From: Tribonema minus
Lineage: Eukaryota > Sar > Xanthophyceae > Tribonematales > Tribonemataceae
Assembly (NCBI GenBank): GCA_017506865.1
Contig: JAFCMP010000097.1
Span: 124,001-188,000 of the forward strand
Length of the DNA: 64,000 nt
Direction: 5' to 3'
Shown here: positions 1 through 64,000 of the stretch, piece after piece
Layout of the letters: every line of letters starts with the position of its first letter
Position numbering within the stretch: position 1 is the stretch's first letter
Program-made: the position numbers and the translations under genes
The notes under the pieces: generated by a model
The model's input: only the letters and a program-made list of their open reading frames with translations
Told to the model about the DNA's origin: nothing
The model's database searches: none

Positions 1-3000
1 CCTCTGCTCGCCCCCCCCTGCCTCTGTTCCCGCCACTGCAGCGGCTGCCGTTGTTTCATTGGCTGGCTCCGACACAGCTGGTCCAATGGCAGCCGCGGAC
101 CAATTGCAAGGCGTAAAGGCGCTATGACCCACGCGTTGCCAGTTCTCGAGCAGTGGGAAGTGGTCGTAGCAGCGCAGAAGGGGCCCAAGGAGGGCGCGCC
201 GCTTGGCTACCCAGTACTGGTAAACCTGCAAACAGCAGTCAGGGTCCGTAATGAGGTGTGTGGGCTCAGTAAAGCATTGAGGCCAGTTCGGCGTAAATGG
301 GATTGGGGTCTGCACAGCCAGCATCGCTTCACCAAGCTGTCCATTCTGCTCATTTGAGGTAATGTAAGGTGTCGTTGTGTGTGCACGTAGAACAGGCTCA
401 CTTGGACCAGTAACAATCATGTGCTTTGCAGCATACACGCATGGTGCATATTCACAACATGATCCATGTAGTTCCAGGACGCCGCAACGACCTCATCCTC
501 CTCAAATCCCTCAATGTGCCTGGCTCAGTGAAAATTGTGGGCATGTGACAGGCAAATGGCATCAGGCAAAGTGCTGACTTTGCAACTTCAAATGTATCAT
601 GAAGTTATGAACTTGAGCTTTGAAGCTGAACAGACGCGTCAAAACTTCAGCAGCAAGTTCTTTCTGCAGGATTTTATGTGATGGTAGCAAACACCATCCA
701 GATTCTCCTCTGTGCTCTGGCAACTCATAGACATGCTTACTACAACCTTTACCTTTGGTTCCAGCAGATCGAAATGCATTCATCAGTGCTCAACGTTTGC
801 CTCAAGTGTAAAGAGGGCCTCTCACCTGCGACACAAGCTCAGTCACAGCGCTGTTGCAGCTGCCGCCGCCGCCCTGACCGCTGTGGAAGGCACCGCTAAT
901 GTGAGGCAGCAGCAGTTGCTGCGCCCGCTCCGGCGTAATGACATCAAGGTACAGCTGTTGCAAGAACAGTCGGGACAGCGTGCGAACCCGAAGTGATGAG
1001 ATGCGGGGGGCGGTGTGTGTGTATGGTGACTTGAAAGGCATCTCGTATGCAGATCAGCAATGCAGCCTAATAATGCAAAATAGAAGCTCTACCCCTGCCC
1101 CTGCTGTATCTTAATGAAACTACACTTGCACAACTGCTTTGACATGCATACAAAGGTCATAGCGCGCCCTTCAGCAGGCATTGCCAACCACACACACCGT
1201 CAGCACACAGGTGCTCGCGGCATATTGAGGCGTAAGCCTTTGACGATGGCAACACTAATAATCCTGCCTACAGTGATTCAAACTCCACATGTATGCAGAC
1301 CTCACCTGTCCAGCAGGGTCACGTTCGTCGTCGCTGTCGCTTCTCCTAGCGCCCGCTGCAGCATCGGCCACATGAACAACCCCTTGCAGCGGCTCAGCAG
1401 ATGCAGGACCCCCTCCATCCCCCTTCCCCTCATTGCCATCTCCGTCCACGCCACCACCCGCCACGTCCTTCACGACACTTGCACTGCCGCCGCTGCCACC
1501 ACCTCCACCGTTGCCTGCCGCAGCGCCGCCGCCGCCGCCGCTGCTGCTGTGGCCTGCGCCGCCGCTGCTGCCGCCGCCGCTGCGGCGCATGAGGCCCCGC
1601 GCCGCGCCATGCGCAATAGGCGTCGTCGCTCGTGAGCCCAGGGGCGCCGCGAGGCCCCTGCTGCTGCGCGTTGGTCGTCGCTCGGGGGAGGGGGAGTCTG
1701 CTGCTGCTGTAGGGGTATCGCGGCTGCTGCTGTGCGCGCGCGCAGTGCGGCTGTTGCGCATGGCCATGTGCGGCGGCGGCAGCGGCGCCGCTCTGCGAGA
1801 TCTGCTGCTGCTGCGGCCGCTCATGGCGCTGTTGCGATTGTTGTTGCTGCTGCTGATGGCGGCAGCGTTGGCGGACAGCGCCTGTGTGACGGTCGCGGTG
1901 GCGGCGGCGGCACTGGCACGAGCGTCTGCGAGGTGGTGCTGTACCTTGAGGCCCTCGGTGTACAGGTCCCAGTTCTGTAGCGCATCGAAAGGGCAGAAGA
2001 CAGTACGCGTGCAGGCAGCTTGTCAGCACGCAATCAGGGGGACCATTCCTCGAGCGTTTTTTTTCACAACCATGCTCGCAGCACTGGATCTGATAGCAAC
2101 TGCAGCTTCATACTTTGCAGTGTGGCATCATGAGGTCACTTGGTCATGGTCAGGACTCATTCGCCTGCCACTGCGCTACATGCCGTGCAGATACATCCTA
2201 TCGGGCTGAAATCTGCAGACATCCCACTGGAACAAAAACGCATGCATGCCTTTGAACAGCAGTGAGAGCTTCCAGATTGCCTAGACGCACTTGTGCCACT
2301 GTGAAGTTCTCCTTCTCCAAACTCGCCAGCATTTGCTCCATGATGGATGTTGTCAGTGGGTTGGACGTGTCTGCTGCACACAAGCCTGCAAAGTAGGCAA
2401 CGGGACATGGCGCATGACCGTGACCATGAGACAGCGTCAACAGTTGGAGTGACACATGCAGTCTTGATTGTCATGAGAACACACCATACGCAAGCTGAGC
2501 AGTCAGCAACCTCTCAACACCTCTAACGTGCAGCACAAGCTGCCTGCTGGTATTTTGCACTACCATGCAGCATCGCAATGGCAACCAGCGTGCGGCGATT
2601 GCAAATCTGCATGTACTTCAAATCAGGAGGTCCATTGCATTGAATGGGGCATGCGTCACGTGCATTAGCATTGGCATATAAAGCTACTTACAGATATTCA
2701 TCCGCTCTATGAGAAAAAGCAACCTAGAAGCATACCTCTGATTGGCAATGTCGCCTTGCAAGGAGGCAATCGTAGTACAACAGTGCACAGAATGTGCTTA
2801 TCGACATATTGCTTTGCCATACTGCAATGATGCGGGAGAATCCTCAAAAGGTTCCTTTGTGAAGGCTCAGTATAGACGCAGCAAGATAAGCCTCATTGTT
2901 GACAACTGCCTAATAACGTAATCAGGCTGCTCACCCTGTGATGCTGCTCCTGGAATTGGTGGTTGCACGCCTCTGCGCAGAGACACCCGCTTCTTCCCGC

Positions 3001-5755
3001 CGCCTTTCGCTGTCGGTTTTGCTGTTGCGGCTAGCGCAGCACGGTAGCTAGCATTCGCTCTCAATATGAAAGCCTCATCCTCAGAATCGCAGTCATAGCC
3101 AGAGTATGACAGCTGCAAGTGGGGTACAAGGCAACGGTGGGTTCTAATGTGCAGGATATTGCATAATGACACATATGCAACGATAGCAGCGGCAGGCAGT
3201 GTCGTGGGCCATACAGCGTTGATCTCTCAGTATGGTTATAGTTATGCAGAAGTATGATATTCATGAAGACTATGGAAATGCAATGAAGTCCTGCATCCTT
3301 CAGTACGTGCCAGCTTGCAGTCGGGTGGCACATCCACATTTAAGGTCTGATGCAACTCTGAGCTCCAAGTACAAAGTGACTACAGAAAGCTTGGATCCAC
3401 AGCATTGCGATAGGCGGCATACGACAGTGGTATGTGCAAGACAATGTGGCATTGGGCCTTGGCCAGTGCAGCCATTGCTGATCGTGACAAATGTGACATA
3501 ATGCAAGTATATGGTTGCAAGAGCCGCTTATCAAAAAGCACATGCTGATGTCACCATGCACAACTTCCCAAGGTGACTGCATGTGACATGCGACGTGCAC
3601 AAAACTCGCACTGCCACATTGCAGAAAGACGTGCGCTAAGTGTGCAGCTTGCTACACCAAATGTAGCTGCACTGTGGCCATCACAGCTTCGGCATGCATG
3701 TTTGGATATGAATCGCATGACTGACAGACAGTGGTGACAATAGCATGCATCGTTAATGTTGAAATGGGCGCGTACTGCAAGAACTATTGACGTGCCACAG
3801 GTCATGGTAGTAAATTTCAGTGTTGGTGGACCTGCGCATTACAGAACAGTGATTGCATAAGTATTGTCGATGTGTTGGCGCACTGTGCCATGCTCAACTG
3901 CATGTCATGTGCCTCAAAACCAGAATGTGACATGGCTCGCTGCATTGTCTGCTATGTATCGTGCCTGCTGATCTGCTGTCAGTTGAATGCAACACACCTG
4001 CGGAATGTCGTCCTGCTCAAACCGCATGGCTTTCACGGCCCGCCGCTTGCCCCCCTTCCCCTTCCCCCGCCCCGCTTCTCCAGCCTCCTCACTGCCACCA
4101 GCGCTCCCCCCCGCTGCTCCCCCATCATTGACCAGGCGGAATCCCGGCACTTCCACTGCGCTGCGGGCGGCTGCTGCTGAAGTCGCTTTGCCGCCGCCAC
4201 CGCCATCTGCATCTCCGCTGCTGTTTCCAGGCCACAACAGATGCGCGCAGTACCAGGGTAGGTGCACCAGAAACACTCAGCCTGCTGGTCTTGAGGGTTG
4301 AACTGATGCGTAGACTGAAATACAACTACTGATAGCCCAATGGCACATAGCGAATGCGGTTGGTGCTGGCATCTGTGCCAGTCTGCAAGCACATGCATCA
4401 CATCATATACGGTTGTCTGTCATTATGAGGTTGATTGACCTGTCAGCACTGAGGCACTGCATAAAACTGCTGTTGTGGCTGGTTCCATGCACTCATTATC
4501 AGTCATGCGCAACCTCAAGTTCATGAAAGTGCGTCCAGTGGCAACCACTTGAACCGCCAATCAATGCATACAACATTTGCCAGACACAGGATTTCAATCA
4601 GTGTGTAATCACATGTTATGCGCAGAGCCTGTACTCACGCTTGATGGTCCTCCTCATCTTCAAGGTCCGGCTGCCTGTTGTAAATGCTGTCCTCCTTGCA
4701 CAGATCCTGCAGCAGCTCAGCCATGTTATCAACACCCTGCAAAACCAGCAGCAGATGCAAACAGGCTGTGATATATTTGGAGCATTGGTACCATGTACGC
4801 TCAGTGAGAACCACATGCGGATTCCTCAGGACACATCAGAGCACAACAAGGTCAACTGGAGATGCACGTACGAGTGGATTCTACTTCACGTTGTGCGAAG
4901 CATGGTGAACTTGAAAGCCTGCGCAGGTCGATGTGCTGCGCGAGAAAGGCCCATCAGCAATTACCTGAGGATCATTCTCGAGGAAGCGCGCCAGCGTGCG
5001 CATGTCGCCGGGTTTGATGACCAGCAGCTTCCTGTCGACATCAACAAAAAAAAAAATGCGGTTGTGGCGTAGGCGTACTAGTGCTGAGTGCAGCCTTGCT
5101 CGTCTTACATGCAGGAAGTGTCATTGAACTCCGCTGATGCAGTTGCGGGGGGGAGCAGCTGCCCTCACCTGTCGACATCAATGGGCCGAGCACGCACTGC
5201 GCGGGTAACAGGCGGAGCTGGCTTTGCTGCTGCTGCTGTCTTCAAGTGCGGTGTTGGCATTGCCTTGGCAGGTGCTGGCGATGCACGTGCCGCAGTTGGC
5301 GCCCTTGCTGTTATTCAGAGGAACACACAGGATCCAGAGTTAACTGTCAGCTGGTGCTGTTGACAGGGAGTGACATCATGCCAACGGCTGGTTTCGAGAG
5401 AGCTTCTTTGCATCAATGGTCGGATTTTGGGATTCAGCTGGTGCTGTTGACAGGGAGTGACATCATGCCAACGGCTGGTTTCGAGAGAGCTTCTTTGCAT
5501 CAATGGTCGGATTTTGGCATTCAAAACGCATGAATTGAAGCCTGTCTTGTTGGTGTTTGTTGGCGGTGTTGGCGTAAAGATTCCAGGCAAGCTCAACTGC
5601 CAAATGCTTTGAAAAAAGGCAGGCTCACCTTGTCGCAGCACCTGTACTCTTGCGGTGTGGGTGGCAGGGGGCTGAAATTTGTCCTTCACGGCTGCGAGCG
5701 TGACCTCCCCATTCGCCTGAACGGGCGGCGGCGTCCGCGTTCTCGTCGACACCAT
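1..5755 (-). CDS. EPL1: Enhancer of polycomb-like protein (EPL1/EPC), 3' partial
   Basis: EPL1 is the scaffold subunit of NuA4/Tip60 histone acetyltransferase complexes in the nucleus. Phase-consistent exons read 5755-5629, 5307-5169, 5031-4965, 4736-4639, 4220-3998, 3112-2935, 2385-2291, 1974-1306, 954-826 and 225 to beyond base 1. Family marks in order are the N-terminal RARPIDVDRKLLVIKPGDM (the EPcA opening, cf. RPIDINK), VPGFRLV, the acidic GYDCDSEDEAFI (cf. YDMDSEDE), MLASLEKENF, and near the edge VYQYWVAKRRALLGPLL (cf. VYEYWKAKR). A long Ser/Gly/Arg-rich insert, coded mainly by 1974-1306, lies between the LEKE and YQYW parts. Start is ATG 5755. An extra exon between 826 and 225 is possible (acidic frame near 470-525) but its phase does not fit. 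The family call is secure. Exon details in the low-complexity stretch are less so. Confidence 0.85.
5348..5521. repeat. 87-bp tandem duplication in EPL1 intron 1
   Basis: Two adjacent, almost identical 87-bp copies begin at 5348 and 5435, each opening with CAGCTGGTGCTGTTGACAGG. They lie wholly between EPL1 exons 1 and 2. The near identity implies a recent duplication. No function is evident. Confidence 0.93.
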
Positions 5756-6031
5756 CGTCTTCAAGAATGACGTTGGTCAGTCACCGACCATCGGAGCGGC
5801 GAAGGGTGCCACTTCCTAGGATGCAGCCTGCTGAAGTAGAATTAGGGACGTCCTCCGACGATGCTGCCAAATGCTGCTCTCCTTCGCTAGCTGGTCTTCC
5901 AGATGGATTAGAAGCTAGGGTTAGCGGAGTCAACCCCTAACTACGCACACTTAGTGTTGTGACAGTTGGTGCCCAAACCAAAAGTGCTGTTGAGTGCAGC
6001 TTTACAGCTCGCTGTGAGTAAATCGACTAGA
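5756..6031. promoter_or_regulatory. Putative divergent promoter region, EPL1 and neighbour
   Basis: This roughly 280-bp spacer separates the EPL1 start codon (-) from the earliest plausible start of the plus-strand neighbour. It has no convincing ORF and contains a short AGGGTTAG..CCCCTAA stretch at 5912-5940. That it is a shared promoter is inferred from the head-to-head layout only. No TATA box could be assigned. Confidence 0.35.
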
Positions 6032-6590
6032 ATGGTGGCCGACGCAGGTGTTGTGACAGTCGCCAGGGAAAGCGAGGCCGATGCGTTGCGGAAGGCGAGT
6101 GGCCGTCGTGTTCTCAGGAGATATCTGATTGTCGTGGACCAGAGCCTCAACCTCACTGCTCTCTGCCTGCTGTAACCAGGTGGTCCAGGAGGAAGTGGCT
6201 GCGGCTGGGAAGCGCAGCAGCGCGCGCAGTCCCTGCTCGTCGGCATGGCTGCAGGACTGGCAGTCCGCTATCATCATCAAGGTGGGCGTTTCGCTATTGT
6301 GTTCGGCAACAACGCTATCGTACACTCTTGTGCTGCAAGGGTCGTCAGCAAAGGCATTGAAAACGTGGCTTAGTGCCTCAGCTTGGTGTTGCGTACAGTA
6401 GCACAGTTCTGCCTGTGGCTGACAATTACAACATTTCCTCAAGAGCGCGCCTTCATCGCAATCCTGTTTTTGCAACTCATGCTCAGGCTCTAGAGCCTTG
6501 CTGAGGCTTGTCGTCGCAGCAATCACAGATATTGTCTGTCTCAGCGTTTCAACAAGTTCAGTTCTGAATGGTACTGCTACGCCCTTGTGC
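6002..6590 (-). other. Open minus-strand reading frame, doubtful exon
   Basis: The minus strand is open for roughly 195 codons from an acceptor-like TTTTGTCCGTGCTCAG near 6575-6590 to a stop at 6002. The translation is hydrophilic and Cys-containing (CCNCQPQAELCYC) and looks protein-like, but it lacks an ATG near its start and matches no family I know. It overlaps the first proposed exons of the plus-strand gene, so at most one of the two is right. An ORF of this length can occur by chance in 64 kb. Confidence 0.25.
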
Positions 6591-9339
6591 TGAGCACGGA
6601 CAAAAGTGTGCGGATGCCTGCTTTATGCTGTCCATCCCATTGCCCACTTTTCTCCTGCAGTGGGCGCGAGCTGTGACACCAGTACATGTATGTGCACTGA
6701 TGCCACTAGTTGCGTGCTGCGCACTTCCGTCTTTTGCTTCGACTGCCGCACTGCAAATTGCAGGTAGCGACATTCTGTGAGGTGTTGAACGGAGAGGAAA
6801 CAAGCAGGCGCGAGGAGTTGCTTAATGAGCTCCTGGGAGCTTGCGAGGAGATGGATGCCATCAGTAACAGGGTCAGGGTGAGCTTATGCTGCTGTGGAGA
6901 GTCATCACTGAGCGTTGTGACAGCGCTGGCACAATGTGGCAGCACGATGTTCGGACCTTGGTGTACGCACAGGTTGCACAGATCTGTGCGTCTCTGTCAT
7001 GTCTTTAGATTATGGGCAGCTGCGATTGGTGTTAGAGCTGCGCAGCTGTGCTGTTGTCTGTCTTCCAGCATGCATAAATGTTGTGTGTTGGCGTGCCTGT
7101 GCATTGGTACTTTGCGCTTGACCAACTTGGGTGTCGCAGCAGAAGGCTGAGTCGCTGCACTCCCAGACTGAGGCACCGTTATCGTGCCGCACATCTTCTG
7201 AGTGAGACCAGGCACATTGAGAGCACACAACACTGTACCAGGACAAAATGGCGCATGCACATCATTGTAGTGGACGTCACTGTGCCTGCGCATGCGCAAG
7301 TGACACAACGAGGCAGCAGGCACACTATAGGTACACGGGTGGTCACGAATGCGCCACTGGTTGCTGGCACACCAGCCAGCAGCATGCGTGCCTGTCCATT
7401 GGCAGTGACCGCTTAGACAGCGTCATGCGCGTTGCTACTGTGAATGCGTCATAACTCTATCACTCCACATATAGTGCTTATCATACTTCAAAGTAGTCCA
7501 AATGCTGACTGTCTCTGGTTGGCCATGTTCAGCTGGTCATAGTCAAAATGCTGGCTGTCTATGGTTGGCGTGCATGGTCGCAGGCCAAGCGTGCTAGAGT
7601 GCCGCAGCTGGCAGCTCAGGTGGCCACAAATGAGGTGCAGCACACTGTGTCAGCAGAGGCTGCCATCGCGGCCGACGACACTAAGGCCACACCGGTGAGC
7701 GTCACTGCGAGTTCAATGTGAAGTTGTCATTGAAGTTGAGCTGCTGCTTGACGTACATTTTTGTAGTCCATCAGGCTCACCAGGCTCACTTGCCTCGTGC
7801 CCTAGTGGGATTGCACAATGGAATGCCCGCGAGCGGAGCACGCAACGCCATGCTTTTATGCAGCAAATAGCGGTGTTTTGGTCATCATGTTGCTCGCACG
7901 CACTCATTTGACGACCGTGTTGCATTCCAAGCCGCAAAAGCGACAAGTACGTGGAGTATGATTACTTTGCAAGCTTTGCACTACAGTAGCTCTGTGTTTG
8001 AAGCAGTGCTTGCACACACTTGCTGGCATGGCAGAACAATGAAGCAGGGTGAGATGTTGAGCTGTACAGGGAGTTCGTAATGCCTTTGAGCACTGCTCTC
8101 ATACTATCAGTGTTCCCATGCGACTTGTGTGCACTTCTCAGGCTCCTGTCTCAATGGACAAGCAGGCATGGCACGCAAGGCTGGATGCCACTGTGGCCAC
8201 CATTGAACAGGTCAGCGTCACGTTATGAGAGTGTACATTATTCTGATGAAGCCCTCCTGGCACACAGATCCAGTCTTGCAATCTTTCATGCTGGTCGTGC
8301 ATGTATTCACTTACCGAAGGTCTTGTCGCCAGGAAATGAGATCAGTTAACACACTCTCTTCAGAACGGCAAAGCGCTCAAGATCAACAAACAATGGCCCT
8401 CTAATCAGGTGCTACTGTACCGTCACACAATCTGCAACCAGGGCACAAGGCCCTAGAGATCAGGTTAAGTGCAAGTTGGGCATCCTGCCATCTGACGCAG
8501 AAGCATGCCGTGCCTGTGCTGTTGTGTCTGGGGGGCCAACTGCTTGGAGCTGGTGGTGGCTTCCCATTGATGCTGCTAAGTGCCCTTCAAATGGATCAGT
8601 AACTGAATTTGCTTGTTGTCATTAGTATGCAACATGCCCTCTCTGCCCATGCTCTGCGCATAACACAACAAACGTCGACCAGGTGGTTGAACAGGGACTC
8701 AAGCGATTGCACTCACGACGCTTGATGTCACCAGATGGCAGGACCCTTGGACAGCCTTCCTCCGGAACTTCAAACACGCATTGCAGCGCTCAAGGAGACC
8801 ATTGCCAGTGTTGCTGGCGCTCTCAAGAGCAGTGAGACCGAAACAGAGTTGGCGATTCGCAAGGCACCCGCAGGGCTGGCGGATTTGCAGGTGCGTCGCT
8901 GTTTGAAGTAGACAACTGATGCTGATGTCAATCTTGGCTGGCTCTCTGCCTAGGTGATTTAATTACAATAGATTGCAAGATACGTCACGAGGGGCTAGCG
9001 CCAGCAGTTCGCGAAGGCGCATGTATGATGTTGCTCCCCACATGTACACTGCATGATAATGAGATGCGCCATCATGTTCAGTGGCTGTGGCTGAATACAA
9101 CTGCAAGGCTTCCAGGAGAAGATGCCACTGATTCTCAACGGATTAGCTGACCAATATGCCATCACCATGCCCCAATGTGATGGTTGCAGGAAGTGCCAGC
9201 AGCAGCAGCGGCGGCGGCGGCGGCACCCAACCCGAAGGCGGACGCGCGTGCAGCAGCGCGACGCCAGCGCACACAGCAGGCCCTTGAGGCCAGCAGCGCA
9301 TCAGCTACGGGCAAGGTCGCGCAGCTCTTTGACCGCTAG
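6032..9339 (+). CDS. Unrecognised Ala/Glu-rich helical protein
   Basis: I do not recognise this family. A chain of phase-0 exons is clear: 6764-6877, 7584-7694, 8142-8210, 8364-8408, 8735-8890 and 9190-9339 (stop TAG), each flanked by AG and GT. The product is hydrophilic and predicted helical, with segments such as EETSRREELLNELLGACEEM, LDSLPPELQTRIAALKETIA and a C-terminal Arg/Ala/Gln helix ending GKVAQLFDR. There is no signal peptide, membrane segment or catalytic motif. An alanine run opens the last exon. The 5' end is uncertain. An exon at 6178-6281 (ending SAIIIK) fits phase 0, and ATG 6032 is the nearest upstream start, but a long minus-strand reading frame overlaps these first exons. 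The visible part is about 214 residues. It could be a coiled-coil adaptor or a small complex subunit. Confidence 0.6.
7496..7570. repeat. Imperfect tandem duplication, about 45-50 bp
   Basis: AATGCTGACTGTCTCTGGTTGG is followed by AATGCTGGCTGTCTATGGTTGG about 50 bp later. It lies in an intron of the unrecognised plus-strand gene, immediately before the exon at 7584. Confidence 0.75.
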
Positions 9340-10633
9340 TCGGTGCTCGACATGACACGTGCGTGCGCCAGAGAGCTCTGCTTTTGAAGAGCTCTCACGT
9401 GCTTTATCAAAAGCGGCGCTTGATGTGAGCATCAGTGCTCAAGGTGCTTGGCGACCATTCAAGCTTCGGCCAGAGCTTGACATGCATGGCAGCCTGAGGA
9501 GCCCTCACTAGCGCTCGATGCACGGACGTGGCATCAGGAGCTTGTGTCAGCTCGCGCACACACCTGTGTGGCCATATACGGCGTGCTTGTTGGTCAGGGG
9601 GGCAGCTTCTGCGGCTGCAATTTGGTTCAAGCCATGTTGAGGTAGCTGCAGAGCACGTGCGGCAAGGGTGCACTGGTGCTTTTGTGTTGTTGAGGTTTGT
9701 GCGCGAGAGCATTGATAGTAACCGCTGGAGACAAGGCGCGCTTGCAGCGGGGCCTTCTGTCGTTCAGAGCGGTGGCTGTTTTTTCTGTGCTGACAGTGCT
9801 GATGTGCGTAGCCATATGGTTGTCATCATCAAGCGCATGTCAGCGCCTGACACGCCGTCCGTGTTGTGCGGTGGCGTCAAGCATGACCAGTCAGGAATAG
9901 ACGCTTGTGTTCACAACCGCTAGCACATCAAGCGGCATGTCTGCACCGTGTTTGCTGCAGTTTATTCTGAAACCCTGTTCAGGTGGGACTGCCAGTGCCA
10001 TCTGCTCTATATTTAAAAATGCAAGGTTTTGTGCGCATTTTGCATGTGACACTCAGGACGCAGTTCCATCAACAGGATCAAAGGACACCTGCTGACCATT
10101 CATGAACATGAGCTTCTCATGTACTTCAAGTAGATGAACTTTGCCATCTGGATCACATGTGAGCAGCAGCAGAGCGCCGTGCGCCTTGTCTTGAAGGTGT
10201 ACATTGATCAGCCACACTAAAGGCACATGCACTACATGGCGGCGCTGGCGCGCGTCTGGTGCCAGATGACTTAAAGAGTAGCTTTCAGAATAGATTCTGC
10301 GTAGTGCGTTACACAAGACTCGCTCATCTTGCTCATCTTTGTCATCTTACATCCTTGCATGGTTGTTCCATGTGGCCTGCAATGTGTGCGCCTGCAAGAC
10401 TCTGAGTCGATCACTGAGACTACTGTTTCTTGGGCACAATTGTTTACTTGCTTATGCGGCATTGCATCCTCACAGTTACAATGCAATCAACCATGGCCAA
10501 CCTCAGGTCTCTGACAACTGAAGGGAGAAAGGGCAGCAGGTGCGTTTTGAAAGTTGAAGTTGAGGGAAGTTGATGATTCGCAAAGTTTTTGGCAGTTTCA
10601 CTTTCTCGCCTGTCTTTGCACAGAAGAAGAGGC
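9340..10633. other. Intergenic spacer before MNS1
   Basis: This gap lies between the stop of the upstream gene and the proposed MNS1 start. No gene is supported. A minus-strand frame at 10053-10316 ends in a protein-like stretch (LLLLTCDPDGKVHLLEVHEK), but it includes the ACTTGAAGTACATG motif that recurs in non-coding DNA here and has no convincing upstream exons. The MNS1 promoter should lie in the 3' part. Confidence 0.5.
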
Positions 10634-13600
10634 ATGACTACGTCGAGGATGACGACAGGAAAGCAGCCGCGAATGACTGCGGCGTACGTGGACCAGCTGA
10701 TGGTGCAGAGGCGTGTTGATGAAAGGTCCCACAATGACCTCAGGCGATATAATCATGAGGTAATTTCGACCTGGTGCTTGCTGTTGTGCTTGTTGCTCTG
10801 TCAAGCAGTGGCTGAATTCTCACTGCACCACGCCTGGTAGAAACTGCGTTGGAACCTGTTCGAGCTTCCTCTTAGAAGTAACGTTGCTTGTTGGCTTGCT
10901 ATGTGACACAAGGGGCCGCTTTTTAAGCATGTGGCGACCACTGCACCTGGGTCCAGCCCCTGCATTGGCTTGATTGCGGGTCTTGGGCTACTGGTAAAGA
11001 AATCGTTCGCTGCAGCTGAGCAAGAGCTTATGCTGATTGTGTTGTTACGGTACCCGCAATTGGCCAGCCCGATAGCATCAGGCGCTGGCGTTTCAAGCAG
11101 TTGAAATGAGTGTGCTGGTAAAAAATACCACATGGTGCAACTTGGCATATCTAAGATATATGCGCATAATACATTCAGTGTTGGAAGTTTGGTATCAGAC
11201 AACCCTATCGCAAAGCTGGCGCTGCATCATTTCATCACTGCATTGCCTGACCTTGACCGTGGTGATGTGCAGGTGAACATACTGAGCCACGCAGCTGCGA
11301 ATGAGCAGAGGATGACGTTCCAGCGGCGGGCGAACGAGAGCGCGCGCTTTGCAGCGGAGCAGATGATGGAGGAGCAGATAGAGGCTCAGGAGGTGCGTGC
11401 AGCACATTTGGGCCAGATGGTCTGGAGCAGATGGTCACATGATGGTACTTCAAGTACATGAGCTTCAGCAGCCATGTCGCATAATCCTGTTTTGGGTGTT
11501 GCGGATATACTCAATGCTGATGCCGTTTCTCAAGTTCGGGACGTGAGGCATACCTAATGAACAAGCCAAGTCGCAGATGGGCAGTTTGCAACATGAACCG
11601 TGGGGCTACATTTGTGTGTGTTGTGTGGGCATTTGACCTGCTCTTTCTTGAGCGTTAACAAAGCACGCACCATGACCCTTTCAGTGCACCTGGTACGATG
11701 CATCATCTCAATTGCTACGCTCTGCCGCTCTTACTTGTTTGCTGACTGAATGCAAGGCACCACCGGACATATCCGTGTAGAGGTACCTCACCTGCACCCG
11801 CTGCATCCATGCAAGGCACCCCAGTTACAGCTCCCTTGGCTCATCTCCAGTAAACTATTGACACTACTTGTATGTCGCAGTGTGGCATGTGTGATACACC
11901 ATGTAAGCCCGATATCGCGGCATACGCTGCATCAATCATGCGGTGCTCTTCACCATTGATTGTCCTCTGCACATCATAGCCAACCACACCAGCCTGGCCC
12001 TTTTGGAAGCAACACTGTTTCTTGCTGTTGCCATGTGCAGGATGCCCAGCGCACTCATGAGCGCCTCCAGGATCAGAACAGCAGGTTGGCAGAGGAGATA
12101 CAGCGCAGGCGTGCTGAGGTACGTGCGCATATCCTGTGCAGCACTTCACGTGCAGTTGCGTCAGATTTGCTCAATGGCGTTATGAAAGAGGGTGACGTCT
12201 TCTGCACACTCTTCGTGGCCTGCAATCATGAATGTCAAAGTGCTTTGACCCCAATGCAGCACTTGCAGAAATGGACTTGATGCATCGTGAATCTGGCATG
12301 CTGCCCACCTTGTTGAAAAATCAGGGCACATCTGGTCAATGCTGAGGATCATTCCACGGCTGTGTCCCACATAGATTCATATCACATTGGTGTTGCTCAT
12401 CGCGCTTCTCACGCGGCTGCTGACACTGTGCGAGACAGATCTGTAAGGGATGCAGGGCGGGCAATAAGTTCGGTATCACCAAAGCAATGAAACAAACTAA
12501 CTACAATTTTGGCACTGTTGGGGGTTGATGTGGGACACTGCAATGGCGGTACACTCTGTTGCACCTTTCTGCCTTCATTCACGAAGTTATTGCCTAGCGT
12601 AGTGCATGATTGCCGATACCTACTTTACTTGCTGACGATTACATTTTGCTGCTTCCAGCCACTGGAGGGCCCTTGTCAACGCCCGCCCGCTGCAATGCGC
12701 TCTCACTATCTGATAGACAAATGCACCGTGCTAAACATGCGACAGACGGTGAGGCGTGAGGTGGAGGTGCAGCGCATATGCAGTGAGAGCGACGAGCTCA
12801 GGGGGTTGGAGCAGACTCTCAAGCTGGCGTACCTCAACCGGGAGCGTGCTGCGCAGGTATGGAACGTGTCTGTAACTGCTTGGCTGGATTCAGGGGCACC
12901 CAATGGGTATTCCCACCATAATACACGCAGTCTGCAGGTAGAGAGGACATGCCCGGGCTCTGGTGCATGCATGCAGAGCTACATGCTGCGCGCAGCCTCA
13001 AAAGTGACGGGCGAATCCTGATCAGTCTTCCAGAGCGCTGCTCGCGCTGATTACAAGTGCGCATTGTCCATAGGATCAACAGTGAATAAGGAGCGGGATG
13101 CGTGTGACACTGTCACGTAGGTATCGTCTGTTGCGCGTTTGACCAAGCTTATTGTGCTGTATACTACCACCAAAGCTGTGCTCCACACATAGTGGCATCA
13201 TGTAACCATCCCCGGTGGCGATTTGTATGCATGTCAGCTCACTCATTGCTAATGCGGGCTCCTGGTGCAATCGTGCTGCGCAGTACGAGGAGAAGCAGCT
13301 GGTGCGTCGCCTGCAGGAGGATGTGGAGCAGGTCAGTTGCTGCTGCATGCAATCTTCAAGTATAACTTCAAGATGTGATGTGGTTGATCGGAAATCGCAC
13401 TCTCAGAAGCCTGCGCACGCGTAAGCGGATTTGCTTGTCATATCATTTCAGGTTTACATAGAAGTATATATGTGTATTTGCAGTGCCTTGTTGCATGTCA
13501 TGTGTATGCCTGTCTCTGCTGTCGTATTGGCCTCCATGCAAGAGCGTGCTCATTCTGTAACATTGTTGACTGAACGCAGAGGTGTGCGTATAGTCGAGCA

Positions 13601-16600
13601 GTGATGACACGCATGCCTTTCAGTCGCACAAACACGGCGCAGCGATACTTTGGAACTGCATAAACTCTCTACGGCACACCATCAGTGAAAACAACGTGCA
13701 CGGCGCACGATTGTGCATATGCAGCGAGGGCTGTCATGCTTGCCATGCGCAAAGCGCACTTGAAACAGTTCATGCTTGAAAGTACTGCCAGATGCCTTGC
13801 GGCGCAGCGCAAGATGTGTTAATGGCAAGCGTGCATGAGCTGATGATGCTTATTGCGCACTGTTGTCATCTCAGGCAATCGCCGACAAGATGGAGCACGA
13901 CAGGCAGGAAGCACTGCGCGCCGAGGCCATGAAGGTAAGACCACCTACCTACATACCCATTCACCTAGCTTGTCTGGTGATGGCATCATGCCTGGCTCAT
14001 TTGCGAGTCTTGAGTGCCAACACACGCTTGCTATGTTCTCCGACTTGAAAGTGATTTACTGGCATTTCTGCTCGGGTTAATGGTAGTTTTCAAACCGTGC
14101 ATACAATGGCATAATGATTGTGCCTTGAATGCAGTGCAGCGACCTGAAGGTGATGCCATTGTGAACGCTGTAATAAGCCCAGCATAAATATGACGCCGTT
14201 CCTGCAGACCATACGCCTTGCCTATTATTGTGTTGAATTCTGCAGTGCAACAGAGTATGTGTGCCGCTTTTTGGCCATATTCCACACTTTTGCTTCACCT
14301 TGTGCACCCACGTGTTGCTCCTTGTGGACATCGCCTGTGCACACTGCGGTGCATTCAAAGCCTGGGTCGCTGCCACTCAGCAAAGCTGCCAAAACAACAC
14401 TACTGCAGCAACATACGCACAGCTTGTGCTGCAGTGCGTTGCGGCGATGCTGCTGCTGCCTATCGTTCTCACTGCGCGTCTGCCTATACATGTGTATATA
14501 AACACATTGGTCTGAGCACTGCTTCTGTACCTGATGTCTGATGTGCAGGCGGCGCTGCGGCGCGACATGGCAGCGGAGCAGCGCGAGTCGCTTCAGAAGC
14601 AGGTCGACGAGAGGCAACAGCTCATGGAGGAGGCAGCTCGGGTATGTGTGTGATGCATCCTTGCTTGTATCTAGACTGTGGACCGTATCTGCTATGACGA
14701 GCTCATTGATTACCAAGTTCTCAGAGTTGATGAACCTCTCTGCTGCTGTTTGTCATCATCATAAGCTCGCGCGTCCTCAACAAAGGCGCGGTGGTGACCT
14801 TGTTATCAATATGCTCAGAAGCATATTGAGCATATACAGACGGAATCTGCTCTTTTGAGTTGCAGAAGTGGGGCTTCTTTACTCCATCGCACCACATGTC
14901 AGCGACAGTATGAGAAAGCCCAGAGGCTTGTAGAGTTTCAGCGGCGGCTTGCACAGGAGAAGAAAATTAGATGCAGAAGCTCGCGAAGGAGATACAGCGC
15001 GCAGGTTACGGATCTGATTTGAAGTTGAGGTAACCATTGCAATGCTAGACTTCCAATTCAAGACATGGAGACAAATTGACAACCCCAGCAAACGCGGATA
15101 TGCACAGCAGAAGCACGCTGCACAGCATGCCATTGCGCTTGACCGCACTTATGCGCTCTGCGGCGGAGCGGTCCTGTCGTGATCCTGTGCCATGCCAAGT
15201 GCACACAACAGTTTCTCGCCGCTCAAGGGCACTCAGATGTACTCTCAAGTCAGGCACTGCTATTACGAGCTCACGGCTTTCATGCTTACGCTTTGCATGA
15301 TGTCAAGTGCTTTGAAGAACCGCATGTATATTAATGAGGTCATTGGCAGTAGAGCGTTCATAATGATGAAATCCTCAGGCGCTGCTTGCCGTGTGACATA
15401 TAAGAGCCAAAAGCCGCCAGCTTTATACAGGGCTGTCAATGCACAGTGAGCGACTGTTCAATCACAAGCAGCTGTCACAATGGCAGGCGTTGGACTCCTA
15501 CTGTGTTACACTACGGGTCAGTATGCAGCCACATTGAACAGCAGTGTGCACATATACAGAGGCATGTCTATGTGAAAGTTGACCCCACTTGTTCACTTTT
15601 GCCTTACCGCTAGACCTCACTGCGGTGTCGTGCGCACACAACATGACGCAGGAGGCGGAGCGCGACCGCCAGATGGTGGCCGCCATAGTGGCTGCTGTGG
15701 AGAGAGAGGACAGGGACGAGGCCATGGCACTATCCGCCAAGCGCGATGCCACGCGCGCCATGGTGCGCGAGGCTGAGGAGAACAGGCAGCACGAGCTGGA
15801 GAGGCGCCTCAGGGAGGAGGTATGTACTTCAAGATTATATGATACGCCTTGAACAATATGCGTTCACATACCTTGCCATGCTCACTTTGCACGAGGACGG
15901 ACATGACTTGAATCGCTGTACTCCTTTTCACAAGCCAAATCGATGCCTACATAGTACACATATGCAAGTTGTAGTCAGAGACACAGGACACCACATATTC
16001 ATCACTTATGTACAGCGTTTTGTTGATCACCATCGGGCCATGAATGCTTAGGAGCGCTCACGTCATTTCAGTGTGGCACCTCTTTACCAATCACTTCTTG
16101 TGGGTATCAGAGAACAACGGGCAACTACGCTTGTGGACCATCAGAACTTCAGGAAGCATTTTGAACGAGTGTGGATGACGGCAGTACATCCTACATTGTG
16201 GATGGTTAGTGTTGCACCCTTCTTTCATTCAAACATCGTTTTACCACCGCATTTCTCCACTTGGCCAAGAGTCTAAGACTGCAACAGCAGGTCAGACATG
16301 CTTGGCAGTGGTCGTTACCGCATTGGCAGTAATTTCGCGATTAAGCTTCTTCTCATCTCACACCGCAATGCTGCTGCATTGCATTGCTCAGGCAGCGCAG
16401 GAGGAGGACATCCGGCGCCACCAGGAGCGCCTCGCTGCGCGTCAGGCACAGGTGGAGGCAGAGAGGAAGCGCAAGAAGGAGGTGGCGGATGCCAACTTCA
16501 GGTGGGTGCCTGCCGACTTGAAGTTACACACGCTTCCACCATGTGCACCTTGTTGCACTTGTGGCTGAGGAAGATACAAGTCCTTGAAGTACGTGCATCT

Positions 16601-19600
16601 GTTAACAGATGTGATGATGAAAATGTTGTCCTACGGGCAGGTGCGATTTGGAGCAGCTGGTACCTTCTGGAACTTTATTTCTCATTGCACATGCACTTGG
16701 CAGGCATACCTCACCGCTAATGCATTCCCAGTACTGTTGACACCGTGATGACAGCTCATCATTATAGCACCAGAGTAACTGTCAGCATTTGACTGTGTGA
16801 CTGCATCAGTTCCTCAATTGTCTCTGTGGTGTTGCTACAGACTATACTGCATCTTGCGTGTGACTGCAACCTGTGACTGAGAGGTGCATGTGTCTTGTTA
16901 TCCTTCCTGCAGATTGGTCGCTGGTAACTCAGTAACAAAATGGCAGCGACGCCCTCACGAGGCGTACCGCTGATCTACAGCTGCAGTGGCTCAATGTCTG
17001 CTCAACAATGTATCTGTCAGGGAAGGATATGAAGCCATGTCCACACACCGCCGCCTGTCTCACAAGTCCCCGCTGCGTTACACATTACGTATTCCTCTCC
17101 TTTACTGACATAATTGACCGTGTGTGTGTTTCCTCCCCAGGGCGGTGGTTGAGAGCACAGAGAAGCAGCGCTGCGAAGAAGAGGAGTTGCGCCTGCTGAG
17201 AGATATGCTCTGGGAGGAGGAGCTGGCCGCCAAGAGGGAGGCCGATGACAGGGAGCGCGCCAGAAAGGCAGAAGAGAATAAGGTAAGAATGAGCACTTGA
17301 GGTGTCCAGTATGTGATCTGCGTGATATGTGTGCTTTGAAGTGCGTACGTGTGCGTTGATGCTATGTTCCACAGGAATTTCTGAGTGAACTGGGAGCTGT
17401 AGCTTTGTGGAGTTCATGGGCTGCAGGACGCTGCTGATAGTGCCAACGAGCTGGCGTAAAAATTTGCAATTGAGTAATAAGTCAATCAAGAGACTCTAGT
17501 GAGCGAGGTATGGATCTGGAGGATGCCACAAGTCTGCCATGTCTAATTATCATACATTCACGATGGTTTGACGACACATATCATCACAGCTCACAGCAGT
17601 GTGCTGCATCACACCATTCCTTAGCATAGCTGCTGCAGGTTTCACAGGCATGTTTGAAATCAATTTGTTATGTGCATATGCTATCAGACCGAAGCATTAT
17701 CAAATTGTCGATGGGGCGACACGTAGGACAGTAATGAGATCATCGCTACATATTCCACGCGCTTTGAAGGCAGGCATAGATGTGGCATAAGAGGGCTGTA
17801 CATAGCCCGTCAAATGCCAAAAGGTCATTGCTGATGCCATATTCAACAGACCTATTTTAACATGCAAGAACCCCTACAAGTAGAATATGTGCATCCATTC
17901 ATCATGTGCTGCGCGCTGCGCTGTGTACAAGGTCAAGACGACAGCGACGGCACAGCGCAGCTTAGATGTTGAAGTTGATCTTTGATCTTCTAGCTGGCAC
18001 GTCACTGACAGCGAAACTGATATGACCGCGCGTCACCACTGTCAGGCGGAGATGATGCGCGCGCACCACGAGCAGCTCAAGCAGCGCGAGCGGCGGCGCG
18101 AGGCGGAGGCGGCGGTGGAGGCGCAGCGCGTGTCAGACATGATGGCCAAGTTCAGGGCCGATGAGGAGAGGGAGAAGGTGGCGTTAGAGCAGCGCGAGCG
18201 CGCCAAGGCGCACCACAGGGACTCCATCCAGGCGCAGGTATGTGCCATTGTGGGATTGTCGAGTGCACAGTCATGATGGAAAGATACGGCACATCATAAG
18301 AAGTCTTTTTTGAGCCATTTTCATGATCAGCGTCATAATGTACGTGTCAGCTCTTCTGTAGATTGTTGTTCACCGATCCTAGAGATGGGTCATGGGCCGC
18401 TGCCGAACTTTGCCAGTACTCCTGTCTGCTGGTGTTGTGGCATTCAGTCAACAATGGCATCATCACCTGCAACTGAGCTTGTACACCATGATGGCATCAT
18501 CACCTGCAACTGAGCTCAAGCACCCCGTGCCGCTTGCCTGTCATGCAGCGATTGGAGCGCGAGCGTCTGTACAACATGGAGAGGCAGCAGGAGCTGCAGG
18601 AGCTGGAGAAGGAAAAAGAGAGGGTGAGTGGCCATGCTCTTTGCGTATCATCGACGCGTATGCGGCCGGAGGTGGTCAGAACAAATGTGTGCTGACATCT
18701 TGTGGCACTTCATGCTTGGCATGCTGCCTGCAATTTGCGCGCTGTGTGCAGAGTGCTGTGTTTGTAAGGTCATTTGCAGCGGGCACCGCCAGAGTTGTAA
18801 CACCTTGCAGTGGGTGCCAGGCAGTGTATTGGTGTGCTATGCACTAACTGATTCTTTCTCATAGAACTGGACCATCCAACGTGCCGTGCACTCAATAAAA
18901 TTCCATTTCAGCAAAGCTCATGGGAGCATTTCAGAATCAGCAGTGTTATGCTGCCACGTGTTTCACATGCCTATGCCTATTATGTGACTCACCATGTCTA
19001 CACGTTTGTATACTTCGCAGTATGTTTTGTCTTTATTTAGGCTCTCGTCATAAGCTTACGGCCTCACGCTTGGCTCGTGCATGTTTTTGCAGGAGGAGTA
19101 CAAGAAGATGGTGGTGGCTGAGGCGCGCAAGCGGCTTCTGGAGCAGGTACGATAGTTGGGCCTCGCTACAAACAAGTCATGCGTACAGTACTGCACAGTA
19201 CACCTTGCACCTTGTGACGCCACTAAAGTTGGCAAAACTTCAGAAGAAGTGACGCAAGAGCGCACCGCGTTATGATCTACTCTGCCTGCCAAGGATGGCC
19301 AAACCTGTGGCTTGTTGCATGAAATGATGCCTATCGAACATTCAAATTGCTTGCCGAATGCCATCTCACCGGCGTGTGACATGTTCATGTACGCGTGAGG
19401 TTTGTCAGGGATGGTTGTAACAAAGCATGTGCTCTTGAGTGTCACTTGCGCCGCACTCAACATGTGGCTTGCAAGCAGTTCTGAAGTGCATGGTGCAGGT
19501 CAATCACCATGCTTGACTTTCAGAGTGTAATGCGCTGACAAATCAGCGCAGCTGGCACTTCAGTCGCGGCCAGGGCCGTCAAAATCCCGCAGGTCAATTG

Positions 19601-19986
19601 TGGACGTTGCAGTTGAAGTTGGCAATACAAAGGTGGCAGCTACTGTGCAACCTCCTGATTCCACTACAGCGCTGTTTGATAATGACCGGGTAGTTTGTAA
19701 ACCCATTCCCAGGCATTCGTACATGTTGCAGTGCGCGCACAGTATAGTGAGTGGAATGGACTTTTATGGCATTAAGCTCACATTTTGGTTGCGAACGCAC
19801 GCACTGCCATTGCTGTCTCAGCATGCTGCGGCGCTGGAGGGCTACCTGCCAAAGGGCGCTGTCAAGAGCGCAGAGGAGCTTGAGTACGTGCGCAAACTGG
19901 CAGCACAGCAACGCTCAACAGCGCCCTACGGACAACCCCAATCGGCGGTCGCGGCAATGAGCGCGAGCGACCGGGGGCGCGCCTAG
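10634..19986 (+). CDS. MNS1: MNS1/FAP127-like ciliary doublet microtubule inner protein
   Basis: MNS1 (Chlamydomonas FAP127) is a coiled-coil protein of the trichohyalin/plectin-homology type that lines the inside of ciliary doublet microtubules. Fifteen exons join in phase: 10634-10759, 11273-11392, 12041-12118, 12746-12856, 13284-13331, 13875-13934, 14549-14641, 14909-15004, 15652-15819, 16392-16501, 17141-17282, 18046-18237, 18549-18623, 19093-19146 and 19822-19986. They give about 545 residues, against about 495 in human. Diagnostic matches are ELRGLEQTLKLAYLNRERAAQ-type sequence (family: ELRELEKKLKAAYMNKERAAQ), the next exon YEEKQLVRRLQ, and the C-terminal HAAALEGYLPKG (family HATNLLGYLPKG). 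The whole chain is Arg/Glu/Lys-rich helix with no membrane segment. ATG 10634 is chosen, though an in-frame upstream start cannot be excluded. The second half of exon 14909-15004 reads unusually basic (RCRSSRRRYSA). Its presence implies motile cilia at some life stage or recent loss. Confidence 0.9.
18454..18516. repeat. Tandem duplication, 37-bp period, in MNS1 intron
   Basis: ATGGCATCATCACCTGCAAC begins at 18454 and again at 18491. It lies in the intron before the exon at 18549. A simple two-copy duplication with no function evident. Confidence 0.9.
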
Positions 19987-22509
19987 CGCATCAAGCCTGT
20001 AAATGGTTGTTGCTATACTGCCGCTGGTTCTGAGCGCCTTGAAACAAAGCAGCCACGTTACGTCAAGTGCGCAGTGTGCCGTAGATTGATGAAGCAGTGG
20101 CATTGGTGCTTGGTCTTGCGATGACGGCCACGGTGAAGCTATGTAGGCGGAACACCAGGAATTCACAGTGATTGCTGCCTGGCTTCGGCCCTGTTGCCAC
20201 ATCTCAACCACTGGCACCACGACGTTAGCGCTGCAGGGCTGTGCGAGCGCATTGCTGTGTGTTGAGGGGCTCGCATGTTGTTGTGGCTGCAATGTTTGGT
20301 CATGGGGGCTGCTCCCTCTGTTGCTGTGGAGTGCGTGTGACGTCTCCGCAAGACGACAAACATACATCAAAAACGCTGTTGATGGCATGGTGTTGCTGCT
20401 GCTTGTGCCTGGATGCACTGCACTGTTTGTCCTCATTGACTGCATCTTGTTTGCAAAGTGTAAATTTCACATTGATTATTGGTGCGGAAAAACCAGCCTT
20501 GAGCGAAAAACCAGCCTTTGAGCAACAGCTGTCAAGATATGCTATTGGAATGTTCACTTGAAGTGAACAAATGCGGCCGGTTGTGAAGGTGAGAGAAAGT
20601 TGGGAGCAAGCCATACCTCTGACAGAGCAGCATCAAAGTGGGTCTGCCCAATCACTGATGATCCTTTCTTGAGAAAGTCGCAGCGTCAGCGTATTCCAGT
20701 ATGGCCCTCATCAGGTTCCTGCCAAGGCAGGCCCGCTTTGAAACCAAGCCGCCTCACCTCCCGCACGGCCTGCGCATTGCCATCCGTGTCTAGCGGCAGC
20801 CATTGGGGTGCAAACCCAGTTGTCAATGCCATGTCCTGCGTTGCATAACTTACTTCTAGGTCTTGCCCCCAACGAGCAGCTGCCAGTGCCAAGGCGGCAT
20901 ACCAGCGAGCAGGCACCATAATTTCGATGGTCCAGCAGACATGCCATGCAACAGGCGCGCTGACGGCACCAGTGGCGGCCTGTGCAGCGGGCCGCACTTT
21001 ATTGTGTCCACCTAACACCAGCCGCTTCACGACCTCCTGGCGCACACATCCCCCTTCATGACCTAGCAGTGTAGCGGCATGGTAGCTGACTTAAGTCTCC
21101 CATGCACTAGTCACAGTCGGAATTGCCTCTTGAACCGTTTCCTCACTTTCCTCAGCCATCTCAAGGTAGTGCCTGCAGAGGGTTGGGGTTGATGAGCAGT
21201 CAGTGTGATAATTATTGGCTGAGCATGACCAGACCGTGGTGAGCTGGTGCTGGCATGTGGTGCCAACAATTGCAGCATTCAAGACCAAGTAACCTACAAC
21301 AGTTTGCGAGTCAACTCCAACGTCTCGAGTCATGACAGCTGGCACTGGCAGGCAAAAAGTAAAATGCATGCTGCACATTTACTTGCTGTCACACAACCGC
21401 ATGCACCGGGTGACAAAGCAGAGCTGCGAGCAAGGGAAAGCGGGCGCGAGTTGAAACGCTTGAACCAGGTGTAGTGTTTGCACTCAGCACCCTCATACTG
21501 TAGCAGCATGTCTGCCGACAGCTAGAGAGTAGAAGTGCTGGAGGTCCAAATTCTTGGTTGGCACTTACCTTTTAGGGGGGGGGGGCAACTAGTCTGGTTG
21601 CGCACCTCAGCGACCTTATCAGCAATAATCTACTAAACAAGGTGCTATTGGCTGATGTTGCAGTGGATCCCATCACGATTTGAAGTCTGCCGTCATTTGC
21701 CTATGTGCGGTAAACTTTGAAATTCGGAGTAATCTACGTAGAGCGACTTCTTTTGGCATACTACCGGCGCCAGCAACACATGCATTTTCAATCAAACATG
21801 CGGTCTCATGTGGTGACCATGGGACAAGAGGTGCTCGTAGAGCATCATGCTGGTGCTACTGCCATTTTCTGCTAGCACCTATTGTAAAACTGCTGGATGA
21901 TGAAGGTCTGCACTGACGTTGCGGTTGACGGGTGCTCATGTACTATTGTCAAGATTTCTTGTCGTATCACCGACCCTGGTGCTTCATGACGTGTGCTCTC
22001 CACCACCATAAAGTGACCAGCAATGAATCTCGTCTATCAGCTGATATCCTTCATTGCACCACCATGTGTCATGCTGACCAATGCCAGTTTTACTCAGCTA
22101 ACAAAAATGAGCACAAAGCAGGCTAGGTGCTACTGCAACACTCCTTGGAACATGCGCGCTGAAAGCTGACAGGGCTGACTGCATTAGGACTTACGCTGAT
22201 CAGTGCAATGCCACGTCTGTAGAGTCATGATACCTACCCTGGATACTTACCCTGAGTCTGGACGGATGACAGAAACCAGCAAGACATCTACCAAGCAACT
22301 GATGCGGTGGTGCTTGCAGGTTAGCCTACTCGCGACGAGAGCATTCAATACATTCACGATTCATTTGCGATAAAGTTTAATGGTGCATGATCCTTTTAAA
22401 TAGTCCTCCACCACTTCTTTCAGTAATGTTCTTTCTGCATTTCTTAAGGGCTAGTAATGACGAGGCTGCATCACTGCAACGAAACAATGTGCTCGTCAGG
22501 TGCTTCAAG
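19987..22509. other. Spacer between MNS1 and ATPase, with unassigned minus-strand exon candidates
   Basis: No gene could be completed here. Minus-strand segments around 21170-21090 (MAEESEETVQEAIPTVTSAWE) and 21045-20850 (ending WGQDLE before a perfect GTAAGT donor) read like coding sequence. So does 20720-20595 in two frames (NLMRAILEYADAATFS and SVIGQTHFDAALSE, ending before a GTATGG donor). Frame changes and a stop between them suggest either unresolved introns or a decayed gene. A G11 tract lies at 21575-21585. A minus-strand frame at 22377-22559 could be an alternative last exon of the ATPase gene. Confidence 0.35.
19998..20002 (+). terminator. Putative TGTAA polyadenylation signal of MNS1
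   Basis: TGTAA, the characteristic green-algal poly-A motif, begins 12 nt after the MNS1 stop codon. That is close for a canonical site, so cleavage may follow shortly after it. Inferred from motif and position only. Confidence 0.45.
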
Positions 22510-24779
22510 TCATGCGTTGCCACCTGCAGTGATGCGCCATGCAACCGCGGCACCAGCAATCATGTCAGTGCTTGCACCCACCTCACTCTTCTCTTTCAGC
22601 TGCGGACGGATTTTTTCCAGGCAGTAGCGCTCCTGAGCTGACGCCACTGTCACGACCCTTTCCAGCCCCTTGGACCCAAAGAAGGCATCCTTGGTGAGGT
22701 CACATGCCCAGTCGCTGTAGGGGCGCAGGCTGAGCCGATTTGCCTTGATCAAAGCCCGCAAAGCAGATGGGCGGATGCAGGCCTCCATGTCTGCCAGCGG
22801 CACCGCCCCCTGCTTTGCCGCCAGCAGGAGCAGCGCCGCGTCCGCAAACTCCTTGGCTGTCCACTCATCGCTGCCGTAGGCCGCCTGCTTCACCTTGCTC
22901 ATTGGCACGACCGACATCAGTAGGAAGGCTGGTCGCAACGGGCAGTAGACATGCAGAAAAGGGGGATGGGGTCAAGCATTTATACATGTGGGTGACCAAC
23001 CAAGTCAGCCAAAATTGTTGCATGCCGACCAAGGTTTGTGGCGCAGTTGCAATTTGAAGTGCCAGTGCAAACCGGACAGCAAGCAAGAGCTCTCCTGAGT
23101 CTATCCTGCTCACTTTCATCCCAGTCGCCCCTCTGCCGATAGTATATTGCAGCTTGCCGCAGCGCTCCAGCATTGCCGCCGCACACCTGTGATCGTACGC
23201 AAGCACGATCACACAAGCATTCATGCATGTGCATCTTGAGGACATAAGGTGCTGTAAGGCTGCCATGCATGCCACAAAGCCGGAAGGTGCATGCCGGGAG
23301 GCCAGAGAGGATGCCCGAAGCACCACCCCATCTACCCTTTTGATTGCTCTGCATTGCAACCGCCCCTCACCTTGTGCACCTTCTCCCAGTCGCTCTCAGT
23401 GATGGAGTGGCCAGGCAGCAGGTGCTGCATAAAGCTGTAGGCGTGCTGAGGGTTAAAGTCACCGATGACTACAGGATCCCAGGAACCTATTTTAAGGTCT
23501 GTGAAGAAGCAGAATGGGTTGCAGCAGCATTGTTGTCTGCACACATGAGAGTGAACAGGAAAGCTGAACCTCTGGGGAGGCTACATGCCAATGCATGCAA
23601 CACGCCCCAATGCACAGTTGTGACCATGGTGCAGACACGATGGCCACTTGCACCCATTTATCCGCGTTGGCAACAGAAGGCGGCTGCGTCAAGGGCACCA
23701 GCAGCTCGCAAACAAGTCACAAGATTCGTGGACGCGACAAAAGCAGCGACAGTTCTAACCTCTGCGTGGTGAATGGTGACAACGTAGTAGAGGCAAGCTG
23801 ACATGGACTCACTCTGGTCCAGCCAGTCCTGGTAGGCGTCCTCGCCGCTAATGAGCATGACGTGTGCGCTATTGTCGGCATTTGCGACATGAACGAAGAA
23901 GTTGAGCAGCGCTTGCAGCTCATCGTCGTATTTGCCGGACCATGCCATCAGCTTGTTGGCCTCGTCCAACATCAGCACCGGCCACTGCAGGTCCGTGGCC
24001 TTGAAACGGCCTTCCAAGCGGCACTTGTGCCACGCTGTCAGCACCTCCTTGTACGCTTCAATGACGAGCCCAATGCCTGAAGGTGCTGGCTTGTTCAGGT
24101 CCTTCTGGTCCGTTGCAGCTATAGTCGCCAGTTTCACCACAATAGCCACTGACTGCATCATCAATCGCTCCACTAGGTCCTCAGTCTTCCATGTCAAGGT
24201 AGGCTCCGCTTTCAGTTTTGCTATGCTGGCTACAACAGGCATGACATGGCCAGGCAGGGCGTAGTCATCTGGAAGGCGTTCGAGAATCGCTGAGATACCC
24301 TCGCCCAGCAGGGTAGTGGCAAGTATGTCGGGTGTGAGGGCATCACCCAAGCGAAGTTCTATGTAGCAAATTTTGTCAGTCAGGTTGTTCTTCCGCAGAT
24401 AGTGTTTGACCATCGCGGACTTGCCGCAGTTCCTCGGTCCCAGCATAACCTGAATAGACTTCGGAATCCCGCGAATTGCTAAATCCAGGCGGTCCAGCTC
24501 TGCCTCGCGATTGTAGAAGACAGTGTCCGAAACCGGAGACGCCGGGATGTCAGCTGCACCGCCACCTGTAGGGGCATCTTGCAGCCTGCACAGAACCAAG
24601 ACAGTAACATTAGCCAACGATGCAGTGCTGCGTTATAGACAGCATCAGATGAGCAGCAGCATGAGCACCACACACCTGGTGAAGCCGCGTGGGGGCAGCC
24701 GTGATGACGTGCCTGAGGCGAAGGCGTCCACAGTGGTGCAGCCTGCAAGCAGCAGGTGCAGTGCTACAACAACTTTCAT
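22510..24779 (-). CDS. Archaeal-type P-loop ATPase with signal peptide-like N-terminus
   Basis: Five phase-consistent exons (24779-24676, 24585-23813, 23498-23371, 23186-23114, 22928-22510) give about 498 residues. The N-terminus MKVVVALHLLLAGCTTVDAFA looks like a cleavable signal peptide with an AFA-S cleavage site. The ATPase domain follows: FYNREAELDRL entry motif, Walker A GPRNCGKSAM, Walker B WPVLMLDEAN, sensor-like VMLISGEDAYQDWLD, then VCGGNAGALRQAA as in archaeal/STAND-like ATPases (ATPase_2, PF01637 type). The C-terminal exon (FADAALLLLAAKQG..ALRALIKANRLSLRP) looks like a winged-helix segment. Start is ATG 24779. The last exon runs to TGA at 22510. An optional short intron would instead end it at 22377. 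A broken relative lies at 63.3 kb. Substrate and compartment are unknown. If the leader is real, the enzyme enters the secretory pathway or a plastid. Confidence 0.75.
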
Positions 24780-26048
24780 GGCACCGACGCGCCTGAACGT
24801 GCAAAGTTGAAGACGCGGCGAGTTTATTCTTCCATCCACTTGAAGTGTTATATATTATGTCCTGGACCGCATGGGTTGAGCGCACGATGAATCGGGCAAT
24901 AACTAAATCTACGGAGGGGCCGGCGGTTCGGCGCTGGCCGGCGAGGGCCGCGGCACTTGCAACAGTGTGACCAACGTCCACTGATACTGAAATGCCAGAA
25001 GTTGATGTTCAGAGTATAACGACGGCGACAGGACGGCTCTTGCGCTGTACACGTTGCCGGATAGTACTTTCAGTCGTTGCCGCTGGAGACGCTGCTAAAA
25101 TGACATCTGAACGCTTAGACTGCACTCGCCCATCGTCTATAGCGTTTGACTACCTGTCGAGCACACCATGAGCTCCCAGACTGAATTCATGACACAGCGA
25201 TAACAGCACAAACAGGCGCGCATTGACTACTCTGATAGCGCATGAGCAGCACCATGCTACGCTGCTACCCGCTTCCTCTGCAAATGTCAATCAAGAGCAA
25301 TCACAGACACGCTTTTCAACTGCCTGCGCTCCGATTTGAGCCCCAAAGTTGCCAGCCTTTGATTGCTCGCGATGCTATAGGTATATGCACACACCACTAC
25401 ACGGCTCAAAGGTTTTTCAATGCTGCTCATAAGCATTGCTCGGTAGCAACAACAGCTGTGCGGCGCCTTGTAGAGTGATAACAGCATGTGCTTGCAGTGA
25501 ATTGTTATCGAATTTGCGCTGAATCAGAGGCAAACAGGATCAACACACACCACGGTTGCAACGGCACATACATTTGCATAAGAAGGATGTATCATCGCGG
25601 CTTGATGCTGCTCACACGCTATCAATCAAGCCAAGTGCGCGTCAGATGCAGTCTGAGCGTTGAGATGGCAGTGCTGACAGCGAACTGCAACTGCATCAGG
25701 TCCAGGTCTCTGTTTGCATGTGCAGATGTTCATGTCCAACCTGCAGCAGGCAGATGCAGAAGACCCACAACCGAAACAATCTGAACCATGGCCAAACTCT
25801 GACCATGATGTTTCTACCTGCTCTTGACGTCATGTTGTGAGACATGGCTGCATGTTCTTCCTGCAACTCCATGGCACACTGAGCGCACCAAAGCTCCATG
25901 CGGGTCCTTGTGTGCTGCCTGAGCCCTGCACATCAGGCGCTGCATAGGAGCCATGACGGTCCTGCATTGCAATCACTCCTCGTCCACACCACCTGCCAGG
26001 CGGAGAATCCGCGCTACTCAGTGCAGCAGGGCTGCATGAATGGAACGG
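24780..26048. other. Spacer, ATPase 5' side to ATAD3 3' end
   Basis: About 1.27 kb between the ATPase start codon and the ATAD3 stop codon, both genes on the minus strand. I see no credible coding sequence. It should contain the ATPase promoter and the ATAD3 3' untranslated region. A GGCCGGCGGTTCGGCGCTGGCCGGC inverted-repeat-like GC-rich patch lies near 24918-24943. Confidence 0.5.
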
Positions 26049-29000
26049 TCAGTCGCCTTGTCTCAATTCCAGCTTGCGCCTGTGCTCTGCAGCCTTGAGC
26101 TCAAACACTCGCTCCATGAGGCGCTTTGTGAGTCTGTGTTCGCCGCCGCTGCCAAAGACAGCATTTTGCAGGCTGAGGAGCAGCTTGGAGATCTCACGCC
26201 CTGAGAAGCCCTCTACTTGCTTGGTGAAGGAGCATACCTGGTCCTCACCAATGCCTGGGGCACAATTCCAGCCGCAGAGAGCACATTGAGCCTTGGAGAG
26301 ATTGAAAGCGTACAGCGAGACAGATCAACGACAGTACCAACATACCCCATGTCTCACAGCAGGTCAGAGCAGGAATTGCAAACAAGGCTGTGCAAATTTT
26401 GTGAGCATGCTCCAGTTATGGTGCCAATGACCATGCTGCTTGGCCATCGCACATCGTTCAGGCCACGGCAAACGCCACAATTGCTGCCTTGCTGTCAGCC
26501 TTGCAGACTAATCTGGTGTTTGGTGAAGCAGTGCATCTACTCAGGAGCGTCAACATGTACTTATCCACGATATTCTCTACTTCAATTCATCTGAACTGAA
26601 CACTCAAAGCACTTCTACATCAATGTGCTTACGCTCTAAAGAAGCTAGTAAACTGCACAACATTGACGCTATGAAGATTGCAGTGGGTAGACCGACTGCA
26701 GTGGTCTACCCTGTCCCAGCACAACGCAATTGTTATTGCCTTGACCATTTCAGGCACCTACACGTAGCTTCCATAATGAGCGCTTGCAGGAGACAAGCCT
26801 GGTAGCCAGTGTCCACGTTTTGCATGGTGGCAATAGATGAGCATTATGTACCACTAGGACCCTACCCCTAACCCTAACCTCAAAGCAACTTCAATTGTGC
26901 CACATTATTCCCCGGACTATATGCGTCAAAATGGCTTGGTAAATAGTGTGCGCTTACGCTACAGCTGCACCAGTGCGGCCTGGCAACACTGGGCGTAATG
27001 CTGCTCATAAATGCGCAACAATTGCTGTATGACAGCCTCTTCACACCTGCACCGGCCTGAGCATGGCATTACACTGACAACTCTCTGGGGATGAACTTTC
27101 GGCCAGTTTATGAGCATTTTACCCAGGCAATCAATTGCAGACATCATGTCACGCTCGCCGATCCTTCACCTGCATCCACGGTGATGCGGCCTGCACAGCC
27201 CCCTCCCCAGCGCACCAGCCACCGCAGCCCCTGCCGTTCACCGTCATCAGGGCTTGCCACGAGGGATGCTATGTATGAGCGGAAGTATAGGGCAAGCAGC
27301 TGGCGACGTGCTTCGACGTCCGGCAGCGGGAACAGCAGGGAGTCATCCTGGGCGCAACAGCGGGATGCAAGCAGGCAACGTTAGTATCGCATGCAGCAAT
27401 CCGACGACAACCGGTATCTGTTGCAGCAGTGAGGCTGGTAGCAACAGTTTACATCCTGTGAAGCATGCAATGCGCTGTTGTCGTGTGTTTCAGACTGAAA
27501 TGGTATCAATTATTGGTCTGAGCTGGCAAGAGAGCGGAACTGCAGTGTTCTGACAATCATGGCGTGTTCTGATGATCATGACGAAGCTGCACGTAGATGG
27601 GCCTGCTGTATCGCTCAATCTGCAAATGCAGTGGGGGCTACCTGGTTGCACATATGCTTTGAAGTGCGTGTATATCACTGCACAGCATACCTTCCTCATG
27701 AGGTATGTGCAGGCTACAGGTGCAGTGCACACAGGACCTGCTCGTGTGGCACATCCAATCTTGGCATATACAGCTGCGGCAACATGCACAGACCTTGTTG
27801 AGAAATGTTCAAGTATCAAGAAAGCAGACTCTGCTGGCAGTAGTGTCTCAATGATGCGAAATCTGATCTAAAAGGCCAACAGTGCCTCAACACCTGTCCT
27901 GGCATTCAAAAGTTCAACTGTGCCGCTCACCATGCGGTCCAGAACTGCCTCATCCAGGTCTTCTGCGCGGTTGGTGGCCAACACTAGCATGAAGCTGTGA
28001 CTGGCAGTGCCCGTCTGGTACAGGAGCGCATTGAGCGCATTGCGGGTGTCCTCCGATAGCGTCGATGCTGCACGACAGCCAAGCCAGAAAAGCATGGAGA
28101 TGCACACACTGGAGCGGTGACAGGATTGCAGCTGCTGCTACCGTGCTACAAATTGCTCCGCAGTTGCACCAGTGATAGAGACAACATGACCACCAATGCA
28201 TGACAGCAGACCTTGCAGAGAGCTAGCTCCACACAATGACTTCTCACTGACATGACCACTGTGTATAGACAGAGGAGAAACTGTAATTCGCCCAACACAC
28301 ATTTCATTCCAAGAACAATGACATTGCGGCCTCTTCACAGTGAGCTACTTAGCATGTACATTCTGTACAATTGTCAAGATAGCTCTTGACTCACATGATC
28401 GGCTGCCCAGGAATGCCTCTGCCTCATCGATGAACAGAAGGACACCGCGCTTGGAGCGCCTGGCCCAAGCAAACAGGCTGTGGAGCTCTGTGACCGCGTC
28501 CTGCATGCACAGGGTGCAGCACATCAGCCCGAAAGTAAAATTCGAACCTACCAGACATCGCCTGTTGGCATACTTTAAAAAGAAATCATCATGCAGTTCT
28601 TGAGCGCAACTGTCAATAAAAGTCTTGCTCTCAGATAACTGCATTGAAACAAACACATCAGATGATGGCGGCAAGCGCTTGCTGCTGATGCGGTCGACCA
28701 GGGCAGTGTGCATGAGTAGTCTAGTCTTCTCCGGTTGAGTGAGTGATTGTTGCACTGACCTTGCCCAGTGGCCCCACATCGCCGCCACTCATTATGGCGT
28801 AGTCCATGCCAGAGCACGCCGCAAGGCGCTTGGCCACCATGGTCTGCACGCGTCAGTCACACAAATGATGGCAACCGTCAAGGAGAGCACAGTGAGCAAT
28901 TGCACTTGGAGGTATACAATTGCGGCACCATGCTTTCGATTGGGCATCATGCCCATTGGTGTCAGCGTCCAGAACCAACTCATGTGTGTGCATTCGGACA

Positions 29001-32000
29001 CAACAAAGGGTTGCTAATGTTAAGGCTTGCCAATGCTCCACAGTTTGCAGCACTCTTCAGTTGCAGTGCTGCAGATGGTAAGCGAACTGGACGTGCACTT
29101 GTGCGGTGTCCAGGCAGGAAAGAGGCAGGTAATTTGCGTGTGTAGGTAGGTAGCTTGAGGCGCTGTTTCCTAATGATGTCAACAAGTCGAAGAAAATGAA
29201 GTTATTATGTAAGTCGAAGAAAATGAAGTTATTACGACACAGGTTTCCTTTTGTAACATTACGACCGTCGCGGACCCGGGATGGAGTGGAACCTGGGCAG
29301 CTGGAGCTAGAGAAAGGAGGCTTACCCTCTAGCGCGGCGAAGCTAGGGGGTCAGACAAGACTCCTGACCCGCGCTCCGCCTGCTATGCTACTGCTCGTAG
29401 GTGAGGAAAAGGAGAAAGCTACGGATAGCTTGTGCTAAACAACCTGGAGCCTTCGTGTCGCCGCACGAGGATCAAAACCCTCTCTCCACCTTCTGGTGCA
29501 CTACGCGCATTCAAGAGCTGTCAGCAGCTGATGAACATCCTGTGTTGTGGGCTACCAGCTGGAGCTGGCCTACCGAACACGTGTTACGTATTCCTCTGAA
29601 CACCCATGCCGCAAACGCTACAGGTTGCACACATAAGTCTCTTTGACTACTGTGGATATGGTGGCACTGTTTGACTCGTGGCCAATGACTGCAGCAGCGA
29701 CCACGGTTATTGGTGGAAGGCACTTGCTGCTTACCACTCCTCATCACCTAGAGCTCGACGCTCTTTGGATTGTTTCCATGAATGGTAAGTTTTTAGTGCA
29801 CCGATGTTCCGGCATGGCGCTCAGAGCTTCTGAAAATCAATCTTACAGGGTATCCTTGCCAAGCGCACCTCAGCTGCATTACCTGCTGATGCTTGGAATC
29901 CAAGTGCCCCATGAGGAAGCTACCCTTCATGCAGATACGTCACAGAGAAGTACTCGAAGTATTCTTACTCCAGCCTGTCAGAATTTTCAAAAAGTTCTGA
30001 TTGACTGGTCGTTGAAGACCACTTACCTTGCCAGTACCAGGAGGTCCATAGAGCAGCAAATGCCGGAATGGCGCCCTGTTCTTGCGGGCATTCCTTGTAG
30101 CTGTCGCCAGGGACAGCACTTGCTCCTGAAAGCAGCATCAGACCAAGATGGAGACCGTCATCACATGCGAGACGCATGTGGTGGAGAGTTGCGAAATGGA
30201 AGATGCAAATGTGTCGCGGATGGTACAAGCCCCATGCAATGCTATCTGGCATAGCTGAAAGCACGCGACATCATTTGCACATGTCACATGTTGTCAGTAT
30301 GTAGACTCTCCGATCCTTAACATTTACTGGTGTGAACGCATTCCAACTGCCTGCGTGTGAGTCAAATGTGACTGTGCAAGCATTACACGCCCACAAGCTG
30401 CAATGATTGATTGTAGCTGTAGCAGTTACATATGTCATGGTACGCCAAAACATCAGAAGCCCACAGCAAGTCCCATGCTGCCCTGGATCAAGGAACATGA
30501 AAGGCTGCAGATGGCCTGAGACAAAAAGGTATGCGCCCAGGCTGATGCCCCCTTCCCCCAGCTCAACAGCTCTGGGAGGCATTGTCACCAGGTTCATGTC
30601 TGTCAAAGCACATCGCGTGAACATTGTTTGTGTCAAACCAATTGTGCAAAGGCTGACCCACCCCCCACCCCATGTGTGGCTTGGCGTGGATGCTGTCAGC
30701 GCCAGATGACCGTCAAGCTGAAAGGCAGCAAACAACATAGAATTGGCGCATTGGGGATCGTGATGGTATATGGATTCAAACGTTGAGCTGTCAGGCTTGC
30801 CTGTAGTACTGGCGGCAGCACCACATCCTCAAAGTAGCCGGCAATATGCGTGCGGGCCTGTGTGCACACAGAAAACCACAACAGACAGTCATGAGTAATG
30901 TCCCATGCACTTCCCACACAGGCTGCATCTGTTACAGGGCACTTCACACGCACAATCAAGCTGATCAAAACATGCATGGGATGCATACGACTTGTGTTGT
31001 ACTTCTACGATCCTACAGCGTCAAGCACAACTTTCATTGAGTGCCAGTCCTCAAACAACCAAGCATAGAGGCCTGAGCGGCATGATGAATTTCGCCACTT
31101 TCTGCACCACTCATGGGCAATGCAATGGCCAGTGTGGAGTTTTCAAGAGCATAACGCATGCATTCAATTCAACATCACCTTGGCAGCATCCTCTGACTTC
31201 CTGTGCCAGCCACGCGACGTTTCTCGTACAAGGGAGGGCCGGCCCAGCCTTGCAGATATGACACGCCCACACAGACCTATGGCCTCCCTGCATAATATAA
31301 GATTCGCTGCGAATAAGATTTGCCACCACATTTTCGTGCTCATGCGCAAAGGAGCATGCACAGCATGTGTGACACAAGTGTTCAAGTGGTCTGGTAATTC
31401 AGGTGCCATGATTGAGCGAGTCAGCAAAGCATGCACGTAGCGGAAAACAGGAGTGTACAGGAGTGTGAGCTGTGCTGTGGTCTGACTGGAGGAAACCGTG
31501 CGCTGAGTCCAGTATTCGGTGGACGCCAGTCCCCCAATACACAAGGTTGTATGAGCATGCGGGTTTCGTGGGGGTTTCACTCACAGATTATATCGACGCA
31601 CATGTTGGAGAGTGCGACAAGCATATAGACACAGAAATACTGACAAATGCCTGCCCGCTGCAGGGCCGAGAGTGCGGCGATCCTGCCACCTGCATGCCAC
31701 ATACAGGTACTTGCTAATGCATGTGTTGCTGAAAGAGAAATTACTGTGAGCCACACCGCAATTAGCTACTTCAAGTATGTGTCAGCCATTTCTGCGCCGA
31801 TGACTTGCTGATGCCACCAGTGTGAGCTTGCATCACGCTGTGATTCAAAGATACTTCGAAGCATTCGAATGGACTAGCATCATGTACCTGAGGATGAAGT
31901 ACCCTGCAGCAAGTCCGAGCAGCCATGCTGCCACTGCAGCTGCCTTCATTGGGTCCGACAAGAGCACCACTACGCCAGTGGCCAAGTGCTCAAACACGGT

Positions 32001-35000
32001 GCGAACAGCCTCCAGCACACGTTTTCTGTCCTCCTCAGCCTGCACAAGTGCAGTGGAGAGACGCAGCTGAGTACATTGGCACAGCAGGTGGCCTAAACTG
32101 ATGCCGCAGTAAAAGTAATTGCACGGTGATCAGTTCAACGTATGCCACAAAAAATATGTGACATCAGGGGGGGGGGCTGCCCACCAGTGATATCCCAGAG
32201 AATGCAGCAGAAAGATGGCAGTAGTGAAGATGGCAATAGTGCACCCGCAACGAAGTTGTTACTGACAGACGCATGGTGCAGGTCACAGTGACTGTAGAGC
32301 ACCCTCGGCGCATTGGACAAGGCTGTGGCATACTGATGACGGCACCGTGTTGGTGCCCAACTGTCGTGACTGCGTCCCTAATATCTGCTACAGCATAGCA
32401 CTTTGAGCGTATACATTATGAAAGTGTATGTTTGCCACAGCACGCACATGAGCTGCTGCATGTTTGTGGAGCGGAACTTTGCAGCCAGCCGTACCTTGGC
32501 CTTGAGCTTCCTGAGCTCGATGTCCTCATTTGCCCGCTCTGCCTCTGCCTTGGCTGCCACTTCCGCCTTGACCAGCTCAAGTTCAATTGCCAGACGCTCC
32601 GCTTCCAGCTCGCGTGCTTGGTCTACACGTGCCTGCGCAATACATGAAATGCCAACAGTCAAATGCGGAAAGTCAGCACGATGAACACTGTGCAGGGCGC
32701 AACCTTATTATGTAGGTATGCTCATGATGCCTCTCAATGTACATTGTCAGTACAGCAAGGGAGTGCGGGACACACAATTGCTCAGCCTTCCAGATGCATG
32801 CATACACCAGGCAGATGTACTTGAGCCAACAAGCAAGGGCAGGCCGTTTCAGCCAACACATCCTCATGAGCTGCAGGTCCTCCTCCTTCAGTGCCTTGGG
32901 GGCTGGCATGGGCGCAATGTACCCAAAGTACATCTACAATGGCAATGGTGGGCGAGCGCAATGCCCAAATGCTGCCCGTTGCAATATTACTCCGTTTCAG
33001 CTGTGGTGGTAACTGCACGCAGTTTGGTCAGGGCGGTCATGAGATGATCGCTCAGCCATTTGACCTGTTGCAGCGCTTCCTCAGTCTCCAGCCTGAGTGC
33101 CTCCCTACGTGCCACGCTCTCCTCCTGCATGAGACATGAAACATAGTATGCACGGCATACAATGCGCGGTCAATGGAGTGCTACCTCATTCTCTCCGTTC
33201 CTGCCATGAAGCATAGCTGACCACTTTCTTGTCCAGTACAGTAGATCATTCAGAGTTTGCTGGTATTCTTGCACACAAGGTCACGCTCATGTAACAGCCT
33301 GGCGTGACTTTGCGCACTTTGAACATTTTCAGTTCAAGCTAGTGTCAAATAGCATGGGCTTGCATGTCACTTGGAGGCACGACACACACGAGATAGCAAC
33401 GTGTTTTGTGGAATGAAGATCAGCAAGGCATGCAGCAGATGGCAACTCACAGAGCAGGTAGCTGCCACACATGCCCAACATTTGCTAAACGTGCTCCGCA
33501 TCACAATCACACACAAATCATAGCACAAAACGTGGCCAAACAGTTCCCATTGCCAATGATACATGGCATTAAAGTACGATGGCAAAACTGCAATGGGCCG
33601 GGTTTACGCCACCACATGTCACCAATGCTGGAATCGCTATCACTCATTTTTGAAGTACATGGCCTAAGAAAATCACAGTTTGCGGTGCTCGATGCATTAT
33701 TCAAAGTGGAATTTAGTGAGACGACTGCCGCCTATGTGTCCACTGTGTGTCAGTGCTCACCTGTAAGCGCAGCTGCTCAGCAGCACGCATAGCATCCGCA
33801 TTTGCGTCCTCCTCTACCTTGAGCCGGTTCATCTGCATGGGCAAATAAATATGCGATGGCATTATTTGAGCTTGCAGCGACGGGAGAGCAGCGCACAAAT
33901 TAGCACAGTAGCATTGAGTTGAGGGGTGCGTCTGACCAGGGTACCTACTGAAGCTTTGATACTTCACAAGCATACATACATCGACATGCGCTTGATTGGG
34001 CGTGGTCAACAGTGCCATTAGCCACCATACTGCCTGACCCCAGCCTGTCAAGTCAGGACGAATGCTGAACTATGTTACGCTCGACATGCAGACAGTGTAC
34101 AAATAGTTTTTTGGCAGCATTTTTGCAGTTACCCCATTTGTTGAAAAGAAGACAGGGAACACAAGCATAACATTGCATACCTGATCCAAGTGATCGAGTG
34201 CCAGCCTCTGCGCCTTAGCTTCTTCCTCTATCCGCACGCGTTGCTCCTCAAATTGCACCTGCAGCATGCGCATGCACGAGCACACAATCATGCATCCCCG
34301 ACGCATGTGAAGAGCTTTATCAAGTAGAAGTTCAGTCAGATGATGCCTCAGTTCATGAATTTCATCAGTGTTGACTGTCCTCTGAAGCCCTGGCACCCAT
34401 GTTGAGCCAGCGTACTCATGCTCTTGAAATTTGCAGGAGGATTATAGCGCACTACATGCTTGAAACTGCATACGCGTCTGGTTGCTTGCATATGCATATG
34501 GAATGCACCTTGCTGACTCAGCCAGGTCGGCGACAGTGGCCACAAATTGTACAGTACACTCATACTTGTACACTACTTAAAAGTACGAGGCACTTTGGTC
34601 ATGCGGCCGTTCTGACCTCAAAGTCTTGCAGTGCTTACGACTACATACAGCTCCCCTCTCACAATGGAATGGCAGTCCTTAACAAACGATGTGACTGTCA
34701 GCGCTCAAAATTGAAAGGAAACTGTCAGTCAAATGAATGAACATCCATTACCCGTGCCAGCTCTGCCTCCAGCCTGACCCTAGCCGCCTCAGCCTCCCTG
34801 ATGCGATTCCGTTCCAACAGCTGGGCATCTGCTTCCTGCATGGCAGGAGCCACATATCAACATGATGATGCACACATCCAGAAAAGGGAGATGTCACATA
34901 TTGACAGAGTCGCGAGGTTTGCAGCGAAAAGATGTCAGCAGTTTGACTTTTGAAATGCTCTGGAACCCTGATATCCGCACACTGGCTATTACAAAATGTG

Positions 35001-36448
35001 ACAGCATGGAGGTGCCAGTCGCGCTCGCAGGTGATAGGTGATCAAAGCAGACTTTAGTGGGCATGCGACATAGGGTATATGGCGAGGATCACAGCAATGC
35101 CATTGTTGGCATCTGTCACAAACATGGCCTACTGTGCTGCACTGCTGCTTCTGTGCAAAGAGCAACACTGTGCGGCTCACTCAAGATCAGGCTGTGGGTC
35201 TTGCTGAGGTAGAGTCACGGCATTGTCTGTCCACCATAAACCAAATGAGGTGTGCACAGATGCTGCCACATGCTTTGGCAGAGCATTACACACCAATGCA
35301 GAAGCCTGCGCCCTGCACAAAGTACCCTTGCCTGCACCGTGTGAAGTCACATATCCTTGCTACATGTCCGCACCAGTTGATTAGTGCAAGAGGTACTACA
35401 GAGATAGAAAGTAGTACTTGCCTGTGCCATGCGGCGCTGTATCTGCTCCACCAGCTCGTCCATCTTCTCATCCTTGTCACTCAGCCGGGTGACTCGCTGA
35501 GCAATATCGCTCTGCCGCACTATCAGCTCCTGAACGGCGCCCACATTGTGCATGAACAGCACATTCCTGTGGAGGTGCGAGGGCACATATTACGCTCCAG
35601 TCAAGTGGCTGTTTGTCATGATTGCCCTACAAAAGTGGCTACCATCAGGACTTCCAATGCCCTGCTTGCCTTGCCTAGCTGAATTATGATTGTGTGCTCT
35701 AGGACCATTTCAGCTGTGCACCTTTCTCCAATACCTACAAACACATCGAGTGTCATAGGTCACTTGCCTGTCAACAACTGCCAAGTTCTCTACCGTGATG
35801 GGTGGCTCGCCTTTGACGGGATTGGCAACGCTGCTCCGATGCTTGATCTCCACGCTCTCCGGCAGTATGTCCTGTACGCAAGGTCACGATGGATCAGTGC
35901 AGAGGGTTCACCACAACCACAAGTGTTTAAACATGCTGGTGTGTCTTCTTGGTACAACTTGAAGGCCAACATGAAACACACAACGCCGAAGTTTAGCATC
36001 TTTTGAACCGTGGTTGATTGGAGTGAAAATTTCACCACATTTTAAAAGCTGACCTGTAGCTGGTGGCCCAGGACACCGAGCTGCCGCCTGCCCACCACAG
36101 TGTCGTACTTGTACTCGTAGATCTGCAGGGGCAGCTGAGATACCTGCGCAATGCAAAGGTTTGGGAGTACTTCAACACCGTGCAACGTTCCGAACAGGCA
36201 GCATGCAGGCAGCCGAGATTATTGGTTGGCGGCATGTGAATTGAAATAGATTTTCAGCCAATTCCACTGAGTGTTGCACGCACCTTATGCAGACAATCCG
36301 CTGTGTTTGCGGGCATCGCATTAATGTAAAGATCCCTGTCATTGCTGGTCACTAGGACTTGTGCTGCTCGCACCAAAGTTGCGGTGATCGTTGCTGCCGC
36401 TGTCAGCTGTCTCCAGCAGCATCGATGGAAGATGCAACAAGGCCTCAT
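26049..36448 (-). CDS. ATAD3: ATAD3 AAA+ ATPase with N-terminal S74/ICA-like domain
   Basis: ATAD3 spans the inner mitochondrial membrane and organises nucleoids and contact sites. Exons join in phase from 36448-36284 through 36143-36054, 35871-35768, 35566-35422, 34835-34752, 34258-34181, 33832-33761, 33124-33065, 32632-32495, 32039-31888, 31287-31179, 30857-30801, 30125-30027, 28843-28760, 28500-28395, 28067-27931 and 27347-27170. The last exon, from about 26237 to TGA 26049, has an unresolved phase to its predecessor. The order is: Arg-rich amphipathic leader (MRPCCIFHRCCWRQL); S74/ICA-like domain (about residues 34-150); coiled coil with EESVARREALRLETEEAL; membrane segment AAAVAAWLLGLAAGYFIL; ISARLGRPSLVRETSR; Walker A YGPPGTGK; AIMSGGDVGPLGK; Walker B LLFIDEAEAFL; sensor LVLATNRAEDLDEAVLDR; C-terminal VEGFSGREISKLL. 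Total is about 680 residues, against about 630 in plants. Three introns use GC donors. The ATAD3 identity is firm. The fusion rests on splice phase and on the leader lying before the S74 part. Confidence 0.85.
26860..26879. repeat. Short telomere-like CCCTAA tract
   Basis: CCCTACCCCTAACCCTAACC lies in an ATAD3 intron upstream of the last exon. It matches the CCCTAA (TTAGGG) telomere unit rather than the CCCTAAA unit of land plants. It is too short to be a telomere; a repair scar or chance is possible. Confidence 0.6.
29184..29233. repeat. Tandem duplication, 27-bp period
   Basis: AAGTCGAAGAAAATGAAGTT occurs at 29184 and 29211 in the ATAD3 intron between exons 28843 and 30027. It directly precedes a 240-bp block (29260-29500) of different texture, rich in CTAG and AGCTAGG. 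Confidence 0.9.
29539..29779 (+). repeat. Dispersed repeat, copy 1 (partner at 55342-55591)
   Basis: About 240 bp in an ATAD3 intron. It aligns along its length with the reverse strand of 55342-55591. Shared landmarks in order are CTGGAGCTGGCCTACCGAAC, TGAACACCCATGCC, GCGACCACGGTTATT, TCACCTAGAGCTC and GTTTCCAT. Both copies can be read as related peptides (AAATTVI core), so the family may derive from coding sequence, but neither copy is an intact gene. Confidence 0.85.
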
Positions 36449-36577
36449 TGCTCCCACTCACCCACCACCAAACGATCCAAACTGGGAAACCTCAACGGTT
36501 CCCTTCCAAAAGTGGAGTGTCAACTTTGAGCTTCGCAAATCGAAAGCCAGGTGTGTGTTTCATCTGCCCCTGCAGCC
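36449..36577. promoter_or_regulatory. Compact divergent promoter, ATAD3 and ARP4
   Basis: Only about 130 bp separate the two start codons, so the two genes must share or overlap their promoters and 5' leaders unless undetected 5' exons exist. The assignment follows from geometry. I see no clear TATA box. Confidence 0.5.
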
Positions 36578-39500
36578 ATGTATTCTGCTGGCGATAACAT
36601 CGGCGCTGTGGTTGGGGACATTGGATCCGTTTGCTCCAAAATAGGCTTTGCGGGAGAGGATTTTCCAAGGTGTGTATCCTGTTCAAGTTTTGCTGATGGC
36701 ATGGTGATGTCGGATGCAGACGCTGACACTGTGTGATGCATTAGTACGGTGAAGTCTCTTAAGGAATTTGAGCGATCGCTGAGGCATTGGTGCTTGAAAC
36801 TGATGAACTTGCAAGATTTGTTGTGCGTTGCATTTTGTTTCACGGTGCCATATCATGTCTCATGCCTGCAGAGCGTATCTCAGCAGCTTCGTGGGTTTGA
36901 CCGTGAACAAGGATGCAGGCTCACCAGCAGGCGAGGACATGGATGTTGAAGGGCAGCCGCAGGTGAGGGGATGATTGCTTGACTATGAATACGTCACATG
37001 AACAGCTATGCGTTCTTGACAGCATCAGCTACACCGTTGTGCACCTTGAAGACCAGCTGGTGACTCCGCTGAAGGGGTTGCAACAACCACCTGTCCACTG
37101 CCACTACAGCTGCTGCCTCTCATTACTTGCCTGCAATTTTCTTGCCTCCATCAATTTGCAAACCTGATGTGGTGAGCTGTTGAAGGGACTTGTTGTTCTC
37201 AAACTCTGGACCAGAATCAGTACGGCCTGCGTTCGCCTTGCCAACTCTACGTGTGTGTGTCCCCGCACACGTGCATGTGTGTGTGTGTGTGTGTGTTTGG
37301 CTGGGACTTCTTCCAGATTGTGTAGGGCGTGTTACCTCTGACCTGATGTCAACAATGCATGCAGGTGTACCAATATCATGTGGATGCACAATGGGAGCGG
37401 ACAGACATGGAGTTACGCAGCGCGGTGGGCAAGGCAGGTGCCGTGCAGGACTGGGATATGGTGGAAAAGATATGGGAACATGCTGCAGTAAATAAGGTGA
37501 GCGATCATGCATGTTCAGTGAAGCTACAGGTAATGATGTGCATTTTCTGACTTCAATTGGTGCTTTGAGCACGGTACTACTTCAGAAGTACCTTATCACG
37601 CACTGGACAAGTATAGACATACATTGATGTGGTGAGGCCGTGGGCAAATGCACATGAGCACACAGTCCAACCATTGCATTATGTCTGCCCAGCTACGACA
37701 ACAGCTGCTGGGGTGCCCTGGTTGTCCTGTACGCTCAGCTGCGTCCAGAGTCAACAGATGCGATTGAACACATAGGTACATGGGCAGTATTTCTCGATTG
37801 CATCACGGGCGGCGTTGCGCTTACGGTCAGTGCCAGAGGCTGCAAGTGAGCGGAGGGGATTTTTTTTTTGGAAGGAACCACTCTCACATTGAAGTATACT
37901 GGAAATTATCTTGCAAGTAACTTCCATAACACCGTAAAACACTGTCACTTCCATAACACTGAAGAGTGTGATTGCTGTCAGGCACACAAGTGATTTTGCA
38001 TGTAGGGGTTATCTTACCCCAAACGCGGCAGCCTTGCAGAAAGCGATGTAGAGCAAGGCAGGCAGTGGAGGGCTGCCCAAACCTGCAACTTCATGTCAGG
38101 GCGAAGGTACTCGCTAGGTTGGGGGAGTTTGCATCGTGCTGAAAAATCGGTGAATGTGATGACTTCCTGAAATTCTGGGGAAGCACAAGAAGGGGTGGTG
38201 CAGCCTGCCATGGTGTGTAGCGTTACATGCAATGGTGAGGTTTCAACGATGAGAAACTTGGTGCTGTGAAGCAGTCTGGGCTTGATGGTGTTGGCGACGG
38301 CGGCACGAGAGGCAGCAGGGAATGGCGTGTCCTATCTGCATCACCCCGGCGGTTGCGCATTCGATGTTGTTGACAATGGTTTTGTATTGGAAATTGGTGG
38401 CTGCATTTGCGTGGTGGTGCTGCTGTGTTGAGGCAAGGAGCTTTTCCTTTCAATCACAATGCTTGCACTCAATATGCTGGTTGACCATGCAAAGCGCCCA
38501 TCATCACAGCTGATGTATTGAGACAATGTTTGTGCCGCTTGCTGTGTGTAACAGTTGCGCGCGGACCTAAGCGAAACTCCCATACTGCTGTGTGAGAAGA
38601 GCAACGCCATGGCAGCGACACGCGTCAAGTATACGGTACGTGACACGTGATGCCCAGGCTGCAAATGCTGGCCTGATAACCAGAGAAGAGCGCCCATAGC
38701 TGCGAACGGGACAACGGGCCATGGCATGTCGTCTAATCTAGCACCAAAGTGGCTCAGGCCTTCACCTGCACCAGGTCGATGCAGCTCGCGTGTTGTGCAA
38801 GGCTGGAGCGAGAGCCGCTGCTGAATCGCCACTGTTGTCAGACTCCTGGTAAATGAGATGCTAGCATGGCATTTTATCTAGCATGCTTTACTTTTACGTC
38901 TGGCAGTTGCAATGCCTCTTCTCAGTCTCCCGCTGCACCTGCAATAATCACTGCTGTGCTATGCACTCACCCATGTCCTAATCTTGTTGTACAGGAGCTC
39001 ATGTTTGAGAAGTTTGATGTACCGGCGCTCTTCATGGGGAGAGATGCGGTGCTTAGCTGCTTCTCGCTTGGCAAGACAACGGGCACTGCGGTTGATGTTG
39101 GTGGCCACACAACAGTTACACCAGTAACTGATGGATGGTGAGTGGCCGCCTCCCTGAGGTGCCGGAACTGTGTGACGGCTCCCATTTGACTGTGTGCTCA
39201 TCATATGGCAAATGCACACTGGCCTCATTACCATATGTTGACTAGGATGCTGTCAACAGTGCCTACAACTTCTGTGCATCAACTTTCGCCATTGACCGTT
39301 GTCATAAGGGTGCAGCGCATCTCAACATGGCTGGCCTTGGTGTTGACCTGATGCAACCCAATTTACCGCATGTTTTACATGCACCAGCTTGTATAAGTGT
39401 GTCCCACTAAGTCGATACTCATAACATGGCCCACTCTGTTTCTGATGCAGGGTCGATCACCGTGCCATAGTGACCGCATCGCTGGGGGCAACGGCACTCC

Positions 39501-42500
39501 ATCGCTACTGCACACTGCTGATGGAGGCCACCGGCACCACGCTCAAGCCAACGCAGGCATTTCGGACGGTACACATCATGGCCAAGTAGTTGACATGGTG
39601 CACAGACATACAGGGCTGGCGTCAAAGTACTTGGTGTGCTCTCTGACTAATTTTTCATTGGTTGTACAAGTACTTGTGGGAACTTGGTGTCCCGATAGCA
39701 TAAGGCATGTTCACAGATAAACTGTGGTAGTGCGCAGCAGGTCAGCATTGCTCAAAGTTGGGGCTCGAGATTACCCCCCAAATTGGCCTATTCCCACCAG
39801 AGTTTGCAAGGGCGTGGCGTATGCTCTCCTGCTTTGTTAGTCTCACCTGATAGTGTTGCTGCCGCTGCTGTTGTGAATGCCTGCAGGGTTGCAAACCACG
39901 CCATTTCACGCCGGAGCATACATGGCACCCCTCCTACAGAGAGTAAGTGTTGGCTGCTGCACATTCACTCCGCATGTGTGCGCCCAGAATTCCTCAGCTG
40001 CATGCTCACCAGCGGTTCAGCACCAGTGTAGCGTATGTACGACATTGGCGTGCTTTTGCACTTACTAGCACTGATCAGAAGCGCATCATGGCACCAGCTT
40101 TGACTGACAGCGCAGGCAACCTGTTTGTGTGTACTGACCTTGCAATGCAGTCTGTTGTCTGCAGAATAGCCCATTGTTTTTTTCTTTATGGTTCAACAAT
40201 GCTGCACATATTGTAAGCGATGTTTATATAATGAGTGATTGGACTACAGGCATGATTCACGTGTGCTGTCAGAAATTATGAATTGTGAAAACGTCGCATA
40301 TATGTATACCCTCCGGAGCCTTGCACCCTGTGGACATTTGGCACTCATTCTTATCCCGCACAACCGTAGGTTTGTGCAGCTTGAGGTGGCTAGGGACATC
40401 ATCGAAACATCGGGCAGGGTTTCAGAGACAGCTGTTGACGACCAGGCACCACAGGTGCGTGTGTCTGCTGATACTGTATTTGATGTTTTTGCCATTGTCA
40501 ATGATTGCAATTGCTTTGCGTGCATCGTCCGATTGGAACAACTGGGATCCATGCTTGATAGCCATGCTTGGTTGTGTATGCCAGAGCGACAAGAACATGC
40601 TGCGTGAGCTCCTGCGCTTTTTAATGTAACCATTTAAAAAAAAATGCGTCATACGTGTTGCATTCCTGTATACGGCACAGGAAGGTCACGCTATCGAGAG
40701 CTGAGAGCGCACAGGCCTTGGCTGCTGTGGTGCCGGGCGTACCCTGCACTTTAAAAAAGTTTAGAGAGTCACTGAGCTCTCACGTCTCGCAGACAGAGCT
40801 ACATGCAACAAAGGCCCGCAGCACTATCAAGCCAGCAGCACATACGCCATTGAACTAGTGGGATTTACGTACATGCGTCAGCACACTGCACTCATGTCAA
40901 CTGTTTAGCAATGGTAAACAGCATGTCATACATGTGTGCCTTCCAGTGCATTGCCACATTCGCTTGCCAGAAAACGAATGTGCATATGTGCGTCCCATGC
41001 CAAAATCAGTATGTTACAGTTTTGGCTGTTCATACTCATCCCACACCGCCAACCATGTCAACCCTGTCTGTAAATTTACTGATGGAGGCCGATGATGATG
41101 GTGTAGTGTATTGTTTGCGTCTGATTTGGCACCAACAGTTTACGAGTGTACCAGGAGTGCCATATCGCCTACCAGATGGCTCTGAGGTGACGGTGGGAGT
41201 GGAGCGGTTCAAGGTACCTGAGCTGCTCTTCAACACAGGTGAATATTGTAGCACATCTCCTGCAGCAGGCATAGTCGCGTACAAATGAGCATTGCGCTAC
41301 AAACTGCCGCAGCCTTATGACTTGTGAGCAGCTGTTGAAATGGGGTGGGGTCAGGGTTACTTAGTGTTCATTACTGAGGAACAGTGGGAAACAGCGTGCT
41401 TATTTACGCCCAGTCTTCAGCGCAAACTTGAATGCCATAAGCCACTGTGCTTCACAACTATGGCTCAGATATTGTGGTGTGCCTGTTGTCAAGTTGTTGC
41501 CTACTTGGACATTGCAAGTGTTTACTTACTTCAACGTAAGTAAACCTTGAAGCATATGGTTGTGTGTGTAGACACCTGTTACAGGTGTACTGCCTCACCA
41601 TGGTGGATGCTCAAACAGGCCCCGGTGGCTCAATGCTGACCACACAAGCTTCATGACTGATTGATTATGCACTGTGTCCCGTTCACCTCATCGCTCCCGT
41701 GGACCGAACTGCTGCAGATCCATTTACTACAGCTGCAGCTGGCACGCCGCTAGCAGCGTTTGCCGAGTCGCTGACGGAGACGGATACACGGTGCGTATTT
41801 CACACGAACCCTTGCTGGCAGCAGAGCGTCTGTTTGCCATGGTCAAAGCACCACAATCGTGCCAGTTCGCGTTGAAATTCTTTGTCTCAAGGCCTGACTG
41901 CCGTATCCGCCAGTCCATATCTCTCCCTACCGTTTTGCAAACTAATACTGTGCACAAATCTGGGAGCATGCATGCATGCTCTCATACTGGGGAGGCCTAA
42001 TCATCAGCCTCTCTGGGCCATCAGATACTCACCGCCTGGGAGTCTTGTTGACCCCCACCACGGGGGGGGAGGGGGGGGGGGGGGGGAGCTTCAAGGCTGC
42101 AGATGCAGCCTGCGGAAGCAATGTGTTGTGCTGAGGCCAGTCAGTCATCCTGGCACCGGCAGCCTAGGCAGCAGGCTGCTTCACGCCGGACAAAGGCATG
42201 AACAAACATGATGATGCCCTGAATAGAGTGTTTTTCTGAAAGCATTGACCCCCGAGGGCAGTTCCGTGTACCCCCGTTCATTGGCCCGTTCAAGTGACTG
42301 AAGCTTACAAAGTTGCTGAGGTGCACTGATGTGCCGCATTCCATGTGCTTGGGCGCTACAACTGTCTACGACCACGATTTGCATGTTCGCATTGTGAGTG
42401 AAACTCTTGCGTGAACATCTGAATCGACAATCAGTTCAATTTTTGCAGTGACTATTCAGGTTTCAAATACAGTACCTTCAAGTATGCGAATTGTGCATGT

Positions 42501-44148
42501 ACAGGCAGCACACACGCAGAGTGGTGCTGACGCAAGCTTTGCTTCAGCACGCATGATGCTGGTTGCAATGCATCGTGTCACCTGGCTTTCTTGACACATC
42601 AAACAGTGCAATAACTCTGCTACAGCTGCTACTTGTGTCAAGGAACATGACACAGAATGCTTGCATGTTACCGCAACGCAATACTCGTTGTGGCCCATGC
42701 ACACTAAGTAAGTGGAAACCTTGTGCCTTTTGTTACTCTGCATGCAGATTGGTGCCGCTCCAAAACCTCGTCCTAGAGTGCATTCAACGCTGTGATGGAG
42801 ATGCTCAGCAATCGCTAGCGTCAACTATCGTCGTGAGCGGCGGTGGCAGCGGGTTTGACGGCATGCCCGAGCGACTACGATCAGAGGTACAAGCTATCAT
42901 GAGGCTATGCTAAATCTATGCTATGCATGGTTTTTATGCATGGTTGAGACCAAGGTGAGATCTGCAACGGTATGATTGCACGGATAAGATAGCTCCTTCG
43001 CATATTGCTAGTCTGGAGAAGCAGCCCTTCCTGAGCTCAGATGCCACACGCATGCGCCTTATGTGTTTGAGCTTCTGATGCGTCTGCGTTGTTCGCACCT
43101 CATGAACATCAGAGATGTCTTCACTGTTCGCCGTTTGGTCGTTGAGCTACTTGCAGAAGCCCTGAAGCACGTTGCTCATGCGAACAAGTACAGGCTATGT
43201 AATCCTCAAGGTTTTTGGGGAATTGTGGAATTTGCCCTCACTGGCGCCTGTTTTTTTGTGCTACTGGTAGTCTATACGTTTGTAAAGCATGGTATGTATA
43301 CGTTTGTAAAGCATCATTTGCCGGCATCCTGTTCATTTTTGGCCATCGCTGCTGTTGCTGCCTCAGGTTGACTTGTTGATAGCAGCTGGAGCGCCCATGT
43401 GGCGACCCAAGGTAATGTGACTTGATACTACTGCCGCAGTATTGCACCAATTCCTCCCACTGAGGGCATGCAATTTTGTATGAACGTATTGCAGGCAACT
43501 CAGGCAGCTGTTGATGCTCCATGCTGAGGGAGTTGTTGGTGGTGCTCTCATCGTGTGATTTGTGTGCATGCTTTCCCGCTCTGAGAATGCGATAGCTGCA
43601 TGGCTACATGTGGCGTGGCATGGATGCCCATGGAATTCAGAATGTGATCGCAGACATCAACTCATGTGGCGAAAGACATGGACTTCGCAGTGAACGCCAA
43701 AGCTATGTTTTGCAGCTTTTCAACGTCCCCTCACTCTCCCCCGTAAGGCGCTCGGTGTCAGACAGTACACCACTCACTGCCGATTCACCCCCGCATCACC
43801 TTGTACACTGTAGCAGCTCACTTGCCATCAGAGGCTACAGAAACGCACCAACAATGCGCTTACACCGGGCGGCGTTTTGACGACATGTCATGCGCCACAT
43901 GTGGGCACAATGTTATGTGCACTCCCATGATCATGTCTCCACCTGTGCAGCTCAGATCACTGAGCCAATGTTTGCGTTGGTGAATTTCTGACTGGCAGGT
44001 GCTGGCTGCAGGGGCCAACGAGCGCCGAATATCAGCGTGGCTGGGGGGCTCCATTTTAGGCAGCCTGGGCAGCTTTCATGAAATGTGGATGTCCAAGTCC
44101 GAGTACGAAGAACATGGGGCGCGCCTGATTAACAAGAAATGTCCATGA
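36578..44148 (+). CDS. ARP4: Actin-related protein 4 (BAF53/ACTL6-like)
   Basis: ARP4 is a nuclear actin-like subunit of NuA4, SWR1 and INO80-type chromatin complexes. Phase-consistent exons: 36578-36669, 36872-36962, 37365-37496, 38555-38635, 38995-39137, 39451-39568, 39887-39942, 40370-40454, 41139-41238, 41718-41790, 42748-42886, a piece at 43372-43421 and the last exon 43999-44148. Recognisable steps are [103 protein letters not shown], and the ARP4-type end [26 protein letters not shown]. Length is about 440 residues. One junction around 43150-43375 is not resolved (candidate exon [16 protein letters not shown]). Start is ATG 36578, 13-15 nt after a pyrimidine-rich stretch. Confidence 0.88.
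37276..37297. repeat. (TG)n microsatellite
   Basis: A run of about 11 TG units in the ARP4 intron just before the exon at 37365. Likely length-polymorphic; no function inferred. Confidence 0.85.
42062..42086 (+). repeat. G-tract (G8-A-G16) in ARP4 intron
   Basis: Eight G, one A, then sixteen G, preceded by C-rich ACCCCCACCACG. It lies in the ARP4 intron between exons 41790 and 42748. Such a tract can form G-quadruplexes and is error-prone in sequencing. Confidence 0.85.
43273..43314. repeat. Tandem duplication, 24-bp period
   Basis: TATACGTTTGTAAAGCAT occurs at 43273 and 43297 in the unresolved 3' part of ARP4, probably intronic. Confidence 0.85.
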
Positions 44149-46010
44149 AGTGTTGCTGCAAGCCGCGTCAGCAGCCGCCAACAATTCATGATGTGACCCA
44201 ACCCAGCCCACAACACTTTTGCACAACATACACAGACGGTGGCATCTGCATCAATGGACGCAACCAGAAACTCCTGGCATCATTGCACATGTGATATTGT
44301 ATTGGAAGGTCCTGTTGAAATTGTACACAGGTCACGTGGCATGAAGTGAAGCCACAGCTTGGGCTAAGGATTGCAGATGACCCGTCACATTTCACTTGCA
44401 TGATGTTGCATGAGTAATTCAGCCCTGTAATGTTTTTGTGATATGCAAGTGCTTGTCAGCAAGTTCATGTTGGATATATCTGGAAGTACATGGCTGTACT
44501 TGATGACTAGACAAGTAGTGTGTTGTTCAAAAGGCAAATCAAAGTATGCACGCCCCGTGCTGCCATTCATTTGTCCTATGCATTCCTAGGCTTTACACCC
44601 ATGCAGCAGCCTTGTCTGCCAAGAGCTCGAACATGGGCGCTGCAACACAGGCGGGGGTCTCGTTCGTTAACGGAATTAACCAGACAAATCACTCCACCAA
44701 CTAAGAAGTTCGAACGGCCATGCACCACCACCCATAGAACCAAGAAAGAGCTCTCAATCTGTCAATCCTCACTATATCTGGACCTGGTAAGTTTCCCCGT
44801 GTTGAGTCAAATTAACAGCATCCGTGCTCCGTGTGTGTACACGCAAAGCTCTGTAGCGCGTCGAGGTGTTGAAGAAAGAGTGCTTGACATCACAACAGTT
44901 TGCGCTGTGACAACCCATCTCTGCAGCGTGTGGCTTGAGTTACTTTTTTCGACTGCAATGACCATGACTACAGCCGGGCAGCTAAACAGACGACCACTTG
45001 ATGCAGGAAGCACTTACCACAGAGCCGTTGGTCACGGGCGGTCTGGAACATACTGCAATGCTGTCACATAGTGTCTGATGGTGGTGCAGCAGATAGAGAC
45101 CCAGAAAGCTCGAAAGCTCAACAAGCATCGCTGCTTGAAGATGAGCTTGTGTATGCAACAATGTGTGTATTAATACTGCGATCATGAATCGAGACTTGGC
45201 GTCAGGTGGATGGCTCCCAGCTGCTGGTTGCACAAAGAAGCCTCTGAGATCAAGCTTTGACTTGTGGTACACAACGTGTGTGTAGTGACGATGGGCGTGT
45301 CAAGCGTTTCACTCCAGGCATGGGTGGTTGTCCTGACGCCATGTGCTACGATATGCCGCGTGGCACGTGCCATTGTGCAAAACCAGTCTCATATGCGGGT
45401 TTGGTGCTTCCAAGCACACCATCTGGCTATGTGCCGCCTCTTCTGCCCCCCATTATTTTCCTTCATGTACTACCGCTGCTCAACTCTTTGAGTGTTTGTT
45501 TACATAAGCATCAACTGGGGCAAGCTTGCATTGCTACCCTTTGGTCATTTTACACGGGTGGCATGGCAGTGCCAGCCACGTCTTGCGGTTGTGCATTACT
45601 GCTTGCTTGCCGCTGCTGGCTCGCATCGTCGCTGTCTCGATGCCGCCACTGTCTTAACCTGTCCGTGAATGAGTGACGCGCGCCCCCGGTGCTGCCCATC
45701 GTTGCATCCACTGATGACGCTGCAATGCACAAGGTGGTCCAACCACTCAGACATGAGATTTGTTGCACGGACATTTCAACAGTGCAGACCTACATGGGTC
45801 ACGCCGTTCAGCACCGACACTGTTTGAAGTACTTTTCCTGCACAAAAATACTGCGAGATGCCGCACGAGAACAAGCATTCAGGGCGCACATGAGCAAACC
45901 TGTGCATTTAGTGCTTTGTGTGGGGGAGGAAGGGGGGGTTGTAGATCGGAGTACAGCGTGCACTTCACAGGCCAGTAGGCAGCAGCCATCGCAGCAGTAG
46001 CCGTAGTCAA
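44149..46010. other. Intergenic region between ARP4 and the kelch-RING gene
   Basis: These two genes converge here. The only structure I recognise is the 18S rRNA fragment at 44656-44815. A TGTAA at 44426-44430 is a candidate ARP4 poly-A signal. Plus-strand open frames at 44520-45071 and 45257-45676 are not supported; the first is explained by the rRNA fragment. Confidence 0.55.
44656..44815 (-). pseudogene. 18S (SSU) rRNA gene fragment
   Basis: About 160 bp match the reverse complement of the conserved middle-to-3' part of eukaryotic 18S rRNA, between the universal stretches AATTTGACTCAACACGGGG and AACGAACGAGACC. It has decayed: a 6-7 nt insertion (GTTCGA) in the CTAAGAACGG stretch at about 44708-44715, ATAGAACCAAG for ATAGAATCAAG, and CTATATCTGG for CTATGTCTGG. 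Sequence beyond both ends does not continue the rRNA. It is a nuclear rDNA insertion, not a working gene. Confidence 0.93.
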
Positions 46011-49000
46011 CTACCGAACAGCAGTTACCAAGAGCAAAAAGGCTGCATGAATGACAATTTGCCATGGGTGAGCCAGCAACACGCTGGCCATTCCGTCAAA
46101 TATGGGTGCAGGCAGGGTACGGACAGGGTGTTGCACATTGTAATTGCGCAGTGAAGACATGCCTCGACGCCTGTTTGGCATCTGACCAATGGTCAGGATG
46201 CTGAGCCAGTGTAACCTTCTGGTGAAACATGAAAACATACCTCTGCTTGGCTCTGGAGGTGCAGCCTCCTCTGGCACAACGCGTTGCTTGCACATAGGGC
46301 ATGCTGGTGGTGAGCTTGACCGTAGCCAGCTGTCAATGCAGTTAACATGAAAGAGGTGCTGCAAGAACAACGGAAGGGTAAACAACAGGAAGGTAGCATG
46401 AGAAAATGAACACTTCGCAGTTCTTCGGAATATCTCAATAGTTTGGTGAATTTTCCTATCGCCGCGCTGTGACACAGTTTGGTGGTTACAGCGAAGTCGC
46501 AGCCATAAGAAAGGCGGTACATTACATGAAATTGAATTGCAGTTGCATCCAGAACAGTTGTAGGACTGGCGGAGGCATGTAACTTTTTGTAGCATCAAAA
46601 GGCCATAGCCAGCAAGTGCCCCACAATGTGCTTGACATGCACAATTTGCAGCACATGCAATTGAGCCGCACGTGCTGAATGCACATCAGGATGTGCGCTA
46701 AAATGTGCTGGAGGCACGGCACAATGTGCGGCTCTGGGTGATCTATCACAATCACAGTGGCCCTGTGAGGTGTAACTGAGCAAGGCCAGCATTTCAGTGG
46801 AAATGGCGATTCGGTGCAGTTGGCCTTGTGGCAGGGCAGCAGTTAACAGCAAAAGCCATGCCAGGTGACTGCGGTCATTGTGCTCAGCGTGCTTGCAGCT
46901 TGGCAAAGGCAACAGCGAAGTGACGGATGAGCATGCCAGCATCAGGAGAGTAAAAGCGCTCTGCACTCACCGAGCAAGGCAGCATGCGAAGTCTGTCTTG
47001 TGCTATGTAGGGCTCCAAGCAGATGGCGCATGAGTCATCACAACTCGAGTGCAGCTGTTTTGGCTGCAGCGCATCAGGATGAGTGTCTGCTGCCAATGCG
47101 TCCGTCTCTTCAGATTGCAGTCCCGCTGGATCCTGTCAACAAAGACAACACCAACAAAGTCAACACAGCAGTAGCATATGAGTCAGCATGCACAAGCAGT
47201 TGCACATGCCGCCAGCATGAACTCCACCACCACATGACGACATGTGCATACATACCTGCAAGCTGGTCCATCTGATAGTCAGGGAATTCGCGGACAATAA
47301 ATATCAATGCTTCAACGCGATCAGGGCCAGCACCTGATAAACCCCATGAGAGCATGACTCGAATGACAGTGCGACAGTGCAACACTGAACATGCAACGCT
47401 GTCAACAAGCCAAACTGATGCGCGTGCTTTGACTGCATGCGGCTGCACCATTACGCACGTCTGTGCTCCCATGATTCCTTCAGTAACAGGCGAGTACGCA
47501 ATTTTGCTCGGGAGCGCACATCAAAGATCTAGCGCCGAGTGCGCATTTTCCTTCATCATTAGACAACCAATAGGCTCTGCTTGAACAGGAGCACTTGTGA
47601 CCAATCGCTGCGTATTGATGCCTGCATCAGGAGACAACCAATGCGCTCTGCATTGACAGGAACGATTTTGGCCAATTGTTGTGTGTTGATGTGGTTCATG
47701 CACGCCCTGTAGTGTGCTGACCTTTTCCACAGGCTTGGTAGGTGTGGGTGTCTCTCCATAGAGCACAATTGGCATGCGTGCCAGGTCCTCATCAGTCACG
47801 CCTAGCCTCCGCTGTGTTGGCACACGCAGCATGATGGCAAAGCCTGTGGGGTGCATAGAGCCATTGAGGGCGTTGCGCGCCCGTCTGTCCATTTGTCGCC
47901 GGACCTAAAGTGACACAAATGCAAAACAAGATGCATGGTCAGGGCGGAGTTGCAGAAATATGCCATGCAAGAGCAGGAGATTGACTCATGTGCAAATGGA
48001 CGAGTGCCGTATTGGTGTGGACGAAGCACAGCGCAGCTTGCATGGCTGCAGCAACACAACGCATGTGCTTTTGGTGCAAAGCGTGTACAATAGTGATATC
48101 GTTCTACTGCAAGCGTATGCTGAGTGTATGCTGACATGGGGTGGCATAGAGAGTGGATGCCAGGCCGCACATACTTACATGATTTTCTTATTTTCTGGAT
48201 TGTGCAGTCATCATGCCATCTTTATATGTAGCAGAACGCACGCAGTATCAAGTTTGCGCTGGCGCAAAAGGTGGCAGTGCCGCATCCATCACTTGTGAAT
48301 TCTGCAAAGACACGCACAGTGCTGCATCACCGAGCTCATCAAAGCCGGGGACACATGTATTGACGATCCGACTCACCGTTGACAGGAACACGCAGAGGCA
48401 CAGTGACAAGAGCCCCAGCGCAAACAGCAAATGCATGAGGCTGAACATCTGTCCCACGAGTTGCGGCTGTGGGTCGTCGACTGCTGCTGAGAGCTGCGCA
48501 GCATCAATGGACGACAGGTCCAGGGACCAGACGTCTGCTGCTTCCGAGTCCTCACTGCTGAGGCCCCCGTAGATGATCAGCTGCTCGCGCCACACCTGCG
48601 CAAGGGGACAGCACATGGCAATGGTTCTCGTCGATTCACGCACTGTGTGTGGTGCTGCACGTAGGTTGTACTCTGAGCGTGTAATGCAAACAACAGATTG
48701 AATAAGCACAGTGCAGGAGCGTGGATGCCAAGCGTAAAAGCAAGAGAGACTGTCACACCAGGACCAGTGCCACACATGAAGCGCACAACATTTGAGTCCG
48801 TCAACACTGATTGCAGGCCCGAGCACTGTGCACAGCTTGCACTCTATGCACACTGGGCTCCTCCGCACAATAATAGCAACATTGAGGGATGAGTACCATC
48901 AGCTGGTTGCAGACCAAATGCGCTACTATCTCCAGCAGCTTGTGGTGTGAGTGATAAACTTGCACGCTACACATACGTACAGTACAAGCCATGAGGAAGG

Positions 49001-52000
49001 CCTATTGGAGACAGTGACTTTGAGAGAGATGCAACATGATTGTAAACCTTTGGGGCCCAAGCTGCACTGATGCACATGAAATCAAGCGCCTGAGACTATC
49101 CCCAATGTATGTTACATTCAAGCACCAATCGACGAACTAGCGCTTGGGTTCTGCCATCAAAACTCAACAGACACTCAGATCTGCAGTGGCTGCTGCGATG
49201 TACTTCCATCAACATTACCTGAGCCGTGTGTTCTGCACGAGCCCCAATCACAGCCAGGTTCCCTGGAGTGTATTCCATCCACTTTCCCTCATCGGCAAGC
49301 GCTGTGCTGTCATCAGCAGCTGCCTGGAGTGCGCGCCTGCCCACTGATGCACTGCCCGGTGAGCCCGTAATCAGCCTGTCTGTGCCGATATACTGGCTTA
49401 CTGCTACGTCGTAGATGCCACCAAACTCCCAAACACGGCCCTTGAACAATGCAAGCGCACAGCAATTTTTGTAAAAAACACAAATGAGAAGGCAGCGACC
49501 TGACCTATTTAAATGTGCATGCGTCATGTCACAGCCACATGCAGCACCAGGTAATTTCCTGCACGTTCAGAGTCCCTCACAGAATCGAACAAGGCTGTGG
49601 GGCTTTGTGCACGGCTGTGAGCAGTGAATCCAAAAAAATGCTAGGCACATTGATCATCAAGGCAACAGCCATTTTCAACATAATGATTGCTTGATTGCAA
49701 GGCAAACAGGAGCATTTGTCGCTACGAGAGAGTCACGGTGAGGTGCGCAGCTTCAACAATGACAGTCCCCAACTCATGCTGCTGTCAGTGCGTCTTGCAA
49801 ACGTGCAGGCCAGAACGGACGCAGTGACCTGCTGCTGGCAGTTCAATCCAGAAAGAGTACCTCATAGGCGACCATCGCTGCTGACATGCGCGTCAGGGAT
49901 GGATCCCAGTTCAACTGCGTCCAGTTTGCAGCACTAACGCCAGTTGAGTCCAGTTCCGTTTGCCACACATCCGATAGCAGCACTTGTTGGTTAGCGCTTT
50001 TCACATGAACTCCTCCATGAATGACCAGCACATCGCTGCCGCCAGAGCCAACACCCTGTTCAAAAACAGTACATGCAGCGATAAACAAAATGAAATGTGT
50101 CTTAGTAAAGTAAATCATTTGAACATACCTCAATTTTGCATGCCCATATGTTCTAGGTACAAGCGTGCCTTGGGTTGATTGAAGTATCACACAACTTGCA
50201 TAATGGGTTCACCTGGTGTCAGCCTTGTACTCACACCGTCACATCTTTCACGACAATGCTTGTTTACGATGAGCTCGTGTCCACGATGAGAACTTGCGCA
50301 TCATGTAGGCATGTATACACTGTGACGGTTACACTGTTGCTGCACCTGGTAACATTTGATGCGCACTGCCTGTGATGTGTCAAAAGTCAGGAATGCTTGC
50401 TGTCTCCAATGGTTGATGACGTCATCAACATCACAAGGCTCACGTGACTCAAATTAAACATGCGGACAGCCATTTCAATCATTTTAAGCACCCACGTGTA
50501 CACCTCGCACCACGGATACATACAAGCTGCACTTGCAGTGCGTTGAAGGCTTCGGCCTAGCGATGGACATATATGCAGAATACGCGTTAAGCAAGTGATA
50601 TCAGAACCCACCAAATCGTTCGCTGAGCATGTGTATTCTTCACCCGTGCTGTGTTGGACTGACCTTGCATGCGGCGCCTTGAACATTGCCTGGCTGACAT
50701 GGCAAGACAGTTGCATCTGCCGTACAGATACTCAAATGCCTACTGAGTGTGATGATCTCCACCCTGTCTGCCACATCCCAGTCTCCAGCAGGGCTATACA
50801 CTTACCTCAACAATAGCCATGGCATGGTTGAATCGGGATCCTGGTGTGCTTGAATGCTGCCCATCATTCAGAAGATACCATCTCTGAGATTGCCGAGTAT
50901 CAAGGAGAGTATGACATGGCAGGGATCAAGTGAGCTGTGACTTGTATGAATGTGTGTGTGTGTGTAAACAAAGTCAGCGTACACGTCACAGCCTAGTCGG
51001 CAGTGGCAGCAGCTGCAACAACCGCTTGCCATAGATAAGACGCCAGAGGGACGCGACCTGACCTCCCCGTTACATACTATGAAGGCTCCAAGAGGAGGTG
51101 CATGTAATGCATGAATATCACAAGACGAGGCATGCTTCGCTGCCTAGAGTGTAATGGCATGATAGTTGCAACTTGATGAACAGCCATAATATGCATCGGT
51201 GATGCCCTCCAATAAGGAGGGGTCCAGCGATGTTGCCATACATGTATTGTTGCCATCGTTGTTGAGACGTCATCTCACTAATGTCACTACCATCACGTTA
51301 CAAGAGAGTGTACTTGGCGCTGTGCATCATGTGCAGCCTCACAAGGCCGAGACCACGCCTACAGTGATACAGGTCCTGTCATGAGATCCTAACACCTCAC
51401 GGACACACAGTGTGCTGTAGGAGATGTGCACTATGGCTCATGCACACTTCTCAAGCACAGGATTGACAAGTAGCTGTCAGAATGTCCAAGTCAACTGTAT
51501 TGATTTGATTGTTCATTGGACTCAATTTACTGAGACCACCACACTAAGGACAATGGTGATTTGGGCACACAATGCATAAAAATGCGGTCGTGCAAGTAGC
51601 AGTGGCAGAACGCTGTCATCATGTTGCGGTGAGTGAAGGCCTGCTTGCTACTCACGCTTGCACTCTGGAGAGTGTCACGTCTGGCCCGCATGCCTGGCAC
51701 ATGTGCTGCCTTCAGTAGCAACAGATAATGATGCACACACATGCGTCACCTTCTTAGCAAAGTTGTATGCCCAGGTGTCAGCGTAGTCCCGTTCAATCAA
51801 CGAGCTGTAGCCGCCATGTATGACAAACTTGTCACCCCAACGAGCTCCGCGCACACCACTCCTAGGAGGCGGCAGAACGCCAACAGGAACCTGCTCACAA
51901 TAGAGGACAGGTGTTCAGGGCGTGCAAACCAGCCTAGAAGTGATGAGCACACCTGTGAACCTGGACCAAATCAAGAAGTGAGTGTGGATGTAAAAACCAA

Positions 52001-54782
52001 ACAAAACAAGTAAGTGTTGAAGAGAATCAGTAACATGCGGCCTCGCACAAAATGTGTTTGCGGTTGACCTGCAAGTGCAGCGCAAAAAAAAAAGCCATTG
52101 CTCATTATTTAGAGCGTCCAATCAAAGTATCAGCTCAATTATGAAATAGAAGCAACATTCTGATCGATAATTGAACGATCGATCATCAGTTGACAATTGC
52201 CCCTTTCACTGCCCAATGTGTCTGTAACTTTGTGGCATGTCTCTTAGTGATTAGTCGAAAGTCCGATTTTCTTTCATGAGCCCTGACCCTAGTGCTAACC
52301 CTGCTGCTGATTCTGCTTGTAACCCTGACCCTGGTTGCGTTGAACAGTGTTAGGATCAGTGGGGTCAAGGTAAGGAGGGGTTAGAGCAAGTAGGGTTGAA
52401 ATTAGAGGGTGGCGGTTCGCGAATCGATGGAGTGCCGAATCGGTTGAACAAACGTCAACTCGACCCTGCTGCAGCAGCATCTCTTGAGCATCAGCAGCAG
52501 CAGCATCTGCTGCAGCATCTACAGCTACACGACGAGGCTGTTGCTGCAAGTTACATTTTTTCTGGAGTCAGTACGATCGTCACCACCGCCACTCATTGTT
52601 GTGGGCTCTGTACTTGTAGTATGTTATGGAGACGATATACTTGATAAATGTGTGGCTTATATAAGCAGCTCAACAATCCTTTGCAACAAATTAGGCTCAC
52701 ATAAGCAACTAAATAGCAGCATCAACAAACGATGATCTATTATCATTCAGTGATTGGTAAATGTTCGGTACCAGCAAGCCATCTAACAAAACTTTGATTG
52801 ACAATCACTTTTGATTTGGGTTGGAAATTGTATGTCGACCTCGCTTTAGTTCGGTCAGAAGCTGTATCATTGTGTGCCATCAACCAAGTGCCCCTAGTGA
52901 ACTGCAGGCAGCACTCTCATGGCACCTGCTCCATGACTAAAGGCGCATGCGGCATGATCTATGACGTTACAGAGTGCAGGGCGACACTTCTCAGTGACCT
53001 CTAACACTCTGCCGCCTAAATGTGCGACAGTTGCCATCCATGCAAGCGTTCTGAAATAAACGATTCATGCACTGTACCTGATGAGTCCACAGTCCGAGTG
53101 CCAGATCATACACCCACAGCTCATTGACATCGGCAGCGTTTCCGTTATCCTTCACAAGGCCACCAAATACCCAAACCTGCAGTGACAAAACCCAGCAAAC
53201 CATGTGGTTTGATATGATGCACATAATAGAGTTCCAAATGACGTGAAGAAAGTACTTCTATGACTTGCATGCTTGTGAAGTTAAGAAGGCTGCTACTGAT
53301 GTTCTTGAGGTCATGATGGCAATGCAGACCAGCAATGAAGAAAGACAGACACCTTGCGATGCAGGCAGACGATCTGCAGCTGTTCTCACACGCCATCAGG
53401 CTTGCATTCTGCTTTGAAACCTGCTCAATTCCATCGGCCACAAATGAGCCAATCATCACCCACCAGCGTGTAATCTATAGTACACAACAGTATGTTGCAT
53501 GCAGCTGGAGCAAAACAGTGAATAGGACTTGTTTCAAGCAGTTGCATGAATTGAGAAGTTGGCGGCGTTGCAGCTGTTGCAGGTAACACGACTGCTGCAA
53601 CAAAACATCAACTGCCTTAAAGAAGTACGAAAGGTTACTTCATGAGTATTAGGCACTCCGTAGGTAGATGATCAATGTTGAAGACGCTTCTTAGGGACTT
53701 GAGCAAATGCAGGACAACAGAATTTACCTCAGCATGGCCACTTTGTGTTGCATTCAAGGGCGCCACAAGACCTGCGCTAGCCGCACGTGGGCTGCCAGGC
53801 AGTGGGTCCAACTGTTGCCAGCCCACCCTGCCACTGGCAGGGTCGACACTGGCTGCTGCTGTCAGGTTTAGCGTCCACAGGTCGCCCAGCAAACTGACAT
53901 CCACCAGCGCATGCACGTTGCGGTCAGTGATCATTAGACCTACAGAATGTTATGGCCCTCAGCACAGGCAGCAGCGGGGCCATACCATTGCATATGCAGC
54001 CTGGTATGTGGCTTGAGTAACAACTGCTGTGCAAGATGCTGACAGGTCCCTGTGTAACGCTTCCCAAAGAAGCACCAGGTTAGTGAACTTCAGCAGGCGA
54101 GGTGCATCATCAAAGTGTGCTGCATTAAATGTGAAGCCGTCAAGTTGGCTGCACTCAGCGCACAATATTGATACGACAGCGGGGACTGATTTACCATACG
54201 GCCAGATCACCAGATAGCGCAACAAGGCTTTGCAGGGCAAGTAGTTACAGCAAGGTGCTCGCAACGCATCTGGTGGCGTCAAACTGAATTACTGGCTGAA
54301 TCAGCGCAGTTGGCTGCCTTACTATACTGCCATACGAGCAGCCGTGAAGGCGGCAAGAATGATGCCAGACTCCACATGATACTTGTATTCTGTAGTTGCA
54401 CGGGCCTTCGCAGCACCGTGCTGAACCTAAGGTAATGCTGAGAAAATCCTTTACAAGCGCCAGTCAACTCACTGCACTGTAGGCAGATCACATTCACATG
54501 TACCTCTGTCAGGCGCATATATGTAGCACATCTACCGAGATTGCAAACGTCCATTAAGTTGAATCCTGACACCTTCATGTGTCTTCCTGGCACTAACCTC
54601 AGGTCGCTGTTTCTAACGCCACCAAAGATAACAAGGCTGTTTTCCTCAGCCCATATGCCCGAGACGTGGCTGCGCCTTACTGGAGCAGATGACATGCCAT
54701 TCTGGAGGCTCCACAGCTGCACCCAGTCGGGGCCTGCTCGGCGGACAGCGCATAAACTTGACTTGTAAATCATAAAGCGCAT
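46011..54782 (-). CDS. Kelch-repeat transmembrane RING-H2 protein (predicted E3 ligase)
   Basis: Exons read about 54745-54597, 53945-53728, 53176-53063, 51894-51750, 50850-50810, 50057-49864, 49441-49219, 48598-48380, 47905-47723, 47135-46972 and 46362-46011. Several carry kelch blades (VWVFGGLVKDNG..LWVYDLALGLWTH, KFVIHGGYSS, VLVIHGGVHV, VWEFGGIYD, QLIIYGGLSS..DVWSLDL). A single membrane helix follows (MHLLFALGLLSLCLCVFLS), flanked by basic RRQMDRRAR, then a RING-H2 finger split over two exons: CAIC..MLPC-S-H-LF-H-VN-C-ID..CPMC. All eight zinc ligands are present. By the positive-inside rule the kelch propeller faces the lumen or outside and the RING faces the cytosol. The N-terminus is unresolved (ATG 54782 is the nearest start; upstream exons to about 55058 or beyond are possible), as is the 54597/53945 join. 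After the RING the frame stays open to TGA 46011, with an alternative GT donor. Confidence 0.8.
47561..47695. repeat. Imperfect tandem duplication, 71-bp period
   Basis: AGACAACCAATAGGCTCTGC begins at 47561 and a related AGACAACCAATGCGCTCTGC at 47632, with matching downstream parts (TGACCAATCG.. / TGGCCAATTG..). It lies in a kelch-RING intron just before exon 47723-47905. The copies have diverged, so the duplication is older than the one at 5.4 kb. Confidence 0.8.
52280..52340. repeat. Degenerate CCCTAA/CCCTGA-like array
   Basis: Several CCCTGACCCTA, CTAACCCTG and TAACCCTGACCCTGG units occur within 60 bp of a kelch-RING intron, followed by CAG/CTG-rich sequence at 52465-52520. It resembles a decayed telomere-like or minisatellite tract. 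Confidence 0.5.
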
Positions 54783-55341
54783 GGCCAGCAGTTGCCATAG
54801 CGCCGGAACAAAACATTTTTTGCAGATCACAAATCCCCATGCCACAGAACATCAATCCATCTAGGGCAGCTGACGCACACAATCCCTGCTTGCGTGCGCT
54901 GCCGCTTGGTGTGCCTTGGCATGTGTGCTCGCATTACCCATCACCCTCGCCTGCCCGGCCACCATTGCCACGGGTGCCATGCAGCAGCCGCTTTTGCAAG
55001 TGGCTGTGTTAGCTGTGAAGCACCAGCATCGTGTGCTTAAAATTGTAAGCTTTTCCATGCGCCTTGGATTATCAACATCATTGAGTCATGATTTGTGTTG
55101 CGCTGTTGCAGGGCGGCGCTTGTGTGCATGTCCTTGAGTCAGTGCCATCCTCTAGCTGCTGATGCTATGCGCCACGATAGTGTCTGTAGATGCACCTTTG
55201 AATGCAACGGTACCACATGCATATGCATTGCTCAGGGCTGGCTGCCCAGCTGCTGGCTGCTGTTTTTTGGTTGCCAGCAGGGACTGGCGGCGGCAGTGCA
55301 GTGTGATGCATGCATGTGAGGGCATATGAGGTTGATTAGTC

Positions 55342-55591
55342 AATGGAAACGAATGAGCAATCGAAGAGCTCTAGGTGACGAGCTATGGTTAGCCGTCCAA
55401 TCGAATGCTTTTCCACAAATAACCGTGGTCGCCGCTGCTGCAGCAATTGGACACAACTTAAAGAGTACCACCGCATCCACTAATAAAAAAAAACTATGTG
55501 TGTAAGCTGTGGCGTTCGAGGCATGGGTGTTCAGTATCAGAAAGGTCTCACGTGTTCGGTAGGCCAGCTCCAGCCGGCAACCCAACACAGG
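55342..55591 (-). repeat. Dispersed repeat, copy 2 (partner at 29539-29779)
   Basis: The reverse strand aligns with 29539-29779 over about 250 bp with short indels, including an added T-rich run near 55485-55493. On the minus strand it reads LELAYRTR..ATTVICG in one frame. The two copies sit in inverted orientation about 26 kb apart. Confidence 0.85.
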
Positions 55592-56520
55592 AGGTTCAAT
55601 GTTGAATATATTTGCTGGACTGACCATGCCTAACACTCATTGCAAGCTGCTGCCGCGTGGCATCGCTGTTGATGCCGCCAGTGTCAGCAGCAGCATTGCA
55701 TGTCAATGCACGTGCTGATGAACTACGATGTTGTGTCGCAGCTTGCCTGCAGCGTCGCGCTTGTTGTGATCAAATGCATATCATTACGGCACTTCCGGGG
55801 TCTGCACCTACCCAAACAACAGCCATTGACCTTGTATATACATACAATGTCAACTTGCACGCTTTGTCGCAGCTGGTCAAGGTGGCGCCTTACAACTTGA
55901 AAAGTGATTTCCACCAGCATTTTGACATGATTGGCCTGATTATACTGTGGTATCGCCTTCAGCTACTGTCTATGGCGGCACTCTCCAACATATGAGCACC
56001 GGCCTGAGTGCTTTTGTTTCCATTTCCAATCCAAAGCAGCTGTGCTGTTGAATTTGAGGGGGAGCTGAAGGCGCGTTGGCTCATCATTGAAAGCCTTTGC
56101 GTCCCAGGTTGGCAACCTTTTTTTTTTCAAATGTGCTGAAGCGGGCATTCTGCCTTAGCAGAAGACTCTCATACGCTACGGAGGCGGCACAATCAGCCAC
56201 CGTGTCTAGTGCGTGCTTCTCGTGGCCCCTCAGTGGAGAACAATCAATATACTTCTAGTCTTTGCTGCAGAGGTTCTATGTCTCACCTGCAGGAAGCGCA
56301 GCAGCATCGGCTCCAGCTCCAGCGGCCCCTCCCTGAGATGCATGGCAGCATACAATATGCGCTGCCACCACCAGCAGCGCCCAGTTCCAATGCGCATTCA
56401 TATGACTGTCGGGCCCGGCAATCGATTCACAGCAAGCAGACACTTTTTACTTCAACTTTTGAGATGAAGTTGGACTTTTATTCTCCTCGACAGTTTTGGC
56501 AGATAGATCTAGTGCGAGAC

Positions 56521-56640
56521 ACGATAGTCCCCGGTGCACGTGCACAGCTGTTGCAGCGGGGCTTGGCATAGTTCATCAGCACGATAGTCCCCGGTGCACG
56601 TGCGCAGCTGTTGCAGCGGGGCTTGGCATAGTTTATCAGC
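56521..56640. repeat. 60-bp exact-period tandem duplication
   Basis: Two copies with a 60-bp period, each starting ACGATAGTCCCCGGTGCACG, differ at only a few positions. They lie upstream of the second ATPase gene, within its probable promoter or 5' region. The GGTGCACGTGC core (ACGTG) could be a protein-binding site present in duplicate, but this is speculative. Confidence 0.93.
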
Positions 56641-56732
56641 CGGTCATGTGTCCGCATAGATGGTGGTGCAGTCACGTTGCTCGCGTGCAGCATCCTGCAG
56701 GCTTCTGAGGCACACGTGCATAACCACTAACG

Positions 56733-58949
56733 ATGCGGTGGCGCCTGGTCACAGCATTTTTTCTTTGTGTGACGGAAGCTTTCGTTGCCCGCAGCTCCCG
56801 ACTGCTTGTGGCACGCGCCCACAGGCTCCCAGTGGCACGTGTCGCGCCTACAAGGCTCCGTGAAGTCGTCGCCGTCGATGCGGTGAGTCGGCGAGCTGAG
56901 GACTGCTTATGTAGCTCTAGATTTGCCATTGACTGCTCTTAACCGCACTATGCCATGTCGTTTTCATCCGTTTGTTTTCAACAGGCCGCGGTCGAGACAT
57001 TTGAAACAGCCCTATTTGGGCTCACCAGCGGGGTGGTGCAGCTGGGCCAAAAAAACAGATTTGAGATTACCGGGCAAGCTGCGGAAGAGCTGGCTAACAC
57101 GTACTCGAAGCCAACGCTGGCGAATGAGGATTTGGTGGACCGTGAGTGTTTTATGGAGGGCAGAACCCTGATTGCCAATGCCAGAAAGAGGACGGTCAAC
57201 GTTGCTCACCTGGTGTGGGGATCGCGCGGGGGTGGAAAGACCGTGTACACAGACGCAGCACTGCAGGTACGCGATCAGGCCTGTTGCTGGTAATCAGTCC
57301 AGCATCCATGTAGCAGGGTGGTGAACTTGGCTGGTCGACACCTTTGATTGCCCATCAACCAAAGCATTGTAGAAAATCCTGAAAGTGTGTTGATCAGTTC
57401 CAGGTTGTCCAGTGTGTCCTGACGACTGCTGTTCTCGGCGGCCGGTATTGCCATGTGGAAGCCGTGAGGAGAGTCACCGAGCTCATTTTTTTTCATCTCA
57501 GTTTTTTGGCCTGAAGGTGTTGCGAGGCATGCTGCGGGTGCGCCGTTCCTTGGTGAGGTCAACGTCATGCGCTGCCATGGTGGCAATGCCACCCGCTGCT
57601 GCACCAGTGCCTGAGTATCTTGTGCTTCTGGCAGCACATGGAGGGCCACTGCTTGTGCAGCCCCCTTCTACATATAGACAATGATGGACCACGTGCTTGG
57701 CATCGTTTGCCAGCAGATGCGATGACCTGTGTTGGTTCAGCACAATGGCGCCAGTTGGTTGAGGACCTGACCTGGCACTCAGCACGTTGCACACACACAC
57801 AGTGCGCAGAGGTGCATCTAACAAGAAACAGATAGCTGCAGCGCTGAGCAGGTCGCTAATACAGGAGCTCGTAAAGTGTATCATCACGTTTGTGCATGGA
57901 GCGGCGATGCTCCGCAGCACAGCGCAACCTCTGTCAGCATAGCTCGAACATGGCTCTGCTCAGACAATGCCGCCCACTGTGTTTCGACGCTTACACAGAG
58001 ACGACCGGCCTCGCTCGCGGCCCTTTTGAATATGAAAGTGTATGTTGTACAGCAGTACTCTGGGTGCCCTCACCCTGCATTTTCCCCCGCGGCCATGCTA
58101 TAGCTGATGACCCACCTGCTAGTTTGGCGTGTTTGCATTTAATGTATTGAGAAAGTGATTTTGTTTGACGGCGTGCCAAGGACTTCAAATTCACTGACAG
58201 TTTGATGTTGTGTGGTTTCTGCTGTTGTTTGCCTGCAGGGGATGCCTGGCGTTCTTAAGCTGACCTTTGCGGGAGATGCCAGCAAGGCCAAAGAGTGGAT
58301 TACAAAACAGGTTCTGGGGCATATCAGAGCGGATTGGGCCAACCAGTTTAAATCCGTGCCTGCTGAAACACGCCTGCGACTCATTGCAGAGGTTTACAAG
58401 TTTCAAAACACAGGCGAACGCCTGGTGGTGCTGCTTGATGTTGGGGAGCAAACCACGCCATCAGTACTCACAAAGCTGCTTGCTGCGATCAAGGATCTAG
58501 GTTACGAGCAAAAACTGATAACCTTTGTTGTCGTCGTGTCAGCAAGCCGCAGTGCAATGGCACTACCCGTCGACCTGATGGCAGCCCGCGCCAGACCTAT
58601 CAGAGCTCCGGAATTCACAGTCGACGAGGCTCACGCACTGCTCCGCAAGCAGCTTGCCAACCTTGCGCAGCTTCCTGATTTCATCAGTCTTGCCAAAAAG
58701 ATCACAGCTAAAGTGGGGACCCGTCCTGTGCACCTTGTGGAGGTGTGCGAAAGGTGCCAGCTCACTGACGCCAAAACAGCTGAGGCGTGCATCGAGCAAG
58801 CTGAGGCAGTGGCGGCAGTTGCCGAGGGTGGGGTGGAAGGCTTCATGAACATATGTGTTGAGAAAAAGAAGGTAGACCGCAAAGAAGCCATTGCCTTTCT
58901 GCAGAAACTCTCTGAGCCCGGCATCACACAGACAAAGAAGGATGCTTGA
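56733..58949 (+). CDS. Leader-bearing P-loop ATPase, divergent Walker B
   Basis: Exons 56733-56882, 56985-57266, 57502-57552 and 58239-58949 join in phase 0 and give 397 residues. The N-terminus MRWRLVTAFFLCVTEAFVA resembles a signal peptide and is followed by an Arg/Ala/Val-rich stretch (SSRLLVARAHRLPVARV) like a plastid transit peptide. The core has Walker A VWGSRGGGKTV and a Walker B-like RLVVLLDVGEQ, in which the usual acidic residue after Asp is replaced by Val. EFTVDEAHALLRKQ and RPVHLVEVCERC follow, in positions equivalent to the archaeal-type ATPase at 22.5 kb. Start ATG 56733 opens the leader. It may be a structural or weak ATPase. No partner is known. Confidence 0.75.
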
Positions 58950-58964
58950 AGGCGCTTTGGGTTT

Positions 58965-59535
58965 TCAACTGATGCTCAGCTGTTGGATGTGCTTGCCCAG
59001 CACAAAGCGTTCGCCGTCGATGTGAGCACTGGTGTGCTTGAACACCAGTGTTGCTTCACCAAAGCTGTCATTGCAGAGCTCGCAGCTTGGGAGTAAAGGC
59101 CCCTCCACCACCCCCCTGCGCAATATCATAGAACACGATGAAGGGGTGCAGTACGCTCCTCTGCCACATGTAGAGATTTGCATGAGCCAGTGCATTTAGG
59201 GGTAGCAGTGTGCTATGCCGCATCAATCTCACAAACCGTGTACACTCTTGCGTCACTCTTCGCCTTGCCAGTGCTGTTGCTGTTCCACTGCTGCAGTCAG
59301 TGTGCATTGATGTAATGTGCAACGTAGCCAAGTCCGCTTCCATCGCAGCTTCTGCTTTCCTGGACACCCCACTTGTACGTGGTGACGGTCTGGATTCCAA
59401 GCTCGCTGCTTCTGCATGTTATTCCGAAGTTAGGCCAACAAGCTCCTTACACTTGGAGGCATCTGTAGTGTTGTCTTTGGGCGCTTGTGGCTGCAAAGGT
59501 GCTTCGGCTGTTCCGAAAGCTTGTGAACTACTTTT
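58965..59535 (-). pseudogene. Intronless broken ORF, unrecognised
   Basis: On the minus strand a protein-like frame begins near 59535 (SSSQAFGTAEAPLQPQAPKD), is interrupted by an in-frame TAA near 59420, and continues (RFVRLMRHSTLLPLNALAHA..LHPFIVFYDIAQ). It shifts frame at a run of six G at 59116-59121, then ends PSCELCNDSFGEATLVFKHT..IQQLSIS at a stop at 58965. A single-base change in the G run would join the last two parts. It is either a decayed gene or retrocopy, or an assembly slip in the homopolymer. Family unknown. It converges with the ATPase gene 15 bp away. Confidence 0.35.
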
Positions 59536-61019
59536 TTGATCATGTTAATGGCGGCTTACTGAGCATCGCCGCTCACAGCACTTGTGGCTCATCTCTGCAT
59601 GCAATGTAGTTTGGATGTCTGCGCTTCATGTAGTATTGCACTGCCGCTCAGACGCTCGTATTTCCTTGATTTATTGTCTTTCGTTCACGCCAATGCATTG
59701 CAGCAGCGCTTATCACTGGCACAGTCATGGGTCCGTCAATAAAACACAAAATCTGGCCTCCTTGATGCTGGACAATTCGACACATGTACTCAGAAAATTG
59801 ATCAACTGAATGCTGCCATACATTGTGGTGACCACCTGCCACTCCTCCGTCCCGCCGCTTTGCAATACTGTCGCAAGCGTGCCGCCAATGCCATCTGTAA
59901 CGCTGCGCTGACCTGGCAGGCGACAGTGTTGTGTATATGAAGTAAAAAACTCTCAAGTGCATGCGTTGCTTATAATGCGAGGATGCCTCCCTCATGCAAA
60001 CATGCATATTATAGTCATCAGAAGAGCTGTGTTGTTGATTTCGGCCCAATCTACTATGTGAGTGCGGAACTGCTTGCTTCCTTTTCCATAGCCCTTCGGG
60101 TTTCATCCATGTATGCATGTACAGGTGAGAACAAGCGGCAGGAAAGAAGGATGGACGGAAACTGTCTTACAGGCGTGCACTGTGACCTTGAATCAAGATG
60201 GTGTTGTCGATGTGTATACATACGCGTCTGTGTACGCGTGTGTTGCGCTCACAGCGGCAGTTGGCGGCCTTGGCCCACGCACCGCAATTGGACCATGCTA
60301 CACAGGCGTCGCCGCCAGCGCTTTACAATGGCGCGTCCGAAATGGACAGCGCCACTGCCCCGCACGTGAACTTGCACTCACGATCAAATCAAACACCAAC
60401 GAGGAGTGAGCAGTGCAGCGGAGGTCATGAGCCTGTAGCAAGTGGTGGGCCTAGCTCAAAGAATAGATGTGCGCAGCAAGAAGAAGGAGCAGCCCCCGTG
60501 CGATACAGCTCGCGGAGCCTGCCTGAGCGAGGCACGGCACCCTAACGCAGCACGCGTGAGCAGGTGCCGAGTGAGGCGCAGCAACAGCACTTGCTTCCCG
60601 GTGAGCAGTGGTGAGCCACGTGTGGCAGCAAGTGGTGCTGGTGACGGCGAATTCATCCATGCAATGGCGGGAGAAGCAGCAATTGTCGCAATGAGCACCG
60701 GTGCATGTGAAAGTCCAATTTCAACCTGCTGGGCATGACTACTAGGCTCAGCCACCACACGTGTCCGCAGCATACGCCACGATGCAGCTGTGGAACAAGC
60801 TGTACCCATCGAGCGGGAGAGTGACTTATGCAACTGTATGAATGCCTCGGGCACAAGGTTCAGATTTTCAGGGGCTGTTGCAACAATGGGCTGCTGCAGG
60901 CAAGATCAAGGTGACGCTACTCCACTAGCAGGAGGTGCACAATACTGGTGATTAAGGTGACATGCAGATATGCAGTAAATTATGGTCGGTCGACTTGGCG
61001 CCCCATGAGCAATGAACTT

Positions 61020-61445
61020 CAATGGCTGGTGCTTGCCAACTGTTCGCAATGGCAACTGGCCTAAATGGCTGAAGCTGAAGCCATGATTCAGCATACAAGC
61101 CTGAGGCTTGCAGAGCAGCATGCTGTCAGACTGGGCGGTGAGCGCGCAGCAGACTGCCGTCAATTGACTTGGCGATCCATCAGTCATGAATTGCCGGCTG
61201 TTTGCAACGGCGACTGGCTTGGGCTGGCGGCAGCTGAAGACATATGCAACATGCGAGGCTTGCAGAGCTGCCAGTGCATGCTGTCACGCTGGGCCATGTA
61301 TGAAGTGAGCACGCATCAGGTTGCAGTCGGTTGACCTGGCGACTCATGCATTGCACTGTCCTTGCCAACTGTTTGCAATGGTGACTGGCTTGGGCTGGTT
61401 GCACCGAAGACATAACTCAGCTTTGGGGGCTTGCAGAGCTGCATG
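61020..61445. repeat. Degenerate three-copy tandem repeat, about 155-170 bp
   Basis: Recurring blocks GCAATGGCAACTGGCCTAAATGGCTG / GCAACGGCGACTGGCTTGGGCTGG / GCAATGGTGACTGGCTTGGGCTGG and GAGGCTTGCAGAGC mark three copies near 61045, 61205 and 61375. The copies differ by substitutions and small indels. Confidence 0.85.
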
Positions 61446-61604
61446 AACTAGCACTCGGTGCCACCTGCCGCAAAGGGTAATACCAAGGCTGTTTCCTGCA
61501 TTCCACTGCCAACGTTGTGACATACCTAGCTGATTCTAACTGCAGGTGCCACAGTAATGCACAGGTCATGGGGCCAGGGGAAATCGCATGCAAGTGCACT
61601 AATG

Positions 61605-61845
61605 TCAATGACAGCAGCACGTGGTATGAGAGCTGCTGAGGCGCAGACCATGCTGGCAGGACGTGACAGCACACTGCTTATAGGGCCATGTGAAACCTGC
61701 ATAGAGTAGTGCAGTGACTCTGAAGGATCTGTACAACAGCATCATGTGGGATGAGAGCAGATGAGGCGCAGACCATGCCGGCACAGCAGGACGTGACGGG
61801 AGACTTTTGATAGTGCCATGAAGCCTGCATAGAGTAAAACTTGGT
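61605..61845. repeat. Two-copy tandem repeat, about 125 bp
   Basis: Both copies carry ATGAGAGC..TGAGGCGCAGACCATGC, CAGGACGTGAC and CCTGCATAGAGTA in the same order, starting near 61605 and 61730. It lies just after the three-copy repeat. Confidence 0.85.
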
Positions 61846-62029
61846 GCATTCCTCTGAACGGGATATGTGCAGTGACACTGGTGGACGTGGACTTGTCTGC
61901 ATGACCAGCCCTTTAATATGTATGCAATACAACACCCTGATGTGAAATTTCCACAGTTTGTGAGCAGGACACAAGTGCGCTTGTTGATTTATCGTATTTC
62001 CGTGGTGTACTCTACCTGCACGTGTCCCT

Positions 62030-62450
62030 AGGACTTTCCCCCGCCCGCAGGGCTATTATATCTGTCACGGGCAGATCCTTTGCCAACCCTAAGACATGAG
62101 GACTCTCGAGCAAATTCGCATGTGGTGGCAGCCCATCCGGTGATTCCTGTAGGTTGCCCATGTGGCAACTGCGCATGTGAAATTTGAGGCTCCGCACGTG
62201 ATAAATCACCAGGACCTGATGCGTCCACAAATGAGGCAGTCACCGATAAATTCATGTCATTTGTGCGATGACTTGCAATGGTTGCAGCTCTTTGATTGGA
62301 TTGCCTCTCGCGTTCAGCCGCCACCCTCTGTGCGCGTTGGTCCAGCGAGGCATTGATTACTCTGAGGCAGCCTCTCTGGCACGACCTGCAGCAAGTCGCT
62401 GCTCAAGTTGCTGTGGTGTCTCTCGCGCACGAGCATCAGGCCAGTCGACA
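62030..62450 (-). other. Arg/Glu/Ala-rich fragment, possibly element-derived
   Basis: Minus-strand frames read RARETPQQLEQRLAAGRARE and RAQRVAAERERQSNQRAAT, separated by a frame change. The style resembles the charged RAxET-P-Q linker repeats found before the helicase of Helitron-like proteins. No helicase or Rep domain is visible. It is equally possibly an exon of an undetected gene. Confidence 0.2.
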
Positions 62451-63254
62451 CCGCCACTACTACTACTACTTACTGGGTTTTGTGTTTCGAAGTTCAACTT
62501 GTGCACAGACCGACAGTTGTATTACTTTGAACTTTGCATACACTCCTCGTCGCACGAAGTAGAAAAGCGCGCGCACGGCTTGCTTGCGCTTGCTCGCGAC
62601 CGTGACGCCGACAAGGCGTGGACGTGGACGCACAGGCAGCAGCAGCAGCGCTGCAAGCGACAGCGATGATCCTGAACTCTCGTGAGTACTTTACTTTCAT
62701 TTATTCTCGCTCAGGGCGCAAGCACTTTGTGCCCTTGAGTTGCTCTCCTCACCTTCCCTGATATGACATGATCTGTGATGATGATGATGATGTGTATGAT
62801 GTGTCCCACTCTGTTTGCGCAGGCCGTGGCCCCAGTGTACTCCGGAGTCTGAGGCCTGCCAGCTCCTGCATACGCCACTACTGTACGTCTGCACCGGTTT
62901 AACGTGAGCGGTGGCGGCTCACGCGGCTCGTGCCGCCGTGCAGGCCTGCGTGCTGTTTGGCCACCTTATGTGGCATAGCAGAACTCGTGAAAGGGTCTGG
63001 CAGCGGTGGCGATGCCCTGTTTGGCACACCAACGCATTTCATACGTGCAGCCATCGTCATCACACGGTGCAGCAGAGCTCATTCAGACGAGCTGCAGAGC
63101 ATTCACACAGAATGCGTTGTTCGTTTTATACCGAGTAACCACTTTAGTAAACTAACGAAAATAACACGTCGTTTCATCATTTATTATCACGGTCTACTAA
63201 TTATAACAATTGCCAGACCTGTTTGGTTCAGCTAAGCCTGCTGCCTTCCTTGCG

Positions 63255-63930
63255 AATCACAGGCGCAGCACCGGAACTGCCACGCACATCTTCGACCGCG
63301 AGCATGAGCGCCAACAGATGGACCTTCTCTTCCAGGTGGCTCCCAATCGATGAGGGTTGTGGTGGGGCCCCGCAGCTGCGGCAAAACTGCCATGCTCAAG
63401 CAATACCTGTAACAGCAAGGCATGATCGATAGCGCGTGCTATATTGACTGCCGCGGCATCAATTCCCTCAGCCCTGCCGGGTTTGCTGCGGCCCTTGCAC
63501 ATCGGGGGTTGCCACTCCTGACAAGACGCCTTGAGTATCCGCAATGGAAGCATGTGGGGGGAGCCCTATTGGCAATTGTATCAGGCTTTGAGGCAGACGT
63601 GCCGGCTTATGGAGGCGCGAAGATTAAACTGAATGGGGCAGAAGCCGTCAAGCGGCTCGACGAGCTGACGACAGTCAGGGACCATCCTTCAAAAACGCCA
63701 ACAATTCAGCAGGTCTTTGAGACGTATGAGCAGCTACTGGGCGCCTGGGAGAAGGCACGCCTGTCCGGGGCCCTGAAAGGGGGGCTGGAGTGGCCAGTGC
63801 TTGTTGTCGACGAAGCGAATATGCTCATGGCGTGGATGGACAAGCATCCCAACGAGCTTATACTCATGTGGTGTTGGTCACCTCTGAGAATGGCTTCCGA
63901 GAGTGGCTCGACACGGGTGAGTGTCGCTCG
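63255..63930 (+). pseudogene. Broken copy of archaeal-type ATPase gene
   Basis: This copy is homologous to the ATPase at 22.5-24.8 kb. An acceptor-like AATCACAG leads into HIFDREHERQQMDLL (cf. FYNREAELDRLDL), then GPRSCGKTAM (Walker A), CYIDCRG, LLGAWEKARLSGAL, WPVLVVDEAN (Walker B) and THVVLVTSENGFREWLD. It carries three lesions. There is a frameshift just before Walker A near 63350, an in-frame TAA after LKQYL near 63412, and a deletion with frameshift after NEL near 63855 that removes the stretch corresponding to LQALLNFFVHVAN. It may continue past the window. It is not expected to make an active enzyme. Confidence 0.85.
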
Positions 63931-64000
63931 CAAGTCATGTAAACTCTTGGCGTGCAATATCGCCCCTCCTGCGATTTTGGTTTCCTTGAATAGCGTGCTT

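What the first reader, a model, noticed from the sequence alone, without database searches (positions are those of the whole stretch)
26049..36448. S74/ICA (MYRF-type) domain fused to the N-terminus of ATAD3
The first four exons encode YEYKYD..RRQLGVLGHQLQDILPESV..ITVENLAVVD..VLFMHNVGAVQELI, the core pattern of the S74 intramolecular chaperone domain known from phage tail proteins and MYRF. They join in phase to the ATAD3 coiled coil, membrane helix and AAA domain. An Arg-rich mitochondrial-type leader precedes the S74 part, and I find no start codon for ATAD3 between the two parts except inside the coiled coil. S74/ICA domains trimerise and AAA proteins are hexamers, so the domain could template assembly. 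I know of no described ATAD3 with this domain.
Basis: partly seen in the sequence, partly recalled or inferred. Interest (0 to 1): 0.88.

Follow-up and report, generated by a model that had tools for sequence, protein, structure and literature searches.

The report
Secretory-type ATAD3 with phage chaperone domain
A yellow-green alga has a membrane ATPase, related to a mitochondrial protein, that carries a phage-type trimer-forming domain at its front end; relatives in brown algae, diatoms, water moulds and dinoflagellates have the same build, and most look directed to the secretory pathway rather than to mitochondria.

Summary
The fusion is real. The window is from Tribonema minus, a stramenopile, not a green alga. 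One minus-strand gene of 18 exons (36448-26049) encodes 687 aa: leader, S74/ICA domain, coiled coil, membrane helix, ATAD3-type AAA domain. The S74 part scores 110 bits against a profile of distant relatives; no shuffle of 1000 exceeds 7.8. The nearest solved structure is the MYRF ICA domain. The same architecture occurs in brown algae, Chrysoparadoxa, oomycetes, chrysophytes, centric diatoms, bolidophytes and a Noctiluca-type group. Tribonema has two further ATAD3 loci with ordinary N-termini. The mitochondrial leader is not supported: most relatives' leaders look like signal peptides, and N-glycosylation sequons are enriched before but not after the membrane helix, so the S74 part probably faces the ER lumen; Tribonema's own leader is weaker evidence. 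The self-cleavage Ser/Lys pair is complete in 1 of 164 proteins scored, not in Tribonema. Best reading: an uncleaved ICA cap trimerises the lumenal coiled coil of a secretory-pathway ATAD3 paralogue; cargo unknown.

The parts
36284..36448 (-). exon 1: start codon, moderately hydrophobic leader (residues 1-35) and start of the S74/ICA domain (alpha1, ...LYINAMPANTADCLHK)
   Evidence: splice model; homology of the LYxNxxxANTxDCL segment to P0001 and others; start codon inferred
36054..36143 (-). exon 2: S74/ICA core (YEYKYDTVVGRRQLGVLGHQLQ)
35768..35871 (-). exon 3: S74/ICA core (DILPESV...ENLAVVD); GC donor
35422..35566 (-). exon 4: end of ICA and its C-terminal helix (FMHNVGAVQEL...), running into the coiled coil; GC donor; the public model P0003 starts here
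   Evidence: helix seen in models of relatives
34752..34835 (-). exon 5: ATAD3-type coiled coil
   Evidence: ATAD3_N 167-384
34181..34258 (-). exon 6: coiled coil (missing from the public model)
33761..33832 (-). exon 7: coiled coil (missing from the public model)
33065..33124 (-). exon 8: coiled coil (missing from the public model)
32495..32632 (-). exon 9: coiled coil
31888..32039 (-). exon 10: end of coiled coil and membrane helix (about residues 335-362)
31179..31287 (-). exon 11: post-membrane segment ARLGRPSLVRETS
30801..30857 (-). exon 12: linker to AAA (missing from the public model); GC donor
30027..30125 (-). exon 13: AAA domain with Walker A GPPGTGKT (its last residue in exon 14)
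28760..28843 (-). exon 14: AAA domain (SGGDV)
28395..28500 (-). exon 15: AAA domain with Walker B LLFIDEAEA
27931..28067 (-). exon 16: AAA domain with sensor 1 LATN
27170..27347 (-). exon 17: AAA domain and following part
26049..26254 (-). exon 18: C-terminal part (lid region) and stop codon
36578..37496 (+). divergent neighbour: two exons (36578-36669 and 37365-37496) of an actin-related gene, with introns and possibly other exons between; 129 bp lie between the two start codons, so a further upstream coding part of the S74-ATAD3 gene is unlikely (exons nested in the other gene are not excluded)
   Evidence: Pfam Actin on both exon pieces (29.0 bits, over the cut-off of 27, and 19.2 bits, under it); naming it ARP4 is recalled

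Best explanation
The gene encodes a paralogue of ATAD3 in which the usual soluble N-terminus has been replaced by a leader and a catalytically dead S74/ICA domain. Inferred mode of action: the leader sends the protein into the ER; the ICA domain and the coiled coil lie in the lumen, one membrane helix crosses, and the AAA ATPase works in the cytosol. The ICA trimerises through its C-terminal helix, which runs without a break into the ATAD3 coiled coil. Having lost the Ser/Lys dyad, it cannot cut itself off (as the phage and MYRF domains do) and stays as a permanent trimer cap, so that two lumenal trimers may stand on one cytosolic AAA hexamer and pass ATP-driven movement to lumenal coiled coils or their cargo. 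Shown here: fusion, conservation, domain order, loss of the dyad by alignment, predicted fold of relatives. Inferred: ER location, trimer, hexamer, coupling, cargo.
Confidence: 0.7

Rival explanations
1. Mitochondrial reading: the protein is an ordinary inner-membrane ATAD3 whose N-terminal half, now with an ICA domain, lies in the intermembrane space; the leader is a mitochondrial presequence.
For: Ordinary ATAD3 is a mitochondrial protein (recalled). Tribonema's leader has four Arg, no acidic residue before residue 37 and only moderate hydrophobicity.
Against: Most relatives' leaders (116 of 140) hold a strongly hydrophobic stretch of signal-peptide type, and sequons are enriched only before the membrane helix. 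Tribonema already has two ATAD3 loci of ordinary type.
Confidence: 0.13
2. Active ICA: the domain cuts itself N-terminally, as in phage tailspikes and MYRF, releasing the leader or a short peptide.
For: The dinoflagellate-type P0201 keeps Ser and Lys in register.
Against: 163 of 164 scored proteins lack one or both residues, Tribonema among them; in 140 of 162 with a complete N-terminus only 15-80 residues lie upstream, so there is little to release.
Confidence: 0.05
3. Two neighbouring genes, an S74 fragment and an ATAD3 gene, joined only by my splice model.
For: The public model starts in exon 4 (P0003); an in-frame ATG stands at 34841; the donor of exon 4 is GC.
Against: The same junction is found in proteins of many lineages and in transcript-labelled entries; GC donors with the same AG|GCAAG context follow exons 3 and 12 of the same gene.
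Confidence: 0.02
4. Flagellar-hair reading (an extension of the best explanation, not exclusive with it): the protein helps to assemble or hand over the tubular flagellar hairs (mastigonemes), which stramenopiles build in the ER (recalled); the ICA cap was recruited for fibrous cargo, as in phage tails.
For: The named hits belong to groups with flagellate stages (recalled), including zoospore-forming oomycetes. Of 19 rows with an organism name, 9 are diatoms (two truncated names resolved), all of genera that I recall as centric and none pennate; only centrics have flagella (PMC3202595, abstract and passages).
Against: No expression or location data.
Confidence: 0.2

Closest known systems
ATAD3 (ATAD3A/B; Pfam ATAD3_N PF12037 plus AAA PF00004)
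   Same: Coiled coil, membrane helix, G[KR]PxLVRETS segment and AAA domain match (126.7 and 91.3 bits).
   Different: The ordinary N-terminus (seen as GGGGFDPTGLERAAKAARALDAS in Tribonema C412) is replaced by a leader and an ICA domain; leaders and sequons of relatives point to the secretory pathway and not to mitochondria.
MYRF (myelin regulatory factor) ICA domain, PDB 7dc3
   Same: Nearest solved structure by sequence and, for a relative's model, by fold; FMxNVGAVxEL start of the trimerising helix; membrane helix after the ICA.
   Different: No DNA-binding domain upstream and little room for one; Ser/Lys dyad lost; opposite predicted topology (MYRF is a type II ER protein, abstract of PMC6117317 in the listing); followed by an AAA motor.
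Phage tail-fibre and endosialidase S74/ICA domains (PF13884; PHROG 1980)
   Same: Same domain family; S74-named or ICA-named phage and algal-virus proteins among the BFVD fold matches (all E>=0.1).
   Different: N-terminal instead of C-terminal; not self-cleaving by sequence; fused to a eukaryotic AAA ATPase.

Membership tests
ATAD3 | ATAD3_N profile match over coiled coil and membrane segment | tested here: met
   126.7 bits, cut-off 25
ATAD3 | AAA domain with Walker A, Walker B and sensor 1 | tested here: met
   GPPGTGKT 445, LLFIDEAEA 500, LATN 544; PF00004 91.3 bits
ATAD3 | ordinary soluble N-terminus (GFDPT... type) | tested here: not met
   present in open frames at Tribonema C412 and C528, absent here; replaced by leader and S74. 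Filed as an ATAD3 paralogue of a different subtype
ATAD3 | mitochondrial inner-membrane location | not testable with these tools
   indirect evidence points away from it
ATAD3 | hexameric AAA ring | not testable with these tools
   no oligomer prediction available
S74/ICA domain family | profile match above curated cut-off | tested here: met
   23.9 bits against 22 on the N-terminal 168 aa; 21.8 on the whole protein, just under; 28 of 64 relatives at E<=0.01
S74/ICA domain family | ICA fold with C-terminal helix | tested here: met
S74/ICA domain family | Ser-Lys catalytic dyad and self-cleavage | tested here: not met
   N36 and Y41 at the Ser and Lys places in Tribonema; both residues present in 1 of 164; cleavage itself not tested. 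It is a homologue, by sequence not a working self-cleaving peptidase
S74/ICA domain family | homotrimer | not testable with these tools
   no multimer prediction
MYRF | DNA-binding domain upstream of the ICA | tested here: not met
   an actin-family gene starts 130 bp upstream on the other strand; no NDT80_PhoG match in the genome, but that search had no positive control
MYRF | MYRF_ICA profile above cut-off | tested here: inconclusive
   19.3 bits against 24.1 for the N-terminal piece, 17.4 for the whole protein; 20 of 64 relatives at E<=0.01

The most novel reading that the evidence does not exclude
Stramenopiles and dinoflagellates have an ancient second kind of ATAD3 that works in the ER membrane and not in mitochondria: a cytosolic AAA motor joined through one membrane helix to a lumenal coiled coil that is trimerised by a captured, cleavage-dead phage-type chaperone domain, and used to assemble or export fibrous cargo such as flagellar hairs.
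Probability: 0.2. Interest if true: 0.9.

Novelty: new variant of a known kind. Interest (0 to 1): 0.7.

Why it matters
ATAD3 is studied as a mitochondrial protein, and its mechanism and the function of its coiled coil are open (recalled). A large, apparently old subfamily with a defined trimer-type domain at the coiled-coil tip, apparently facing another compartment, gives a handle on how the coiled coil and the AAA ring relate (3-fold against 6-fold), shows a further eukaryotic use of the phage ICA domain besides MYRF, and gives a candidate for a stramenopile-wide secretory function. It also shows that automatic gene models can drop the domain.

Tried and rejected
Two-gene explanation: rejected on conservation. 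MYRF gene truncated at the front: judged unlikely, since an actin-family gene starts 130 bp upstream on the other strand. Viral copies: one viral-contig scan with the fusion profile gave 124 pattern matches and no relative by tblastn; BFVD fold search gave S74-like hits with E>=0.1 only. Search of the Tribonema genome with PF13884 found four other S74 places but not this gene, whose domain is split over exons; NDT80 gave none, without a positive control; MYRF_ICA gave none. The N-terminal 168 aa as query found no second S74-ATAD3 gene in the genome: besides the window's own exons only weak matches on C25, C529 and C47, E 0.017-0.66. Trees: one search dropped 7 rows that lacked the trimming motif (P0010, P0045, P0195, P0197, P0198, P0201, P0203); one search took these in on the AAA part, with a smaller pick of the others (36 rows against 43). 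P0202, whose N-terminus is cut, was labelled fused in both although it has no S74 match of its own. The unexplained P0192 (875 aa, no S74 match by the family profile) was left out of both trees. PITG_19005 (Phytophthora member) appears in no paper of the library and not in the main text of the flagellar-gene-loss paper PMC3471859 (passages searched). PMC12221091 passages gave no link. PDB search of the AAA part showed only other AAA ATPases, no ATAD3, among the best 60 of 236. No PDB hit for a 44-aa piece of the neighbouring actin-family gene. The translation of L002 was on the wrong strand and gave nothing.
Full report
WHAT IS THERE. The window lies in G000:C97:124001-188000. On the minus strand 18 coding exons, all junctions in phase, run from an ATG at 36448 to a stop ending at 26049 and give 687 aa. 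Acceptors are AG throughout; donors are GT except for GC after exons 3, 4 and 12, each in an AG|GCAAG context. A divergent actin-family gene starts at 36578 on the plus strand, so the S74 part is most likely the front end of this gene. Pfam gives ATAD3_N at 167-384 (126.7 bits) and AAA at 441-568 (91.3 bits); Walker A, Walker B and sensor 1 motifs are intact.

THE S74 PART. On the N-terminal 168 aa Peptidase_S74 scores 23.9 bits (cut-off 22); on the whole protein 21.8, just below; MYRF_ICA stays below its cut-off. PHROG tail-fibre profiles match, best E 6e-10, and the MYRF ICA chain 7dc3 at E 6e-7. A profile built from 16 relatives (5 oomycetes, 4 diatoms/bolidophytes, 7 chrysophyte-side proteins, of which 2 are named), without Tribonema's own group, gives 110.1 bits; of 1000 shuffles of the same 168 residues 671 were reported, the highest at 7.8. 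The N-terminal piece of the ordinary Tribonema ATAD3 at C412, tested beside it, was not reported.

THE FUSION IS CONSERVED. A search with residues 30-170 found 3 proteins of 184 candidates: Chrysoparadoxa australica (53% identity; ATAD3_N and AAA follow), an unnamed protein P0002, and the truncated public Tribonema model. A three-sequence profile gave 549 hits at E<=1e-20 among 7998 scored candidates, best 120 listed: brown algae (Ectocarpus, Scytosiphon, Hapterophycus, Ascophyllum), oomycetes (Phytophthora, Pythium, Saprolegnia, Aphanomyces, Albugo and others), chrysophytes (Spumella, Ochromonas), diatoms (Thalassiosira, Leptocylindrus), and many without names. An S74 profile iterated on this set matches 120 of 122 proteins including Tribonema in the first round and 119 in later rounds; the misses P0003, P0103 and P0120 start inside or after the domain. 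The profile was built on the same set, and the search profile itself contained the S74 part, so Pfam is the independent check: of 64 of the 121 proteins then in hand, 64 have ATAD3_N, 63 AAA, 28 Peptidase_S74 and 20 MYRF_ICA at E<=0.01. A diatom profile (279 hits at E<=1e-20, best 120 listed) added more diatoms, Bolidomonas, Triparma and a Noctiluca-type group; 188 of 204 proteins in hand then carry the domain. Of the 16 misses, P0194 looks ordinary, P0192 is unexplained, and the others begin in or after the domain, mostly in the coiled coil. In the Noctiluca-type group P0198 and P0201 pass the Peptidase_S74 cut-off, P0203 is at 21.9 bits, just under, and P0197 (the only one with a name) is seen only by the family's own profile. 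P0015 and P0019 carry MMETSP transcript labels marked complete. P0002 reads from the S74 part to Walker A in one frame and then seems to run into an intron.

PARALOGUES AND TREE. Tribonema has two other ATAD3 loci, C528 and C412; open frames there show ordinary N-termini (GGGFDPTALEDAVALMNEM..., GGGGFDPTGLERAAKAARALDAS...). In a 43-row tree the fused genes are one side of a branch against three ordinary ones (SH-aLRT 88) and Tribonema groups with Chrysoparadoxa and the brown algae (98). In a 36-row AAA-only tree the same split has 68/69, while oomycetes (100/100), diatoms plus bolidophytes (100/99), the Noctiluca-type group (100/100) and the Tribonema-brown algal group (98/97) are firm. So the fused gene follows organism groups and looks old; a single origin is favoured, not proved. 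P0194 was taken as ordinary by its sequence only, and P0202 as fused by its place only.

CLEAVAGE. MYRF uses S587/K592 and trimerises through its C-terminal helix alpha4 (PMC8326128, abstract and passages). At the matching places Tribonema has N36 and Y41. Of 164 proteins with this end covered, the Lys site is Y in 114, L 28, F 10, I 7, K 4, H 1; Ser and Lys together occur in 1 (P0201). The alignment at the Ser site assumes no gap and is less sure; Tribonema has a Ser one place further (S35).

TOPOLOGY. 162 proteins have a Met start and a covered domain start; 14 with leaders under 15 aa and 8 with leaders over 80 aa were set aside. Of the other 140 (Tribonema included), 116 have a 10-residue stretch of mean Kyte-Doolittle >=2.0 and 124 no D/E in the first 12; only 69 beat 95% of shuffles of their own letters. 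Tribonema's leader reaches 1.76, the ordinary C412 N-terminus 0.78. In 147 of 188 proteins with all landmarks, N-x-S/T sequons number 132 in the S74 part (58.4 in shuffles), 80 in the coiled coil (51.3) and 207 after the membrane helix (216.2); 111 of 147 have one in the first 16 residues of the domain. Tribonema has none. These sequences are related and the counts not independent, but the contrast across the membrane helix within the same proteins argues for a lumenal front half. In the brown algal proteins P0004-P0007 the domain follows the hydrophobic stretch almost directly, which leaves little room for a plastid transit peptide, and oomycetes have no plastid (recalled).

HOW IT MAY WORK. 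Best-supported reading: a non-cleaving ICA cap trimerises the lumenal coiled coil of an ER-membrane ATAD3 paralogue with a cytosolic AAA motor. The cargo is unknown. A lead: of 19 rows with an organism name, 9 are diatoms, all of genera I recall as centric (names completed), which have flagellate sperm, and none pennate, which lack flagella (PMC3202595, abstract and passages). Stramenopile flagellar hairs are made in the ER (recalled). PMC3471859 (title and abstract start in the listing; passages) deals with flagellar gene loss in a downy mildew and names three mastigoneme genes; this protein's PITG number does not occur in its main text.

IN PRINT. Full-text searches for ATAD3 with stramenopile, S74, Phytophthora, mastigoneme, or signal peptide plus algae, for PITG_19005, and for Peptidase S74 with Phytophthora found no description (listings only, in an open-licence library). 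UniRef names one member 'Peptidase S74 domain-containing', so the pairing is visible in databases.

Noticed in passing
L003 (G000:C529:657612-660800): An S74 domain (SDQRIKNRVEDVDVDDLL...) lies inside a 10,598-aa open frame; glycine/serine/threonine-rich fibre-like sequence continues on both sides of the domain in the 1063 residues read.
   Followed up: partly
L001 (G000:C190:224979-228158): A frame with tandem GGLSSAGGLTVTTGG-type repeats is followed by an S74 domain with the SDRRLKENI motif, i.e. Ser and Lys kept (read by eye); L002 on C71 has a similar S74 score.
   Followed up: no
P0201: A dinoflagellate-type S74-ATAD3 keeps Ser and Lys in register (YFSDYQLKDNI), so it may still self-cleave.
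   Followed up: partly
window 36449-36577: Only 129 bp separate the start codons of the S74-ATAD3 gene and a divergent actin-family gene: possibly a compact bidirectional promoter.
   Followed up: partly
P0003 against window 26049-36448: The public Tribonema gene model starts in exon 4 and lacks exons 1-3, 6-8 and 12.
   Followed up: yes
P0097: The Thraustotheca clavata member has a further N-terminal part with PF13640 in front of the S74 domain; gene fusion or a mis-joined model.
   Followed up: no
P0127: An entry labelled Alexandrium tamarense is 76% identical to the Thalassiosira protein, probably a diatom contaminant.
   Followed up: no
P0192: An 875-aa ATAD3_N-AAA protein with a long, different N-terminus and no S74 match by the family profile.
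   Followed up: no
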